Shown: positions 1-64,000, counted from the first letter of the stretch. The stretch is 64,000 bases of DNA from Erysipelatoclostridium sp. An173 (GCF_002160495.1 NZ_NFKR01000010.1:1-64000); one strand, 5' to 3'. The notes: generated from the letters alone by a model not told the origin. Made by a program: numbers and translations.

Positions 1-33
1 TTCACTCCTTTACAGGAAAGAATTATATCAAAA

Positions 34-92
34 AAGATTACCCTGATTAATGCAAAGTGTAACCACTTATCTGCAACAATTTGGGTAATCTT
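34..92. repeat. Inverted repeat upstream of integrase relic
   Basis: AAGATTACCC at 34-43 is the exact reverse complement of GGGTAATCTT at 83-92, with a 39-nt loop, followed by a T-rich stretch. It could be a weak terminator of a gene left of the window or part of a mobile-element end; nothing decides between these. Confidence 0.4.
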
Positions 93-175
93 ATTTTAAC
101 TTTTATATTACGTACTCAATTTTACCATAAGAGCATGTTCAAGGCAAATGACAATTGAAAGGACGCGCTTTAATT

Positions 176-1284
176 ATGGCTAGAAAGCAAATATTTAAAC
201 GCAGACCAAACAAAGCCGGTACCGTAGTCAAAATTTATCAGGGAAACGAAGAAAAACTTTCTGCGCTAAAGTAACAACCGATTATGATACATTAACCGGT
301 AATCAGATTCAGGTTTCAATAGGTACATTTGAAACATGGCAGGAATCTGATGATGCCTTAACGCTTTATAGATTGACAAACAAAAAGACCATAACCGATA
401 AGGAAGCAAGTGTCCTTGCACCAGACACTTTCCAAAAGCTAGTTGATCAGCGTGAAAAGAATACCCCTACATTCAAACAAATATTTGACATAATATATGA
501 CGAAGATTTATCAAAACTATCTAAATCTTCACAAGTTTGGTATAAAGCCTGGATTAACCGTTTTAAATCACTTTACAATAGAAAGATATCACAGATAACT
601 CTTGCTGGTTTGCAGGAAATATTTGATCATGATAAAGCAGGATACGGTACAAAGATACATATGAAAGTATTGTGTTCGAAAATATTCGAATATGCAGTTA
701 TTCATCAATACGTTTCTAGAGACAATAACTATACTGAATACATTAGATGTGATGAAAATAAAAAATCAACTAAACGTTATGCTTTCTCTACGAATGAAAT
801 TAAAATGCTGATAGACGATAACAGTGATGCAGCTAAAATTGTTCTAATCTACATTTACACTGGATTGAGAGCAAACGAACTGTTGAGTATCGAAACAAAT
901 AAAATAAAAAAGCATGGGGATTTTTATTATTTTGAAACCGTATTAAAAACAGAAAGCGGTATAGACAGAGTGGTACCTATTCATCCTGCCTTTTGTAAAA
1001 GAACTAATTTTAGCTGATAAAAAGAAAAGGATAATAGATTACAGCTATGCTTATTTTAAAAAAATTATTTTTATCCATTGATGAATGATTTAGGGATGAA
1101 ACATACCTTGCACGATACTCGTGATACTTTTGCAACGTTATGTCAAAAATATGATGTTGATATATTTGCTAGAAAACTCATTCTAGGTCACAAATTTAAG
1201 GATCTAACTTTCGATACTTACACTGATACAGTCATTGATGATTTATATAAAGAACTAATAAAAATTAAGGTTCCATCATTTTAA
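176..1284 (+). pseudogene. Tyrosine recombinase/integrase, frameshifted relic
   Basis: The relic starts at ATG 176 (AAAGGA about 15 bp upstream), giving an N-terminus beginning MARKQIFKRRPNKAGTVV. That frame stops near 273. A shift near 240-255 restores a frame reading KTFCAKVTTDYDTLTGNQ, which runs through to 1017. A third block (1078-1284) carries the C-terminal catalytic part. The arm-type N-terminal domain, a SAM-like core-binding region and the catalytic residues are still visible: Arg in TGLRANELLS, His-x-x-Arg in HDTRDTF, LGHK, and a likely Tyr in TFDTYTD. At least two frameshifts (about 245 and about 1015-1075) make it inactive unless they are sequencing errors. It probably marks a decayed integrated element extending left of the window. 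Confidence 0.8.
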
Positions 1285-1461
1285 ATCTTTGTTACTTATT
1301 TGTTACTTACGAGGTACAATTTAGGACTTTTTACTGGTTAAAACCCTTGATTTTATGCGGATTTAAATGGCAGAATGTTTCAGTTTTTGAAATAATCACT
1401 AAAATTAACGCTTTATGTGATAAAATTCCTCAAGAAATACAAATAAGAGGGGAAGATAGCA

Positions 1462-2388
1462 GTGGATTTAAGCTTATTACTAATGCAGCAAATACTGCAA
1501 TTATTCATTATGATTTTTTTTGGCTTTTTGTTAGTAAAAACCAAAACTTTAACAACTGATGATAGTAAAATAATCTCAATGTTAGTATTATTTGTTGCTT
1601 CACCATGTGCGATTTTAACATCATTTTCAATTGAATTTACACCCGATAAATTAATTGATTTGGGATTAGCTTTTCTAGGAGCGATTATAGTACATCTTAT
1701 CTATATCCCTTTAACGCAATTGTTAGCTAAAATATTTGGATTTGCGCCAATTGAAAAAGCAACTATAATTTATTCAAACTCTGGTAATCTAATTATTCCT
1801 TTAGTTGGTGCCATATTAGGTAAAGAATGGGTTTTATATACTAGCGGCTACATGGTTGTCCAAACTATATTATTATGGACACATGCTAAAAGTTTAGTTT
1901 GCAATGAAAAAAACTATGACTTAAAAAAGATCTTTTTAAATATTAATGTTATTGCCATTATCGTTGGGATTTGTTTATTTTTATTCCAGATTCAATTACC
2001 AAGTCTTGTTTTATCAACATTCGATACCGTTGGTGGGATGTTAGGTCCATTAGCAATGATCGTTATTGGAATGTTAATTGGAGAAATGAACTTAAAAAAT
2101 ATTTTCAGTGAAAAACGAACTTATTTAATTTCTTTGATGCGTTTAGTGGTTTATCCATTAATTATCATAACTGTCTTTAAATTAAGTGGTCTTGTAACAT
2201 TGACATCAGATGCTTCACAGATTTTTTTGATAACTGTTTTAGCAGCTAGTGCACCAGCTGCAGCAACAATTACTCAGTTTGCTCAATTGTATAATAAGCA
2301 TCCTGGTTATGCTAGTGTTATGAATATAATGACAGTGTTTTTCAGTGCTATAACAATGCCTTTAATGGTTATAATCTATCAATTATAA
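1462..2388 (+). CDS. AEC-family auxin-efflux-type permease
   Basis: A 308-aa integral membrane protein of the auxin efflux carrier (AEC) family, whose bacterial members export or import small organic acids such as malate; the substrate cannot be read from sequence. About ten hydrophobic segments form two five-helix halves, with the family-typical conserved tract SNSGNLIIPLVGAILG near residues 107-122 and an ending rich in small residues (AASAPAAATITQFA). The start is GTG 1462, placed by the purine-rich AGAGGGGAAG just upstream; an earlier overlapping frame (1347-1559) has no family similarity. It stands alone between the integrase relic and the convergent groESL operon and shares a bidirectional terminator with groEL. 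Confidence 0.85.
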   Translation: MDLSLLLMQQILQLFIMIFFGFLLVKTKTLTTDDSKIISMLVLFVASPCAILTSFSIEFTPDKLIDLGLAFLGAIIVHLIYIPLTQLLAKIFGFAPIEKATIIYSNSGNLIIPLVGAILGKEWVLYTSGYMVVQTILLWTHAKSLVCNEKNYDLKKIFLNINVIAIIVGICLFLFQIQLPSLVLSTFDTVGGMLGPLAMIVIGMLIGEMNLKNIFSEKRTYLISLMRLVVYPLIIITVFKLSGLVTLTSDASQIFLITVLAASAPAAATITQFAQLYNKHPGYASVMNIMTVFFSAITMPLMVIIYQL

Positions 2389-2391
2389 AAA

Positions 2392-2425
2392 TGGGATATG
2401 TAAATTTACATATCCCAATATTTTT

Positions 2426-2427
<2 letters not shown>
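2392..2427. terminator. Bidirectional terminator, AEC permease / groEL
   Basis: A perfect 26-bp palindrome at 2392-2417 (arms TGGGATATGTAAA and its complement) is followed by a T-run on the plus strand and is preceded by an A-run that gives U's on the minus strand. It lies between the convergent stop codons. Confidence 0.85.
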
Positions 2428-4048
<1,621 letters not shown>

Positions 4049-4056
4049 TTACCTCC

Positions 4057-4317
4057 TTAAGCTATACAAGCTAAAATATCCTTTTCTTCAATTACAATAT
4101 ATTCTACATCATCAACTTTAATATTAGTTCCTGAATATTCTTTATATACAACTTTATCATTTACTTTAATATCAGCTTTACAATCAGGACCTAATGCAAC
4201 AACTTTAGCAACACCTGGTTCCTTTTTAGTTTCAGTTGTTAAAATAATTCCACTAGATGTTTTATTTTCTACTTCTTCTTTTTTTAAAATAACATTATCA
4301 TGTAATGGCTTAATCAT
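4057..4317 (-). CDS. groES: Co-chaperonin GroES (Hsp10)
   Basis: An 86-aa co-chaperonin that caps the GroEL ring. It begins MIKPLHDNVILKKEEVENK and keeps the mobile-loop region (KTSSGIILT) and the terminal VEYIVIEEKDILA strand. The start is ATG 4317, because AAAGGAGTG lies 6-7 bp upstream; the nine extra N-terminal residues of the longer frame lack family similarity. It is the first gene of the groESL operon and lies about 20 bp downstream of the promoter-proximal CIRCE. Confidence 0.97.
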   Translation of the reverse strand: MIKPLHDNVILKKEEVENKTSSGIILTTETKKEPGVAKVVALGPDCKADIKVNDKVVYKEYSGTNIKVDDVEYIVIEEKDILACIA

Positions 4318-4337
4318 GTTAATCACTCCTTTTATCT

Positions 4338-4408
4338 TTAGCACTTGCCATATCTTAGTGCTAAAATTATTATAATACTTTTTAGCACTTTGTCAACCCA
4401 AGTGCTAA
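4338..4408 (-). promoter_or_regulatory. groESL promoter with two CIRCE (HrcA) operators
   Basis: Two copies of the CIRCE inverted repeat (TTAGCACT-N9-AGTGCTAA type) are visible at 4338-4364 (one mismatch between arms) and 4382-4408 (perfect 9-bp arms). Between and overlapping them is a minus-strand sigma-A promoter: -35 TTGACA (plus 4391-4396) and -10 TATAAT (plus 4369-4374), with a 16-bp spacer. One CIRCE covers the -35 and the other the start region, which is the classic arrangement for HrcA repression relieved by heat. hrcA itself is not in the window. Confidence 0.93.
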
Positions 4409-4458
4409 AAAATTTATTTATATTCCAAAATTCTACTTTTCAATATAAAAATATAAAA

Positions 4459-4482
4459 AATAGCGATTTAAAAACCGCTATT
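4459..4482 (-). terminator. Terminator of MATE gene
   Basis: AATAGCG (4459-4465) pairs with CGCTATT (4476-4482), followed on the minus strand by a T-rich tract; it overlaps the end of the MATE coding region. Confidence 0.7.
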
Positions 4483-5812
4483 CTTCCAACCAATTAGCTT
4501 TATAATAATAAATAATTAAAATCGTAGTACTTAACACCCATGAAACAGGCCAGCCAAGATCAACAAAGACTATATTATGGAATAAGTTAGTAGTTATCAT
4601 AACCCAGATAACTCTAAAAACACACCAGCACCCTATTAAAACAACCATAGGGATGTTTGTCTTTCCTACTCCTCTTAAAATACCACAAATGACCTGCGAA
4701 AGCGTTAAAAATAAATATCCCGGTGCTAAACAGCGCATCATTATTAAACCATATTCAATAACTTTAGGATTTGATGAAAAGATCTGTAATAAATATGGTG
4801 CTGAAAAAACAACTAATACACTCAATACAAGAATTGTCCCACAACTAATTAAAGTCCCTATTTTAGCCCCTTGTTTAATTCTATCATAATTTCTAGCACC
4901 TTTATTTTGACCCACAAAAGTTGTTAATGCCATTGATAAACTGATAACCGGCAAAATTGCAAAACCATCAATTTTAGTATATGAACCATTTCCAGCCATT
5001 GCATATGCACCAAATACATTAATATTTGTTTGCATAATAATGTTAGAAAAAGAAACAACTGCATTTTGCATTGCACTAGGCATTCCTATTTTAATTGTCT
5101 TTCTTAAATCTTCATAATAAAATTTTATTTTAGATATTTCTAACCGATATGATTCTTTACTAGTTACTAAAACATAGATTGACAATAATGCACTAGCTAC
5201 TTGAGCAATTGAAGTTGCGATTGCTACTCCAGCAATCCCCATTTTAAAAACAACAACAAATAATAAATCTAATACAATATTAATAAATGATGATACAATT
5301 AAAAAATATAATGGGTGTTTAGAATCTCCAACAGCTCTTAGAATTCCACTTACCATATTATAAATTATTAACCCGGATACTCCTAAAAAATAAATTCTCA
5401 AATATGTAATACTTTGATCAATTACTGCAGCATCTACTTTTACCAAACTTAAAATCATTGGTGTAAAAACAACCCCCACAATCGTGGCAAAAATACTAGA
5501 AACAATACCTAAAGCAATCGCAGTATGAACACTACAAAATACCCCTTTATCTTCCCTAGCACCATAATAATTAGAAATCAACACACTTGCTCCTAATGAT
5601 AATCCAGTAAAAAAACTTACTAACATATCAATAATAGGCCCGCTAGAATTAACTGCCGCCAAAGCCTGATCACCGATATAATTACCAACTACAATACTAT
5701 CAACTGTATTGTAAAGCTGTTGAAACATATTTCCTATCAATAGAGGAATCGCAAATAATATTAGCTGTTTAGCAATGCTTCCCTCTGTCATTAATCCTCT
5801 CTTTTCAGCCAT
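4478..5812 (-). CDS. MATE family efflux transporter
   Basis: A 444-aa multidrug and toxin extrusion (MATE) membrane protein, an Na+- or H+-coupled exporter of the polysaccharide-flippase superfamily. It has twelve predicted hydrophobic helices. The N-terminal signature IPLLIGNMFQQLYNTVDSIVVG is typical of the clostridial MepA/DinF-like branch, and the second half repeats the pattern (MRCLAPGYLFLTLSQVICGILRGVGKTN). Full length. AGGAGGG precedes ATG 5812. It lies about 67 bp after the lipoprotein gene on the same strand but behind that gene's terminator, so it is probably a separate unit. The substrate is unknown. Confidence 0.9.
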   Translation of the reverse strand: MAEKRGLMTEGSIAKQLILFAIPLLIGNMFQQLYNTVDSIVVGNYIGDQALAAVNSSGPIIDMLVSFFTGLSLGASVLISNYYGAREDKGVFCSVHTAIALGIVSSIFATIVGVVFTPMILSLVKVDAAVIDQSITYLRIYFLGVSGLIIYNMVSGILRAVGDSKHPLYFLIVSSFINIVLDLLFVVVFKMGIAGVAIATSIAQVASALLSIYVLVTSKESYRLEISKIKFYYEDLRKTIKIGMPSAMQNAVVSFSNIIMQTNINVFGAYAMAGNGSYTKIDGFAILPVISLSMALTTFVGQNKGARNYDRIKQGAKIGTLISCGTILVLSVLVVFSAPYLLQIFSSNPKVIEYGLIMMRCLAPGYLFLTLSQVICGILRGVGKTNIPMVVLIGCWCVFRVIWVMITTNLFHNIVFVDLGWPVSWVLSTTILIIYYYKANWLEE

Positions 5813-5851
5813 AGTTTCCCTCCTACTAATAACTAATTAAATTTGTGATTT

Positions 5852-5879
5852 AAAAAATCTAGTATTAACTAGATTTTTT
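5852..5879 (-). terminator. Terminator of lipoprotein gene
   Basis: Stem TCTAGT (5858-5863) / ACTAGA (5868-5873) with flanking A6 and T7 tracts, directly after the lipoprotein stop; usable in both directions. Confidence 0.75.
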
Positions 5880-6865
5880 TAAATATTTATTATATATACT
5901 TTTCCTTGTCTAGAAATTCTAATTGATTTAGCCTCATTTACTACATCATCACCAACTTCAAAAATATAGTGAATAATTGCACTTTGATCATTTTTTAGTG
6001 TCAATGAAGAAGCTGCTTCTAAATTACTATGATCATCTTTTTCATAAACAACTGTCGCAGGATATGGATTATTATTAACATCCAATAAATTTACAGTGGC
6101 AATATTTGAAGCCATAATATCACTACCACTAATGTTTTTTACAACTGTTGTAAAATCAACAAAACTATTATTTTCATCATTTACTTTATAATATGTATAT
6201 AATCCCACCGGACTCGCTGGAGCTACTTCTTTAGCGATATTAGCAGCTTGCAAAGTCATTTCACTATATCCATCAAAAGTAATCACATCATTAAGATTTT
6301 TAGCTTCATAATTTTCTTTTGCATCTTTTAATTCAAAATCTAATGTCGCTGATTTTTTATTTTCATCAGAATCTTCTTCTACTTTTGTATTTAAACTAAA
6401 CTCTATTTTTTGATCTAATTTTTCAGGATCAACTTCAACATAATAATGAACCTTATTAGCAGTATTAGCTTCTAAAGATACATCACTAGTAAGTGATCCA
6501 CCATTATCTTTTGAGGCTAATAATGAAGCCACATATTCAGTATTATCAATCGTAAAAATAGCTTCTATTTCATCATTTAACTTTAAGTTTGAATCTGTAA
6601 CATTAGTAACCCACATCATTAAATCCAAAAGTACATTTTTTGAATCAGCAGGTTCAAAATAAGTATATAAGGTTCCAATTACATCTGGAGTAATCATTTT
6701 AGTTTGATCAATTGCTTCAATTTTAAAAGAAATCAAATCAGCAAATTTATTTTCTTTATTCCATTTTATTTTTGTTGCAGTATCACTAGACTCATTTCCA
6801 CCACTACAAGCTGTAACAGTTAAAATCATCATACATACAAGAAATATCTTAAATATTTTCTTCAT
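5879..6865 (-). CDS. Lipoprotein with two tandem Ig-like domains, function unknown
   Basis: A 328-aa predicted surface lipoprotein. After MKKIFKIFLVCMMILTVTAC the lipobox Cys is followed by GGNESS, a typical lipoprotein signal peptide and linker. The mature part looks like two related about 140-residue halves. Each carries a 'GLYTYY/GTLYTYF' strand, a 'V.N.(T/S)(D/G)S' turn and a late 'HYY/HYIFEV' strand, which suggests duplicated beta-sandwich domains of the DUF4352/DUF5067 kind; this is inferred by eye. The start is ATG 6865, with GAAGGGA upstream; an upstream in-frame TTG at 6886 lacks an RBS and would disrupt the signal peptide. It has its own terminator. No enzymatic motif is seen. Confidence 0.8.
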   Translation of the reverse strand: MKKIFKIFLVCMMILTVTACSGGNESSDTATKIKWNKENKFADLISFKIEAIDQTKMITPDVIGTLYTYFEPADSKNVLLDLMMWVTNVTDSNLKLNDEIEAIFTIDNTEYVASLLASKDNGGSLTSDVSLEANTANKVHYYVEVDPEKLDQKIEFSLNTKVEEDSDENKKSATLDFELKDAKENYEAKNLNDVITFDGYSEMTLQAANIAKEVAPASPVGLYTYYKVNDENNSFVDFTTVVKNISGSDIMASNIATVNLLDVNNNPYPATVVYEKDDHSNLEAASSLTLKNDQSAIIHYIFEVGDDVVNEAKSIRISRQGKVYIINI

Positions 6866-6959
6866 AGATAATCCCTTCTCTTTCAAAATTTTTTCGGCTC
6901 CCTAAGTCTAATTATACTACAAAACTAGTAAAAATAAATAAAAACAACAACATTTGAAA

Positions 6960-7846
6960 GATGCTTGCATAACGCATCTTTTTAATATATATTTGAAGTA
7001 GATAAAAGGAAGAGTTCTAAAAACAAATCCTAAAACTAATTATTTCAAACAATAATAATAAAAAGAAATAATTAACAAAAGTTCATTGAAAACTAAATAA
7101 TCATCAAAGATAAATTAAATTAGCGAAGATGGAAAAGTTCATAAAAAACTAAGCTAATTAAAATAATCTTATAAAAAATAATTAACAAAGATTAATAATT
7201 TATCAAAAGTTAAATTAATTAAAAAAGACAGTTTTAAATAATCAATAAAAAATAAAAATTTACCTGTTCAAAATGATGATTCTATAAATAATTAAAAAGT
7301 TGATTAGAAAAAGGTCTGATAAATAATTAATTAACAAAGATAAAATTGATCAAAAGTTATATTAGTTAAAAAAGATTATTAAAAAATAAAAATTAGAATA
7401 GTAGATGTGAAAAAGTTCATCGATAAGCAAAATAAATAAAAGTGTTAATTAAAAAGTAGTAATGGTTAAAAGATTAAATGCTAAATTAATTATCAAAAGT
7501 GATGATTAGAATAGATGAAGTGAATATTAGTTAAGTAAATTTTAAAAATTAAAATGAGAAATGATTAGAAAAAATGGATTTGAACTTGAAGAGATTTCAT
7601 AGAATTCGTCTAAAAACAGTTTCCAATATAATTATTCATTAATAATTTAAATTGTTTTCTAAAAATACCAAATAATCGTGATATTAAAATAATGATGGAT
7701 GGAAATCAATTCAAATTTAGAACGAATCCTTTTTTAAAGAATATTTCGATAACTAAAAATAAAATAGTAGGTTAAGCAATAAAATTATTAGATAGATGCG
7801 TAGATAGTAGAATGATAAAGAAGTTATCGGAATGTTCTATATAGCA
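6960..7846. other. A-rich non-coding region with rRNA-spacer-like motif
   Basis: About 0.9 kb with no credible open frame on either strand. The plus strand is strongly A-rich and C-poor. At about 7078-7103 it reads AGTTCATTGAAAACTAAATA, close to the GTTC(A/T)TTGAAAACT motif common in Firmicute rRNA-operon spacers. 'AAAGTTCAT' recurs near 7135 and 7410. An imperfect repeat of about 50 bp (AATTAACAAAGAT... ATCAAAAGTTA...TTAAAAAAGA) occurs at about 7178-7230 and 7325-7375. No 16S, 23S, 5S or tRNA sequence is present here. It could be the spacer or leader left behind by a lost rRNA operon, or unrelated low-complexity DNA. Confidence 0.45.
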
Positions 7847-7847
7847 A

Positions 7848-7884
7848 AAAGAATTATGGCAGAGTAAACCATAATTCTTTTTTT
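7848..7884 (-). terminator. Terminator of ABC-F gene (bidirectional)
   Basis: AAAGAATTATGG (7848-7859) pairs perfectly with CCATAATTCTTT (7869-7880); T-runs follow on the plus strand and an A-run precedes, so both directions are possible. Confidence 0.85.
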
Positions 7885-8500
7885 ATAAATTGATACTTTT
7901 TGTTTTTATTTGATTACAAAAATACTGGTCATGTTCAACAAATAATATAGTTGGCTGATATTTTAAAATAACCTCTTGAATCTGGATTCTTGTAAAAATA
8001 TCAATGTAATTTAACGGTTCATCAAAAATATATAAATGAGCAGGTGTACATAAACATGCTGCTAGCATTACTTTCTTTTTTTGTCCCTTACTAAATGTCT
8101 CAATATTCTGATTAAATAAATCACGTGAAAAATCCAATTTACGCAATATAGCTTTAAATAAACTTTGATCAAGCTGTTGTTTATCAATAAAATCATCTAA
8201 TCTACCTTGTAAATGATCATCAGTTTGTGATAGATAAGCAATTTTTAAATTTGAACCAATTATAACCTGTCCTTGATAATCTATTTTTTGATTCATAATC
8301 AGCTTAATAATACTACTTTTCCCAGAACCATTTCTTCCCACTAAATTTAAACGATCACCTTGGTTAATTGTAAAATTAACATTTTCTACAATCACTTTAT
8401 CATCATAGAAGATTTTTACATCATTAAAAGAAACTAATGTTTTTTTAGAATACGTTAGTGGCATCATCTTTAATGATTCAACAGTTTCAACATCTTTCAA
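7883..8500 (-). CDS. ABC-F ribosomal protection protein, C-terminal half (frameshifted)
   Basis: The second ATPase half of an Lsa/Vga-like ABC-F protein. It contains Walker A GRNGSGKSS, the signature FSKGQKKK, and Walker B/C with YIFDEPLNYID and the H-switch FVEHDQ, all typical of the Lsa branch. It lacks its own ribosome-binding site: the first codons (TTG 8500) overlap the stop of the upstream half. Reading the upstream gene with a -1 shift at A_AAA_AAG (8512-8506) joins the halves into about 490 aa, the normal length for Lsa proteins. It is therefore either one gene with a disabling or erroneous indel in an A8 run, or a gene using frameshifting or transcriptional slippage. Confidence 0.85.
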   Translation of the reverse strand: MKDVETVESLKMMPLTYSKKTLVSFNDVKIFYDDKVIVENVNFTINQGDRLNLVGRNGSGKSSIIKLIMNQKIDYQGQVIIGSNLKIAYLSQTDDHLQGRLDDFIDKQQLDQSLFKAILRKLDFSRDLFNQNIETFSKGQKKKVMLAACLCTPAHLYIFDEPLNYIDIFTRIQIQEVILKYQPTILFVEHDQYFCNQIKTKSINL

Positions 8501-9357
8501 TAATTCTTTTTTTTAGCAATCGCATCGTTTTGACGACGTTGTAAGTTTTTAGAACGTTGCATCATTTTCGCTGCCTTGTGTCCAACATATCCTTTATCAG
8601 GTTTAAGTCCTGCTACCTTAACATTTTTACTCTTTTCAACTTTATCTGACCAGATACTACTTTGCTTAGCTGCTTTTTGTAATCTTTTAATATCTTTTTT
8701 TAGTTTCTCATTCTTTTTAACTTCTAGATTATCCTGATTTTGTTTTTGTTCATACCAGGTTGTAAAATTACCATTTATTATTTCAATGCTTTCACGATTC
8801 AAAGCTAAAATATGATCAACACAGTTATCAATGAAATTACGATCATGACTAACTAAAATAAAACTTCTTTTTCTTTTTAAATAATTACTTAGTAATTTTC
8901 GACCATGTAAATCTAAATGATTAGTAGGCTCATCTATTAATAATAAGTCATGTGGTTTTAAAAATAATGCCGCTAACATTACCTTAGTTTGCTCACCATT
9001 AGATAATGTATTAAATGGTCGTTCCAAAACATCTTCATCAACTTCCAATAATGATAATTCTCTTTCTAATTCCCAAAGCTGATATTCACCTAAAATATCA
9101 TCAATAATAGCCATTGTAGTTTGACTAGGATCATTTACTGGATATGGAAAATAATCAAAATAATAACCTGGTGTTATATAGCCTTGATATGGATATTTAG
9201 CCATCAATAAATCTAATAAAGTCGTCTTACCTTTTCCATTACGACCAATTAAACCTAATTTCCAATTAGTATCAATTTTAAAACTAACATCATTAAAAAC
9301 ATTTTCGATTTGATTATCATAACGAAAAGTTAAATTTTTTACTTCCAATAATGCCAT
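8497..9357 (-). CDS. ABC-F ribosomal protection protein, N-terminal half (Lsa-like)
   Basis: A 286-aa first half of an ABC-F ATPase. Proteins of this family bind the ribosomal E site and displace lincosamide, streptogramin A or pleuromutilin antibiotics. Walker A GRNGKGKT is at 38-45, signature LSNGEQTK at about 119-126, LLLIDEPTNHLD at 139-150, SHD at 171-173, then a basic interdomain linker. It ends at TGA 8497, just after GCT followed by A8, where the family normally continues into a second ATPase domain. GGAGGG precedes ATG 9357. Expression is probably controlled by the leader-peptide attenuator at 9380-9515. The resistance phenotype is inferred and needs the full-length product. Confidence 0.9.
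   Translation of the reverse strand: MALLEVKNLTFRYDNQIENVFNDVSFKIDTNWKLGLIGRNGKGKTTLLDLLMAKYPYQGYITPGYYFDYFPYPVNDPSQTTMAIIDDILGEYQLWELERELSLLEVDEDVLERPFNTLSNGEQTKVMLAALFLKPHDLLLIDEPTNHLDLHGRKLLSNYLKRKRSFILVSHDRNFIDNCVDHILALNRESIEIINGNFTTWYEQKQNQDNLEVKKNEKLKKDIKRLQKAAKQSSIWSDKVEKSKNVKVAGLKPDKGYVGHKAAKMMQRSKNLQRRQNDAIAKKKNY
8506..8514 (-). other. A_AAA_AAG slippery heptamer / A8 tract joining the ABC-F halves
   Basis: On the minus strand GCT is followed by eight A's and G. In the upstream frame the codons are AAA AAA AAG, so the last seven bases form A AAA AAG, the canonical -1 slippery site. After a -1 shift the reading continues GAA TTA TTG AAA GAT GTT, i.e. ELLKDV, directly into the downstream half. 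Upstream ribosome stimulators were not evident. Confidence 0.6.
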
Positions 9358-9379
9358 TTATATCCCTCCTAATAAAAAT

Positions 9380-9407
9380 TGCTACAAGAAAATATATTCT
9401 TGTAGCA
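9380..9407 (-). terminator. Attenuator terminator before ABC-F start
   Basis: An 11-bp perfect stem (TGCTACAAGAA 9380-9390 / TTCTTGTAGCA 9397-9407) with a 6-nt loop, followed on the minus strand by TTTTTATT and then immediately by the AGGAGGG ribosome-binding site of the ABC-F gene. A terminator inside the 5' leader implies conditional read-through. Confidence 0.85.
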
Positions 9408-9494
9408 CAAAAAATCGTATTAAAGATATAAATAATATTAAAGGATATATTTTCTTGCATGCAAAAACAGTACAAAACACTGTTGATTAAATTT

Positions 9495-9515
9495 TTAGCA
9501 AGAAAATCTATACAT
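9495..9515 (-). CDS. Six-residue leader peptide (MYRFSC)
   Basis: ATG at 9515 opens a seven-codon frame encoding Met-Tyr-Arg-Phe-Ser-Cys then TAA. A GAGGTGAAAGG ribosome-binding site lies directly upstream. Its Phe-Ser-Cys codons coincide with pairing segment 1 of the attenuator, as expected for a stalling peptide that senses ribosome-targeting drugs. It is too short for homology; the assignment rests on RBS, position and RNA pairing. Confidence 0.65.
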   Translation of the reverse strand: MYRFSC

Positions 9516-9537
9516 CCTTTCACCTCATTTCAATATA

Positions 9538-9565
9538 ATAATAATAAATTAAACTATTTTTGCAA
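9538..9565 (-). promoter_or_regulatory. Candidate promoter of the ABC-F leader
   Basis: Minus-strand -35 TTGCAA (9560-9565) and -10 TATTAT (9538-9543) are separated by 16 bp, placed just before the leader peptide RBS. Confidence 0.45.
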
Positions 9566-9569
9566 CCCC

Positions 9570-9920
9570 TTATTGATACTTACTATTTACAGTATCAATA
9601 AAACATTCTAAAGCATTAATTTCTTCATTAAAATAATATAAATCCAAAATATCTTTTTCATCATAATTATCTCTAATCCAATGATATAAAACATTACGTT
9701 TAAACGGTGTTAGTGTATTAAGGTCAAGCTGATGTTTTTCAGCAAAATTATTTACCATATTCATCATCATATCATATTCATCAAGAATACAATCCTGACC
9801 ATAATTTCGAGCCATATACTCTACATATCCTAAAAAAATCTCTTTAAACTTTTCACCATCAATATCTTTAATATACTCTTTTAAACACATAATCAATAAT
9901 TCAATATCTTTCTCTAACAT
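9570..9920 (-). CDS. Hypothetical protein, 116 aa
   Basis: Not recognised. An acidic, probably all-helical cytosolic protein starting MLEKDIELLIMCLKEYIKDI, without signal peptide, Cys/His clusters or catalytic motif. GGTGG precedes ATG 9920, supporting the start. It lies between the ROK regulator and the ABC-F leader on the same strand, about 65 bp after the former; no terminator is obvious there, so read-through from the ROK gene is possible. Codon use matches its neighbours. Confidence 0.6.
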   Translation of the reverse strand: MLEKDIELLIMCLKEYIKDIDGEKFKEIFLGYVEYMARNYGQDCILDEYDMMMNMVNNFAEKHQLDLNTLTPFKRNVLYHWIRDNYDEKDILDLYYFNEEINALECFIDTVNSKYQ

Positions 9921-9985
9921 ATTACCACCTCTTTCTATTATAAACAGAAAAAGTACCTTTTTTCAAAGATACTTGTAATATTAAG

Positions 9986-10984
9986 TTATTTTTTATTAAT
10001 AAAATTATTTTTTAACACTTCTTTACAAATAAATTGTAACCCTACTAAGATATAATCATTTAAATTGGTTACTTTTTTTATTTTTGGTAAATACTTAGCT
10101 GGCACCATAGATTCAAGCGTCTCATCAAGATCACTGGCTTTTTCTAAATTAGTACAACTAATAGCAACAATTTCAGGATTAACTATTGCCGTTAAACAAA
10201 CAACTATCTTGCTCAATAATTCAATGGTACCATGAGGAGTTTGTAATAATTTTAATTGATCTTCATTGCTTAATGGCAAATATTGAATCTCACCAGCACA
10301 ATTAGTTTTACCGGTTATTAATTGACCATTTATTACAGTTCCTACCCCACCATATCCTTCTCCAGGTTGATACAGCAAACATACATTTTCATAGTTTTTT
10401 TCAGTTAAATAAAAACCAATTGCTGCAGTATTTACATCATTGCCTAAAACAATTTTTTGACTATATTTATTTTTTAATAAAGAATATAATTCTATATCAT
10501 TAAAATTAATCAATCCCGTAGAAGTTACTTTACCATCATTAATTATTCCCGGTACACTTACTCCAATAACTTTAATATTATCAAATTTTGAATTAACAAT
10601 ATTAATAATATCATAAATGTCATTAATTTTAACAATTTTTTTAATTACTTCATCACTGTAAATAACTTCATCAGATAAATTATAAACTCGATATATTAAA
10701 TGGACGCGACGATATTCTTTATTGATTGAAATTGATAAAAATCTTGAAAAATCATTATTTAAATAATAATATGGCATGATTTCTTTACTTATAGGATTTT
10801 CCATATCTTCAAACAATACTTCACTACTTTTTAATAATTCGTTTAAAATACTACTTACTGTTGCCAAACTTAAGCCGGTTGCTAAGGCAAGCTGATTTTT
10901 AGTACATAATTCATGTTCCATAAAAGCTGCTAAAATTTTATCGCGGTTTTTTTGCCTCAAAGTTTTAGTATCACTCATGTTCAT
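9986..10984 (-). CDS. ROK-family transcriptional regulator
   Basis: A 332-aa protein with an N-terminal winged helix-turn-helix (about residues 10-65: RQKNRDKILAAFMEHELCTKNQLALATGLSLATVSSILNELL, helix 3 being SLATVSSILNEL) and a C-terminal ROK/actin-like ATPase fold. Visible ROK elements are VSVPGIINDGKV, the LGNDVNTAAIG motif and GGVGTVINGQLITG with CAGEIQYLPL. The usual zinc motif (CxCG) after the glycine loop is not visible, so sugar kinase activity is unlikely. AGGAGG precedes ATG 10984, and the gene overlaps the upstream EIIB-like gene by 14 bp, so the two are translationally coupled. It probably represses its own operon through the palindrome at 11654-11667. Confidence 0.85.
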   Translation of the reverse strand: MNMSDTKTLRQKNRDKILAAFMEHELCTKNQLALATGLSLATVSSILNELLKSSEVLFEDMENPISKEIMPYYYLNNDFSRFLSISINKEYRRVHLIYRVYNLSDEVIYSDEVIKKIVKINDIYDIINIVNSKFDNIKVIGVSVPGIINDGKVTSTGLINFNDIELYSLLKNKYSQKIVLGNDVNTAAIGFYLTEKNYENVCLLYQPGEGYGGVGTVINGQLITGKTNCAGEIQYLPLSNEDQLKLLQTPHGTIELLSKIVVCLTAIVNPEIVAISCTNLEKASDLDETLESMVPAKYLPKIKKVTNLNDYILVGLQFICKEVLKNNFINKK

Positions 10985-11603
10985 TTGACATTTCCTCCTT
11001 ATTTTGATACCAGTTAGAAACTAATTTTAAAGCTCCTGAAAAATCATTTGTCGCAAACACTTTTGCCGGAATTACTAAGACTTCTTTACATGGTAACCTC
11101 CTTTTAGCTTGAGGTAACATATAACCTACTTGAGGTGCTAGTAAAATAATGTCATACTCATTAGCTATTTCAAATAAACGTGAATAACCAGTAGCTTCTA
11201 TTTCATACGGCAAATTTTCAAGTTTAGCTAATTCTTGCATACGGTAAGCAAACAAAGTTGTCGTTAATCCACCACTACAACATAAAAGTACTTGTACTGA
11301 TGGCCGATTGGTTACTTCTTTAGCACAATTTATCATTTCTTTAAATAATTCCACCGCATGATTTAAATAAGTCAATTGAAAATGTAAATAAAAAATCTTA
11401 TCGTTAGTTTGACGATCGGTTAATTCTTCTTCAAAAATAGCATTACCATAAAAAATAATCTTCCCAGTTACTACATCATTTTCAATGATAATTGTATTAT
11501 TATCATGAAGATCGGCTTTTATCACTAAACCATCCTTACCGTTTTGCAACAATATCCATTTGATATATACTGTTGCATTAATTTCTTGCAAAAATTCATC
11601 CAT
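10971..11603 (-). CDS. Protein with C-terminal PTS EIIB (lactose/cellobiose)-like domain
   Basis: A 210-aa two-part protein. Residues 1 to about 95 form an unrecognised beta-rich domain. Residues about 100-200 resemble PTS EIIB of the lactose/cellobiose class: VLLCCSGGLTTTLFAYRMQE matches the P-loop-like Cys motif 'CxxGxSTS', followed by IILLAPQVGYMLPQAKRRL. The phosphorylatable Cys is retained (CCSGG). There is no membrane part, so it is more likely regulatory than a transporter subunit. Start ATG 11603 was chosen because GGGGTGAT lies just upstream. It is first gene of a coupled pair with the ROK regulator, which suggests a sugar- or PTS-sensing module. Confidence 0.7.
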   Translation of the reverse strand: MDEFLQEINATVYIKWILLQNGKDGLVIKADLHDNNTIIIENDVVTGKIIFYGNAIFEEELTDRQTNDKIFYLHFQLTYLNHAVELFKEMINCAKEVTNRPSVQVLLCCSGGLTTTLFAYRMQELAKLENLPYEIEATGYSRLFEIANEYDIILLAPQVGYMLPQAKRRLPCKEVLVIPAKVFATNDFSGALKLVSNWYQNKEEMSNEHE

Positions 11604-11639
11604 ATCATCACCCCACATATAATAGAAATTTATGTATTT

Positions 11640-11667
11640 ATTATAATATATCGTGTAAACGTTTACA
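11640..11667 (-). promoter_or_regulatory. Palindromic operator (cre-like) with -10 box
   Basis: TGTAAACGTTTACA at 11654-11667 is a perfect 14-bp palindrome matching the catabolite-responsive element pattern (TGxAAxCGxTxxCA). A minus-strand TATAAT (11640-11645) lies 8 bp downstream, so a bound protein would cover the -35 to -10 spacer. Candidates are CcpA or the ROK protein itself. Confidence 0.65.
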
Positions 11668-11706
11668 AATCATCTTAGAAACTCACCCATAATTTAGATA
11701 AAAATT

Positions 11707-12156
11707 CTAAAGCATCATTACCATGTAATTTTCTTTTGTTTTAAACCCTATTTTTTGATATAACGATTTAGCTTCATGAGACGAATTTAAGCAAACCATG
11801 CCGCACTCATCTTTCTTTAATGCAATTAGTTCTTTTACAACTTTTGTGGCTATCCCTTGATGACGATATTCTTCTTTTACCCAAATATTGGTTAACTGTC
11901 CTACCCTACCTAAAGGATTTTCATTTGATGGCATTATATTATACAGATACAAAGTTCCAGATGCGACAAAATTATCATTATCAAATCCTAATAATGTAAA
12001 ACAGGTCTGACTTTTTATACCATTTTGATAAAATTTTTTAATATTATTAATTGTATCTTGGTTGATATTTTGATTTGAAAACATTTTTAAATCACGAATT
12101 CTAAGTTCAACTAAAAAATCTAAATCACTAATTGTAGCATATCAAAAATTGATCAT
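11707..12156 (-). pseudogene. GNAT N-acetyltransferase with in-frame TGA at codon 5
   Basis: AGGAGG precedes ATG 12156, but the frame reads Met-Ile-Asn-Phe-TGA-Tyr-Ala-Thr before continuing openly to 11707. The residues after the stop (YATISDLDFLVELRIRD) are the classic N-terminus of GNAT acetyltransferases, where position 5 is usually Arg, so CGA to TGA is a likely nonsense change. The rest is intact: the acetyl-CoA loop region VKEEYRHQGIATKVVKEL (Q/RxxGxG/A) and the C-terminal LNSSHEAKSLYQKIGFK. Translation might restart at ATG 12084, giving 125 aa without the first strand and helix. The acceptor substrate is unknown. Confidence 0.75.
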
Positions 12157-12203
12157 TTTTTACCTCCTAATATATAATAATTATAAAACTTATTAATTAT
12201 TAA

Positions 12204-12227
12204 AAAAATCAGCTATTGCTGATTTTT
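12204..12227. terminator. Terminator
   Basis: AAAAATCAGC (12204-12213), loop TATT, GCTGATTTTT (12218-12227): a 10-bp perfect stem that works on the minus strand after the 35-aa frame, and possibly on the plus strand. Confidence 0.75.
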
Positions 12228-12333
12228 ACTCTTGAGCATTTGAATTATCCAAGTATTGTTTATCATATTCTACAATATGATTTTCATAATCAAGTTCATC
12301 TTGATTCTTAACTTTAGAATCCTTTTTTATCAA
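12226..12333 (-). CDS. Small acidic hypothetical peptide, 35 aa
   Basis: A TTG-started frame encoding MIKKDSKVKNQDELDYENHI followed by VEYDKQYLDNSNAQE. A good GAGGTGAT ribosome-binding site lies 8 bp upstream and a perfect terminator directly after the stop, which argues that it is a real unit. An upstream in-frame GTG (12339) overlaps the RBS. It is very hydrophilic and unrecognised. It sits downstream of the small membrane peptide on the same strand. Confidence 0.45.
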   Translation of the reverse strand: MIKKDSKVKNQDELDYENHIVEYDKQYLDNSNAQE

Positions 12334-12363
12334 AATCACATCACCTCATATATAGTATGTGAA

Positions 12364-12486
12364 TTATAACATGATTAAATCCAATAAATATCCGCTTAAT
12401 CCTGCAATTGTTGAACCTAAAATAACAATTCCACTAACAATTGTAATAATACCTCTACCACTAAAATTAACTTCTTTTTTATTCAT
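12364..12486 (-). CDS. Small hydrophobic membrane peptide, 40 aa
   Basis: ATG 12486 follows a strong GGGAGGT RBS and encodes MNKKEVNFSGRGIITIVSGI then VILGSTIAGLSGYLLDLIML. The basic N-terminus and a single glycine/isoleucine-rich membrane segment are visible, with small-xxx-small spacing. It might be a membrane regulator, a type I toxin-like peptide or a bacteriocin-like peptide; the sequence does not decide. It is transcribed divergently from the XRE/S24 repressor, and the two direct repeats between them suggest the repressor controls it. Confidence 0.6.
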   Translation of the reverse strand: MNKKEVNFSGRGIITIVSGIVILGSTIAGLSGYLLDLIML

Positions 12487-12550
12487 ATCCTTTACCTCCC
12501 AATAAAAAGTATCTATTTATTCATCTTTATTATTAATTATGTTTTATTTG

Positions 12551-12631
12551 TATCTTTATTAGACACTTTTAATATATCGCTATTTTCCGAGTTTGTCAAT
12601 AAAAAATATCTTTTTAAGACACTTTATAAAT
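12551..12631. promoter_or_regulatory. Duplicated operator-like direct repeat between XRE/S24 gene and small peptide
   Basis: Two about 25-bp copies, at 12551-12575 and 12607-12631, share the pattern TATCTTTxTxAGACACTTT; further AGACAC and GTATCT words lie at 12667 and about 12508. Start-to-start spacing is 56 bp. The position in the divergent promoter region of a repressor gene suggests operators of that repressor. Confidence 0.6.
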
Positions 12632-12687
12632 ATCTATTGCTTAATCAATTAAAAAATAGTAAAATTAAGACACAAGGAGGTAACAGT

Positions 12688-13308
12688 ATGACTGGTGAAA
12701 GAATCAAAAAATTACGAAAAGAAAAAGGGTTAACTCAAGAACAGCTTGGTAACCTGCTTGGTGTTAAAAAATCAGCCATTGCTAAATATGAAAACAATCG
12801 AGTTTCCAACCTCAAAAAAGATACAATTCAAAAATTATCTGAAATATTTGATGTTTCGCCCTCTTATTTTTTAGGCTTTGAAGAAAGCAATCAACCAGTA
12901 ATATCTGATTCAATCGTTGTGCCCTTATATAATGATGTCAGTTGTGGAACTGGGATGTTTGTTGATGATAATATTGATGAATATATTTCACTTCCTGAAT
13001 CATTACTATCACCTCAAAAAGAATATTTTTGTCAATATGCAAATGGTGATAGTATGATTGATGAAAATATTAATCCTGGTGACTTAATTGTTTTTGAAAA
13101 GATCAACACTTTAAGAAATGGTGATATAGGATGCTTTACTATTGATGACAATGTTGCAACCTGTAAAAAGTTTTATCGTGACAACAAAAATCGTTGCATC
13201 ATTTTACAACCAGCAAATCCAGATTATTCACCAATTGTAATTAATCAAGAAAATGAAGCTGGCTTTAGAATCATTGGTAAGCTTTCTTTAGTTATTAATA
13301 AAAGATAA
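12688..13308 (+). CDS. XRE-family repressor with S24/LexA-like peptidase domain
   Basis: A 206-aa CI/LexA-like repressor. Residues 1-65 form a helix-turn-helix of the XRE class (ERIKKLRKEKGLTQEQLGNLLGVKKSAIAKYE). Residues about 85-206 form an S24 peptidase domain with the cleavage-region Ala/Cys-Gly (SCGTG), catalytic Ser in GDSMID, and Lys in ATCKKFYR. Such proteins self-cleave on RecA activation and derepress prophage or stress genes. AGGAGGTAACAGT precedes ATG 12688; the longer frame from 12637 has no RBS. No phage genes surround it. It is divergent from the small membrane peptide and probably autoregulated via the direct repeats upstream. Confidence 0.9.
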   Translation: MTGERIKKLRKEKGLTQEQLGNLLGVKKSAIAKYENNRVSNLKKDTIQKLSEIFDVSPSYFLGFEESNQPVISDSIVVPLYNDVSCGTGMFVDDNIDEYISLPESLLSPQKEYFCQYANGDSMIDENINPGDLIVFEKINTLRNGDIGCFTIDDNVATCKKFYRDNKNRCIILQPANPDYSPIVINQENEAGFRIIGKLSLVINKR

Positions 13309-13472
13309 TTTTTCAAAAACCTATTAGATTTAGTTGAATCAAATAATAAATTATCATTCTATATTTGTAATTTATTAAAATATTTTACTTATTTAAAATA
13401 TGACATAAAAATTATAAGTTCAACAAACTAAAATGATAATTTTAAATAACTATAGGTTCTCACTCCGACTTT

Positions 13473-13499
13473 AAAACAGCAGATATGCTGTTTTTTTTC
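13473..13499 (+). terminator. Terminator in the 13309-13628 intergenic region
   Basis: AAAACAGC (13473-13480) / GCTGTTTT (13487-13494) with T8. It is 165 bp after the repressor gene. The rest of this 320-bp gap is AT-rich with nothing else recognised. Confidence 0.75.
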
Positions 13500-13628
13500 T
13501 ATTTTGATTAAATTATCAATATTTTATGTAATAAAATGTATATTTAAGCAACAGATTATGCAGTTATAATCATGATATAATTATTTATATATCATTTCAC
13601 AATCGAATATCAAATCAGGAGGGGAAAA

Positions 13629-14747
13629 ATGAAAACAAAATTATTTAAATTAACTATGACTTTAGCAGTTACATTTTCCTTATCAACAGCCTACATTGTT
13701 CCTGCAATGGCTGTTGAGGAAAACAACAATGAAAGCATACAGCTAAACACAGTAGATAAAAGTAATTTAGAAAGACTTATTAATCAATATGATTATGATG
13801 CTCTATTAGCCCAAGAAGGTTATCCAATGTATCAAAAACAAGAAATTAAAGATGCATTAGAAAACGCTAACACAGTATACAATAATCCAAATGTAACTCA
13901 AGAAGAAGTAGATAACGCATATCATCGTCTTAATAATGCTGTTAATAACTATGACCGCTATTTACCAGATTCTCAAATAGAAGACTTAATTACAGAAGCA
14001 GAATTAGAATTAAAAATGACAGCAGTTTATACTGTTGAATCTTTAGCAAAGTTACAAGAAGCTTATGATAATTTGATGAATGTTATGGACTCAAATAATC
14101 GCGACGAAATTGATCGTCTTGCTAAAATTTTAGCTGAAGTATCAGCATATCAATTAGATGAAAAAATGGATAAAGAAAGACTTCTTTATGAAATTACATC
14201 TTATGAATATTCATTGAGTTTTTTTAGCTATACTGCTGAATCAAAAGCCACATTTGATAATATAATGGCTGAAATCAAGGCTATTTATAACGACCCAAAT
14301 GCTACAAACGAAGAAATATTAGATGCATATATTGCGTTAATAAATGCTTTTGATGATTTAGTACTTAGTCCTGATAACGATTATAATAAAATAATCACAA
14401 TAGCTGAAGCAGAATTGCAAAAAACTAATGTTCATTCACAAAGATATCTAAATCTTTTATCAACAACACTAAATAATTTAAAAACAGCTATCAACAATGG
14501 TGAATTTACATATCAAAGCTCACTATTGTTAGCTCATATTTTATTCCTTGGTGATGTTAATACAATTCCTGGTGGAACACCTGATGGAAGTACAGACACT
14601 ACTAAACCAGCAACAGAAACAAAACCAGTTGACAATACTGTAACTAGCGTTAAAACAGGTGATGATATCTATTTTATGCCACTAGTAGCAACAATGATGT
14701 TAGCTGGATTAGGTATCACATTATCTAAAAAATATCGAGAAAATTAA
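13629..14747 (+). CDS. Cell-surface protein with FIVAR-like helical repeats and sorting-signal-like tail
   Basis: A 372-aa secreted protein. Signal peptide MKTKLFKLTMTLAVTFSLSTAYIVPAMA; then about three helical repeats with motifs such as 'YNNPNVTQEEVDNAYHRLNNAV' and 'YNDPNATNEEILDAYIALINAF', characteristic of FIVAR/albumin-binding-type three-helix modules. A Thr/Pro-rich linker (about 310-340) follows, and the C-terminus carries VKTGDD, a hydrophobic segment and KKYREN. That tail matches the layout of a sortase signal although LPxTG is replaced by SVKTG. AGGAGGGG precedes ATG 13629. The role is probably adhesion or wall association; the ligand is unknown. Confidence 0.8.
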   Translation: MKTKLFKLTMTLAVTFSLSTAYIVPAMAVEENNNESIQLNTVDKSNLERLINQYDYDALLAQEGYPMYQKQEIKDALENANTVYNNPNVTQEEVDNAYHRLNNAVNNYDRYLPDSQIEDLITEAELELKMTAVYTVESLAKLQEAYDNLMNVMDSNNRDEIDRLAKILAEVSAYQLDEKMDKERLLYEITSYEYSLSFFSYTAESKATFDNIMAEIKAIYNDPNATNEEILDAYIALINAFDDLVLSPDNDYNKIITIAEAELQKTNVHSQRYLNLLSTTLNNLKTAINNGEFTYQSSLLLAHILFLGDVNTIPGGTPDGSTDTTKPATETKPVDNTVTSVKTGDDIYFMPLVATMMLAGLGITLSKKYREN

Positions 14748-14777
14748 ACATATTATTAATATGAAATGATATATAAA

Positions 14778-14801
14778 AGACCTAACAATTATGTTAGGTC
14801 T
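14778..14801. terminator. Terminator between surface protein and HAD gene
   Basis: AGACCTAAC (14778-14786) / GTTAGGTCT (14793-14801) overlaps the HAD stop codon. T-rich flank on the minus strand; shared between convergent genes. Confidence 0.65.
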
Positions 14802-15580
14802 AATACTTCTTTAATTTTCAATAAGACACCTTGTTCATCATTTGAAGCAGTTAATCCATAAGCAATTTCTTTAATTGGATCAACTGCATTTTCCATTGCA
14901 TAGCCATATTTAACTTGCTGTAATAATTCATAATCATTCATTTGATCTCCAAATGCCATACATTCATCTGGTTCTATTTCATAAATAGCTTGTAAAAAAC
15001 GCATCCCAATTCCTTTGTTGATTTCTTTATTATGAATATCCATCCAGACATTTCCTGCAGTAACTATCTTTACTTCTTCAGGAAGCAATGGTTCAATTAA
15101 AGCTAATTTTTCTTCAATTTTACCTTCAGGATCATTAATAGATATTTTCATAATCTCATCATCTATTTCATCATATGAAGCTACAAATTGATAGTTGCAA
15201 TAATGCATTTTAACAATATTTTCAAAATCTCTATCTTTTTCTAAAATGTAAGCTCCTTTACGTCCACACATAATAACTGGTAATTGAGGATATTCTTTTA
15301 AAATATTTTTTATTTTTTTTAAACAATCAACTGATAATGTATTATGATACAATTCACGAGAACCTTCTGCAATAAAACAACCATTTTCAGCTATAAAATA
15401 CATTTGTTCACTTAATGGTAAAAACTTTTGATATAAACGGAAATATTGATTACCACTAGCAATAACAAATTTAATTCCTTTTTCTTTTAATTTATAAAAT
15501 ATATCAATGAATTCTGGATCAAACTGTTTATTAGAATCTAAAAAAGTTCCATCCATATCAGTTGCAATTAATTTAATCAT
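14789..15580 (-). CDS. HAD-superfamily Cof-type sugar phosphatase
   Basis: A 263-aa Cof-type (IIB) haloacid dehalogenase hydrolase, usually dephosphorylating sugar phosphates or nucleotides in the cytosol. Motif I DMDGTFLDS (Asp nucleophile), motif II ASGN, a cap domain, and motif III/IV with KGIGMRFL and FGDQMNDYELL are all present. Start ATG 15580 is set by AAAAGGAGG upstream; the 20-residue hydrophobic extension of the longer frame is not coding in the family. It is last of a three-gene run (MBL-fold hydrolase, peroxiredoxin, phosphatase). Substrate not predictable. Confidence 0.9.
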   Translation of the reverse strand: MIKLIATDMDGTFLDSNKQFDPEFIDIFYKLKEKGIKFVIASGNQYFRLYQKFLPLSEQMYFIAENGCFIAEGSRELYHNTLSVDCLKKIKNILKEYPQLPVIMCGRKGAYILEKDRDFENIVKMHYCNYQFVASYDEIDDEIMKISINDPEGKIEEKLALIEPLLPEEVKIVTAGNVWMDIHNKEINKGIGMRFLQAIYEIEPDECMAFGDQMNDYELLQQVKYGYAMENAVDPIKEIAYGLTASNDEQGVLLKIKEVLDLT

Positions 15581-15646
15581 AAAAAACCTCCTTTTATAAT
15601 CAGTAATATAGCATAATACTATTATTAAAAAAAGAGTCAATTTAAA

Positions 15647-16111
15647 CTACTTGCTATTAGTTAATTCTTCTAACATTTTATCGCCATCGCTGGCTGCTTT
15701 TACCTTTCCAAACGCTTTAATAATTTTCCCTTCTTCATCAATTAAATATGTAGTTCTTACTACACCCATAAATTCACGTCCATACATTTTTTTTAGTTTC
15801 CAAACATCATAGGCTTGTAATACTTTTGTTTCAGGATCAGATAAAATAATAAATGGTAATTGATATTTTTGAGCAAATTTACTATGAGCACTAACACTAT
15901 CCTTGCTTATCCCTATTACTAGTGCCCCATTTTCTTCTATCGCAGGATAATTTTGAGCATAGTTACAAGCCTGTTTAGTACATCCAGGTGTATTATCTTT
16001 ACTATAAAAATATAAAATAACTTTTTTTCCTTTGAATTGACTTAAACTTATTTCTTCACCATTTTGATTTAATAATGTAAAATCAGGTGCTTGACTTCCC
16101 ACTTCTAACAT
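15647..16111 (-). CDS. bcp: Thioredoxin-dependent peroxiredoxin, BCP/PrxQ type
   Basis: A 154-aa peroxiredoxin reducing H2O2 and organic hydroperoxides with thioredoxin. Peroxidatic Cys lies in DNTPGCTKQACNYAQ, with the second Cys five residues later as in BCP/PrxQ (CTxxxC). KMYGREFMGVVRTTYLID follows and length is standard. Start ATG 16111 follows AGAAGGAGG; upstream in-frame residues are not conserved. It lies 25 bp after the MBL-fold gene and 66 bp before the HAD gene, all on the minus strand, probably one operon. Confidence 0.93.
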   Translation of the reverse strand: MLEVGSQAPDFTLLNQNGEEISLSQFKGKKVILYFYSKDNTPGCTKQACNYAQNYPAIEENGALVIGISKDSVSAHSKFAQKYQLPFIILSDPETKVLQAYDVWKLKKMYGREFMGVVRTTYLIDEEGKIIKAFGKVKAASDGDKMLEELTNSK

Positions 16112-16135
16112 TTTAAAATTCCTCCTTCTAATCAT

Positions 16136-16798
16136 TTAATAATAAAAGGAAACATGTTTACCAGTATATTCGTAACATGGTAAAGTCTGATGTTTTATTC
16201 CTTTTATTTGCTTTTCTTTTAATAAGTACCCATCTTCTAAACAATAATTTATATATTCTTTAGTTAATGGATAATGATGATGGCTTGGTATAATCGTTGT
16301 AATATCATCTTGATAAGTTAATAATTTTTCTAAGCTTTGAAGATATAAATCTAAATTTCGATGTTGACCAAACATGTATATCGGCCCAGTTTGAACACTA
16401 TCACCTGGTAAAAGCAGTTTTTTATTACGATCTAAAAAAGCAATACTGCCATAACTATGTCCAGGAATTTCAATAACTTCAAATTTATACTCACCAGCTT
16501 CTAAAATATCACCTTCATTGATTTCTTTAACTTTTATATTACCATCAATTAAAGGCATATCATTTTTATGAACATAACATTCATCAAATTGTTTTAAACC
16601 ACCGCTATGGTCTTTATCACCATGGCTAAGAACAACTTTTACTGGCAAGTTAGTTATCTTTTGAATTTTAGATTTAAGATCAGTATTTCCAAAACCAGTA
16701 TCGATTAATAAAGCTTCAGTTGATCCTATAATCAAAAATTCACGTACATGTCCATCATCTATAATATAAAAATTAGGAAAATATTCTGTAATTTGCAT
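16136..16798 (-). CDS. Metallo-beta-lactamase-fold hydrolase
   Basis: A 220-aa MBL-fold protein. The metal site LSHGDKDHSGG (HxxxDH; first His replaced in the HGDKDH form), a later His in EIPGHSYGSIAF, DSV, and a C-terminal HHH (IIPSHHHYPLT) are visible, giving a binuclear zinc or iron site. Members are glyoxalase II-like or general hydrolases. First gene of the run with bcp and the HAD phosphatase, so a detoxification role is plausible but inferred. Start ATG 16798 follows GGAAGGTGATTTT. Confidence 0.85.
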   Translation of the reverse strand: MQITEYFPNFYIIDDGHVREFLIIGSTEALLIDTGFGNTDLKSKIQKITNLPVKVVLSHGDKDHSGGLKQFDECYVHKNDMPLIDGNIKVKEINEGDILEAGEYKFEVIEIPGHSYGSIAFLDRNKKLLLPGDSVQTGPIYMFGQHRNLDLYLQSLEKLLTYQDDITTIIPSHHHYPLTKEYINYCLEDGYLLKEKQIKGIKHQTLPCYEYTGKHVSFYY

Positions 16799-16961
16799 AA
16801 AATCACCTTCCTCACCTAATTTTATCTTATTTAAATTAATAGGTAAAGTTGCATTATCTTTATTTAATTATAGAAATATTAAAAATACGATTCTCTTTAA
16901 TAAACATTATTGTTTACTAATTTGAATCGTATCATTTTAAATCATTATTAACTATACAACT

Positions 16962-18755
16962 TTAAAACCCAAAGAATTCTAAAAATTTTTCTAAAATAGA
17001 TTTTTCTTTCTCTACTTTAACTGTTTGCTTCTTTTCTACCTTTTTTTCAATTGCTGGTGTTGTAATAACAAACTGAATATCATAAACAGTACTGTTATTA
17101 GAAGAAACATAAGATACAACCTGGTAATCATCATTACTAAATTCACTTAACATTTCACTTATAGAATCATCAACCATAGAGTCAATATCATTAGTCTGAT
17201 TTTTGAATTCCGTTGTTCCTTTAACTAATTCTTGTGTTCCTTGATACAAATCACTAGTACCATTAGCAAGCGTTAAAGATCCTGTATATATTTGTTCATA
17301 GCCCTCTACAATCTGATTTAAAGCATTAGTGTAGTTATTAAAACCATTATTTAAATTACCATAGTTAGCAGCCAGGGTACTAATTCCTGTTTTAAGTTGA
17401 TCCATGTTCTCTAAGATCGTTGTTAATTCATTTGCTAAATTAATTATCTCTTGATTAAATAATCGATAGTTTTCTTCTAACATCAAAGCCCCATTAATAA
17501 CAGTGTTCCCTGAAATGTCCGGACTTAACTGGTTATTAAATTGCTCTAAAATTTTTTCACTTTCAGCTCCTGCCTTTAATAAAATAATTAATTGACTATA
17601 AAATTCACTATTGGCTGGATCGGTAGCAATTAACGACTCCAACTTAGCAATCATTTCTTCACTTTGATTATAAACTGAACTAATTGATCCACCAGTTGCA
17701 TTTTTATATTGTTCGATCGCCTGATTCATTGAATTTAAAGAGGCTACTAAAGTGCTAATACCTGTTTGAATTTGATTGGTGCTATCAATTAATTGATTTA
17801 TTTTTGTAGCATCAATATCTATTTTTTGTAATGTACTATCGATTATAGATAATGCTTCTTGTACTTCTTTTGAACCACTTGTTAATTTATCAGACTGTTG
17901 ATTCAAAGTAACTAAGGCTGTTTTAATTTGATTAATGCCATTTACTAAATCGTTACTTCCTTGATCTAACGATGAAGCACCAATATTTAGATCATTAGCC
18001 CCACTATCTAATTGATTAACAGCACTTTGTACTTCTCCAATTTTATTATCTATCAAGCTAGTATTAATATTACTTTTATCTATCGCTAAATTTAAACGAA
18101 TTCCGTTAATAGAAATTCCACCCATTTCAAAATCTGTTACATCACTAGTAATTTCTAATGTTTCACTATTACCAGGTAAAAGTGTATAAGTAATTTGTTT
18201 ATTATCACCAGCATTAGCAATCATTGCCCCATTTGCAATAATATTTTTACAATTATTGCTGTTTAAACTAGCTGTTATTTGTAAAGCATAATTATTAAAA
18301 TACACTTCATTAACATCTTTATTTTCAGTAATTTCGATTCTTATAGTTAATTTTCCTTTACAACCAGCAACCTTATTGTCCGCTATTTTTTTACCATTTA
18401 AATAATAACTAATTTTAAAGTTCCATGGTAAACTTGGATCTTCCAAATATCCTTGATAAGATAATTTTTCTTCATCAGTAGTTGCCTTAACCTGATTATT
18501 TTTATAAACCAATTTATCAGTACTACTCAAATTTTTTACCTGACTATAATTTCCATAATCAATTAATTTATTATTTTGAGGATAAACGATATTAACTACA
18601 TAACTTTCATCAACAGTACCATCCTGATTTAAATTTGCATAAATAACTTCTTCTTTAGGACTTGAAGGTTCAATTCCTTGAATCGGAATAATACAATTAC
18701 CAGCAACTACGCTACAAAGCCCTAAAACCAATATTTTATTACTTATTTTCATCAT
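16962..18755 (-). CDS. Secreted coiled-coil partner of MMPL transporter
   Basis: A 597-aa exported protein. Signal peptide MMKISNKILVLGLCSVVAGNCIIPIQG; residues about 30-225 form beta-rich domains; residues about 230-540 contain many 'L.(S/N)G...L..G...L' heptads (e.g. LDSGANDLNIGASSLDQGS), the extended helical pattern of YhgE/Pip and X-x10 repeats. There is a basic C-terminal tail. It overlaps the upstream MMPL gene by 17 bp, so the two are co-translated. Paired proteins of this kind are commonly found with Firmicute MMPL exporters and may form the periplasm-like conduit across the wall. Function is inferred from the pairing. Confidence 0.75.
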   Translation of the reverse strand: MMKISNKILVLGLCSVVAGNCIIPIQGIEPSSPKEEVIYANLNQDGTVDESYVVNIVYPQNNKLIDYGNYSQVKNLSSTDKLVYKNNQVKATTDEEKLSYQGYLEDPSLPWNFKISYYLNGKKIADNKVAGCKGKLTIRIEITENKDVNEVYFNNYALQITASLNSNNCKNIIANGAMIANAGDNKQITYTLLPGNSETLEITSDVTDFEMGGISINGIRLNLAIDKSNINTSLIDNKIGEVQSAVNQLDSGANDLNIGASSLDQGSNDLVNGINQIKTALVTLNQQSDKLTSGSKEVQEALSIIDSTLQKIDIDATKINQLIDSTNQIQTGISTLVASLNSMNQAIEQYKNATGGSISSVYNQSEEMIAKLESLIATDPANSEFYSQLIILLKAGAESEKILEQFNNQLSPDISGNTVINGALMLEENYRLFNQEIINLANELTTILENMDQLKTGISTLAANYGNLNNGFNNYTNALNQIVEGYEQIYTGSLTLANGTSDLYQGTQELVKGTTEFKNQTNDIDSMVDDSISEMLSEFSNDDYQVVSYVSSNNSTVYDIQFVITTPAIEKKVEKKQTVKVEKEKSILEKFLEFFGF

Positions 18756-20811
18756 TAATAACTTCCTTTCTATTTTTAGAAAACCTAAATTTCAAAATCC
18801 AGCGATCAAATAAAGTTAAAAAACCAGGTAACGCTAGTAAAACAAACATCAAACTAAATAACGTTCCTCGATACAATAAGATTCCTAACTCAGCTAATAT
18901 TCCATGAGTAGAAATTTTTCCCAATATAAAACCTACAATTGTTAAAATTGATCCACTCGTTAAAATAGGTAAAGTCGAATATCTAATAGCATGATCTAAT
19001 GCTGATATTTTAGAGCGCTTTTTACGAGTATTTAAATATCGATTTGAAAAAGCAATAGCGTAATCAACTGTAGCCCCCAATTGAATTGAACTAATAATCA
19101 AATATGAAATATAGAAAATAGGTTCATTTGTTAAAGCTGGCAATGATAGATTAACCCAAATTGCTCCTTCAATTACTAAAACTAATACTGCTGGTAATAA
19201 AATAGTTTTAGTAGTTAAAACAATGATTATAAATACTGCTATGATAGCTACTGCATTTACTAGTTTCATGTCTGCTGTTGTTACATTTTTCATATCATAA
19301 GTAGAAGGTACTGTACCAGCAAGATGATATTCTTCGTAATATTCACTAGTAATCTGCTTAATTTCTTGAACATTATCAAATGCCTGGTCACCTTCATAAT
19401 CACTGTCAATTGTTAAAACAAAGCGAGTGTAATTTTCACCATCAAGCTGATCTAGTAAGCTTTCATCCAAATACTCTTTAGGCACTGATACCCCAGCACT
19501 ATCAACATAAGAAATAATATCCTTGACATAATCAAGCTGATTCAATTCATCTGATAACTGTCCTTCTATCGCTGTTGAGCCTTTTGGTACCATTAAAACC
19601 ATTTGATTCGATTTACCAAAGATACTTTCAATTTTAGTAGTATCTTCATAATATTCCGTTCCATTTGTTAATATATGGCTAGAGCCATAATAAAAAGTAT
19701 TTTGATTTTGTATAAAATAGCAAGGAATTGCCAAAACAAAAAAGATAACTACCATTACATATCTGATTTTCAAAACAAATTTAGAAAAATATTTAAATGT
19801 TGGCATAAATGAACGATGTTCAAATTTTTCAATCACTTTATAAAACTGTACCGATACTGCTGGTAAAAATGTAAAAACTACAATTATCGTGATAATAATC
19901 GATTTAGTCATTACTAATCCCAAATCTACACCTAGTTTAAATTTCATTAATAACAAAGCTGCAAAACCAATTATTGTTGTTAATGCAGAAGCACTAATTG
20001 AACTAAATGAGTTTTTTACAGCCTTGGTCATTGCTAAAACACTATCATCACCACTTTTACGATAGGTTGCAAAACGATCCATTAAAAAAATTGAGTAGTC
20101 CATAGAAACAGCTAACTGTAAAATACTACCGGCAGCATTAGAAACAAAGCTAATTTCTCCTAATAATATATTAGTCCCACGATTGATCAAAACTGCTATT
20201 CCAATTGTCAGCATAAAAATTATTGGATCTGCCCATGATGTTGTAGTTAAAAATAAAATTACAAAGACAACAATTACTGCAATTATAGCAATTTTTTTAA
20301 CTTCAGGTTCCGTGGCTTCAGTTGCAGCGGCTGTCGAAACTGCATCACCCGTTAAACTAATTTTTTTTGTTGTTAAAGTTTTTATCTCATCAATGGCAGT
20401 AATGGCTTTATCCGTATCTAATGCAACACTATATAAAGTACTGTTATCTTGATAATATGTTTCAACAATACTAGAATCCATCATTTCTAATGGAACTGTT
20501 ATATCTTGTGAGTCGTCTAACCACGTAACTGAATTTACACCATCTACTGATAATAATTGTTCTTTAAACTCCAATGCTTCAGGAATAGAGATATCTTCAA
20601 CCATAATTCTAGCGTTAGGTACATCACTATCAAATTCATTCTCCATTGTCTCCAAAGCAATCGTTGAAGCTGCACTTTCTGGTAAATAATCATTAATATT
20701 ATAATTTACAGCTACAAATGTTGATAATATGGCACTCATTAAAGCTAAAACCACATAAAAAACAATTATAATACGACGATGCTTTAGTATTTTTTCAATA
20801 AATGCATCCAT
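18739..20811 (-). CDS. MMPL/RND-family transporter
   Basis: A 690-aa RND-superfamily membrane protein, MMPL type, with two repeated halves. Each has one helix, an extracellular domain and a five-to-six-helix bundle: first bundle about residues 170-340 (proton-relay Asp in AVSMDYSIFLMDRFAT), second about 515-680 (GATVDYAIAFSNRYL). The conserved S/D-Y pair in both halves supports proton-driven export, of lipids or hydrophobic compounds. AGGAGGTT precedes ATG 20811. It is divergent from a TetR-type regulator that likely controls it, and is followed by its coiled-coil partner. Confidence 0.9.
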   Translation of the reverse strand: MDAFIEKILKHRRIIIVFYVVLALMSAILSTFVAVNYNINDYLPESAASTIALETMENEFDSDVPNARIMVEDISIPEALEFKEQLLSVDGVNSVTWLDDSQDITVPLEMMDSSIVETYYQDNSTLYSVALDTDKAITAIDEIKTLTTKKISLTGDAVSTAAATEATEPEVKKIAIIAVIVVFVILFLTTTSWADPIIFMLTIGIAVLINRGTNILLGEISFVSNAAGSILQLAVSMDYSIFLMDRFATYRKSGDDSVLAMTKAVKNSFSSISASALTTIIGFAALLLMKFKLGVDLGLVMTKSIIITIIVVFTFLPAVSVQFYKVIEKFEHRSFMPTFKYFSKFVLKIRYVMVVIFFVLAIPCYFIQNQNTFYYGSSHILTNGTEYYEDTTKIESIFGKSNQMVLMVPKGSTAIEGQLSDELNQLDYVKDIISYVDSAGVSVPKEYLDESLLDQLDGENYTRFVLTIDSDYEGDQAFDNVQEIKQITSEYYEEYHLAGTVPSTYDMKNVTTADMKLVNAVAIIAVFIIIVLTTKTILLPAVLVLVIEGAIWVNLSLPALTNEPIFYISYLIISSIQLGATVDYAIAFSNRYLNTRKKRSKISALDHAIRYSTLPILTSGSILTIVGFILGKISTHGILAELGILLYRGTLFSLMFVLLALPGFLTLFDRWILKFRFSKNRKEVINDENK

Positions 20812-20852
20812 TTTAACCTCCTTTAATAAACGTAAGTTTATAAATCAACATA

Positions 20853-20892
20853 TAGTTAATAAATTGACACTTGTTTATTTATTAACTATAAT
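20853..20892 (+). promoter_or_regulatory. tetR promoter with overlapping inverted-repeat operator
   Basis: TAGTTAATAAAT (20853-20864) is repeated inverted as ATTTATTAACTA (20877-20888), perfect 12-bp arms with a 12-bp spacer. It covers a consensus plus-strand promoter: TTGACA (20864-20869), 17-bp spacer, TATAAT (20887-20892). A dimeric TetR-type repressor binding here would shut its own gene and probably the divergent MMPL operon. Confidence 0.8.
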
Positions 20893-20983
20893 TAAATTAT
20901 ATGCAGTAATGATTGGTATATTCAATATGCAATCTACTAGCTAATGTTGAAAAATCAACATTTTTAAAAAAGGAGTTGATATT

Positions 20984-21547
20984 ATGGTAAACAAATCAAG
21001 TAACAATCGCAGTGTTCGTAAAACCAAAAAAATTTTAACTAATAATTTAATTACTTTACTTAAAAAAAAGCCTATAAATCAAATTTCAGTTAAAGAACTT
21101 ACTGATTTATGTGATTTAAATCGCGGTACTTTTTATCTGCATTACAAAGATATTTATGATATGATTGAATGTCTTGAAAATGAAATAATTGAAGATCTTC
21201 ATAAAATTTTAAATGATTATAAATTAAATCGTCCTTTGGATCTTTTAGACCCACTGTTTTCATATATTTATGAAAATCGTGATTTAACTATGGTATTAAT
21301 TGGTGAACATGGTGATATTTCTTTTTCATCTAAATTGATTGAAATTGTAAAAATCTATTGTTTCGATACATGGAAAAAAGAATTTAAAATTAATGATGAT
21401 GAAATTTATGAAATATATTTTAAATTTATTACTTCTGGATTTTTAGGAGTTTGCGACATGTGGTATAATAGCAGTTTTAATATTCAGCCACACAAATTGG
21501 CTATTTTAGTTGATGAAATAATATCTAGTGGCATTTTAAATAGCTAA
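20984..21547 (+). CDS. TetR/AcrR-family regulator
   Basis: A 187-aa TetR-type repressor. The HTH lies at about residues 12-58: SVKELTDLCDLNRGTFYLHYKDIYDMIE, the diagnostic recognition helix. The C-terminal ligand domain resembles the TetR_C of Firmicute regulators controlling membrane or export genes. AAAGGAGTTGAT precedes ATG 20984. It is divergent from the MMPL operon with a strong inverted repeat overlapping its own promoter. The inducer is unknown. Confidence 0.9.
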   Translation: MVNKSSNNRSVRKTKKILTNNLITLLKKKPINQISVKELTDLCDLNRGTFYLHYKDIYDMIECLENEIIEDLHKILNDYKLNRPLDLLDPLFSYIYENRDLTMVLIGEHGDISFSSKLIEIVKIYCFDTWKKEFKINDDEIYEIYFKFITSGFLGVCDMWYNSSFNIQPHKLAILVDEIISSGILNS

Positions 21548-21586
21548 AAAATTTCTATTACTAACACTTTTTAAATTTGATAATCA

Positions 21587-21618
21587 AAAAACAGAAATTC
21601 AAACGAATTTCTGTTTTT
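21587..21618. terminator. Bidirectional terminator, tetR / HAD
   Basis: AAAAACAGAAATTC (21587-21600), loop AAAC, GAATTTCTGTTTTT (21605-21618): a perfect 14-bp stem between convergent genes. Confidence 0.88.
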
Positions 21619-21653
21619 ATCTTTTTAAACTAATTATAATATTTTAAAATTTT

Positions 21654-22472
21654 TTATAAAATATACTCTTCGATAAATTTACCAATTCCATCACTATCAT
21701 TATCATCACAAATATAATCAGCAACACTCTTAGTTTTGTCACTACCATTTTCCATGACAACACCAACACCAGCGTTTAAAGTCATATCATAGTCATTATC
21801 AGCATCACCAAATGAACATATATCAGCCATAGATATACCGTGTAATTTCATAACTTCTTTTAAACCATTAGTTTTAGATACTCGTGGATCCATATATTCA
21901 TATAAAATACTAGCTGTTTTTAATGAAGCTGATTTATAATTTGGATTTGAAAAAGATTTACTTTTTTCAATAACAGTATCCATATACTCTGGTTTACAAA
22001 TTATTATTAATTTAGCACGTGGTTTGCTTAAAAACTCATTAAAATCAACTACTTGATAATCAACTCGATCATCTTTTGCTAATTTACGAATATATTCATC
22101 ATCTTTAGGTGAAAATAATATTCCTTGATCTGGAATAGCGAAATTTAAATCCATGCCTTCATAATGACGCATAATGTCTTTGATTAATTCACCATCAAGA
22201 GGATAGCTTGATTTTTCAACATTTAATTGATAATCATAGATTTCACTTCCACCAGTACCAACTATAGTATCTACTAAGCCTGCAATTCCCCATGTCTTTA
22301 AAAGTGTTTTAACACTGTGAACATCTCTACCAGTACTTAAACCAAATAAAATTCCTTTGTCACGAGCTTTTTTTATTGCTTCTACAGTCATTGGACTTAC
22401 AATACCTTCATTATTTAATAATGTGCCATCTACATCACACATAATTGCTTTAATATTATCTAATTTACTCAT
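21654..22472 (-). CDS. HAD-superfamily Cof-type phosphatase
   Basis: A 272-aa cytosolic Cof-type HAD hydrolase, paralogous to the one at 14789-15580. Motif I DVDGTLLNN, motif II STGRD, motif III Lys in KTNGLKEVM, motif IV FGDADNDYDMTLNAGVGVVMENG. The predicted role is hydrolysis of a sugar phosphate or similar; substrate unknown. GGAAGAAAAG precedes ATG 22472. Stand-alone. Confidence 0.9.
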   Translation of the reverse strand: MSKLDNIKAIMCDVDGTLLNNEGIVSPMTVEAIKKARDKGILFGLSTGRDVHSVKTLLKTWGIAGLVDTIVGTGGSEIYDYQLNVEKSSYPLDGELIKDIMRHYEGMDLNFAIPDQGILFSPKDDEYIRKLAKDDRVDYQVVDFNEFLSKPRAKLIIICKPEYMDTVIEKSKSFSNPNYKSASLKTASILYEYMDPRVSKTNGLKEVMKLHGISMADICSFGDADNDYDMTLNAGVGVVMENGSDKTKSVADYICDDNDSDGIGKFIEEYIL

Positions 22473-22608
22473 CTTTTCTTCCTCCGCTTGCTACTAATTA
22501 TTTTAGTAAGGGATTATTTATTATCAAACAATTTTAATTTATTTGTAATTTATTATCATAAATACTTCATCTTGTAATTATTTTTTTGATAAAAAAATAA
22601 CAATTATT

Positions 22609-22634
22609 AAAAGCTAACTATTACGTTAGCTTTT
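22609..22634 (-). terminator. Terminator of PPK2 gene
   Basis: AAAAGCTAAC (22609-22618) / GTTAGCTTTT (22625-22634), overlapping the stop codon. Confidence 0.75.
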
Positions 22635-24111
22635 AATCAACATCTTTAATTTTCTTTTCAATTTCATCAATGACTATTTTCATTGCTTTAATACGAGCAT
22701 ACTTTTTATCATTAGATTCTAATACAAACCATGGTGCAAATTCAGTATTAGTTTTTTGTAACATCTCAGTAACCGCATTTTCATATAAATCCCATTTTTC
22801 ACGATTACGCCAATCTTCATCAGTAATTTTCCATTGTTTTTCTGGTGTGTTTTGACGTTCTGTAAATCTTGCTAATTGCGTATCTTTATCAATTTGTACC
22901 CAGAATTTAATTACTACTGCACCCCAATCAGACAATTCTTTTTCAAATTCATTCATTTCATTATAAGCTCTTTGCCAATCATTTTCACTACAGAATCCTT
23001 CCAGCCGCTCAACCATTACCCGACCATACCAGGTCCGATCATAAATAGCCACATGACCGTCTTTTGGAAGGCGTTTATAAAAACGCCAAAGATAATGTCG
23101 ATTAATTTCACTTTTATCAGGAGCAGCTATTGGATATACTGTATAACCCCGTGGATCTAATCCAGAAGTAACTCTTTTTATATTACCACCTTTTCCAGCA
23201 GCGTCCCAACCTTCATAAGCAATAATAACCGGTATTTTTTTACGATAAATAATATTATGTAATTTTCTAAGTTTTTTACGACATTTTTTTAATTCTTTAC
23301 GATATGTTTCTTCATCGATTGTTAAACTTAAATCACATTCATTAAGATTAATTGTTTCCCTTAGTGGATAAATATTATCAATGATCAAGGCATCTTTCTT
23401 TTCGTGATCTAAACGATTTTGAATACAACTCATTAAAGTTTCTAATACTTGCAATTGCGCTAATTTTTTATTAGTAGCATCAATAACATACCATGGTGCA
23501 TAAGCTGGATTAGTTTGATTCATGTAATCATTATATAGATTCAAATATTCATCATAATGTTTATTTTGCCAAATATCATCATCACTAATACGCCATTTAG
23601 TATTTTTATGCTTTAATAATCGTTTCATTCTTTTAGCTTGTTCTTCTTTAGAAATGTGGAAGAAGAATTTAATTACTAAATAACCATTATCTACTAATGT
23701 TCGTTCAAAATTATTGACACTTTGAACTCTTGCAACATATTCTTTTCTAGAAATATCTTGATAAATATACTGTTTTACAATATCATTCATCCAGCCATGA
23801 TCATAAAATGTTGCCATTCCATTTTCTGGAATTCGTATAAAGTGACGATATAAAAATGGTTTTCGAGTCTCATCCTCACTAATTTTATTCATTGTTTCAA
23901 CAGTATAAAAACGGGGATCCATGTTTTGAATAACCTTACCTAAAGTCGTCCCAATTCCAGAAGCACCCCAGCCTTCAAATAAAACAACTACTGGCAATTT
24001 CTTTTCTTTTAATACCATTTGTTTTCTAGATAACTCTAGCTTAGCATTTTCTAAACATTCCTCAATATCATCTGCCAATTCTATTTCTTCAAACCTATAT
24101 TCTTTTAACAT
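22633..24111 (-). CDS. pap: Polyphosphate:AMP phosphotransferase (two-domain PPK2)
   Basis: A 492-aa protein with two tandem PPK2 (polyphosphate kinase 2) domains. The N-terminal half has a degenerate P-loop (FEGWGASGIGTTLG, Gly-Ile-Gly where Gly-Lys-Gly is expected); the C-terminal half has the catalytic YEGWDAAGKGGNIKR and the lid motif YDRTWYGRVMVERLEGF. This layout is that of class II PPK2 polyphosphate:AMP phosphotransferases, which make ADP from AMP with polyphosphate. Length matches. GGAGG precedes ATG 24111. A cre-like palindrome at 24146-24159 lies just upstream, suggesting catabolite control. Confidence 0.88.
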   Translation of the reverse strand: MLKEYRFEEIELADDIEECLENAKLELSRKQMVLKEKKLPVVVLFEGWGASGIGTTLGKVIQNMDPRFYTVETMNKISEDETRKPFLYRHFIRIPENGMATFYDHGWMNDIVKQYIYQDISRKEYVARVQSVNNFERTLVDNGYLVIKFFFHISKEEQAKRMKRLLKHKNTKWRISDDDIWQNKHYDEYLNLYNDYMNQTNPAYAPWYVIDATNKKLAQLQVLETLMSCIQNRLDHEKKDALIIDNIYPLRETINLNECDLSLTIDEETYRKELKKCRKKLRKLHNIIYRKKIPVIIAYEGWDAAGKGGNIKRVTSGLDPRGYTVYPIAAPDKSEINRHYLWRFYKRLPKDGHVAIYDRTWYGRVMVERLEGFCSENDWQRAYNEMNEFEKELSDWGAVVIKFWVQIDKDTQLARFTERQNTPEKQWKITDEDWRNREKWDLYENAVTEMLQKTNTEFAPWFVLESNDKKYARIKAMKIVIDEIEKKIKDVD

Positions 24112-24145
24112 AACTTTCCTCCTTGTTTTTATTTTAGCACTCTAG

Positions 24146-24159
24146 TGTAAGCGCTTAAA
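24146..24159 (-). promoter_or_regulatory. cre-like site upstream of PPK2 gene
   Basis: TGTAAGCGCTTAAA fits the catabolite-responsive element pattern, with a central AAGCGCTT palindrome, 35 bp before the start codon. Bound CcpA would affect initiation or elongation. Inferred from motif only. Confidence 0.45.
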
Positions 24160-24389
24160 GTGAAATAAATTAAAAAGCGCCAAAATTACTCAATATCTTA
24201 TTTTTTACCTTATATTCAAGTAAAATAATCATTAATCAAGGAGTTTTTTATTAATGGACTACTTTTTATCGTAATAAAATACTAATTCAAAATATGAAAA
24301 TATTTATATCTATGGTATAATATTTATAAAGATAAACCCACTAAGTGATAATCTAAAATGATTATCACTTTTTAAAAAAGAGGTCTTGT

Positions 24390-24968
24390 ATGAAAGAAAC
24401 ATATAGTAAGAATTATTTTGAAAAATATGCTGCTTTAACCCTAATGAAAATTTTAAATGTTGCAGAAAATCAAATTATCCAATCAGATCGACCAGATTTA
24501 CGTATTCCAGATTGTAATTATGGAATCGAAGTAACGCAGGCTTTAACTCCTGTGGAAGCTGTAGCCGATATTAAAAAACCACTTTATGCTATCTTACAAA
24601 TAAATCCTTTTGATCATAATGAAGATGATTTAGAATTTGTAATGCAAAAAATTGATAATGCAATTGAAAGAAAAGAGCAAAAAAGTAAAAATTATCAAAA
24701 ATATTTAAACAACGGTTTATACATTTTTTCCCATTGTCATAATTTACCAAAACATTTACTTGAAGAATATTTTAATAACCATCCATTAACAGATAGTTTC
24801 TATCAGCATATCTATATTAATTGTGTTAGTCATGTTTATCATTATCAATGTATTGATAATACTTTTGAACGCATTAACTATCATTATAGTGAATTATCTA
24901 AAATGAATCATATTGCTTTAGAATTTGAAAAACATTGTAAGAAAACTAGACGTAAAATTATCTTATAA
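24390..24968 (+). CDS. Conserved hypothetical protein, nuclease-like motif
   Basis: A 192-aa cytosolic protein, not assigned to a family. Near the N-terminus the string RPDLRIPDCNYGIEVTQAL has an Asp followed by Gly-Ile-Glu-Val, reminiscent of PD-(D/E)xK nuclease cores (D...ExV), but the usual Lys is replaced by Gln or Thr, so this is only a hint. The C-terminus is His/Tyr-rich (HYQCIDNTFERINYHYSEL). AAGAGGTCTTGT precedes ATG 24390. Single gene with its own terminator. Confidence 0.6.
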   Translation: MKETYSKNYFEKYAALTLMKILNVAENQIIQSDRPDLRIPDCNYGIEVTQALTPVEAVADIKKPLYAILQINPFDHNEDDLEFVMQKIDNAIERKEQKSKNYQKYLNNGLYIFSHCHNLPKHLLEEYFNNHPLTDSFYQHIYINCVSHVYHYQCIDNTFERINYHYSELSKMNHIALEFEKHCKKTRRKIIL

Positions 24969-24975
24969 ACAATCC

Positions 24976-25001
24976 AGCCACATTTCTAGTGGCTTTTTTA
25001 T
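24976..25001 (+). terminator. Terminator of 24390-24968 gene
   Basis: AGCCAC / GTGGCT stem (24976-24994) with 7-nt loop and T6. Confidence 0.82.
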
Positions 25002-25008
25002 ATTACAA

Positions 25009-25031
25009 AAAAGCGAGCATTGCTCGCTTAG
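25009..25031 (-). terminator. Terminator of MATE gene
   Basis: AAGCGAGC (25011-25018) / GCTCGCTT (25022-25029); an A-rich plus strand gives a U-run on the minus strand. Confidence 0.75.
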
Positions 25032-26383
25032 GTATTAAGACGATACTTCCAGCCACCTTTTAAAAATCTTCTAGCTAATAAAAAGCAGCGACTAACATTA
25101 TCTATAACCATCATAACCCAAACCGCTTCAATTCCTAAATTTAATAAATTAATCATAATAAAGCTGCCGGTTACTCTAATTCCCCACATCGTTATTAAAG
25201 AAAATACAAATGGTGCTTTAGTATCACCCATTCCATTGAATGTTCCCTCTAAAATAATTAAAATACCGTAGAACGGTTCCGAAACTGAAACTATTCTTAA
25301 TACCCGGGCTCCTAATCTGATTACTTCTGGATCAGGTGTAAAAATGCCCATTAGATTTTCTGCAAAAACAAACAATAATCCCCCACAAATAATCATCAAT
25401 AACACTGTCATGGCACAAATTAAATAAGTTACTTCTTTTACCCGATGTTCACTTTTTTGTCCAATGGCATTACCAACAAGCGTAGAAGCCGCACTTTGAA
25501 AACCATAACCTGGTATATAAAAAGCTTGTTCTGCTTGAATGGCAATTGTATGAGCCGCAAACCGAACAACTCCCAGCTTAGCTATCAGCGAAGAAAAAGT
25601 AACTTGACCCAGACAAATAACACTTCTTTCTAAGACTACTGGAATTCCTATCGATAGACATTCTTTAAATTCAGCTGGATAAAAATGAAAGCCAGTTTTC
25701 TTAAAATTAAAAGTTGGATTTCGATAATAGCGAACAAACATCATAACACCACCAGCTACAAATGATATTGCAGTAGCAATAGCGGCGCCAGCAACCCCCA
25801 TATTGGCACCATAAACAGTAATTCCAAATATTTGGCGCGTTGGATAAATTAAAAAGAAATTAAAAACAATATTTATTAAATTCATATATAAACTTATTAA
25901 CATCGGTGTTTTCATATCACTGACACCACGTAATAACGACGATAAAATCAATACTGTACATCTAAATAATAATGGAATAGAAATAATCAAAAAATATGTA
26001 GTTGCATCCTTACGAATAGCTGGTGCACCATTTAACCAGCCCGGCAAATACGGAGCAATGGCTACACAAATAACCGTCAATGTCAACCCAACTATCAATG
26101 TAAAAAAAAGTGCCTGCTGTCCAGTTCTTTGGACTTTTTCATGATTATTAGCCCCTACAGCCTGGGCACATACGGCCAATATCCCTACCCCAAAAGCAAT
26201 TGCAATACTTGTTACTAACCAGCATACAGTCGATGTTAATCCAACTGCTGCAGAAGCATTAGCACCTAGTGCTCCAACCATCGCAGTATCAACATAAGAA
26301 ACAACAACATTCATCGCTTCTTGAATTATTGCTGGCCAAGCTAAAAATAAAATTGGTTTAATCTGCTTTTGATACTTTTCCAC
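25028..26383 (-). CDS. MATE family efflux transporter
   Basis: A 451-aa MATE exporter, a different branch from the one at 4478-5812 (NorM/YisQ-like). It starts MEKYQKQIKPILFLAWPAIIQEAMNVVVSYVDTAMVG. The conserved second-half tract SIGIPVVLERSVICLGQV and RIVSVSEPFYGILIILEGTFNGMGDTKAP are family typical. Twelve hydrophobic helices are expected, and the length is normal. AGGTG precedes ATG 26383. The substrate cannot be told from sequence. Confidence 0.9.
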   Translation of the reverse strand: MEKYQKQIKPILFLAWPAIIQEAMNVVVSYVDTAMVGALGANASAAVGLTSTVCWLVTSIAIAFGVGILAVCAQAVGANNHEKVQRTGQQALFFTLIVGLTLTVICVAIAPYLPGWLNGAPAIRKDATTYFLIISIPLLFRCTVLILSSLLRGVSDMKTPMLISLYMNLINIVFNFFLIYPTRQIFGITVYGANMGVAGAAIATAISFVAGGVMMFVRYYRNPTFNFKKTGFHFYPAEFKECLSIGIPVVLERSVICLGQVTFSSLIAKLGVVRFAAHTIAIQAEQAFYIPGYGFQSAASTLVGNAIGQKSEHRVKEVTYLICAMTVLLMIICGGLLFVFAENLMGIFTPDPEVIRLGARVLRIVSVSEPFYGILIILEGTFNGMGDTKAPFVFSLITMWGIRVTGSFIMINLLNLGIEAVWVMMVIDNVSRCFLLARRFLKGGWKYRLNT

Positions 26384-26446
26384 ATTTTCACCTCCATCAA
26401 ATCACATTATCATTATACACATTTTTTATAATTCTTAAATAATAAA

Positions 26447-26470
26447 ATCTCTAATCATTCGACTAGAGAT
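26447..26470 (-). terminator. Weak terminator after DUF3842 gene
   Basis: ATCTCTA (26447-26453) / TAGAGAT (26464-26470), loop about 10 nt; T-rich flank on the minus strand. Confidence 0.5.
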
Positions 26471-26488
26471 CCAATTAAATAACAAAAT

Positions 26489-26899
26489 TTATTTCAATAT
26501 TTCTACCAGTTCTTTTATATATTCTTGAATTGATTTATTTTCAACTCCTAAAACATGTCCAGAACATTTACTTACTGGTATAAAATATTTTGTTGCTTCA
26601 CTAGCACTAATTGCACTAGCCATCGCTGGTGAAACTTCTCCATACATTGAATTAGCAAAAACAAAACCAATGGGACCAACGATCATCTTAGCATTTTTAG
26701 CATTATAGATAATTGCATTTTCACCTGTTGCCACAACATCAGCCCCAGCTTTTTTCATTCGATTAGTAGCTGCACTATTGGTTCCAATTGCAATTATAAA
26801 CAAATCATCTAATTCCTTTTTTAGTATTTCAACAACACTACTGCCAATTCCACCACCTTGGCCATCAATTACAACTATTTCCCTTTTTTCATTTGTCAT
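26489..26899 (-). CDS. DUF3842 family protein
   Basis: A 136-aa small Rossmann-like protein matching the DUF3842 family, with VVIDGQGGGIGSSVVEILKKEL at the N-terminus (a dinucleotide- or nucleotide-binding glycine loop) and IGTNSAATNRMKKAGADVVATGENA. The C-terminus CSGHVLGVENKSI carries conserved Cys and His residues. Biochemical role is unknown in the family. The start codon is ATG 26899 with AGAAGGGATATT upstream. Monocistronic. Confidence 0.85.
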   Translation of the reverse strand: MTNEKREIVVIDGQGGGIGSSVVEILKKELDDLFIIAIGTNSAATNRMKKAGADVVATGENAIIYNAKNAKMIVGPIGFVFANSMYGEVSPAMASAISASEATKYFIPVSKCSGHVLGVENKSIQEYIKELVEILK

Positions 26900-26981
26900 A
26901 TACTAATTTAATATCCCTTCTAAAGATTACTTTTTTATATTATACTCCTTAAAGCAAACTTCAAGTCAAGAAAAATAACAA

Positions 26982-27587
26982 CTATTCATTAATAATTGAT
27001 GGATTATAAACACTAGGTGATTTTAATGTTCTTACCAAAACTTCGGCCTGCTCTTTAGTTAACTGACTTGGTTCAACATTGTAATAATAGTTACTTGCTG
27101 CTTTAATACCATAATTGCCTTCACCTAAATATGTAATATTTAAATACATCTCTAAAATTTCATCTTTACTATAATCTCTTTCCAATTGCCAGGCGATAAA
27201 TACTTCGGCAAATTTTCTATCTAAACTTTTTTCAAAACTTAGACATAAATTTTTAGCTAATTGTTGTGTTATCGTACTGCCACCTTCTTTATAAGACCAG
27301 GTAGCTAAATTCGTCAACATAGCTCGAGTTAAACCAATATAGTCTACACCATGATGCTGATAAAAACGATGATCTTCACTTTCAACAACTAGTTCAACAT
27401 ATACATCAGCTATTTCATCAAGCTTTACATAATCTTCTTTGTTTTGTAATTCTGCAACTCTTTGTTCAATATTCTTTTCCTCAATTACATCCTGATAAAC
27501 TTTATAACCTTGATAAGCATAAAATCCACAAAATATTAAAGCAATAAGTATTATGATAACAAATAAACGGAAAATAATTTTTTTCAT
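26982..27587 (-). CDS. Monofunctional peptidoglycan glycosyltransferase (GT51)
   Basis: A 201-aa membrane-anchored GT51 transglycosylase that polymerises lipid II into glycan strands. One N-terminal membrane helix (MKKIIFRLFVIIILIALIFCGFYAY) and motif 1 VESEDHRFYQHHGVD with catalytic Glu, motif 2 EGGSTITQQLAKNL, motif 3 RKFAEVFIAWQLER, motif 4 EILEMYLNITYLGEGNYGI. No transpeptidase domain follows, so it is the MtgA/SgtB type rather than a PBP1. Start ATG 27587 is chosen by AGAGGGATTTGT upstream; the preceding residues in frame lack an RBS. Confidence 0.92.
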   Translation of the reverse strand: MKKIIFRLFVIIILIALIFCGFYAYQGYKVYQDVIEEKNIEQRVAELQNKEDYVKLDEIADVYVELVVESEDHRFYQHHGVDYIGLTRAMLTNLATWSYKEGGSTITQQLAKNLCLSFEKSLDRKFAEVFIAWQLERDYSKDEILEMYLNITYLGEGNYGIKAASNYYYNVEPSQLTKEQAEVLVRTLKSPSVYNPSIINE

Positions 27588-27692
27588 ACAAATCCCTCTT
27601 TTATATCTAATACTATTATAATAACTACAATAACTATATTTTTCCATCGATATGCATTACATAACCTTACAAAATCGTCACTTTATAATATT

Positions 27693-27722
27693 AAAAGATA
27701 GCTAACTGCCTAGCTATCTTTT
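27693..27722 (-). terminator. Terminator downstream of MocR gene
   Basis: AAAAGATAGCTA (27693-27704), loop ACTGCC, TAGCTATCTTTT (27711-27722): a perfect 12-bp stem about 165 bp after the regulator's stop; it could also insulate the transglycosylase promoter. Confidence 0.75.
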
Positions 27723-27887
27723 AATCATGAAAATATCCGGGGAAAGATATATCTTGTAGTCTGTTTGAAAAAGGATTGAAAAAACAATGTAAATATCTTT
27801 GACTACGCTTGTAATTATATTAAAAGAATTTCGAAATAATGAGTCACTAATTTATAAGATTATCAACCATTTTTGGTAAAATATGTT

Positions 27888-29228
27888 TTAAGAATTATAT
27901 AGCTTAATAGCTATTTGATAAATTCTTTTTAAAACAAATTCTAATTCCGCTTTAGTAACTCGTGAAATACTTAACCTAATACTTTGCTCATTATTATAGT
28001 TATAATAGCTGCTATGATTAGTTGATACGTAAATATCTTCTTTTTCTAATTTTTTTACTAATAGATCACTATTAATCTTTTTTGAAAATTTTAACGTAAA
28101 ATAATAACCAGATTTGCCACCTATTAATTCAATAATTTGATTATCCCATTCTTTTGTAATCTTTTTTACAACCTTTAATTTACTTTGAATTTCTTTAGCG
28201 ATTGTTTTAGATTGAAATTGATAAATATCACTACGAATATAAGCTTCTAAAGTTGCCTGTGAAACTAGTGATGGCATATGATAAGAGTAATAATATGATA
28301 GTTTGGTCATTTTATCCATTGTTTCTATAAAATCATCGTCTACAACAGCAATACCAATTCTTATAAATGGAATTGTTTTAGTATAACTACGTAAATAAAT
28401 ACAATGATCTCGATTAGAAAAATAATATAACGGTAAATATTTGGGAATTGGATCATAATGACTAAAATAATCATCTTCAATAATATAAACATCGTATTTT
28501 ATTGCTAGTTCCATAATTTTTTTTCGTGTTTGATGGTCATAATAAGTTCCTAAGGGATTATGATGACGAGGAATAGTATAAAAAAACTTGATTTTTTCGT
28601 ATTTAAAAATACGTTCTAGTTCTTTTAAATCAATACCATATTGATCTCGTTTAATTACTTTAACTGGTAATTTCATTTCTTTTAAATATTTTATATAAAA
28701 CGAGTAACTAGGTTCTTCGATTAAAATAGTATTTTTTCCATTTGGAAACGGACTATTAGAAAAAATCGTCAACATTTGCATGATTCCTTGAATCAAATAA
28801 ATATTTTTTTCACTAGTATAAATTCCATCTAATTGTAAATATGATGGTAATATTTCATTTAAACTATCAACTCCTCTTACAGTCAAATCTAATGTTTTAA
28901 ACGAATAAAGTTCAGCAGCAATATTTAAACACTGTTTCATTTCGTTAAATAAATGACTGTTTACTAGAGGGTTACCTGTCTCTAAATGATAACCTTCATG
29001 ATTATTAGATTGGATTCTAATTCCATCAGCAATGTAATATCCACTTTGTGGTTTAGAAAAAATTAAACATTGTTTTTCTAAAGTTTCATATGCTTTTAAA
29101 ACAGTCCCCTTGCTTACTTGATATTGATTGGCCATTATCATTAGTGATGGTAATTTATCACCAGGTTTGTATTTATTATTTTGAATATTTCTTTTTATAT
29201 CAGCCACAATTTGTTCATAGTATTTCAT
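27888..29228 (-). CDS. MocR-type regulator (GntR HTH fused to aminotransferase fold)
   Basis: A 446-aa PLP-dependent transcription regulator. The N-terminal winged HTH (about 1-75: YEQIVADIKRNIQNNKYKPGDKLPSLMIMANQYQVSKGTVLKAYETLE) is GntR class; the rest is a fold-type I aminotransferase domain with the NPLGTYYD substrate motif, EDDYFSHYD, and the PLP-lysine region SYTKTIPFIRIG. MocR proteins sense PLP or amino compounds. Start ATG 29228 follows AGGTGAT. It is divergent from the GH4 gene, with a TGTACTAGTACA palindrome between them. Confidence 0.88.
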   Translation of the reverse strand: MKYYEQIVADIKRNIQNNKYKPGDKLPSLMIMANQYQVSKGTVLKAYETLEKQCLIFSKPQSGYYIADGIRIQSNNHEGYHLETGNPLVNSHLFNEMKQCLNIAAELYSFKTLDLTVRGVDSLNEILPSYLQLDGIYTSEKNIYLIQGIMQMLTIFSNSPFPNGKNTILIEEPSYSFYIKYLKEMKLPVKVIKRDQYGIDLKELERIFKYEKIKFFYTIPRHHNPLGTYYDHQTRKKIMELAIKYDVYIIEDDYFSHYDPIPKYLPLYYFSNRDHCIYLRSYTKTIPFIRIGIAVVDDDFIETMDKMTKLSYYYSYHMPSLVSQATLEAYIRSDIYQFQSKTIAKEIQSKLKVVKKITKEWDNQIIELIGGKSGYYFTLKFSKKINSDLLVKKLEKEDIYVSTNHSSYYNYNNEQSIRLSISRVTKAELEFVLKRIYQIAIKLYNS

Positions 29229-29247
29229 TTTTATCACCTACATTAAT

Positions 29248-29273
29248 ATTATAGCACAAATTGTACTAGTACA
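29248..29273 (-). promoter_or_regulatory. Candidate MocR operator/promoter
   Basis: A perfect 12-bp palindrome TGTACTAGTACA at 29262-29273 lies just upstream of a minus-strand TATAAT (29248-29253) before the MocR gene. It is a likely site for autoregulation and possibly for control of the divergent GH4 gene. Confidence 0.55.
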
Positions 29274-29355
29274 GTTTAAAGTTATAGCTATTGTATTTTT
29301 ATTAATAAGCAATATAATTTAAGTATCGATAGGTTAAAAAAGGAGAAATAGATAA

Positions 29356-30690
29356 ATGGAAAAAAAAGAATCTGTAAAAATTGTTACTATTGGTGGTGGG
29401 AGCAGTTATACTCCAGAATTAGTTGAAGGTTTTATCAATCGTTATGATACTTTACCAATTAAAGAATTATGCTTAGTTGATATTCCTGAAGGTAAAGAAA
29501 AATTGGAAACTGTTGGGGCGTTAGCTCAAAGAATGGTTAAAAAAGCTGGATTACCTATGAAAGTCACTTTATCTTATAACCGCAAGGAAGCTTTAAAAGG
29601 TGCTGATTTTGTCACAACACAAATGCGTATCGGTCGTTTACCATCACGTATTTTAGATGAAAGAATTCCTATTTCTCATGGTATGATTGGTCAAGAAACA
29701 AACGGTGCTGGAGGAATGTTTAAAGCTTTTAGAACTATTCCTGTTATTTTAGACATCGTAAAAGATATCCAAGAAATATGCCCAGATGCCTGGTTAATTA
29801 ACTTTACAAATCCTGCAGGGATGGTTAATGAAGCAATTTATCGTTATACTGATTTTAAACGGGCAATTGGTTTATGTAATGTTCCTGTAAATATGGTAAG
29901 TGGTTTTGCAAAAATGTTAAACGCTAAAGAAGAAGATGTAACAATGGAAATCCAAGGTGTTAATCACTTTATCTTTGCAACTGATGTTTTTGTAAATGGT
30001 GTTTCTCGTTTTGATGAATTATTAGATCGTTATGCAAACTTAAAAGAAGAAGATACTATTCAAATGAAAAACTTCGTTTCTTTACCATATTCACCATCAT
30101 TTATCAAAGGATTAAAGGCTATTCCATGTCCTTATCATAATTATTACTTCTATACTAAAGAACAATTAGAAGAAGAACAAGAACAATTTAAAACTGGTAC
30201 AGTTCGTGGTGAAGTTGTTAGTAAAACAGAGGATGAATTATTTGAATTATATGGTCATGAAGAATTAGCAGTTAAACCTAAACAATTAGAAATGCGTGGT
30301 GGTGCTAAATATTCTGATGCAGCTTGTAACTTAATTCAATCTATCTATAATAATACTGGTGATATTCAATATGTTGATGTAAGAAATAATGGAGCTATTG
30401 CTGACTTACCAATGGATAGCGCTGTTGAAGTTGCTTGCCGCATTACTGCTGATGGTCCAAAACCAGTAGCAACTGGAGCATTAAAATTACCAATTAGCGG
30501 TTATGTTCATATGATGAAATCATTTGAAAGATTAGTATGTGAAGCTGCGGTTACGGGAGATCGTGATTTAGCAGTTACTGCTTTAAATATCAACCCATTA
30601 TGTCCTAGTGATGCTCTTGCTAATATCGTTGTTGATGAGTTAATTGAAGCTCACAAAGAATATTTACCACAATTTACAAAAAATAAATAA
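29356..30690 (+). CDS. 6-phospho-beta-glucosidase, GH family 4
   Basis: A 444-aa NAD+- and Mn2+-dependent GH4 glycosidase acting on PTS-imported phosphorylated beta-glucosides such as cellobiose-6-phosphate. The N-terminal dinucleotide-binding loop TIGGGSSYTPELVEGF, NFTNPAGMVNEA, the metal-binding Cys in GLCNVPVNM and His in GVNHFIF are all present, with family-normal length. AAAGGAG precedes ATG 29356. No PTS permease is adjacent. It is divergent from a MocR regulator; a direct regulatory link is uncertain. Confidence 0.92.
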   Translation: MEKKESVKIVTIGGGSSYTPELVEGFINRYDTLPIKELCLVDIPEGKEKLETVGALAQRMVKKAGLPMKVTLSYNRKEALKGADFVTTQMRIGRLPSRILDERIPISHGMIGQETNGAGGMFKAFRTIPVILDIVKDIQEICPDAWLINFTNPAGMVNEAIYRYTDFKRAIGLCNVPVNMVSGFAKMLNAKEEDVTMEIQGVNHFIFATDVFVNGVSRFDELLDRYANLKEEDTIQMKNFVSLPYSPSFIKGLKAIPCPYHNYYFYTKEQLEEEQEQFKTGTVRGEVVSKTEDELFELYGHEELAVKPKQLEMRGGAKYSDAACNLIQSIYNNTGDIQYVDVRNNGAIADLPMDSAVEVACRITADGPKPVATGALKLPISGYVHMMKSFERLVCEAAVTGDRDLAVTALNINPLCPSDALANIVVDELIEAHKEYLPQFTKNK

Positions 30691-30705
30691 TATTTTAAAA
30701 ATACA

Positions 30706-30733
30706 ATAAAGACAGTTTCAAAACTGTCTTTAT
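30706..30733. terminator. Bidirectional terminator, GH4 / phosphoesterase
   Basis: ATAAAGACAGTTT (30706-30718) and AAACTGTCTTTAT (30721-30733) form a near-perfect stem between convergent genes. Confidence 0.82.
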
Positions 30734-30737
30734 TGCT

Positions 30738-31166
30738 TTAATCAATCTTCTTTATTACTATTTCATAATTATTTTCATTTAAATACAATATTAAATATGT
30801 TAACGGTAAAGAAAATCGTTTACGACCACAACTACCAGGATTTAAATATAATGTTTTCCCCTTTTGATAACAAGCTAATTGATGCGAATGACCATAAATA
30901 TAAAAATCAACATCCTTTTTTTGATGCAATTCATGAATTAAATAAAAAGAATGACCAGCAATCTCAAAATATTCTTCTTCATTTAAATCTAAATTATCAT
31001 TATTCCCTTTTACTACATAAACCTTTGTTAGTTGTTGTAGTTCATCTAATATCTCTTTTTTTACAATATCTCCTGCATGAATGATATAATCACAATCTTT
31101 TAAATCATTAATAACTACTTCTTTTAATACATTATGAGTATCTGAAATAATTCCAATTTTTAACAT
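30738..31166 (-). CDS. YfcE/MJ0936-type metallophosphoesterase
   Basis: A 142-aa calcineurin-like phosphodiesterase. Motifs GIISDTHN, HAGDI, VKGNND and YGHSHQ supply the two-metal site (D-x-H, GDxx, GNxD, GHxH), as in the MJ0936/YfcE family. This is short but complete for this family. It is the last gene of a three-gene minus-strand operon with acylphosphatase and a hypothetical protein, only 2 bp after the latter. The physiological substrate is unknown. Confidence 0.9.
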   Translation of the reverse strand: MLKIGIISDTHNVLKEVVINDLKDCDYIIHAGDIVKKEILDELQQLTKVYVVKGNNDNLDLNEEEYFEIAGHSFYLIHELHQKKDVDFYIYGHSHQLACYQKGKTLYLNPGSCGRKRFSLPLTYLILYLNENNYEIVIKKID

Positions 31167-31168
31167 CT

Positions 31169-31534
31169 TTAATCTTTACCTTTTATATTATTACTCTTTA
31201 AAAAATCCTCTAATTCCTGATTTGATAAATCTTTTTGTTTAGTATTGAAATAACGCATCGTATCTTTAACTTTGGCACTTATATAGGCATTATAATCTAT
31301 TTTCTCACGGTAGATAGTATAAAACTCATAAACATAAGCTAAACCACCTTGAGCTTTAATACTATTTTTTAACGTATCTACTATTGTTTCAAAATCAAGA
31401 TTAGTAGCAATATATAAAAATACCTTAGGTCCCACAATTTTAATGATATAAATTCCATCAATATCATCATATTTTCTATTATTGATCCATTCCATTAACC
31501 TTTTATATCTTGCCGCTATTAAAACTATTACCAC
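31169..31534 (-). CDS. Hypothetical protein, 121 aa
   Basis: Not recognised. Starts at GTG 31534 (MVIVLIAARYKRLMEWINN) with AAAGGG about 9 bp upstream. Mixed alpha/beta, with a charged C-terminal helix (DLSNQELEDFLKSNNIKGKD). The tight packing between acylphosphatase (22 bp upstream) and the phosphoesterase (2 bp downstream) supports co-expression, but no functional link is evident. Confidence 0.6.
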   Translation of the reverse strand: MVIVLIAARYKRLMEWINNRKYDDIDGIYIIKIVGPKVFLYIATNLDFETIVDTLKNSIKAQGGLAYVYEFYTIYREKIDYNAYISAKVKDTMRYFNTKQKDLSNQELEDFLKSNNIKGKD

Positions 31535-31556
31535 AACATATTACCCTTTCTTTATA

Positions 31557-31829
31557 TTAATATTTAATTTCAAATGAATGTTCTGAAGGTTGTATCGTTA
31601 AATCTTCAACTTCTATATTATCAATAATAATATAACGAATATTTTGCATTTCCTTTATTAATTGTTGTATCTTAGTTTCTTCACCTTGAAAACAAGCCTC
31701 AACTGAACCATCATAAAGATTACGGACCCAGCCAGTTAAATTAAGCGCAGTTGCTTTTTGATATGTAGTAAAACGAAAACCAACGCCTTGAACTCGTCCT
31801 TTAAAAATATAATGTTTTCTAACAAGCAT
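31557..31829 (-). CDS. acyP: Acylphosphatase
   Basis: A 90-aa acylphosphatase hydrolysing carboxyl-phosphate bonds (e.g. acetyl phosphate). The phosphate loop GRVQGVGFR with catalytic Arg, and the catalytic Asn in GWVRNLYDGSVEA, are intact; full length. AGGAGGTTACTTAT precedes ATG 31829. First gene of a three-gene operon. Confidence 0.95.
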   Translation of the reverse strand: MLVRKHYIFKGRVQGVGFRFTTYQKATALNLTGWVRNLYDGSVEACFQGEETKIQQLIKEMQNIRYIIIDNIEVEDLTIQPSEHSFEIKY

Positions 31830-31892
31830 ATAAGTAACCTCCTAACCATGCAATAATTATATCACAAATATAACTTTATATAGCATAATAAA

Positions 31893-31925
31893 AGCACCTC
31901 TATTTTAAATAGAAGTGCTAGTTTT
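31893..31925. terminator. Orphan terminator left of the IS66 element
   Basis: AGCACCTCTATTT (31893-31905) pairs with AAATAGAAGTGCT (31907-31919) with one mismatch, then AGTTTTT. It ends no visible gene: acyP starts to its left and the IS66 begins to its right, so it may be left from a gene lost on the IS side. Confidence 0.65.
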
Positions 31926-32127
31926 TAAACTGATTTAACTTACGAGTTTTCTTTGTTACTATATATAAAATTGTAAGTGGTCTATAATTAACACACTTAA
32001 AATTTAATGTAAATCCAATTAAAATATGAATGTAAATTTTATTAAAAATCTTATTTTATCTCATAAAACCAATATTTTTAGACCTGTTTATGGTATAATT
32101 TTTGTCATAGAAAGGTGTTGATTTTTG

Positions 32128-33732
32128 ATGGATTTTTCCACTATGTCCAGAAAACAGCTAGAACAGTTTGCTGAAGATTATTATCAAAAATACCAGAATG
32201 CCCAGCATAATGCTGAATTATATCTTAATCAGCTGAATAGATTAAAAAATGACAAATATGGTAAAAAATCTGAAAAGATATCTACCATTCAACCAACTCT
32301 TGATCTATTTGATGAGGCTGATGAACTGGCAGCTGCTGATGAATATAATGAAAAACGAATCAATGTCAAAAGCCATTCTCGCAAACCAAAAATCAATGCT
32401 ATGAATCATCTTCCTGAAGATATTGAAACAGAAGTCATTGAACATGACACTGAAGACAAAACATGTTCCAAATGCGGTGGTCAGCTACATCTGATGAATG
32501 TCATCGAGAGAAAAGAACTTGTAGTCATCCCCCGAAAAGTTAAATTACGAATTCATAAGATATACGAATACGGTTGTAGAAACTGTGAAAAGAATGATGA
32601 TTGCGGAATCATAAAAGCACCAGGACCACAACTATTATTTGATAAATCACCAGTTTCGATAGAAACCGTGGGTTATCTGATGGATATGAAATATAATCTT
32701 GGAGTGCCATTAAAAAGAATTGAATCTGCAATGAAAGTAGAGGGGATAATATTTCCCAGAAACACATATGCAAGATGGATGATCGAAACAGCCAAAAAAT
32801 ATTTAATGGTTATCTATGATCATCTTCACAAAAAGCTGCTTGATCATGATCTGATCATGGCCGACGAAACACATTACAGGATATATGGTGAAAAAGGGAA
32901 AAAACGTCTAGGAAAGACATATATATGGATCTATAGAACAGGGCCATATGTTAAACACCCAATAATTCTTTACCAATATGATGGAGGAAGGAATGGCAAT
33001 ATACCAAAATCATTTTTAACAGAATACAGCGGGTATCTATTGACCGACGACTATTCAGGATACAATAAAGTAACGAATGTAACACGCTGTCTTTGTCATG
33101 CCCACAGCAGACGCAAATATGTTGAAAATATCAAAGGTAAGGGGAAAAATGTTCATGAGGATATGCCAGAGATAAAAATTGTAGAAATGTACAAAGAAGT
33201 ATTCAAGGCAGATAAAAAACTCTTAGAAAAGTATCAGGATAATTATGATAAGATCAGGGAACTGCGAAATCAGGATTTAAATGAAAATGGTGAAGATATC
33301 AGCGTAAAGGCGAAACTTGATGATCTTTATAAATATCTGGAAAAGCTGTATGATGAAGTCATGCCAGGCAGTCCGCTTTATCAGGCACTAAGCTATAGCA
33401 TAAGCAATAAAGAATGGCTGTATAATTTTCTAGATGATGGACGAATTCCATTAACCAATAATTTGACGGAATTGAGTGTAAAACCAGTCATCAACGTAAG
33501 AAAATCAGCAATATTCTTTGGCAGTCCTGATGGTGCAAGAAGCAGTGCGTGTATCTTATCGCTGATACAGACAGCCAAGGAAAATGGTATATCTCCATAC
33601 CGATATATCTGCACGGTATTAAAATATATGGTTGAGCGAAAGGATGATTCTGGAAACATAAACATAAACGAAGATGAACTGGAATCATTAATGCCATGGA
33701 ACATAAAGAAAGCTCAGGTATCAAAAACTTGA
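32128..33732 (+). CDS. tnpC: IS66 transposase TnpC (DDE)
   Basis: A 534-aa IS66 transposase. The N-terminal coiled-coil (LNQLNRLKNDKYGKKSEK), a zinc-binding segment (CSKCGGQL and CRNCEKNDDCG), then the DDE core: first Asp in MADETHYRIYG, second in LLTDDYSGYN, and Glu in LTNNLTELSVKP, followed by FFGSPDGARSSA. All are intact and the length is full. ATG 32128 follows AAAGGTG; the preceding TTG at 32125 is less likely. A TATAAT lies at 32094-32099. Ends at its own hairpin terminator. Confidence 0.93.
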   Translation: MDFSTMSRKQLEQFAEDYYQKYQNAQHNAELYLNQLNRLKNDKYGKKSEKISTIQPTLDLFDEADELAAADEYNEKRINVKSHSRKPKINAMNHLPEDIETEVIEHDTEDKTCSKCGGQLHLMNVIERKELVVIPRKVKLRIHKIYEYGCRNCEKNDDCGIIKAPGPQLLFDKSPVSIETVGYLMDMKYNLGVPLKRIESAMKVEGIIFPRNTYARWMIETAKKYLMVIYDHLHKKLLDHDLIMADETHYRIYGEKGKKRLGKTYIWIYRTGPYVKHPIILYQYDGGRNGNIPKSFLTEYSGYLLTDDYSGYNKVTNVTRCLCHAHSRRKYVENIKGKGKNVHEDMPEIKIVEMYKEVFKADKKLLEKYQDNYDKIRELRNQDLNENGEDISVKAKLDDLYKYLEKLYDEVMPGSPLYQALSYSISNKEWLYNFLDDGRIPLTNNLTELSVKPVINVRKSAIFFGSPDGARSSACILSLIQTAKENGISPYRYICTVLKYMVERKDDSGNININEDELESLMPWNIKKAQVSKT

Positions 33733-33741
33733 TACCTTTTT
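33717..33741 (+). terminator. Terminator of tnpC
   Basis: GGTATCAA (33717-33724), loop AAAC, TTGATACC (33729-33736), T5. It spans the stop codon. Confidence 0.85.
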
Positions 33742-33750
33742 GAGCCTGGA

Positions 33751-34107
33751 TCAAAAGATCCTTTGCTTCATTTCATGGAATGCTTTGGACTGATGAATAC
33801 TTAAACCATCAAGCAGCCAGCTAAGCTGCTTTTTAGTGATCAGCATAGCTTCGTTTTCATCATTGGGCCATTGATATTTAGATTTGTCGGTAACGGTCTT
33901 AGTATAAAGTTCAAAACCATTGATGCACCAGTGAAGAACCTTAATCGATTTCCTGGTTCTATTGGAAAAGATAAACACAGCATCAGAAAAGGGATCAAGA
34001 TCGTAGATATCCCTAACCATAGCGGCTAGAGAAAGCATCCCTTTTCTAAAATCAGTGCGACCAGTAATGATGTAAATACGTTTGACATTGTTGACATCAA
34101 GAATCAT
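33751..34107 (-). CDS. tnpB: IS66 accessory protein TnpB
   Basis: The 118-aa IS66 Orf2 protein: GRTDFRKGMLSLAAMVRDIYDLDPFSDAVFIFSNR and KVLHWCINGFELYTK are the family core. Intact. It lies on the strand opposite tnpC, ending 18 bp from tnpC's stop, and 34 bp downstream of tnpA, with which it forms a normal tnpA-tnpB pair. Confidence 0.93.
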   Translation of the reverse strand: MILDVNNVKRIYIITGRTDFRKGMLSLAAMVRDIYDLDPFSDAVFIFSNRTRKSIKVLHWCINGFELYTKTVTDKSKYQWPNDENEAMLITKKQLSWLLDGLSIHQSKAFHEMKQRIF

Positions 34108-34141
34108 AGGATAAGCATCTGATAACAGATCTAAGCAGTTC

Positions 34142-34399
34142 TTAATCGAAACCAGGGAAAAGCTTTAATCTAAAACCATTATATTCCAATTGGATGAAAG
34201 AATTTTTGTTCATACTAATAGATCTAAGCTCAATTACTTTTTTAGTATGATCAGATTTTTGCTTATGATAATGATATTTCATATCATCAATGGAAACATG
34301 ATGACGATTACAGAAATCGATCATAGATATAAAGTTCTGGTTGGATTTGTATTGATCGATCAAAGCATTCCAGTCAATTGTTTCGTTATTTTTATTCAT
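34142..34399 (-). CDS. tnpA: IS66 accessory protein TnpA
   Basis: An 85-aa IS66 Orf1-like protein with a short helix-turn-helix-like N-terminal part (WNALIDQYKSNQNFISMIDFCNRHHVS) and a C-terminal strand region (FIQLEYNGFRLKLFPGFD). AAAGGAGG precedes ATG 34399. Co-directional with tnpB and nearest the right-hand inverted repeat, the usual IS66 order. Confidence 0.8.
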   Translation of the reverse strand: MNKNNETIDWNALIDQYKSNQNFISMIDFCNRHHVSIDDMKYHYHKQKSDHTKKVIELRSISMNKNSFIQLEYNGFRLKLFPGFD

Positions 34400-34472
34400 T
34401 ATAAGTGAACCTCCTTTGCGAGTATTATCTCACAATCATCGGTTCACTTATAGTGTGTTAATTATAGACCAC

Positions 34473-34607
34473 TTACAGCCATTTATGGACTGTGCTGTCA
34501 GCAATACCAAATTGTTTAGCAACAGCTACTTTAGATTTATTTGGATGCTCCAACACATATTGTACTACTCCTTGTTTAAATTCATCTGTAAATATTGGTT
34601 TAGTCAT
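34473..34607 (-). pseudogene. IS3-family OrfA fragment cut by IS66
   Basis: ATG 34607 opens MTKPIFTDEFKQGVVQYVLE, then HPNKSKVAVAKQFGIADSTV and HKWL, the N-terminal HTH of an IS3-type OrfA. The frame then enters the IS66 inverted repeat, whose bases supply the TAA stop. GAGGT lies upstream. The remainder of the IS3 element is not found on the other side of the IS66, so a deletion accompanied or followed insertion. Confidence 0.85.
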
Positions 34608-34679
34608 TGTCATATACCTCTTTCCTGTTTTTTGATTTAAGCTTATGACATTGTACCATATACTAGCTAGTTCTTCCAT

Positions 34680-35107
34680 TTAACCGGTACAGTTTTTATT
34701 CTAGTATCAATAACTTATAAGATGCTGAAAGACTAAAGTTAACCTTTGTCTCTTTAATGTGAAATTTAATTTTTTATTTTAGAAATTAATATATTGTTAT
34801 CGACAAGGGTTAATAAATTTGGGGAAATATGAAAAATAATGCAAAATAATTATAAAAATAGACTATAATAGAGCATATAGGTACTGATTGTGAGTTTAAA
34901 GATCTTTGGTAAGTATTAATTATGTGTTAAATATAAATATTATTTTTTATTTGATTGATTTTAGAAAACGTAATTGTTTAAGGAACTAAGTTTTATCTTT
35001 AGTATAATTTATAAATCACAAATGTAAGAATTATACTTTATTGTTATGAATTTAGTTATGATTATAACAAATTAACTTAAAAAATATGTTATTACTAGAA
35101 AGGTGAT
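34680..35107. other. Non-coding gap before the GHKL operon
   Basis: About 430 bp, very AT-rich, with no credible frame or RNA gene seen. A TATAAT at 35003-35008 (in TTTAGTATAATTTATAAAT) is a candidate -10 for the operon at 35114, but no convincing -35 is spaced correctly. Confidence 0.4.
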
Positions 35108-35113
35108 GTGATT

Positions 35114-37018
35114 ATGGAAGAATGGAATTTTCCTGCTGCAAACGGATTAGGTATACAAGGAATTTCAAATAGTGGTGTTGAAACATTTAAAGGAAAAATA
35201 ATGGAATCTTTAACCAGGGAGATTTGTCAGAATTCATTAGATGCTACTAATGGATGCAAACCAGTAAAATTGGAATTTTATAAATCTACAATCCCAAAAG
35301 AATTTTTTCCTGGTTACGTAACATTGAAAGAGTATATGTATGATGCAAAAAGATATTGGGAACATAGGGGAAATAAAAAGTCTATAGATTTCTTTAATCA
35401 TGCATGCAAGGTTCTTGAGTCTGAATATATTCCTGTTTTGCGTATAAGTGATTTTAATACAACAGGATTAACAGGCAGTGATGATAAAGAAGAAAATTCA
35501 TCATGGTTTAGTATGGTTTGTTCCGAAGGAGTATCAAATAAGACAGGATCCAATAGTGGTAGCTATGGGATTGGTAAATCTTCTATTTATGCTGCATCAT
35601 CTTTACGTACAGTTTTCTTTAACACTTATGATAAGGATGGAAAATCTGCGGCACAAGGTGTTTCTAAATTAGCTACTTTTATAACAAATGGAGAGAAAAA
35701 GTTTGGTAATGGATTTTATGGAGTTTTACAGTCAGATGGATCAACAACATGTTGTGAGACGATTGATGAATTAGATGAAATCAATTATAGAAGTGAATAT
35801 GGAACTGATATATTTATTATGGGATTTAATGATTATTCAGATTGGCAAGATAAAATCATCATATCACTTTTAGAAAACTTCCTCTTGGCAATTTACAATT
35901 CTGAATTAGAAGTAAAAATTCAAGATGTAATAGTGAATAAAAATAGTCTAAAAGAACTATTAGAAAAATACAAAGACAAACCTGATGGATGCGCTTCTGC
36001 TTTTAATTATTATCAAGTTTTACTGTCTGATGAAGAAGTATATGAAAATACTAATCTTTTTGATGGAATAACTGGAAAGGTAAAATTGAAAATCAAAATT
36101 TTTAAAGATTCACTTGCTAATAGAACGGTATTAATGTCAAGAAGTAATGGCATGAAATTATTTGATAAAAATCGTATTTCTAAAAGTATTCAATTTTCTG
36201 CAATCCTAACAATGGAAGGAGAAAAATTAAATCAATATTTTGCTAGAATGGAAGATCCTACCCATACGTGTTGGCAGCCAGATCGTTATGACCATGAAAA
36301 AAATATAAAAAAGGCAGAAAAAGTTCTTAAAACTTTAAACAAATGGATTAAGGATACGATAGTTCAAAAAGGTACTGAGAGTTACGGAGAAGAAATTGAT
36401 ATTAAAGGATTGGAAGGTTTACTACCAGAATTCTACGAATTATCTAAAGATAAGAAAAAACATGAATCTTTAGAAAATAAAAAGTCTAAAGTTACAATTA
36501 ATAAAAAAGATAAAGTAAAACAATCGATTAATTATAAGACTTCATCAAATGAAAATTCATATTATGAATATGAAGATACTGGATCGTTAGATGATAATGG
36601 AGAATATGATACAAAAGATGTACCTCGTAATGATCATAGTAAAAATAAAAACGGTGAAGGAGCGCCTCATCAAGGAAATGACAAGGATGGGAATAGGCCA
36701 ATTATAAAGTTTTCAGAAGTGAATAATTATAAAAAACGTATTTTTATAAGTGACATTAATAAAAATGAATATACGATTAAATTATTGGTAAATCAAAATA
36801 TAGAAGATTACAGATTGCAAGTTTATATTTCAGGAGAAACAACAAATGTTGAGGCTAACATTCTGTCTGCAACCTCTGACGGAAGAAATTTAAAAGTTAC
36901 TCAAAATACAATACATATCGGGAGAATATACAAAGGATTTTTTAAAATAATTCGATTTTCAATAGAATCAGACTACCAATGTAATTTGGAGGTGAAATTA
37001 TATGCAAATAAGAAATAG
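35114..37018 (+). CDS. GHKL (MutL/Hsp90/MORC-like) ATPase of a putative defence operon
   Basis: A 634-aa protein with a GHKL ATPase domain: N-box EICQNSLDA (about 36-44, metal-binding Asn), G1 box ISDFNTTGLTG (about 112-122), and G2 loop GSYGIGKSSIYAAS (about 149-162), in the same order as MORC/MutL-type ATPases found in restriction-like bacterial operons. A second domain of mixed fold follows (HEKNIKKAEKVLKTLNKWIK near 400), then a Lys/Asp/Asn-rich linker (about 440-540) and a C-terminal beta domain. ATG 35114 follows AAAGGTGAT. It overlaps the next gene by 17 bp. A role in anti-phage or DNA-modification-dependent defence is inferred from family and island context. Confidence 0.75.
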   Translation: MEEWNFPAANGLGIQGISNSGVETFKGKIMESLTREICQNSLDATNGCKPVKLEFYKSTIPKEFFPGYVTLKEYMYDAKRYWEHRGNKKSIDFFNHACKVLESEYIPVLRISDFNTTGLTGSDDKEENSSWFSMVCSEGVSNKTGSNSGSYGIGKSSIYAASSLRTVFFNTYDKDGKSAAQGVSKLATFITNGEKKFGNGFYGVLQSDGSTTCCETIDELDEINYRSEYGTDIFIMGFNDYSDWQDKIIISLLENFLLAIYNSELEVKIQDVIVNKNSLKELLEKYKDKPDGCASAFNYYQVLLSDEEVYENTNLFDGITGKVKLKIKIFKDSLANRTVLMSRSNGMKLFDKNRISKSIQFSAILTMEGEKLNQYFARMEDPTHTCWQPDRYDHEKNIKKAEKVLKTLNKWIKDTIVQKGTESYGEEIDIKGLEGLLPEFYELSKDKKKHESLENKKSKVTINKKDKVKQSINYKTSSNENSYYEYEDTGSLDDNGEYDTKDVPRNDHSKNKNGEGAPHQGNDKDGNRPIIKFSEVNNYKKRIFISDINKNEYTIKLLVNQNIEDYRLQVYISGETTNVEANILSATSDGRNLKVTQNTIHIGRIYKGFFKIIRFSIESDYQCNLEVKLYANKK

Positions 37019-37859
37019 GCTATTTTCATATCCTGTTTATTCTAGTGACGTTGATGATTATATTGTAAATGAATTTGCCTTTGAATATAATATAGAAAAT
37101 GATGAAGAATCAATAAAGATTATTTATACAACCAAAATTTCAAACAAATTTATTTTAAATGGAATTGATAAAGAAGATATAAAACTAACCATTCTTGTTG
37201 AATGTTCAAAAACTGCGTATAGACAATTATTTATATTAAATGATTTGAAAGGTGTTATCGAGATAGCCTCACATTTGTTGTCCGCAAAAGTTGAAATATG
37301 TTGTTTATTACTAGCAAATAAAAATTTCATCATAAATAAAGAAAGTGGTATTAGTTCAGATTATTTGGACGCATCATTCAGTATAAATAGAGGGTATATC
37401 GTAGGATATGATAATGCTTATGCTTTTATAGTTGATAAGGATAAAGAAGAAAATTATAAATCCTCATCAATCATCTCTGTAGTAAAAAAACTAGATTTGG
37501 ATGATTACATGGATGTGGATTTAGAAAATGATAATAAAATTAAAATTCAATTAGGGGATGAAATGTATCAATATTTTGTTCAATTACAAGGACAAGATAA
37601 GCTACCGGTTATACATAGTATGATCGTTCTTCCGGTTTTAGTATATGTGATTGATCAAATTAAGGATTATACAATGAGAGAAACTTATGAAGATCGTTAT
37701 TGGTATAGATGTATTGCTAAACAATTAGAAATATTAAATATTGGTATTGATAGTCAGATTTTTGAAAGTAAATCGTCAGTGTCTATTGCACAAGAACTAT
37801 TAAAAGCTCCGATTAAAAATGCATTGTATGATTTGACATCAGTAGAAGGAGGGGATTAG
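37002..37859 (+). CDS. Conserved hypothetical protein of the GHKL operon
   Basis: A 285-aa protein, not recognised. Beta-rich N-terminal half (FAFEYNIENDEESIKIIYTTKI; LTILVECSKTAYRQLF), then a helical C-terminal part with RETYEDRYWYRCIAKQLEIL. No Cys clusters, P-loop or nuclease motif are clear. GGAGGTG precedes ATG 37002, inside the end of the ATPase gene, so it is translationally coupled and probably a partner or substrate adaptor of the ATPase. Confidence 0.65.
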   Translation: MQIRNRLFSYPVYSSDVDDYIVNEFAFEYNIENDEESIKIIYTTKISNKFILNGIDKEDIKLTILVECSKTAYRQLFILNDLKGVIEIASHLLSAKVEICCLLLANKNFIINKESGISSDYLDASFSINRGYIVGYDNAYAFIVDKDKEENYKSSSIISVVKKLDLDDYMDVDLENDNKIKIQLGDEMYQYFVQLQGQDKLPVIHSMIVLPVLVYVIDQIKDYTMRETYEDRYWYRCIAKQLEILNIGIDSQIFESKSSVSIAQELLKAPIKNALYDLTSVEGGD

Positions 37860-37860
37860 A

Positions 37861-38799
37861 GTGAAACTACATTTCTTTAAAGAGGATGCTTTAGATTATT
37901 TTAAAGCTAATGTGAAATCTAATATCACACATTATTCTGATTTAAACAATGAATGGATTTATGAACAATATGAAGAGCCATTTGAAGAAATTAATATTAA
38001 TTGTGAACCATTTAAATTATACATAAATCCAGATGAACCAACAAAAATGGATTTAGAAAATATCAAATTATTATATCCTGCATTAAAAGAGTTGACTGAA
38101 TCACAAGCGTGTGATGAAAGATTGTGGACTGGATTAGCACATAGCGATTTTTTTGAATATATCCAAAAACGATGGAGCAATCCTAGAGAATCTAACAACA
38201 TGAAAAAGGAAAATTATATTCTATCTAGATATTTTTTTTCTCAAGATCCAAAATCAAAAGTTAGACATACTTTAGCAAAATTATGGTGGTTAGGTAAAAT
38301 GCTTTACGATGAGACTAATCAAGATGACCCTTTACATTTTGCAGATACTCTTGGTAGAAAAGATATGGCTACAAGGATTAATGATGTTTTTACAAGTAAT
38401 TTCAGTAGAAATATTCATTTATTACGCCCTTTCTTAAATGTCATAGATTACTATGAACTAAATGGTAGAATTATTTCACAAGACTATTTTAGATCCTTAG
38501 TACAATATTTGAATGTTATCGGTGGTATTTATGTATTAGATTTTCTTGACGAAAATGATATTGAGTTAAAGTTAAAAGATCGTATTGAATATTATGATAA
38601 ATTTGGTGCTGATGTTGTAAAAGGAATTAAGAAGAAGAGAATAAATATAAATAGTGAACTTAGAGTATTAAGTAAAAACAAAAATAGAATATTCAAACTG
38701 ACGATTGATGAAAATAATATCTCTTATTTTTTGAATAAAAAAGTAAATGATTTGGTTTCATATAAAAATGATGAATTAAAAATCTTATTGATATATTAA
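37861..38799 (+). CDS. DUF6339-like protein of the GHKL operon
   Basis: A 312-aa protein recalling the DUF6339 family: CDERLWTGLAHSDFFEYIQKRW near residues 81-102 and the arginine-rich RHTLAKLWWLGKMLYDETN are the recognisable core. Helical; no known catalytic motif. GTG 37861 follows AGGAGGGG and begins 1 bp after the preceding stop. The family is uncharacterised; co-occurrence with a GHKL ATPase suggests a defence complex. The family name is given from memory and should be confirmed by profile search. Confidence 0.6.
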   Translation: MKLHFFKEDALDYFKANVKSNITHYSDLNNEWIYEQYEEPFEEININCEPFKLYINPDEPTKMDLENIKLLYPALKELTESQACDERLWTGLAHSDFFEYIQKRWSNPRESNNMKKENYILSRYFFSQDPKSKVRHTLAKLWWLGKMLYDETNQDDPLHFADTLGRKDMATRINDVFTSNFSRNIHLLRPFLNVIDYYELNGRIISQDYFRSLVQYLNVIGGIYVLDFLDENDIELKLKDRIEYYDKFGADVVKGIKKKRININSELRVLSKNKNRIFKLTIDENNISYFLNKKVNDLVSYKNDELKILLIY

Positions 38800-38958
38800 A
38801 AATTACTTATATATTTTTTAATAAGTATTTGTGAATAGAATGTTTAAATTTGTAGTGATGAAGACATTTCATGTAATAAATAAAATATTAATATTCGAGA
38901 TTAATAAAGATTTATAGTAACCCTATCTAATAATTTATATAAAAAAAGAAGTGATAAA

Positions 38959-39428
38959 ATGCTGTTTTGTCCTATACATAAAAAAATCGAACTATTAAAA
39001 ACGGATGATATACCACAAATTGTTAATGGATCAACATATTATGTATCTGTATTTTTTTGCAAAAAGTTTGGTAAATATATTATGCATTAGGATAAGATGA
39101 TAAACATATTCCAGGGATAGCTTGTACTTACAAAAATTCTTCAATTGTATATGTATCAAGATATCTTAGTGCCAAAAATAAGGGGGAACAAAAACCCTAT
39201 AATCCAAAAAAAAGAGCAAACAGAAAAAATTAAAGAAAGATACGTCTAAAAATAAAAAATCAAAACAACGGCAATACAATCATTCTTCATAAATTTAAAA
39301 GTAATAAAGAAGCTGATTATTTAGTTGAAAAGTTTAACAAAATAGATTTTGATTATCCTCAACTAATGGTAAATGATAAATCTATAAATGAAATCATTAG
39401 TAAAATATTTGCTTCTGGAATAGACTAA
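38959..39428 (+). pseudogene. Decayed small zinc-finger-like gene
   Basis: ATG 38959 (RBS AGAAGTG) gives MLFCPIHKKIELLKTDDIPQ and ends at TAG after KYIMH (about 39090). Shifted frames continue DDKHIPGIACTYKNSSIVYVS to about 39228 and LHKFKSNKEADYLVEKFNKI to TAA 39428. The Cys/His pairs (CPIH; FFCKKFGKY, probably once CKKCGKYY) suggest a zinc ribbon. Two frameshifts make it inactive. Confidence 0.6.
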
Positions 39429-39516
39429 AGTTGCGTTATTAGAAATGTGTCAATTTTTCACACTGATAAAAATAAGAAAGAATTTTTAGTAAGAAAGATA
39501 CAAAAAATATAATAAT

Positions 39517-39571
39517 AAAACAGTTAAGATAATTTGCATATTATTTTCTCAAATTATTTTAACTGTTTTTA
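39517..39571 (+). terminator. Terminator after zinc-finger relic
   Basis: AAAACAGTTAA (39517-39527) pairs with TTAACTGTTTT (39559-39569); the stem extends through ATAATTTG / CAAATTAT, and T-rich sequence follows. Confidence 0.75.
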
Positions 39572-39634
39572 TTATATTTATTAATTTTATTTGACTCGTT
39601 CTTTCATTTTTTTGTTCAAATAATCTGCTAATCA

Positions 39635-40768
39635 ACAGTTAGAAGATGTAAATATTATTGAGAATACAATTAAAAGAGAAAATGACATATCTATTAAGGT
39701 AAGTTTTGCATTTAATAAAATTAGTGCAAATTGCCTTTTTGATTTAATTACTGAAGATAACACAAAAGCTATGCTAAATAAAACGATGACAGAATTGAAG
39801 TTATGGGATGACTAACTTGACTAGAAAGAACAGTTATCATTATATAGGATGAGCGCATTAAAATATATTTATTTTTTTATTGATTTTGAAGAACGAAACA
39901 TTCACTTTCTAACAATTTCTGATTCTGAAACTGATTTAAAGAATTTTAAAAAATATTTAACTAAAAATGAAGTTAATATTTATGGGAATACTTCTTCAAA
40001 AGATAGATGGAAGTTTAGTATTGATACGGAAATACAAAGTACTTCCAATAATAATGGAGCATCTTTAGATTTTATTTCAAATGATGGAGAAATTGATATT
40101 GAAAATATTGACTTAGAGGTTTGGGATGAATTTAGAAATTATGTTGTTTTTGAGGATAAAAAACTTTAACATTAGAAAAATGTGTTGGTAAAATTAAGGA
40201 TACATATGAAATCCCTACTTATCATGAACTTGTTTTTAGACTACCTGAATCAATTGTTGATCTTTTGGAAATAGAATTAGAAAACATTTCATTTATAAGA
40301 GATGATCTAATTAGAAGAATATATCGAAATTTTGATACTGATGGATTTGTTGTCTTGTCTCAATTAAGTGATATAGTTTTAAATAAAAGATTGAAGAAAG
40401 CCATTATCGATTAAAAAATCCGAAATACGATTGCACAAGGACTGGATATGTGGCTCTTTGACATTAATAAGGCAAGGTTACCAAAAAATATCAAAGAGAT
40501 AAGTAATTGGAAAAATCCAAATCTAAATGAACCACAAAAGAGTGCAGTGAGAAAAATGGTTTCAGCTCCTGATGTATGCCTGTTGCAAGGTCCTCCTGGC
40601 AGTGGGAAAACAAAAGTAATAGCTGAAGCCATTTATCAATTTGTTTCTCAGAATAAAAGGGTTTTAGTTGCATCTCAGGCAAATTTGGCTGTAAATAATG
40701 TTTTAGAACATTTAATTTCATTGCCGAACATTAGGGCAGCCAGACAATCAGATTATAACAAAAAATGA
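39635..40768 (+). pseudogene. SF1 (UPF1-like, AAA_11) helicase, broken
   Basis: Coding blocks in shifting frames: LEDVNIIENTIKRENDISIK (about 39640-39810), MSALKYIYFFIDFEERNIHF (39849-40169), LVFRLPESIVDLLEIELENI (about 40170-40413), and 40448-40768, which contains the Walker A motif LLQGPPGSGKTKVIAEAI followed by VLVASQANLAVNNVLEHL, the hallmark of superfamily 1 AAA_11 helicases. The frame then stops and the whole second helicase domain is missing. Several stops and frameshifts show decay. It probably belonged with the GHKL operon upstream as a helicase partner. Confidence 0.75.
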
Positions 40769-41147
40769 GGAATAGAGACCCCTTATAAAATTTTAAAGGC
40801 CATATACGACATGTCCTCATAATATTTTAAAGGGCATCTTTCTCCTCATCAGATTTTATAATACCTATTTATCGAAAACATAATTCTATTTCTCATCTTT
40901 GAAAAGTTTAGAAATCCATTGGTATTTTTAGGATTGTTTTTATTCTTGAATTTTTATTTCTTCAATCTTGGCATTGGATATTCAAGGAGATATGTTTTTT
41001 TGTTTTGATGTGTTATTTCTTGTTGTAATAATTAAAATTTATTATTTTCCCATTAAAAAAGTGAAAATATTTAAATATTGACAAAGATCTATCCCCTTTA
41101 CAGATAGATCTTTTTATGATCTAATTAGTATTAAGGAGAGTAGAAAA
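40769..41147. other. Non-coding gap with terminator hairpin
   Basis: About 380 bp without a gene. Ends with AAAGATCTATC (41083-41093) pairing with GATAGATCTTT (41103-41113) plus T's, a terminator 32 bp before the next start codon; TTGACA occurs at 41078-41083 just before it, so a promoter followed by an attenuator is also possible. Confidence 0.6.
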
Positions 41148-43427
41148 ATGTCAAATTGGAAAGCAACAACATTTAAAGCTAGCGAATTAACAGATAAAAT
41201 TAAAAATCGAGATATAAGAGTTCCACATTATCAAAGAGGGCAAGTTTGGAAACAAGGTCAGAAAGATAAACTAATTGATTCTATTAAAAAGGGTTATCCG
41301 TTTGGAACCATATTATTGTACGAAAAAGAAGATCATACATTTCAATTAATTGATGGATTACAAAGGTCTTCTACAATATATGAATATTTGCATTCACCGG
41401 CAAAATTTTATCGAGATTCTGATATTAGTGATGAAACATTAGAAATTATATTCAATCATATTGCCTCTAATGGTGAGAAGAAAGCAATCAAAAATAAAAT
41501 TAAAAATACTATTTGTGAATGGGTTAAAGATAATAATAAGACGCTAAATGATGTAAAAAATATAAATTATATTGATTGTGCCCAAGAGATCCAAAAACAA
41601 TTTCCAACATGCACTGATAAATCAATAATTGAGATATCATTGATTTTAAGAGATCTATTTTCAAAATTCAAGGAAGAATGCGAAGATCTGGCCAATGCGG
41701 AAATACCTGCTATCATTTATACAGGAAATCCTGACAATCTACCCGAAGTATTTAATCGTATTAATTCCAGAGGAACAATTTTGTCCAAATATCAAATTTT
41801 ATCAGCTAATTGGTCAACTAAAATATATACAATAGATGATAATAAATTAGATGATATTATTAGTTATGTTGATAATTTTTATGTCTCAATTTTAGATAAA
41901 AACTTTACGGTTGATGGTTATGATATTAATGAAATAAGAAAATCAAGACAATTGAATTTATATCAAGTCTTGTTTGGTTTTAGTAAAATGTTGATAAAAA
42001 GATATCCACAGTTATTTGGGAAACCAAAAAAAGATAAGGAGGTTGAAAGTTGTGGATTTAATTTGGTAAATTGCTGTCTTGCAAATAAAAACAGTAAATT
42101 AGCTGATATGCCAAAAATATTGAATATTGTGTTTGATAAGGATGATAAAAAAATAAATCAATTTCTAATTAATATTTTAGACGTTACTAACACAATATAT
42201 AAATTGCTTAAACCATATTTAAATTTTAAACTAAATAAAAGAGATAGTTCTGAAATCTATCATACAGAATTTCAAATATGTTCAATGATCGGAAATTATT
42301 TTAATGCTAAATATTCTACTTTAACATATGATGATAATCAAATAGTAATTGGGAGAAATATTGAAATTGAAAGATCAAATAAATCATTTAAAAAATTCAA
42401 AAAAGAATTTCGGAAAAATGCATTTAAAAGATATCTTATCGATATTTTAAATGATTATTGGCGCGGGACAGGTGATAAGCGAATGGATGATGTTTCGATT
42501 AATTACCATTATTATACTTCTGATGTTACTGAAGAAAACATCGAAAATGAATTAGATCATTGGTTTAGACAAGTTATCAATAATAGACATGAGGCTGAGA
42601 AGGTGGCTACACCTAAGAGGGCAGATAAATTATTATTAAGTATTATTTATAATCGTTCATTTACTGCTTATGAACAAGACGATGATGTTACTTATGATAT
42701 AGAACATTTAGCACCTAAAGGCAAACTTAAAACAATGATGAAAAAGTTACCAAAAATCGAGGGTGTAAAGTATGGTTTACCTATAAGTTCTTTTGCAAAT
42801 CTTTGCCTTTTAAGAGAAGAAATAAATAGAAAAAAGCGAGATAAGACTTTATACCAAGATGATAAATATTTATTTGTTTTAAAAGAAAAAAATATATCAT
42901 TAGAAGAAATAGAACAAAAGTTTAGTTTTACAACAAAAGAAGATTTAAATTGGTTAGATCAAGATTATAATGACTTTGCTCAACTTAAAGATGCTTATAT
43001 TAATTTTTTAGAATTAAGATTTAAAAAACTGAAAACTATTATTATTAATAATTTATTTAATAGAAGCAATTGCGAAATTTTTAAAACAACTTATAATATA
43101 CAATCATTTAAATCAATTAATCTTGAAAGCTTTATTAAACCTATAGATACACTTCATCAAATAGTACTATTATCAAAAGAAAACTCTAATGAAATTATTT
43201 CAAGTTTAAAAGGTTGGCAAAAGGAAATATTTCTTATAATTGATCAATTTGAAAACAATGTATTTACTCTATCAGATTTATACAGTTATGAAGAAGAGCT
43301 ACATAAAAAACACCCTACTAACAATAGTATTAAATCTAAAATTAGACAAACTCTACAACAACTTAGAGATTTAGAGTTAATTAAGTTTTCTAATAATAAA
43401 GGCGAATATATACGTTTGTGGAAATAG
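41148..43427 (+). CDS. DUF262/DUF1524 (GmrSD-like) HNH nuclease
   Basis: A 759-aa defence protein. N-terminal DUF262 domain (ParB-like NTPase fold): VPHYQRGQVWKQGQKDKLID, YPFGTILLY and LIDGLQRSST (about 25-75), with VFNRINSRGTILSKYQI near 205. The DUF1524 HNH nuclease region near residue 515 has DIEHLAPK followed by FANLCLLREEINRKKRDKTL. A C-terminal winged-helix-like tail follows. Such GmrSD/BrxU-like proteins cleave modified phage DNA in an NTP-dependent way. AAGGAGAG precedes ATG 41148. Stand-alone in the defence island, between the dead helicase and the DpnII-type locus. Confidence 0.88.
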   Translation: MSNWKATTFKASELTDKIKNRDIRVPHYQRGQVWKQGQKDKLIDSIKKGYPFGTILLYEKEDHTFQLIDGLQRSSTIYEYLHSPAKFYRDSDISDETLEIIFNHIASNGEKKAIKNKIKNTICEWVKDNNKTLNDVKNINYIDCAQEIQKQFPTCTDKSIIEISLILRDLFSKFKEECEDLANAEIPAIIYTGNPDNLPEVFNRINSRGTILSKYQILSANWSTKIYTIDDNKLDDIISYVDNFYVSILDKNFTVDGYDINEIRKSRQLNLYQVLFGFSKMLIKRYPQLFGKPKKDKEVESCGFNLVNCCLANKNSKLADMPKILNIVFDKDDKKINQFLINILDVTNTIYKLLKPYLNFKLNKRDSSEIYHTEFQICSMIGNYFNAKYSTLTYDDNQIVIGRNIEIERSNKSFKKFKKEFRKNAFKRYLIDILNDYWRGTGDKRMDDVSINYHYYTSDVTEENIENELDHWFRQVINNRHEAEKVATPKRADKLLLSIIYNRSFTAYEQDDDVTYDIEHLAPKGKLKTMMKKLPKIEGVKYGLPISSFANLCLLREEINRKKRDKTLYQDDKYLFVLKEKNISLEEIEQKFSFTTKEDLNWLDQDYNDFAQLKDAYINFLELRFKKLKTIIINNLFNRSNCEIFKTTYNIQSFKSINLESFIKPIDTLHQIVLLSKENSNEIISSLKGWQKEIFLIIDQFENNVFTLSDLYSYEEELHKKHPTNNSIKSKIRQTLQQLRDLELIKFSNNKGEYIRLWK

Positions 43428-43483
43428 AAAATAGTATTGACATTTTAATAATTATGATCAACTATTAAACGTGGTGATAATAA

Positions 43484-43660
43484 ATGAAAAACTATAAAAT
43501 AACTATTCTTGAACATCTATCAAAAGATTTCACAGTTGTAGCAAATTCTAAAGATGAAGCGTTAGTAAAAGTTAAAGAGATGTATGATGACTGTGAAATT
43601 ATTTTATATCCTGAAGATTGTGATGTAATAACTGAATATGTATTAAATGAAAACGATTGA
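43484..43660 (+). CDS. dpnD: DpnD/PcfM-like small protein
   Basis: A 58-aa acidic protein (MKNYKITILEHLSKDFTVVA; then NSKDEALVKVKEMYDDCEII and a Glu/Asp tail) matching the DpnD/PcfM family, a tiny one-domain protein often next to DpnII-type methyltransferases or on plasmids. GTGGTGATAATAA precedes ATG 43484. It is separated from the methyltransferase by the recombinase cassette. Its role is not established. Confidence 0.75.
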   Translation: MKNYKITILEHLSKDFTVVANSKDEALVKVKEMYDDCEIILYPEDCDVITEYVLNEND

Positions 43661-43661
43661 G

Positions 43662-43700
43662 ATATCTTTTAGTTACGTACTAAAAGATATCTTTTTTTAT
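43662..43700 (+). terminator. Terminator of dpnD, contains left recombination-site-like repeat
   Basis: ATATCTTTTAGT / ACTAAAAGATAT with central TACGT (43662-43690) and T7. The same hairpin includes the 21-bp repeat 43666-43686. Confidence 0.8.
43666..43686 (+). repeat. Left 21-bp inverted repeat of recombinase cassette
   Basis: Arms CTTTTAGT and ACTAAAAG flank an asymmetric 5-bp core TACGT. It is the exact reverse complement of 44749-44769. The arm-core-arm layout resembles a tyrosine-recombinase core site. Confidence 0.8.
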
Positions 43701-43733
43701 ATTCTAACAGTTTTTTTGATTTTGATCTATCCT

Positions 43734-43763
43734 ATTATAAAATTATTTAAAGGAGAGTGTAAA
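43734..43763 (-). promoter_or_regulatory. Outward-facing promoter-like sequence inside the cassette
   Basis: On the minus strand TTTACA (43758-43763) and TATAAT (43734-43739) are 18 bp apart. It now points toward the 3' end of dpnD, but after inversion between the 21-bp repeats it would read into the methyltransferase gene. In AT-rich DNA this may be chance. Confidence 0.35.
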
Positions 43764-43767
43764 TAAA

Positions 43768-44697
43768 ATGATTTTATTAAAAAGAAAAAAATATGATGAA
43801 ATATTAGATGAATGGTTATTAGAAGTAAAAAGTAATGTAAAAGAGTCAACTTATGCAACTTATAAATTCCATGTTGAACATCATATAAAACCTTATTTCA
43901 ATAATAAACAAATTTCAAAAATCAAAAAAATTGAAATACAACAATTTATCAATTATAAACTGGAATATGGTAGATTAGATAATCGAGGGGGTTTATCAAT
44001 AAAAACCGTTAAAGATTTAATTAATATCATAAAGCAAAGCTTTGGGTATGCTATTAATAAAAATTACATTGAAAATATGGATTTAAATTTTAAAATAAAC
44101 AAAATACCGGATAAAGTAGTATTATTAGATGCTGATGATTTTAGTAAATTAGTTAATCATTTAAAGGATGATGATAACTATTTTAGTAAAGGAATATTAC
44201 TAATAATGTGTACAGGAATGAGAATTGGTGAAGTGTGTGCACTTAAAAATAGCGATATAAATTTAAATACGAAAGAAATAAAGATTAATAAAACTTTACA
44301 AAGAATACAAGATGTATCAAATAAAAATAAAACAAAAATAATTATTACCGAAACTAAAACCGTTAATTCCAAAAGAATTATACCTATTCCTGATTCACTA
44401 TTACCATATTTAAAAATTCAATGTAATTCTAACTATTATTTAACACAAACTGATAAATTTATTGAACCAAGAGTTTTTAGATATCGTTTTAAAAACAAAT
44501 TAAAAAAACTTAATTTACCAGAAGTTACCGTCCATTCGTTGCGACATTATTTTGCAAGTCAATGTATTGAATTAGGTTTTGATTATAAATGTTTAAGTGA
44601 GATATTAGGTCATTCTTCGCCTACTACGACAATGAAACTATATGTGCATTCAAAAAAGAAGTATAAAAAGGCATGCATGGATAGGATTAAAATTTAA
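43768..44697 (+). CDS. Tyrosine-type site-specific recombinase
   Basis: A 309-aa phage-integrase-family recombinase. SAM-like core-binding domain (about 10-105: VKESTYATYKFHVEHHIKPYF) and catalytic domain with Arg in CTGMRIGEVCALKNSD, HSLRHYFASQCIEL (HxxR), LGHSSPTTT and the Tyr nucleophile in MKLYVHS. Complete. AAAGGAGAGTGT precedes ATG 43768. It lies inside the DpnII-type locus, flanked by exact inverted repeats, with an imperfect terminator hairpin after it. Inversion of its own segment, rather than integration, is suggested by repeat orientation. Confidence 0.9.
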   Translation: MILLKRKKYDEILDEWLLEVKSNVKESTYATYKFHVEHHIKPYFNNKQISKIKKIEIQQFINYKLEYGRLDNRGGLSIKTVKDLINIIKQSFGYAINKNYIENMDLNFKINKIPDKVVLLDADDFSKLVNHLKDDDNYFSKGILLIMCTGMRIGEVCALKNSDINLNTKEIKINKTLQRIQDVSNKNKTKIIITETKTVNSKRIIPIPDSLLPYLKIQCNSNYYLTQTDKFIEPRVFRYRFKNKLKKLNLPEVTVHSLRHYFASQCIELGFDYKCLSEILGHSSPTTTMKLYVHSKKKYKKACMDRIKI

Positions 44698-44713
44698 AGA
44701 ATAAATAACAGCA

Positions 44714-44746
44714 AAGGTCCGAATTTAATATTAATTCAGATCTTTT
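44714..44746 (+). terminator. Imperfect terminator after recombinase
   Basis: AAAGGTCCGAATT (44713-44725) pairs with AATTCAGATCTTT, with one wobble and one mismatch, followed by T's. Confidence 0.55.
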
Positions 44747-44748
44747 TT

Positions 44749-44769
44749 CTTTTAGTACGTAACTAAAAG
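44749..44769 (-). repeat. Right 21-bp inverted repeat of recombinase cassette
   Basis: Arms CTTTTAGT and ACTAAAAG with core ACGTA, the exact reverse complement of 43666-43686. It ends 5 bp before the methyltransferase RBS. Confidence 0.8.
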
Positions 44770-44784
44770 AAAAAGGAGTGAATT

Positions 44785-46353
44785 ATGAAACCATTTGTAA
44801 AGTGGGCTGGAGGTAAAACACAATTATTAGATAAAATCGCTGAAAGATTACCATCAAGTATTAATGACTATTATGAACCATTTGTAGGTGGCGGAGCGGT
44901 TTTATTTAATTTTGCATTTAATAATGCAACTATCAGTGATATTAACGAAGAATTAATATTTACTTACAGGTGTATAAAAGAAAACTGTGATGAATTAATT
45001 AATAAATTAACGCAATTAGATAACGAACATGTAAATAATCCTAAAGAATTTTACTACCAAATTAGAGAAAATTATAACGATAAGATAAAAAATAACGTTA
45101 AGGATACAGATCTTGCTGCAATGTTTATTTATTTAAATAAACATTGTTTTAATGGCTTGTATCGAGTTAATTCAAAGGGACTATTTAATGTACCATTTAA
45201 TCAAAAGAAAACAGGGAATTCTTTTGATCGTGATAATTTAAAACAAATATCTGATTATTTACAGAGTGTAACTATTAACTGTGAAGATTTTGAAAAAGCA
45301 TGTAAAAATTGCAAAGAAGGTGATTTTGTTTTTTTTGATAGTCCTTATGCACCATTAAAGGATACTTCGTTTGAATCATATACAAAAGAAGGCTTTTCTA
45401 AGGAAGAACATATTAGATTAGCAAATCTTTTTAAACAATTAACATTAAAGGGTGTCAATTGTATGTTAACAAATCATAATACCGAATTTATTAGAGAATT
45501 ATATATAGATTTTAATATTGAAGTAGTAAGTGTAAAAAGGTTAATTAATTCAGACTCTTCTAATAGAAATGGTGAAGAAGTAATTATTACTAATTACAAA
45601 AATAATTCAGATATTCAATTAATTAATGGAGATGCTTTTGAAATACTACCTAGTATTAAAGAAAAATCTATCGATATGATATTTTTAGATCCACCTTATT
45701 TTTTATCTAATGGTGGTATTACATGTTCTGGTGGTAAGCAAGTATCAGTAAATAAAGGGTCTTGGGATGAAAATTATAGTCTTGAAGAGAAAATAGATTT
45801 TAATCGTAGATGGTTATTAGAAGCTAAACGCATTTTAAAAGATACCGGAACTATTTGGATATCTGGTACATATCATAATATTTATATAATAGGATATTTG
45901 TTAGAAGAATTAGGATTTAAAATACTAAATAATATTACTTGGATGAAAACTAATCCACCACCAAATCTTGCATGTCGTTGCTTTACTCATTCAACAGAAA
46001 CAATATTGTGGGCAAAAAAGAATCTAAAAAATGCTAAGTACACATTCAATTATCAGTTGATGAAAGAATTAAATGGAGGCAAACAAATGAAAGATGTTTT
46101 TGTTGGATCATTGACCCCAAAAAGTGAAAAGAAATATGGCAAACATCCAACTCAAAAGCCAGAGTATTTATTAGAAAAAATTATTCTAGCAAGTACTAAT
46201 GAAGGTGATCTTGTTTGTGATTTTATGGCTGGAAGTTTCACTACTGGTGTTATTTGTAAAAAACTAAACAGAAGATTTATTGGTATTGAAAAAGAAAAAG
46301 ATTATTACGAACTCGGATTAAAAAGAGTAGGTGATGTACATAATGAAACGTGA
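44785..46353 (+). CDS. Fused DpnM-DpnA type N6-adenine methyltransferase (GATC)
   Basis: A 522-aa fusion of two adenine methyltransferases. Residues 1 to about 272 form a Dam/DpnM domain: FVKWAGGKTQLLDKI and YEPFVGGGAVLF (SAM site), with the catalytic motif reading FFDSPYAPL, i.e. DSPY in place of the usual DPPY. Residues about 275-520 form a DpnA-like beta-class domain: FLDPPYFLSNGG, KHPTQKPEYLLEKII and DFMAGSFTTGV. In the classical DpnII system these are separate genes (dpnM, dpnA). AAAAGGAGTG precedes ATG 44785. It overlaps the endonuclease gene by 11 bp. GATC specificity is inferred from family. Confidence 0.9.
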   Translation: MKPFVKWAGGKTQLLDKIAERLPSSINDYYEPFVGGGAVLFNFAFNNATISDINEELIFTYRCIKENCDELINKLTQLDNEHVNNPKEFYYQIRENYNDKIKNNVKDTDLAAMFIYLNKHCFNGLYRVNSKGLFNVPFNQKKTGNSFDRDNLKQISDYLQSVTINCEDFEKACKNCKEGDFVFFDSPYAPLKDTSFESYTKEGFSKEEHIRLANLFKQLTLKGVNCMLTNHNTEFIRELYIDFNIEVVSVKRLINSDSSNRNGEEVIITNYKNNSDIQLINGDAFEILPSIKEKSIDMIFLDPPYFLSNGGITCSGGKQVSVNKGSWDENYSLEEKIDFNRRWLLEAKRILKDTGTIWISGTYHNIYIIGYLLEELGFKILNNITWMKTNPPPNLACRCFTHSTETILWAKKNLKNAKYTFNYQLMKELNGGKQMKDVFVGSLTPKSEKKYGKHPTQKPEYLLEKIILASTNEGDLVCDFMAGSFTTGVICKKLNRRFIGIEKEKDYYELGLKRVGDVHNET

Positions 46354-47209
46354 TTTTGATCAGTGGATTGAATCATTTAGAAGTAACATTGCAGATTATA
46401 AATATTATGTAGATTTTGATAAAATATATAAAAATGTTGAAAATATTAATATAGAATTAAATATTCTTAATTCATTAATTGGAGTAAAAGACTTCGATGG
46501 TAAATTTAAAAAACTATGTACCGAATATCCTAAAATACTGGAGTGTATTCCAATATTAATAGCTGTTAGAAATAATGAAATAGAGATTCAAGAAAAGGAT
46601 AAATCTATAACCTATAACTTTAAATACCATAAAAATGTAGTCTTAGATCAGTATTTAATAGATGACTATTTAACATTCATGATAGAAACTGGTTTAAAAG
46701 AATTGATTCAAAATCGGATAATTAATAATTTAGTAGATTATGTTTTGGGAGTAGAAGTCGGATTAGATTCTAACGGGCGAAAGAATCGTGGTGGTCATTT
46801 GATGGAAAATCTGCTAGAAAAATATATTCAAGAATTAGGGGTAGAATACTACAAAGAGATGTATACAAAAGAAATTGAAGATAGATGGAATATGGATCTT
46901 TCTTTGCTAACTAACGCTGGTGATGTAGCTAAAAGATTTGATTTTGTTGTAAAAACAAATAATCAAATCTATGCATTTGAAACTAACTTTTATAAAAGTG
47001 GTGGAAGTAAACTTAATGAGACAGCAAGAAGCTTTAAAAATATTGCAGAAGAAATTGATAAAATTCAGGGTATTACTTTTATTTGGGTGACTGATGGAAA
47101 AGGGTGGATTAGTGCTCGACACAATTTAAAAGAAACATTTGATGTATTAGATACTTTATATAATATCAATGATTTAGAAAATGGTATTCTAAATGTAGTT
47201 GTTAAATAA
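46343..47209 (+). CDS. dpnB: DpnII/MboI-type restriction endonuclease (GATC)
   Basis: A 288-aa type II endonuclease, the same length as classical DpnII. It starts MKRDFDQWIESFRSNIADYK. The conserved catalytic region GVEVGLDSNGRKNRGGHLME, RFDFVVKTNNQIYAFETNFY (PD-(D/E)xK-like D...E-x-N) and FIWVTDGKGW are present. It cuts unmethylated GATC by family. Start ATG 46343 uses AGGTGATG inside the methyltransferase gene. Complete, so methylation must be active if this is expressed, which matters for any methyltransferase ON/OFF switch. Confidence 0.9.
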   Translation: MKRDFDQWIESFRSNIADYKYYVDFDKIYKNVENINIELNILNSLIGVKDFDGKFKKLCTEYPKILECIPILIAVRNNEIEIQEKDKSITYNFKYHKNVVLDQYLIDDYLTFMIETGLKELIQNRIINNLVDYVLGVEVGLDSNGRKNRGGHLMENLLEKYIQELGVEYYKEMYTKEIEDRWNMDLSLLTNAGDVAKRFDFVVKTNNQIYAFETNFYKSGGSKLNETARSFKNIAEEIDKIQGITFIWVTDGKGWISARHNLKETFDVLDTLYNINDLENGILNVVVK

Positions 47210-47278
47210 AACATATGTGTATAATAGTTTGACTTATTATAATATTATGTAGTCAAAATGAAGGTTATGTTAAAAGCC

Positions 47279-47314
47279 AATGTCATTAAGTTAAAGCCTT
47301 AACTTAATGACATT
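47279..47314. terminator. Perfect 16-bp inverted repeat between convergent genes
   Basis: AATGTCATTAAGTTAA (47279-47294), loop AGCC, and its exact complement (47299-47314). No strong T-run follows in either direction, so it may be a terminator or a different structured site. Confidence 0.6.
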
Positions 47315-47332
47315 GTATATGAACTTATCTTT

Positions 47333-48328
47333 TTATAAATTAGATGACAGATGCTGCTTTTCAAAGACTGAGCGTATTTCATAATCAATATTATTAGCTT
47401 TACACCAGTTCTTAGCAAAATCCAAATTTTTATTATATTCATACTGAAGCCAATCATCTAATAAACCATACTCATCTAAATCTTCTTGAAAATCTCGATT
47501 AATATCATCGTATTTTTGTAATAAGTCATTTTTTATAACTTCATCTGATAATTCGTTTAAATAATCTTCATAAAAATTAAAACTTAGTAGATCTTCCAAT
47601 GTTGGTAGTTGAATATAAATATCATCATTTAAAACCAAGTCCATTATATCATTATAACTTGCTGGATAGAGATTATTTAAACTAATATAAATTTTACGAC
47701 CACTGACTGTATCATACATACAAGCACATTCGCTTGTAGTTGATATCATTTCATAAAGGATATCATCAATATCAACTGCATATTTTATTGGTTTATTATT
47801 TTTTATTAAATCACATAAAATAGTAGCTGATTGTTCAATTGAGCGATTATCAATAAAAAAATCTGATTTTATATCTTGATATATATCATGATAAGCATAA
47901 ATATCTTGTAAAATTTCATCAAGATAGTATTGTTTGTGTTTGTTTTTATATTCATTATCAATATAAACATTGTCAAATTCGTCAGAAAAAATTAATCGAT
48001 CAAAAATATGTTGTGGTGTGTCTTTAAGTACGATTGGTAAAATATTTCTACGATTAAGATATGGTTTTAGAAGTTCTTTGTAATTAATTGGTGAAACAGC
48101 AATTACAGAATTTTCTGATTTTTTGATTAATTTGTTTAATAAATCTATTTTTCTTTTATGACGATTATAATCATCAACATATATATTTAAAAAATCAGTT
48201 AGAGTCATATTATATTCTTTTGTTATTTCATTATCTAGATCATAAAAATCGTATTCTAATAATTGGGAAAGTCGTTTACCAATTGCTGATTTACCAACAT
48301 TACTAACACCAAATAATAAAACATTCAT
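47333..48328 (-). CDS. Shikimate-kinase-like P-loop protein with extra C-terminal domain
   Basis: A 331-aa protein. Residues 1 to about 175 form a P-loop kinase of the shikimate kinase/AAA_33 type: LFGVSNVGKSAIGKRLSQLL (Walker A GVSNVGKS) and FYDLDNEI (the DxD-like shikimate motif). Residues 180-331 are an additional acidic domain unlike shikimate kinase (about 170 aa). Not an aro-operon member, so aromatic biosynthesis is doubtful; it sits at the edge of a defence island. ATG 48328 has only a weak RBS (AAGGTGATATAG). Confidence 0.65.
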   Translation of the reverse strand: MNVLLFGVSNVGKSAIGKRLSQLLEYDFYDLDNEITKEYNMTLTDFLNIYVDDYNRHKRKIDLLNKLIKKSENSVIAVSPINYKELLKPYLNRRNILPIVLKDTPQHIFDRLIFSDEFDNVYIDNEYKNKHKQYYLDEILQDIYAYHDIYQDIKSDFFIDNRSIEQSATILCDLIKNNKPIKYAVDIDDILYEMISTTSECACMYDTVSGRKIYISLNNLYPASYNDIMDLVLNDDIYIQLPTLEDLLSFNFYEDYLNELSDEVIKNDLLQKYDDINRDFQEDLDEYGLLDDWLQYEYNKNLDFAKNWCKANNIDYEIRSVFEKQHLSSNL

Positions 48329-48383
48329 CTATATCACCTTGCTTTAACTTCACTTATATTATCATGTTTAAATAAATATGTCT

Positions 48384-48420
48384 ATATACATATAAATTAG
48401 TCTATATGTATATTTGACAA
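48384..48420 (-). promoter_or_regulatory. Inverted repeat in promoter region of kinase-like gene
   Basis: ATATACATATA (48384-48394) and TATATGTATAT (48403-48413) are perfect 11-bp arms, 8-bp spacer; a minus-strand TTGTCA (-35-like) sits at 48415-48420. Probable operator. The remainder of 48421-48668 shows nothing else. Confidence 0.5.
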
Positions 48421-48668
48421 CAAATCTATTTTAATATTTTTATATTTAGATAACTATCAAATTTAGAAAATTTTAACATATGAAGTATAAAAAAGGTAAA
48501 TTTAAAAATAATTTTTGATAATAAGATTAAGCTTTGTTAATAATATAGCTTTCATTTCTTCAGAAAAAATTTGATTTTATGTAAAACTATTGTCGAAATA
48601 TTAAGGAAAAACATCATTTATTGTAAAAGTTTATGGTATAATATCAAATTCGGATGGAGGCACAAATT

Positions 48669-48963
48669 ATGGAAAAGCAAATTAACAAGTTAAATCAAAA
48701 ATTTATTAAAAAATATGTCCTGTATGTAGTGCTAAATTACGGTTAAAAAAGAACAAAATTTATGGACATATTGTTATCGTTATAATAAAAAAGAGTGGTT
48801 ACATTATAAATTAGCTAGTAAATTTTTAAAAAATAATAATGTAAAATTCCCTAATGATAATGGTAGGTTATATGCAGTGATAGGTCGGTATGGTTTGATA
48901 TTAAAATGCACAGAACACCATAACATTTTAATAAATGATTTTTTCGACTTTAAAAATGAATAA
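48669..48963 (+). pseudogene. Frameshifted zinc-ribbon protein gene
   Basis: ATG 48669 after TGGAGG gives MEKQINKLNQKFIKK and then stops early. Shifting frame once gives ICPVCSAKLRLKK (a CPxC zinc knuckle), and once more (about 48748) gives an open run EQNLWTYCYRYNKKEWLHYK to FFDFKNE, TAA 48963. Two single-base shifts are needed for one protein of about 97 residues. Function unknown. Confidence 0.55.
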
Positions 48964-49143
48964 AAGATATATTTGATTTTAAGACAAAACATTAATTTAA
49001 TAATATTTGTAAAATATTTTTTAAATATTGCAATTAATCAACATATTCTAATATTAGTAAATTTAATGTAGATAAGTAAAAATGTTGTGCGTATTTATAG
49101 TTATGAAGATAGTCAAGATTTCATTATATTATATTTTTGATAG

Positions 49144-49149
49144 TTGACA
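49144..49149 (+). promoter_or_regulatory. Candidate -35 of the preQ1-queT transcript
   Basis: TTGACA 41 bp before the riboswitch; a consensus -10 at proper spacing is not obvious (TAAACT at 17 bp). Confidence 0.35.
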
Positions 49150-49189
49150 AATAATTAAAATTTTAATAAACTTTAATAGAATTAAATAA

Positions 49190-49226
49190 ACTGGTTCGAA
49201 AGCCAAACCCAGTATAAAAAACTAAG
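49190..49226 (+). ncRNA. preQ1-I riboswitch
   Basis: The stem CTGG...CCAG with loop TTCGAAAGCCAAACC, then the A-rich tail TATAAAAAACTAAG, matches the preQ1 class I aptamer (short hairpin plus tail pseudoknot ending in AAAAAACTA). It sits before a terminator hairpin and queT, whose family transports queuosine precursors, so identity is well supported. Ligand binding would favour termination. Confidence 0.92.
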
Positions 49227-49266
49227 AATAATAATGAAAGTGGCTTTGCCACTTTTTATTATTATT
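49227..49266 (+). terminator. preQ1 expression-platform terminator
   Basis: AATAATAA...AAAGTGGC and GCCACTTT...TTATTATT form a long stem with TTT loop and T-rich end, between aptamer and the queT RBS. Confidence 0.85.
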
Positions 49267-49300
49267 TGGCTTCAAACTGTAATTTTGGAGAGGTAAGAAA

Positions 49301-49783
49301 ATGAAAAAAAGAAAAGATTTAATTAAGATGATTACTTTAAACGGCATGGTTGCTACTGTTTATGCGGTGTTAACTTTGATGATCCAACCGCTGGCATATC
49401 GAGAATTGCAATTAAGGTTATCAGAGATTGTTGTATTATTAGCATTTTATAACAAGAAGCTAATACCTGGATTAGCAATAGGATGTTTTATAGCAAACAT
49501 TCCTTCACCTTTAGGAATTATTGATTGGATCGTAGGTCCGCTTAGTACATTAGTTGTATGTTATTTTATGAATAGAGTAACGAATATTTATCTTTCGGCT
49601 TTAATTGGTTCGCTAGCAACAGGATTAATTATTGGTGGGGAATTGAGTTTAGTTTATCATATACCTTATTTAATTAATGCACTGTATGTTTTTATTGGTG
49701 AAGCAATTGTATTGTATTTAGGAACATTTGTTTTTAAACGATTAGAAAAGAATGTTAAATTTATAGAATATATTAAGGAGTAA
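49301..49783 (+). CDS. queT: Queuosine precursor transporter QueT
   Basis: A 160-aa membrane S-component of an ECF-type transporter for queuosine precursors (preQ1 or preQ0). Five hydrophobic segments, with the family tract LQLRLSEIVVLLAFYNKKLIPGLAIGCFIANI and PLGIIDWIVGPLSTLVVCY. GGAGAGG precedes ATG 49301. Controlled by the preQ1-I riboswitch; 2 bp upstream of the radical SAM gene. Confidence 0.93.
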   Translation: MKKRKDLIKMITLNGMVATVYAVLTLMIQPLAYRELQLRLSEIVVLLAFYNKKLIPGLAIGCFIANIPSPLGIIDWIVGPLSTLVVCYFMNRVTNIYLSALIGSLATGLIIGGELSLVYHIPYLINALYVFIGEAIVLYLGTFVFKRLEKNVKFIEYIKE

Positions 49784-49785
49784 TT

Positions 49786-50475
49786 ATGGAGCGTTATAGT
49801 CATATCTTAGAAAAAGATAAAAGAGAGATAGTTTTATTAAAGTCAAGACCATGTATATGGGGTAAGTGTTCGTTTTGTGATTATATTGAAGATAATGATG
49901 TTAATCAAAATGAAAATAAGAAGATTAATGATGAAGTATTGAATAATGTAACTGGTCAATATGGAGTATTAGAAGTTATTAATTCAGGTAGTTTTTTTGA
50001 ACTACCTGATGAAACAATAGAAAGAATATATAAAATTATTGTTGAAAAGAAAATAAAGAGATTATATATTGAAGCTCATTATTTATATAAAAAGAAGATA
50101 AAAGCTTTAAGAGAAAAATTTAAAATAGAAATTATAGTAAAAACTGGTATCGAAACTTTTGATGATGAAATGAGAAACAATATTTTAAATAAAAATGTTC
50201 ATTTTGACAAAATTGAAGAAATATTAGAAGATTTTGATTCACCTTGTTTAATGGTTGGTATCCAAGGTCAAACTAAAGAGATGATTAGAAAAGATATTGA
50301 AATACTAACCAAGTATTTTGATCATGGAACAATAAATATATATCGTAATAATTCTACGCCAATAAAAAGAGATGAAGAATTAATAAAATGGTTTGACGAA
50401 GAATATCACGATTTAAAAAATAATAGTAAATATGATTATTTAGGAATACCTACTGATTTTGGGGTCGGAGATTAG
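49786..50475 (+). CDS. Radical SAM protein, candidate queuine lyase (QueL-like)
   Basis: A 229-aa radical SAM enzyme with an atypical cluster motif: Cys-x4-Cys-x2-Cys in RPCIWGKCSFCDY (about residues 23-34). Downstream TGIETFDDEMRN and MVGIQGQTKEM match the core barrel. Its start is 2 bp after queT, so it shares the preQ1-controlled transcript. In Clostridia a radical SAM queuine lyase (QueL) turns salvaged queuine into preQ1, which makes this the best hypothesis; genomic context rather than sequence identity carries it. Confidence 0.7.
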   Translation: MERYSHILEKDKREIVLLKSRPCIWGKCSFCDYIEDNDVNQNENKKINDEVLNNVTGQYGVLEVINSGSFFELPDETIERIYKIIVEKKIKRLYIEAHYLYKKKIKALREKFKIEIIVKTGIETFDDEMRNNILNKNVHFDKIEEILEDFDSPCLMVGIQGQTKEMIRKDIEILTKYFDHGTINIYRNNSTPIKRDEELIKWFDEEYHDLKNNSKYDYLGIPTDFGVGD

Positions 50476-50746
50476 AATTTAGATATAAATTAAATACTAA
50501 TAAACATATACCAAGAGGATAGTTTCTTTGAAATAGTTATTAATATTGCTTTATGATAGTTATATCTTATTTACGTTAAAATATGATGTTTCACTAATAT
50601 AACTTATGGTTATATTAAAAGAAGCAGCTATATTAAAGAACTTACTAAAGAAAAACAAGAATAACTAGCATATTGTATCTTGAGGAATTAGTATAAAATT
50701 GATAAAATAGGTATGTAAAAAAATATTTAGATTAGGAGTGGAATAT

Positions 50747-51304
50747 ATGGCTATTTTAGCAGGTGATTTTAGAACAGGATTAACTTTAATTGTTGATGGT
50801 GATCCTTGTCAAGTTTTAGATTTTCAACATGTAAAACCAGGTAAAGGAGCTGCTATCTTAAAAACAAAGATGAGAAACTTAAAAACTGGTGCAATTCAAG
50901 AAAGAAACTTTAATGCTTCTACTAAGTTTGAAGCAGCAAACATTTCTAGAAAAGAAGCTCAATATTCATATCAAGCAGATGGTACATATTATTTTATGGA
51001 TATGGAAACATATGAAACATATGAATTGGCTGAAGAACAAGTAGGAGATACTAAATACTATATTATTGAAGGTTCAACTGTTTCATTAATGTTCTTTGAA
51101 GGATTATTATTATCAGTATCAGTTCCAGAAAAAGTTGAATTAACAGTTGTGGAAACAGATCCAGCAATTAAAGGAGCACCATCTAACCAAACAAAAGATG
51201 CTGTTACTAATACTGGATTAACATTAAGAGTTCCTCAATTCATTGAACAAGGAGAAGTAATTGTTGTATTTACAGCAGATGGTAAATACTCAGGAAGAGC
51301 TTAA
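50747..51304 (+). CDS. efp: Elongation factor P
   Basis: The 185-aa translation factor that rescues ribosomes stalled at polyproline. Three beta-barrel domains; the modified lysine is Lys33 in HVKPGKGAA, the loop Gly-Lys-Gly typical of Firmicute EF-P. Domain II/III strands LSVSVPEKVELTVVETDPA and LRVPQFIEQGEVIVV are standard. Start ATG 50747 follows TTAGGAGTG; the upstream ATG at 50738 region adds two residues not found in the family. A palindromic terminator overlaps its stop. Confidence 0.97.
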   Translation: MAILAGDFRTGLTLIVDGDPCQVLDFQHVKPGKGAAILKTKMRNLKTGAIQERNFNASTKFEAANISRKEAQYSYQADGTYYFMDMETYETYELAEEQVGDTKYYIIEGSTVSLMFFEGLLLSVSVPEKVELTVVETDPAIKGAPSNQTKDAVTNTGLTLRVPQFIEQGEVIVVFTADGKYSGRA

Positions 51305-51318
51305 TTAAGCTCTTTTTT
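51295..51318 (+). terminator. Terminator at end of efp
   Basis: A perfect 20-bp palindrome (arms AAGAGCTTAA / TTAAGCTCTT, 51295-51314) followed by T's and spanning the stop codon; read-through would feed the SDR gene. Confidence 0.75.
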
Positions 51319-51324
51319 AAAATT

Positions 51325-52071
51325 ATGAATAAAATTGTCTTAATTACCGGAGGAGCTCAAGGCATTGGTAGAGCTATTGCTATTGAACTAGCAAAACAGG
51401 GCTATGATATAGTAATTAATTACTTAACATCGTCAAAAGAAGCTGAGTCATTGAAAGAGATGATTATTAAACAATATAATGTTCGTTGTATGATAGTTAA
51501 ATGTGATGTTTCTAAAGAAGACAAGGTTGATGAAATGGTTTCATTGATTGAAGATACTTTTGGTGGAATTGATATTTTAATCAATAATGCTGCAATTGAT
51601 TTATCAAACTTATTTCATTTAAAAAATGCTGAAGAATTTAGAAAAACATTAGATGTAAATGTAGTAGGGGCATTTAATTGTAGTAAGCGGGTATATCGTC
51701 ATATGATCGATCAAGAATATGGAAGAATAATAAATATTTCTTCGACTAATGGGATTAATACTTATTATCCAATGTGTATTGATTATGATGCAAGTAAAGC
51801 GGCATTAATTTCAATGACGCATAATCTGGCTTTTGAATTTGCACCATATGTTAATGTAAATTGTATTGCCCCAGGATTCATTGGTACTGAAAATGAATTG
51901 GATGGATATGATGAAGAGTTTTTAAAGGAAGAAACAGAAAAAATAATGGTCAATCGTTATGGTAAACCAGAAGAAGTAGCTTATTTAGTTAAGTTTTTAA
52001 TTAGTGATGAAGCAAATTTTATCAATAATACGATTATTCGGATTGATGGTGGACAAAAGGGAAGCTGTTAA
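51325..52071 (+). CDS. SDR-family reductase, candidate EF-P 5-aminopentanone reductase
   Basis: A 248-aa classical short-chain dehydrogenase: NADP-binding TGGAQGIGRA (8-17), NNAA, catalytic Ser in ISSTNG, and YDASK. FabG-like in sequence. It starts 20 bp after efp. In Bacillus the SDR YmfI reduces the 5-aminopentanone on EF-P's lysine to 5-aminopentanol, so a dedicated SDR next to efp fits that role. fabG genes normally sit in fatty-acid clusters, which are absent here. ATG 51325 lacks a strong RBS (it is preceded by the efp terminator). Confidence 0.75.
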   Translation: MNKIVLITGGAQGIGRAIAIELAKQGYDIVINYLTSSKEAESLKEMIIKQYNVRCMIVKCDVSKEDKVDEMVSLIEDTFGGIDILINNAAIDLSNLFHLKNAEEFRKTLDVNVVGAFNCSKRVYRHMIDQEYGRIINISSTNGINTYYPMCIDYDASKAALISMTHNLAFEFAPYVNVNCIAPGFIGTENELDGYDEEFLKEETEKIMVNRYGKPEEVAYLVKFLISDEANFINNTIIRIDGGQKGSC

Positions 52072-52095
52072 AAATTGTTTAAGATTTATAAATTT

Positions 52096-52127
52096 GGCAT
52101 AGTCGAGCAAGTCGTCTATGCCTTTTT
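52096..52127 (+). terminator. Terminator of SDR gene
   Basis: GGCATAG (52096-52102) / CTATGCC (52116-52122) with T5. Confidence 0.82.
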
Positions 52128-52163
52128 CCTTTAAAGAGAATACTTTAAAATTTGGATAGTTAA

Positions 52164-52194
52164 AAAGGAGCACAATAATGTATAGTGCTCCTTT
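52164..52194 (-). terminator. Terminator of decarboxylase operon
   Basis: AAAGGAGCAC (52164-52173) / GTGCTCCTTT (52185-52194), with an A/T-rich flank. Confidence 0.78.
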
Positions 52195-52202
52195 AATCAA
52201 AA

Positions 52203-53534
52203 TTATTTTATTACATGACAGCTTAGAATTCCATAATATTTAAAACATTCAACTGCTTTTTCATCAATTACTTCACCACAAACCAAAATCGGAACTGCCG
52301 GTGGACAACCAACCGAAGCTTTTGCTAAGACTTTACCAATACATTTATCGATAGGTAATGTTTCAAAAGGTGAAAGCATGGCTTCACGAATTGACATAGA
52401 TGCAGTCGGATAAGAAAATTGAGGTAGTGAAGTATTAATTGCTTGCTTACGGGGAATTTTTATTAAATAATCAGTCAAATATTGAATATCCGCTTCTTTA
52501 TGTGAAGGTGTAAACATAAAAACAACATAGTCTGGATCAGAAAATTCCACAATTATATTTTGCTTTGCCAATAACTTGGCAAATTCATTTCCACTATATC
52601 CATAATCCTTTGTAGCAATCGTTAATTTAAGAGGTTCATTACCAATAAGCTGATAGCCATTTTCGACAAGCTTTTGCTTCATAGTATCAATAATTGGAAT
52701 AAAATCAGTTAATTTATTTGTCAGTTGTTCTAAATATACATTCGCTAAATCCAAAGATTGCAGTATCAAATAAGAAGGACTTGTAGATCCAAATAATCTA
52801 AATGCTTCTTTTACATCACTATCTAAAAAAGATAATCGTTTTTTTGATAGATGAAGATAAGCCCCTCCGGTTAATACAGGAAGTGTTTTATGAGCTGAAT
52901 CACAACACATGTCACAACCTAAATCAATTGGATGCAATGAAGTAGGGAGAAACTTCAAATAAGCACCATGTGCATTGTCTACTAGTAATAAGACATCATA
53001 TTTATGACAAACATTTGCTAATTCAAAAATTTTAGCTTGATTACCTAAGTAATCAGGTGAAGTAATATAAATTGCTACCGGTAATTGTTTAGCTTTTTTT
53101 AATTCTTTATCAAGTGTATCTGGTTCAATTAGACAAGATAGATACGTATTATGGGGCGAATACAACCACTTTACTGAAAAGTCTAATAAGGCAACAGCAC
53201 TAATAAATGTGCTATGAGCATTTCTTGCAGCCCAAATTAAAGGATTTTTAGATTTTTCTTTTGCATATTGTAAAGTTAGTGATAACATCGCCCGAATAGC
53301 ATGTGAAGACCCTTCCGTTGAATAGAAAGTTCGCGAATTAAAAAGTTTACTTGCATTTAATTCACTTTCTTTGATGATGCCATGGGCTTCATATAAACTA
53401 TCCGCTCCAACGATTTCGGTGATGTCGTAAGTCTCACACCCTAAATAGGAAGCTCCTTTATGACCAGGCATATGAAATCGTTTGGGATTTTGCTTATTAT
53501 AACGGACAATAAAATCATGAATTGGTGTTTTCAT
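52203..53534 (-). CDS. Orn/Lys/Arg decarboxylase family (PLP)
   Basis: A 443-aa PLP fold-type I decarboxylase of the SpeA/YaaO branch. PGHKG at the start, active-site lysine in DSAHKTLPVLTGGAYLH, and GSTSPSYLILQSLD are family hallmarks. Shorter than proteobacterial enzymes because the N-terminal wing is absent. By family it decarboxylates arginine, lysine or ornithine; which one is not clear. ATG 53534 overlaps the stop of the SCIFF maturase by 1 bp, so it is cotranscribed with it. That link is unusual. Confidence 0.85.
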   Translation of the reverse strand: MKTPIHDFIVRYNKQNPKRFHMPGHKGASYLGCETYDITEIVGADSLYEAHGIIKESELNASKLFNSRTFYSTEGSSHAIRAMLSLTLQYAKEKSKNPLIWAARNAHSTFISAVALLDFSVKWLYSPHNTYLSCLIEPDTLDKELKKAKQLPVAIYITSPDYLGNQAKIFELANVCHKYDVLLLVDNAHGAYLKFLPTSLHPIDLGCDMCCDSAHKTLPVLTGGAYLHLSKKRLSFLDSDVKEAFRLFGSTSPSYLILQSLDLANVYLEQLTNKLTDFIPIIDTMKQKLVENGYQLIGNEPLKLTIATKDYGYSGNEFAKLLAKQNIIVEFSDPDYVVFMFTPSHKEADIQYLTDYLIKIPRKQAINTSLPQFSYPTASMSIREAMLSPFETLPIDKCIGKVLAKASVGCPPAVPILVCGEVIDEKAVECFKYYGILSCHVIK

Positions 53535-54919
53535 TATTCATTTCCTGAAAAAGCTCGATTGATGGCTACCATAATTGCACATTCCATTCTTTTGCGGAAT
53601 AACTCACACCCAGCTTCATAAACACCAGTAATTGAACCTGTAGCATGGTATGCATTTGCTGCACAACCACCTGAACAATAAAGTCTTGCCCAACAGTCTT
53701 TGCATTCTGGATGAGCGTAAACGTTACATGAAGCAAATTTATCTTGGATTTGATGATTTGTTACACCTTTCCAAACATCACCTAATTTAAACTTTTCATC
53801 ACCTACGAATTGGTGACAAGGATATAAATCACCCCAAGGAGTAACTGCCATATATTCAGTTCCTGAACCACAACCAGAAATTCTTTTATAAATACAAGGA
53901 CCACCAGTAAGATCAATCATATAGTGATAGAAAGTGAACGGGTCGTTTTCTTTATCGTGTTTTAACATAAGTTCAGCCAGTTTTTCATATTGATCCATTA
54001 CAATTTCCATATCTTCTTTGGTTAGAGCAGAAGGATCATCAGCCCCGCTTACAACGGGCTCCATACTTAGTTCACGGAAACCAAGATCTAACATAGTTTG
54101 AACATCTTTTAAAAAGTCAGGATTTGCATGTGTAAAGGTACCACGCATATAATAGTCTTTGCCACCACGGGCTTTAACAAGCTTTTGGAATTTTGGGACA
54201 ATTCTTTCCCAACTTCCCTTGCCAGCATAATCCACACGATAACGATCATGAATTTCTTTACGACCGTCTAAACTCAATACTACATTACTACATTCACGAT
54301 TGGCAAATTCAATTACTTCATCATCAATTAACATTCCGTTTGTTGTTAAGGTAAAACGGAAATTTTTATTTTTTTCTTTTTCAATTGAACGAGCATAAGC
54401 CACTAAATCTTTTACCACTTGGAAATTCATTAGCGGTTCACCCCCAAAAAAGTCAACTTCAAGGTTATGACGAGTTCCTGAGTTTTCAACTAAAAAGTCA
54501 AGAGCCTGTTTACCAACCTCAAAACTCATTAAAGCCCGTTCACCTTTATATTTTCCTTGGCTTGCAAAGCAATACGAGCAATTAAGATTACAAGTATGAG
54601 CAACGTGTAGACACAAGGCTTTTACAACACCTGATGTTTTTTCTTTTAAAGTTCCAGCCATCGATTCAAAGGTATCATCAGCAAAAAGTTTTCCAGCATC
54701 TTTAAGTTCAGTGATTTGTTGATAGCATTCATACAAATCATTTTCGCTAATATCTAATCGATCTTTATAAAGTTCTTTCATTTCTGAAATTAATGTATCT
54801 TTATCTTTATCAAGATACTTAGCTATCATTTCATAAGCTACTTCATCAACTGCGTGAACAGAGCCTGAACAAACATCAAGCACGATGTTATATCCACCTA
54901 ATTTATATTGATGTATCAT
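53534..54919 (-). CDS. scfB: SCIFF peptide maturase (radical SAM/SPASM)
   Basis: A 461-aa radical SAM enzyme that forms thioether bridges in the SCIFF peptide (ranthipeptide). N-terminal RiPP-recognition region (about 1-80), radical SAM cluster CNLNCSYCFA (CxxxCxxC), FFGGEP, TTNG, and SPASM Cys cluster (ISGCGSGTEYMAVTPWGDLYPCHQF, CKDCWARLYCSGGCAAN). Length and domain order match CteB-type maturases. ATG 54919 follows AAAGGAG. It lies 66 bp after the SCIFF gene. Confidence 0.93.
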   Translation of the reverse strand: MIHQYKLGGYNIVLDVCSGSVHAVDEVAYEMIAKYLDKDKDTLISEMKELYKDRLDISENDLYECYQQITELKDAGKLFADDTFESMAGTLKEKTSGVVKALCLHVAHTCNLNCSYCFASQGKYKGERALMSFEVGKQALDFLVENSGTRHNLEVDFFGGEPLMNFQVVKDLVAYARSIEKEKNKNFRFTLTTNGMLIDDEVIEFANRECSNVVLSLDGRKEIHDRYRVDYAGKGSWERIVPKFQKLVKARGGKDYYMRGTFTHANPDFLKDVQTMLDLGFRELSMEPVVSGADDPSALTKEDMEIVMDQYEKLAELMLKHDKENDPFTFYHYMIDLTGGPCIYKRISGCGSGTEYMAVTPWGDLYPCHQFVGDEKFKLGDVWKGVTNHQIQDKFASCNVYAHPECKDCWARLYCSGGCAANAYHATGSITGVYEAGCELFRKRMECAIMVAINRAFSGNE

Positions 54920-54947
54920 ATTTTAATTTCTCCTTTATAATATAAAA

Positions 54948-54970
54948 AATGTCGCCAAGTAGGCGGCATT
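54948..54970 (-). terminator. Attenuating hairpin between SCIFF and maturase
   Basis: AATGTCGCC (54948-54956) / GGCGGCATT (54962-54970), one mismatch, followed by T6 on the minus strand. A leaky terminator here would give far more precursor than enzyme mRNA. Confidence 0.65.
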
Positions 54971-54985
54971 ATTTTTTGATTTAAA

Positions 54986-55144
54986 TTACTTCTCGTTTTT
55001 CTTGTTTGTGTTTTCACATTTTTGATTAGCAATACCACAGCTAGTTTTGCAAGCAGATTGACAAGATGTTTGACACTCACCACAACCACCGTTTTTGGCG
55101 CTATCACAAAGATTACGAGTTTCAAGAGTCATAATGTGTTTCAT
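54986..55144 (-). CDS. scfA: SCIFF (six-cysteines-in-forty-five) ranthipeptide precursor
   Basis: A 52-aa peptide: leader MKHIMTLETRNLCDSAKN, then the core GGCGECQTSCQSACKTSCGI and ANQKCEN, with a Lys/Asn tail. The motif CQTSCQSACKTSC is the SCIFF signature. Seven cysteines are present (13, 21, 24, 28, 32, 36, 43); the classical peptide has six, so Cys13 in the leader region is extra. GGGAGG precedes ATG 55144. The first gene of the operon with its maturase. Confidence 0.93.
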   Translation of the reverse strand: MKHIMTLETRNLCDSAKNGGCGECQTSCQSACKTSCGIANQKCENTNKKNEK

Positions 55145-55280
55145 AATAAACCTCCCAATTGTAATTTTTTATAGGTATCGATATTTTATACATTATTGAA
55201 TAATATCTCGACTAAAGTTTATCATTTTTATAACAAAAAGTCCATAGCTTATTGCCATTTTAAAAAACGAGAAAAACATT

Positions 55281-56540
55281 TTAATCTAACTTATTTTCCA
55301 TATTTGATAATGCTAGTAAAATCGATAGCTTTCCATATTCAAATGTTAAACCACCTTGTAAGTATAATGTATAAGGTTCAATAACAGGCGCATCAGCACT
55401 TAATTCAATCGTACTACCTTGTGTAAAGCTACCAGCAGCCATAACTTCATCAAATGGATACCCAGGCATTGGTGCTGGCAAAACATGAACAAAAGAATCA
55501 ATAGGACTTGTCTGTTGAATACCTTGAGTAAAACTTACTAAATTATCTTTAGTTTTTAGTTCTAAAGTTTGAATAATATCAGTACGAAATTCATCATAGC
55601 GAGGAGACACATTAGAATATCCTAGCTTTTCTAACATATAAGCTGTAAACACAGCTGTTTTTAAGGCATTTTTGACAGCATTAGGGGCCATAAATATTCC
55701 CTTAAAAAAAGTATTGTTTAAATTAAAGTTTGCACCTAAGTCTTTTCCAATTCCCGGAGCTGTTAAACGCTCAGCAACCATGTGAATCAATATCTCATTT
55801 CCAGCAACATATCCACCTGTAGGAGCAATTCCACCACCAAGATTTTTCATTAATGATCCAACAACAATATCAGCACCAACATGTCCAGGTTCTTTAGTTT
55901 CTACTAATTCTCCATAACAGTTATCTACCATGATAATAACATCTTGATTAACTGTACGGATCTTATTAATAATTCTTTCAATTTTAGAAATAGAAAGTGA
56001 TTTACGATGAGAATATCCTCTTGATCTTTGAATTTCTACCAACTTAACATTATTCTCTTTCAATCGATTGATAATACTTTCATCATCAAAATCATCATTA
56101 ATCAATTCAATCTGTTCATACTTAACACCATTTGCTTTTAAAGAAAGACTAGAATTACCACTGATTCCAATCATTTCTTGTAGAGAATCATATGGAGCTC
56201 CAGTTAATGAAATCATCGTATCTCCATGTTTTAATAAAGCAGAAAGCGTTAAATAAATTGCATTTGTTCCACTCATAATTTGTGGCCGTACTAAAGCATC
56301 TTCACAACCAAGAACAGTAGCAAAAATCTTTTCTAATTTATTTCTTCCTTCATCATAATTTCCATATCCATTAATATCACTAAAATCAGAATAAGAAACT
56401 CTATTATCAATAAATGCAGATAATATACGGTTAGAATTCGCTAGACAAACCGCATCAATTTCCTTATAGATATCTTGTAAAACTGTATCAGATTCTTTAG
56501 CTAATTCTAGTAAATCAGGATTAATCTGTTCAAGTATCAA
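55281..56540 (-). CDS. Methionine gamma-lyase-family PLP protein (YnbB-like)
   Basis: A 419-aa PLP fold-type I protein of the 'aluminium resistance'/YnbB family. RPQIMSGTNAIYLTLSALL, VDNCYGELVETKEP and the PLP lysine in VVGSLMKNLGGGIAPTGGYVAG are family typical. Some members cleave C-S bonds; the physiological role is unsettled. TAGGAGG precedes the start at 56540. In the same direction as the SCIFF operon, separated from it by about 135 bp downstream. Confidence 0.85.
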   Translation of the reverse strand: MILEQINPDLLELAKESDTVLQDIYKEIDAVCLANSNRILSAFIDNRVSYSDFSDINGYGNYDEGRNKLEKIFATVLGCEDALVRPQIMSGTNAIYLTLSALLKHGDTMISLTGAPYDSLQEMIGISGNSSLSLKANGVKYEQIELINDDFDDESIINRLKENNVKLVEIQRSRGYSHRKSLSISKIERIINKIRTVNQDVIIMVDNCYGELVETKEPGHVGADIVVGSLMKNLGGGIAPTGGYVAGNEILIHMVAERLTAPGIGKDLGANFNLNNTFFKGIFMAPNAVKNALKTAVFTAYMLEKLGYSNVSPRYDEFRTDIIQTLELKTKDNLVSFTQGIQQTSPIDSFVHVLPAPMPGYPFDEVMAAGSFTQGSTIELSADAPVIEPYTLYLQGGLTFEYGKLSILLALSNMENKLD

Positions 56541-56871
56541 TTATAAAACCTCCTATAATTAATTCATTGCTTATTATACACGAATCTTGTTAATTTGTAC
56601 TGTTATCTAAGAAAGTAAATAATTTATTTTGTGAAATATTATAGGTAGCTATAAATATTATTTTCATTTATTTGATAAAGTGAAGATTTATTTTTGAAAG
56701 AACTTATTTTCTATTTGTGAGTATAACTTAATAAATATTCTACTATCCTATATTAATATCGATAAATTCTTAATAATGAATGAAAAAATGTTATAATAAG
56801 ACATGATAGATGTACTTGTTGTTTTCATAAATAACAAAATTTATTGATTAAAAAGACGAAAGGAACAAAAA
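56541..56871. other. Divergent intergenic region
   Basis: About 330 bp of AT-rich sequence holding the divergent promoters of the flanking genes; no palindrome or RNA motif stands out. Confidence 0.4.
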
Positions 56872-57666
56872 ATGAGTGATAGAGTAATTATAAGACAATG
56901 TATAATTCCTATAATTGAGGAACATTTAAAGGATAATCTAGAGCCAAATACTATCAAAATGTATCAACAAATTATTGACCATGGAGTAAGTGAGGAAAGA
57001 GCAATTGAATTATTAGCTTTTTATTTCGAAATATACGTTAAAGAAAATTTTTTTAGTGATGAATTTGATAGTAAAAAATGGAAAAAATTTTTAGATAAAT
57101 TAACTCCAATTTATCATATTCCTGGAGAATATGTATTTGATATTCAAGAAGAACGGGCCAATTTACGTGCTATTGCGCGAAATTATGGCAAAATCAAAAC
57201 TGATACAGAGAAGTGGGAAGATGAACTTTATGTAGTTGAATCGCATTTATTAGTTTACAATGAATTGTATGCAATTGATAGTTATGAAGCCAAGAAAATC
57301 ATTAATATTGTTATTAATCGTTTATTTGATTTAAAAAACGGATATACCAGCGATTATACAGATTATGCACATGAAGATATTTTATCATTAGCTGATGGAT
57401 TAGAGCAAATCTGTAATCCATATGCAAATACTCAGCTATATGATTATTTATCAAAATTTGTTGATTTAGAAGATCAAGCAAATTTTTCTGATATCTTCAA
57501 AAGTGTTTTCATAGTACTGGCAAAAGTGTTAGATAGTATTATTTTTCATGAAAAAAAATCAGGTAAGTACGGATATTTTGATTTTATCAGTCAGTTTATT
57601 GATGTAGATAAATGTATTGATGAAGGACCAGTATTCTTTTTTAATGATCATACTTTAGAAAAGTAA
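56872..57666 (+). CDS. Hypothetical protein, 264 aa (first of four-gene cluster)
   Basis: Not recognised. Helical acidic cytosolic protein; the N-terminus (RQCIIPIIEEHLKDNLEPNT and DHGVSEERAIELLAFYFEIY) looks like a small conserved all-helical domain of unknown function found in enteric Firmicutes. AAAGGAACAAAAA precedes ATG 56872. Followed by three genes in the same direction with gaps of 73, 40 and 11 bp. Confidence 0.65.
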   Translation: MSDRVIIRQCIIPIIEEHLKDNLEPNTIKMYQQIIDHGVSEERAIELLAFYFEIYVKENFFSDEFDSKKWKKFLDKLTPIYHIPGEYVFDIQEERANLRAIARNYGKIKTDTEKWEDELYVVESHLLVYNELYAIDSYEAKKIINIVINRLFDLKNGYTSDYTDYAHEDILSLADGLEQICNPYANTQLYDYLSKFVDLEDQANFSDIFKSVFIVLAKVLDSIIFHEKKSGKYGYFDFISQFIDVDKCIDEGPVFFFNDHTLEK

Positions 57667-57739
57667 TTTAACTAGATTAATTGGAAATTAGTATGTAATA
57701 GTGAAGTTTGTTAAAAAATTTGAAAGATGAAAATAGCTG

Positions 57740-58708
57740 ATGAAAGTTAAAGAATTGAGAAATTTATTAAAGGATAAAGATATCAAAGATATTAATGATG
57801 CTTTTGTTGAAGTTTATAAAGCTTTACCAAAAGCTAAAAAAGAAGAAATAGATCCATATATTATTAGTATTATTAATGGTGAAGGTAAAAAGAAACCAAA
57901 ACCAGAAGAACTATCATTGCCAGAATTATTTGATCAGATTTCTTTTTTGATCAATAATGCTTATTTAGGAAATTATATTGGACCTAATCGAATAATACCC
58001 AAAAGGGATAGATTTAAGTGGCGTTTTCAGGTTAAAAGATATCTTAAAGTATTATTGGCTGTCAGCGCTGAAGATGAAAATTTTGCCACGGCTGTTAATT
58101 TTATCGAAGAAATTTATCGAATGTTAGCATATGGCTGTGGTATTTATATTTTTTCAAGCGACGATCCATTTGCATCAGTAGGCATTAGTCAAGTAGATTT
58201 ATATCAGCAATATGTAAGTCGTCAAATGCAATTAGAAATAAATGAAGAAGTGATTCGAAAGATGGTTAATCATGCTGTTGATTGTTATTTAAGTAGGACA
58301 TGTTTACATATTGAGCTGTATTCGGTCTTAAATTATTATGTTTGTCAAAATGAATATCGTACGATGGTACTTGCCTATGGAAAACAGTTGATTAAATCGC
58401 AGCATGAAAAATTATCACAGTCAAAGAAATACGATGATCATCGCTATATTTTAATTAGATCAATTGAGGAAATGAATGATTTGATTTTTATTTTTGAAGA
58501 TAATTTTACCATAAAAACATTGAGTTATTACTTTAAAAACAGATTTGAAACTAAAGATACTACGTTTGAAAAAGCAATAAAATTAGTAGAATTATTTAAA
58601 ACCGATAAAGACTGGCTGATAACATATAAATATGGAATTAAACGTAAAATTCAGTTTAGTGATAAACAAAATGCTAAATATCAAAAGCTTTTAAAAGAAA
58701 TAAATTAA
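57740..58708 (+). CDS. Hypothetical protein, 322 aa (DUF6155-like)
   Basis: Likely cytosolic, helical. The first 60 residues (MKVKELRNLLKDKDIKDIND; ALPKAKKEEIDPYI) recall DUF6155, with a short helical 'L..L' start used in that group; not confirmed. Later TPR/HEAT-like helices (AVNFIEEIYRMLAYGCGIYI). RBS is weak (GATGAAAATAGCTG). Member of the four-gene cluster with a SWIM protein. Confidence 0.6.
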   Translation: MKVKELRNLLKDKDIKDINDAFVEVYKALPKAKKEEIDPYIISIINGEGKKKPKPEELSLPELFDQISFLINNAYLGNYIGPNRIIPKRDRFKWRFQVKRYLKVLLAVSAEDENFATAVNFIEEIYRMLAYGCGIYIFSSDDPFASVGISQVDLYQQYVSRQMQLEINEEVIRKMVNHAVDCYLSRTCLHIELYSVLNYYVCQNEYRTMVLAYGKQLIKSQHEKLSQSKKYDDHRYILIRSIEEMNDLIFIFEDNFTIKTLSYYFKNRFETKDTTFEKAIKLVELFKTDKDWLITYKYGIKRKIQFSDKQNAKYQKLLKEIN

Positions 58709-58748
58709 GATAAATCTATATATTAAAAATATAAAAGGTGGTGAAATA

Positions 58749-60404
58749 ATGGATTGGGAAGATTTATTTAGAGAAGTAATCTTAGATCGTGGTTATGATT
58801 ATTATCTTGAAGATGCAGTAGAATTACAAAATGTAACTAATGATCATATTGAAGCAATAGTAAGTGGTAATGAAGAATATGAGGTGGAAATTGATTTTGA
58901 TCATGATAGAATAGTGGGGATGTATTGTTCCTGCCCTTACGCTGAAAAAGGTTATAATTGTAAACATATGGCAGCAGTCTTATATAAATGGCAAGAAAAT
59001 AAGCAAGATCAACTTGTAATATCTAATGATTGTTCTTCAACAGATTCAAATAACACGCTAACTGATTTAATAAAAGGAGCTAATCAAGAGCAGGTAAATG
59101 AATTTTTGTATGATGTTTTAAATAATGATACTAATTTACTGACAAAATTCAGACAATATATTAATAATTATGAAATTAGTATCAATGAATATAAAAGTGA
59201 AATTGATCGAGTGGTTAGATCATATCTAGGGCGTAATTATTTTATTTCTTATGATGAAGCAAATGATTTTATCGATACTATGGAAAATTATATTTATCAT
59301 GATGTAAATGGGATGATTGATGATGGTGATTACCTAAAAGCTTTTGAATTAACTTGTTATTTATTTGTAAAAGTTGGAAACGTCGATATCGATGACTCTG
59401 ATGGTGGTACCGGGACGTTTGCTGATTTATGCTTTAAAACCTGGAATCAAATTTTGGATGAGTGTGATGAAATGATTGAAGAAAAGATATATAATTGGTT
59501 TATTGGTCATTTAAATGGTTCAGTTATTGATTATATGGAAGATTATATTGAAAATATATTAATGAGTCGGTTTAAAAGTGAAAAATTTTTGAAGGAAAAA
59601 TTAAGATATACAGAAAATAAAGTTAATTTTTTAAAAAAGCAATCAGGCAACTGGTATACAGATTTTATTTTTGAAAAATGGGTATTACATCATCTTGAGA
59701 TAATGGAAGAATTAAAATATTCTGTCGATGATATTTATAGTTATTGCCAAAAATATTGGCAATATTCAAGAATTCGTGAATATTATATTTCAATTTGTAT
59801 TAATCAAAAAAAATATAACGAAGCCATTAAACTTATAAACGAATCACTCCAATTAGATGCTGGTAAACGTGGGTTGATTATTGAATACAGAACAAAACTT
59901 AAGGAAATATATAAACAAATAAATAACGACGAAGCCTATAAAGAGCAGCTCTGGCAACTGGTTACTACAGACAACCCTGGCAACTTAGATGATTTTAATG
60001 AATTAAAATCGTTATATTCAAATAAGGAATGGATAAATATTCGCGAACAAATATTTGCAATGCTTCCTGAAAATGTTCGGATTGATCGTTTATTTGAACA
60101 GGAAAAATTGTATGATAGATTATTAATGTATGTTTTAAAAACGCCTGGTTTAAATTGTTTATTTGAATATGAAAAAGTTTTGAAATTACAATATCCTCAA
60201 GAACTGTTACAAAAATATACCGATGAGTTAAATCAAAAAGCTAGATATACTGCCAATCGTAAGACATATCAAGAGTGGGTAATGATTTTAAAAAGGATGA
60301 CCAAAATTACTGGTGGTAACATAGCGGTAAAAAAGATAGTAACTGAATGGAAAAAAATATATAAAAATAGAAGAGCGATGATGGAAGAATTAAATCGCCT
60401 ATAG
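58749..60404 (+). CDS. SWIM zinc-finger protein, 551 aa
   Basis: Residues about 55-80 form a SWIM zinc finger: CSCPYAEKGYNCKHMAAVLY (CxCxnCxH), a DNA- or protein-binding module. The rest (about 100-551) is a long helical solenoid with TPR-like segments (YISICINQKKYNEAIKLINE). Bacterial SWIM proteins often accompany SNF2 ATPases, but none is adjacent. AAAGGTGGTGAAATA precedes ATG 58749. Third in the cluster. Specific function unknown. Confidence 0.8.
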   Translation: MDWEDLFREVILDRGYDYYLEDAVELQNVTNDHIEAIVSGNEEYEVEIDFDHDRIVGMYCSCPYAEKGYNCKHMAAVLYKWQENKQDQLVISNDCSSTDSNNTLTDLIKGANQEQVNEFLYDVLNNDTNLLTKFRQYINNYEISINEYKSEIDRVVRSYLGRNYFISYDEANDFIDTMENYIYHDVNGMIDDGDYLKAFELTCYLFVKVGNVDIDDSDGGTGTFADLCFKTWNQILDECDEMIEEKIYNWFIGHLNGSVIDYMEDYIENILMSRFKSEKFLKEKLRYTENKVNFLKKQSGNWYTDFIFEKWVLHHLEIMEELKYSVDDIYSYCQKYWQYSRIREYYISICINQKKYNEAIKLINESLQLDAGKRGLIIEYRTKLKEIYKQINNDEAYKEQLWQLVTTDNPGNLDDFNELKSLYSNKEWINIREQIFAMLPENVRIDRLFEQEKLYDRLLMYVLKTPGLNCLFEYEKVLKLQYPQELLQKYTDELNQKARYTANRKTYQEWVMILKRMTKITGGNIAVKKIVTEWKKIYKNRRAMMEELNRL

Positions 60405-60415
60405 GAGTTTGAACA

Positions 60416-60685
60416 ATGAAAAAAACAAATGCAAAACAAGCACAAGAAGAACTAACAATGATATTGTTGTATTTATCAAGATTTGAACGTAATCAATATA
60501 ATGATGATGAAAAATTTTATTATGCTTGGAAAGGATATGATTTTGATGTTATCAATAAATTAGATGACGATGATTTTATTAATCAAGGAACACGACCTTC
60601 AAGAACAAAAAGTGTCTATATTTCCAAAAAAGGAGAAGAATATGCTAGAAAATTAATGGAGAAATATGGGATTTCTGATTGGTAA
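60416..60685 (+). CDS. DUF6429-like protein
   Basis: An 89-aa small protein. ELTMILLYLSRF, YYAWKGYDFDVINKLDDDDF and KSVYISKKGEEYARKLM match the DUF6429 pattern, a winged-helix-like uncharacterised family. TAGGAGTTTG precedes ATG 60416, 11 bp after the SWIM gene. Last of the cluster. Confidence 0.7.
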   Translation: MKKTNAKQAQEELTMILLYLSRFERNQYNDDEKFYYAWKGYDFDVINKLDDDDFINQGTRPSRTKSVYISKKGEEYARKLMEKYGISDW

Positions 60686-61174
60686 GCAATGATTGCGTGG
60701 GTCAATAAAGCATCTTTATTATCTGTAAAATGAGCCAGTCTATATAGACTGGCTCTACTAGTGATATTGATAAAAGGGTAAAGATATCGATAATCTAAAT
60801 AATAGTGGGGGTTATATCAGATTTAAATAAACTTGGGGGTGCAAAAAACAGGGCTTTTTTATTAATTTAAATTTTTTTAGGATATTTTATAGATATTTAT
60901 TATCTTGATTTACCATTAGATATAGGGTGAAAAATAAGAGTTAGATAATTCCAAAATTCTTGAAAGTTTTCTAAGTTGACTGGATATGATTTCGTTATAT
61001 ATTTTGATACCTTTTCCACTATATGTTTTCCTGTATATCGATGATTAAATCTTCATTTTTGCTCATGTAAAAATAACGGCAGTGATTCTTTTTTTTACTC
61101 CATGATATATCCTGATGATATTGTTTTGTACATTGCCCGCTATTGTATTTAGCCATTTTAATCAGTGATTTGCC
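60686..61174. other. Gap with perfect 24-bp palindrome and transposon debris
   Basis: A perfect 24-bp palindrome lies at 60732-60755 (arms GAGCCAGTCTA/TAGACTGGCTC), probably the cluster's terminator although no T-run follows. The minus strand from about 61175 down to 60960 looks like decayed IS1595-type sequence. Nothing else is recognised. Confidence 0.5.
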
Positions 61175-61366
61175 TCACTTCACTACATACTGTTTTTTTC
61201 TACTTTTAATGAAAGAATAGTGAGTACAACCGCATTTTTCGCAGTAAAATCCGGTTGACCATTTAATCTTAAAAAAATAATTAACGCAGGCAATATAATC
61301 ATTACTGTATTTATCAACAATTTCAACCAAAGAATCCTTTTTAGGTTTAAGCTTATTATTAGACAT
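61175..61366 (-). pseudogene. IS1595-type transposase, N-terminal fragment
   Basis: ATG 61366 (GAGGTGATCGGG upstream) opens MSNNKLKPKKDSLVEIVDKY, and the zinc-ribbon start STGFYCEKCGCTHYSFIKSR typical of IS1595 transposases. It stops after KKQYVVK where the family continues (second CxxC and ISXO2 DDE domain missing). A relic. Confidence 0.7.
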
Positions 61367-61537
61367 CCCGATCACCTCGAAATAATTATATTAAAAAATA
61401 TAAACTCCAGTTAAATGAACATAATGTTTAAAACCTCTTTCTTGGTTTTTATCTAATTTTGTTGTTTTTCTAAGAATATGTCATCTTCTGCATCAAGTAG
61501 CTAACGAAGAAATTGAGTAAAAATTTATATTACTAAA

Positions 61538-61625
61538 TAACTTAGACATCTTATGTTGATATTAAAATAAACGTTGTATACTTAAATATACTTAAAAATT
61601 TAAATACATCTTATGTTGATTTAAC
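61538..61625. CRISPR. Degenerate two-unit CRISPR remnant
   Basis: ACATCTTATGTTGAT occurs at 61546-61560 and 61606-61620, exactly 60 bp apart. The second copy sits in a 28-nt unit 61598-61625, beginning ATTTAAATACATCTTATG and ending TTAAC. Its reverse complement starts GTTAAATCAACATAAG and ends GATGTATTTAAAT, closely resembling type I-B repeats of Firmicutes and Fusobacteria. The first copy is degenerate outside the core. The 32-bp sequence between (61566-61597) would be one spacer. Lies 250 bp upstream of cas6. A full array is not in the window. Confidence 0.6.
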
Positions 61626-61842
61626 GCTCTTTTATATTTAGATTATAATTCTTTTAAAAATAAATGGCAAATTTAATGTCATTTTAGGTGTATTTAAATT
61701 AATTATTCATTTTATGTATAATTAAGAAAAAATTGATTTTATTTTAATTATATTGAACAATAATTAAAGAAATGTTAGAATTTAAATATAGGAAGAATTG
61801 GTTAAATAGATGTATCATAAAAATCATATTTTTACCGCGATA

Positions 61843-61856
61843 TGTAAGCGCTTATA
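61843..61856 (+). promoter_or_regulatory. cre-like palindrome upstream of cas6
   Basis: TGTAAGCGCTTATA, one base away from a perfect cre palindrome, ends 18 bp before the cas6 start codon. The third cre-like site in this window; CcpA control of cas genes would be notable. Confidence 0.45.
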
Positions 61857-61874
61857 AAAAAATAGGAGGAGAAC

Positions 61875-62567
61875 ATGGATATATATGAACTAAAAATAAA
61901 AATTTATTTATTAAAAGACATTAAAGTTAATGAAACACAGAATTATTTAGCTTATTTTATTGATAGTGTATTAGTGAAAAATAAGCAATATGCTCAAATG
62001 CATGAACAAAACACTTATAAATATTATACATTTGATAGTTTATATCCGCTTGCTAAAAATGGTATTTATAAAGCAGATAATATTTATGTATTTAGAATTA
62101 GAACAATAGATTATAAACTAGCAGAGTATTTTAGTAATAATTTAAGTAATAATAGAACTAATGAATTACAGGGATTAACTACTAATATAAAGATCTTAAA
62201 ACAGCATTTAATCAAAAAAATATATACACTAACTCCAGTGATAATAAAAACAGAAAATGGTTATTGGAAAAATAATTTAAGTTTAAATGATTTTGAAGAA
62301 CGTTTAAAAACAAATTTAATAAAAAAATATAACAATTTATTTAATTGTAAATTAGATGAGGATTTTCAATTTTATAATTACTTAAAATTTAAAAATAAAG
62401 TTCCTGTTTCTCGTAAATATAAAAATATTACTTTATTAGGCGATATGCTGGAACTTGAAATTGCAGAAAATGATATAGCTCAAAAATTAGCATGGTTAGC
62501 AATAGGTGTATCGCTTGGAGAACTTAGCGCTCGTGGTTACGGTATGGTTAATTATCAATTTTATTAA
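61875..62567 (+). CDS. cas6: CRISPR-associated endoribonuclease Cas6
   Basis: A 230-aa Cas6 RAMP protein that cuts pre-crRNA at the repeat stem. The C-terminal glycine-rich loop GELSARGYGMVNYQF (about 215-229) is the Cas6 signature; N-terminal RAMP strand DIYELKIKIYLLKDIKVNET. No obvious catalytic His triad was located, but an internal His lies near residue 44 (MHEQNT). GGAGGAG precedes ATG 61875. Followed 17 bp later by the large subunit. Confidence 0.85.
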   Translation: MDIYELKIKIYLLKDIKVNETQNYLAYFIDSVLVKNKQYAQMHEQNTYKYYTFDSLYPLAKNGIYKADNIYVFRIRTIDYKLAEYFSNNLSNNRTNELQGLTTNIKILKQHLIKKIYTLTPVIIKTENGYWKNNLSLNDFEERLKTNLIKKYNNLFNCKLDEDFQFYNYLKFKNKVPVSRKYKNITLLGDMLELEIAENDIAQKLAWLAIGVSLGELSARGYGMVNYQFY

Positions 62568-62584
62568 AAGGGAGGGAGAAATGT

Positions 62585-64000
62585 ATGCTTGATGAATGTT
62601 TGAAATATTTTGAAGAAGAATTAAACGGGCATAAAAACATGGTAATAGATACGATTGTTCCTGCTGATGGTGATTATGTTTTAGTTTACCAGGATGGAAC
62701 ATATAATACTTATAAAATTAAGTATTCAAAAAAAGATCGTACGTTTAAAGAAAGACCAGCAACTGATATTTTAAATAAAATTCGTTTTTATGATTATTAT
62801 AGTCAACTTGTCAGTATGAATAAGCCACAAGATCCAGGTAAAATAATTCATTCAAATAATTATTTGTCTTTGTTTGTAAAAAAAGAAAGTTTTAAAAATG
62901 GTAAAATTAATAATGAAGTAATTGAACGATACTTTAAAGTTTTAAAAGCTCCTCAAGAAAAGTATAAACGAACAGATTTAAAAATGTATGAGTTTATTAG
63001 TCTAGGATTAGATGAATTGAATCAGGATGATTTAAAGAAAAATGAAGAATGGTTAAAAAATCATATATATAATCTAGAAGGTGTTGATTATGATGAAAAG
63101 GGGTATTTAAAAATATTTTTTGAAGCTAGTGATAAAACTTATATTAATGAGGGTAATCGCTATATTTTAACAAAAATATTTAATTGTAATGATTATAATA
63201 TCTATTCTAATAATACTGTATATGGATTGCCAAATTATAATATGCAGTTAAATGCTAAAAAACCGTTTTTAGAAAATAAAACTCGTTTAAAAAAAATACC
63301 ATATTTAATTTCTTTGCAACAAGCAATTATTGAAAAACAATTTTTTGATTATTTAATGAATTGTGCTAATGAAGGAAAGACAAATATTTATATTGATAAT
63401 GATGAATTTGCTTTTAAGAGAATTATTTGTTTAAAAAACCAGGAGAAGCTAGATGAAGCAAAATTTAATGGGATTTTTTTAAAAATACAAAAAGGAAAAG
63501 AATTAGAAATTCATTATTTAGATTCTTTAACTAATTATACTACTTTATTAAGACCGGCTTTTAATTTTATTAATGTAATTGGAGCTTTGGAAGATGAATG
63601 CTATAAATTGTATAATGAAAGATTTGAAGTTGAAAATTTGATCGATGACATATTATTTTCTAGGTATTTAAAAAATAATTATTTTACGCCAATTGAAGAT
63701 TTAAAAGGAATTGATAGTATTTTTAAAAAAAATATTATTAAAGCTCGTGATGCGATTTTTCAATGGCGATATTTAGGAAGAATTGAAAATATTAATACAA
63801 TATTAAAAGATGTTGCTTTTGATATGGTTAAGTATTCACTTAAAAATGGATATTTAAAAAAAGCACAAAAGCAATTAAATTTGTATTTTAGTTTAAATAA
63901 ATATTTTAACAATGAGGAGATAAATATGGCAGATGTAAGAGATAGTTTACGTAATAAAATCAATGCACAAAAGCAATTAAAGATTGAAAATGATGAGGAA
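62585..64000 (+). CDS. Type I-B-like Cascade large subunit (Cas8b/Csh1-like), partial
   Basis: An open frame of 472 codons running off the window edge, beginning MLDECLKYFEEELNGHKNMV after GGAGGG. Large, Lys/Tyr/Asn-rich. The tract KPFLENKTRLKKIPYLISLQ with FFDYLMNCANEGKTNIYID resembles Cas8b/Csh1 (TM1802-type) large subunits. A cas6 gene immediately upstream supports this. The C-terminus and the rest of the cas operon (cas7, cas5, cas3) lie beyond the window. Confidence 0.75.
   Translation, partial: MLDECLKYFEEELNGHKNMVIDTIVPADGDYVLVYQDGTYNTYKIKYSKKDRTFKERPATDILNKIRFYDYYSQLVSMNKPQDPGKIIHSNNYLSLFVKKESFKNGKINNEVIERYFKVLKAPQEKYKRTDLKMYEFISLGLDELNQDDLKKNEEWLKNHIYNLEGVDYDEKGYLKIFFEASDKTYINEGNRYILTKIFNCNDYNIYSNNTVYGLPNYNMQLNAKKPFLENKTRLKKIPYLISLQQAIIEKQFFDYLMNCANEGKTNIYIDNDEFAFKRIICLKNQEKLDEAKFNGIFLKIQKGKELEIHYLDSLTNYTTLLRPAFNFINVIGALEDECYKLYNERFEVENLIDDILFSRYLKNNYFTPIEDLKGIDSIFKKNIIKARDAIFQWRYLGRIENINTILKDVAFDMVKYSLKNGYLKKAQKQLNLYFSLNKYFNNEEINMADVRDSLRNKINAQKQLKIENDEE

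Follow-up and report, generated by a model that had tools for sequence, protein, structure and literature searches.

A complete PDC-M33 locus in Erysipelatoclostridium sp. An173: a mobile three-gene unit with a putative paraMORC2-type GHKL ATPase

Among bacterial GHKL ATPases, the paraMORC2 group was described by Iyer, Abhiman and Aravind (2008, PMC2292703), in passages that give as its mark an ExxxH motif strongly conserved in the S5 domain, in its C-terminal part, and that place the group mainly in Gram-positive bacteria and cyanobacteria, alongside methylases, Vsr and restriction-fold nucleases. Passages of Miller 2022 (PMC9523054) describe a six-gene candidate, "type I", made up of Z1, PD-(D/E)XK, a C5 methyltransferase and three further genes; it is tied there to repair endonucleases, and its family is called reminiscent of MZA. 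The same passages present MzaABCDE (Gao et al. 2020), in which a GHKL ATPase is networked with Z1, DUF4420, AIPR and sigma-factor-like genes and mzaA is a sigma factor. The GHKL-Shedu protein VcSduA (PMC12137116) likewise has a GHKL ATPase module acting in phage defence, there fused to a nuclease. The PDC label denotes unpublished phage-defence candidates (PMC11811056; PMC11514479).

The window analysed here is a stretch of 64,000 nucleotides from Erysipelatoclostridium sp. An173, to which all coordinates refer unless a locus is named. Three intact open reading frames on its plus strand were verified: gene A (35114-37018, 634 aa, ATG start, with a second possible start, GTG, in frame at 35108), gene B (37002-37859, 285 aa), whose start overlaps the end of A by 17 bp, and gene C (37861-38799, 312 aa, GTG start), which follows B after a gap of 1 bp. 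The coupled three-gene operon at 35114-38799 claimed in the earlier note was thereby confirmed. Promoter-like sites were no more frequent in the window than expected by chance, no terminator-like site was found downstream of C in the window sequence, and no tRNA that could serve as an integration site was found within the window.

The operon had been put forward as a new anti-phage system, and this was ruled out: PADLOC-DB 2.0.0 already lists the trio as the candidate PDC-M33. A matched PDC-M33A (PDLC04582, E 7.1e-202, model positions 1-625 of 627), B matched PDC-M33B (PDLC04583, E 6.9e-81, positions 1-283 of 289) and C matched PDC-M33C (PDLC04587, E 1.4e-211, positions 1-312 of 312), C falling under the long (312 aa) C model. 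With all three genes full length, adjacent, on one strand and in the order A-B-C, the window trio amounts to a complete PDC-M33 locus, and the module is real, intact, under selection and mobile. The literature search found no paper containing "PDC-M33" or "DUF6339" and no phage assay for any PDC-M33 locus. The present analysis adds the paraMORC2 assignment, the strict boundaries of the trio and its tie to Z1/DUF4420 operons.

The surroundings given in the earlier note (an IS66 element, a broken SF1 helicase, a DUF262 protein and a DpnII-type locus) were all found. Directly upstream, and outside the system, lies an IS66-like element (31972-34477) identified by its open reading frames and perfect 26-bp terminal inverted repeats; its TnpA and TnpB genes, on the minus strand, point towards TnpC, on the plus strand, and are not co-directional with it. 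Between this element and the trio, positions 34473-34679 hold a remnant resembling an IS3/IS911-type transposase OrfA, and a similar stretch occurs in L037 at 17016-17254. Downstream, stops fall in all three frames from 38800 to 41147, a region that includes what is left, on the plus strand (39849-40768), of an SF1 (AAA_11/IGHMBP2-like) helicase gene disrupted by stop codons and frameshifts (PF13086, 8.6e-18 on 40448-40768). A DUF262/GmrSD_N protein follows on the plus strand (41148-43427; PF03235, 2.8e-28; PF17726, 1.1e-21), with a terminal winged-helix (HTH) domain of DpnI_C type that might read adenine methylation. Beyond it, a tyrosine integrase gene is flanked by perfect 23-nt inverted copies (43665-43687 and 44748-44770) of a palindromic site, TCTTTTAGT-N5-ACTAAAAGA, of which the window has only these two copies; a relative in G251 (L185) matches exactly 43665-44770. 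The integrase and its sites stand right before the methylase gene of a DpnII-type restriction-modification (R-M) locus, and the flanked segment is possibly an invertible switch of that locus. By Pfam, the DpnII-type locus (44785-47209, plus strand) comprises a D12 methyltransferase fused to an N6_N4 methyltransferase in a single 522-aa frame (44785-46353, plus strand; PF02086, 6.9e-70; PF01555, 8.3e-59) and a DpnII endonuclease (46331-47209, plus strand; PF04556, 4e-107).

Across genomes, plasmids and phage, A, B and C were found together, on the same strand and in the same order, in 29/29 loci with a full-length A, the third gene of 5 of these loci being so divergent that the C profile barely sees it, though its place and size are the same. 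The arrangement is more than a chance one: conserved synteny of the three genes was seen in Bacillota, Actinomycetota, Deinococcota and viral contigs, 6 of 8 of the last keeping the trio. Scans of IMG/VR with sub-family alignments yielded few further loci, and alignment A3 was too variable for the collection scan. Independent searches of one set of 392 genomes of the phylum detected A in 23/392 and DUF6339, the family of C, in 19/392, every one of the 19 lying inside the 23 A-bearing genomes (hypergeometric p 9e-29). The three genes form an obligate unit. The nearest homologue (L002, 88% protein identity) aligned with the window by blastn over a single 3.7-kb segment at 86.5% identity, with unrelated flanks, delimiting a mobile unit A-B-C at 35087-38803 (plus strand). 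Comparison with the same locus gave dN/dS values of 0.12 for A, 0.11 for B and 0.08 for C, indicating purifying selection, and A was absent from 8/8 congeneric genomes. The synteny, the co-occurrence, the exact boundaries against L002, the dN/dS values and the patchy presence together identify the trio as the mobile unit on which selection acts. A housekeeping role was ruled out by the sporadic distribution (23/392 genomes, 0/8 congeners) and the genomic context.

No Pfam match was obtained for A at E<=1. Its assignment as a GHKL ATPase was made from invariant motifs, a Pfam domain match being lacking. These are an N box, REICQNSLDA (E36, Q39, N40, D43), a G1 box, DFNTTGLTG (D113, T116, G118), and a G2 box, GSYGIGKS (G149, G152, G154, K155), which the earlier note had already described as intact. 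Residues E36, Q39, D43, D113, T116, G118, G149, G152 and G154 are invariant in 30 A homologues, and N40 is kept in 29 of the 30. Also invariant across the 30 are R343, M347, E380 and H384, the first two located where the S5 domain is expected and the last two bounding an ExxxH motif (E380-D-P-T-H384) that is present in 30/30 homologues and in 3/3 divergent relatives. The MORC-proper motif of the S5 domain, GhXhhpXXRhl, was found in 0/30 homologues. Comparison of A with a MutL profile by hhalign was weak (p=0.011, with the N box aligned), and the genome has a MutL of its own at G000:C90. Since the GHKL boxes and ExxxH are kept and the MORC motif is absent, A is read as a paraMORC2-type ATPase, matched by the published motif description; the label "MORC/MutL-like" previously given to it was not supported in the strict sense. 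With paraMORC2 the protein shares the GHKL motifs, the ExxxH late in the ATPase module, the Gram-positive bias and the R-M context, whereas the passages of PMC2292703 on this group name no B or C partner.

B was unmatched in Pfam (E<=1), and NCBIfam gave no match for A, B or C, in line with the earlier description of a 285-aa protein without recognised motifs; C proved to be a true DUF6339 protein (PF19866, E 7.9e-56), as had been suggested, and the view that B and C lack a described function was supported. The AlphaFold2 model of B (pLDDT 78) contains a predicted beta-sandwich (about residues 25-184) and a helical tail (186-280), and a fold search with it returned only fibronectin-III/Ig-like sandwiches (best E 3e-3, Z 7.7), within the chance range. 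The model of C (AlphaFold2, mean pLDDT 66, partly of low confidence) shows a helical body, for which the fold search gave no convincing match, and a small C-terminal beta domain (about 257-312). Matches of C to designed repeat proteins appear to be artefacts of composition. No solved-structure relatives of B or C were found by sequence search. There is no invariant polar residue in B alignment A2 (30 sequences) or in the alignment of C homologues, and a nuclease role for either protein was rejected for want of invariant acidic, His or Lys sets. From their alignments and models, B and C look like non-enzymatic, adaptor-like proteins.

One alternative is that the trio acts by abortive infection or signalling, with A as a GHKL infection sensor and B or C as an effector that stops growth, for example via RNA polymerase and the GreA/FKBP-like tail. 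The window C has a tail similar to the C-terminal domains of GreA/Gfh1, with Z 5.2-6.4 (for Gfh1, Z 6.4 over 58 residues, rmsd 3.4), the trio is without a nuclease, and AbiG and AIPR genes are neighbours at some loci. However, values of Z < 8 may reflect merely a common arrangement, most C homologues, at about 250 aa, lack the tail, and neither B nor C has invariant residues of active-site type, so that this explanation is considered unlikely.

Three divergent relatives of A (L181-L183) were found in operons of the order C5 methyltransferase-Z1-A-B-C-DUF4420 or close variants. The MzaC model matches the Z1 protein of L181, and matches of the DUF4420 proteins to MzaD are weak. Profile comparison with the divergent A gave p 4e-18 over 376 columns, with ExxxH kept, and with the divergent C p 9e-6; B compared with the middle gene of the Z1 operons was weak (p 0.01) and scored above all 20 shuffles. 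In make-up these operons agree with the "type I" candidate as passages of PMC9523054 set it out, and the three further genes of that candidate are probably A, B and C. Because divergent trios lie inside matching C5-methylase/Z1/DUF4420 operons, PDC-M33 appears to be a nuclease-less, stand-alone form of the "type I" module; this link was not found in the literature searched. The window trio differs from the operons in having no adjoining Z1, DUF4420 or C5 methyltransferase gene. A profile search of the whole genome found no Z1 (one control genome was positive), and a search for DUF4420 gave no match, likewise none in any control genome. A matches no MZA model, and unlike VcSduA, the trio carries no nuclease; no methyltransferase or nuclease family matched within it, whereas a type II R-M operon would hold both.

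Gene neighbourhoods were compared between a flanking set of 118 genes at most two places from trio homologues and a control set of 119 genes far away in the same genomes, for which the 25 commonest families were used. Methyltransferases made up about 19 of the 118 flanking genes (D12 8, C5 6, N6_Mtase 5), an enrichment with p 8e-7 (3e-4 under a conservative control). Vsr, HNH, ResIII, EcoRII-C, AbiGii and SLATT were also present, and none of these families was among the 25 commonest families of the 119 control genes. On plasmids the neighbours included Dcm/Vsr/type II R-M, Shedu, AbiG and AIPR genes. The restriction-like context claimed in the earlier note is supported by this content, and its defence reading, checked for enrichment near defence genes and for matches to housekeeping families, was not refuted. 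In three loci (L042:6194-9004, L048:10917-13424 and L050:6655-8997) proteins of 780-936 aa with a sigma-70 region 4 domain are encoded upstream of A, their ends adjoining or overlapping its start, an arrangement reminiscent of mzaA.

A different account of these neighbours is that the trio has no defence activity alone and supports an R-M system, adjacent or unlinked, whose nuclease or methylase it helps by the DNA looping between recognition and cleavage sites proposed in passages of Iyer et al. (PMC2292703); here the partner would perhaps be the DpnII locus or the DUF262 protein. Methyltransferases do stand near many trio loci: L039 has the operon order D12 methyltransferase-HNH-A-B-C, a D12 methyltransferase gene directly follows the trio in L046, L047 and L049, and the divergent forms are welded into C5 methyltransferase/Z1/DUF4420 operons. 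Nevertheless, what moved between the window and L002 was the trio alone, without methyltransferase or nuclease. Partners vary by locus (D12, C5, N6, MmeI, Shedu, AbiG or none), and in the window the methyltransferase nearest to the trio is that of the DpnII locus, at 44785, 6 kb off and beyond an integrase. An accessory role is accordingly regarded as possible, though clearly the weaker reading. Still less weight is given to the view that the trio serves plasmid or mobile-element maintenance, or DNA repair, and merely travels with defence islands. Many homologues are plasmid-borne and some lie beside recombinases, but the enrichment of methyltransferase, restriction and Abi families over control genes, and the kinship with Z1/DUF4420 operons, themselves similar to the validated MZA system according to the passages of PMC9523054, make it very improbable.

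In many loci a small protein, S (72-80 aa, motif RxAExRTNKIL..LLGN.SN..NYDYT), is encoded immediately or a short distance upstream of A. The S gene is absent from this genome, a remnant upstream of the window A was sought and not found, and the window copy might be incomplete without it. As a missing fourth part of the system S was ruled out; it also occurs next to a second GHKL family and in unrelated contexts and is therefore an optional accessory, apparently one that GHKL restriction-type systems share, outside the core. In two other genomes (L172:7995-10546 and L173:7980-10553) S lies between a C5-methyltransferase-like gene and a gene for a 767-aa protein with GHKL motifs of its own (DAIQNAV, DSGTMGLTG, GLYGAGKS), followed by a gene for 254 aa. 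The 767-aa protein had no Pfam or PADLOC match, and the operon is a possible separate, undescribed GHKL restriction-type system.

Eukaryotic MORC proteins, thought to descend from ATPases that belonged to R-M systems of bacteria, clamp DNA and in this way silence transposons and viruses, and MORC-1 closes round DNA as a clamp in an ATP-dependent manner. MORC2 is also a DNA clamp and compacts DNA (PMC12216690), and MutL forms sliding clamps according to passages of PMC9530208. By analogy, the binding of ATP probably makes A dimerise and clamp round DNA. B would be an obligate non-enzymatic partner, probably bridging or dimerising, and C, here with its GreA/FKBP-like tail, would be another, probably with a role in loading or target sensing. 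The A-B-C complex would target foreign, improperly modified or replicating phage DNA; once loaded, it would trap or compact this DNA and so block copying and transcription; where a methylase, Z1 helicase or nuclease lies next door, the clamp may recruit or license that neighbour. An ATP-operated clamp with structural B and C is the most economical model, since the trio encodes no nuclease and has none as a fixed neighbour. The gene set, its motifs, synteny, co-occurrence, selection and context are observed. Clamp action, the partner roles and the anti-phage activity of the trio are what we infer from these comparisons. The favoured reading, that PDC-M33 is a horizontally moving three-gene defence module in which an A clamp and its B and C partners trap foreign DNA, is given a probability of roughly 0.55. 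Counting against it are the weak relation of B to the middle gene of the Z1 operons, the lack of an S gene here, and the many trio neighbourhoods without a methylase among the genes examined.

More tentatively, and with considerable doubt, A-B-C may be the autonomous nuclease-free core of a large GHKL clamp family, entrapping and silencing DNA without cutting it, the Z1/DUF4420/methylase operons then being clamp plus nuclease. If this is true, entrapment by the trio would be a bacterial counterpart of the MORC silencing of foreign DNA. As a nuclease-free set of three genes whose ATPase is a relative of MORC, PDC-M33 makes non-cutting DNA entrapment as a bacterial defence directly testable, and its link to Z1/DUF4420 operons indicates which partners to test alongside.
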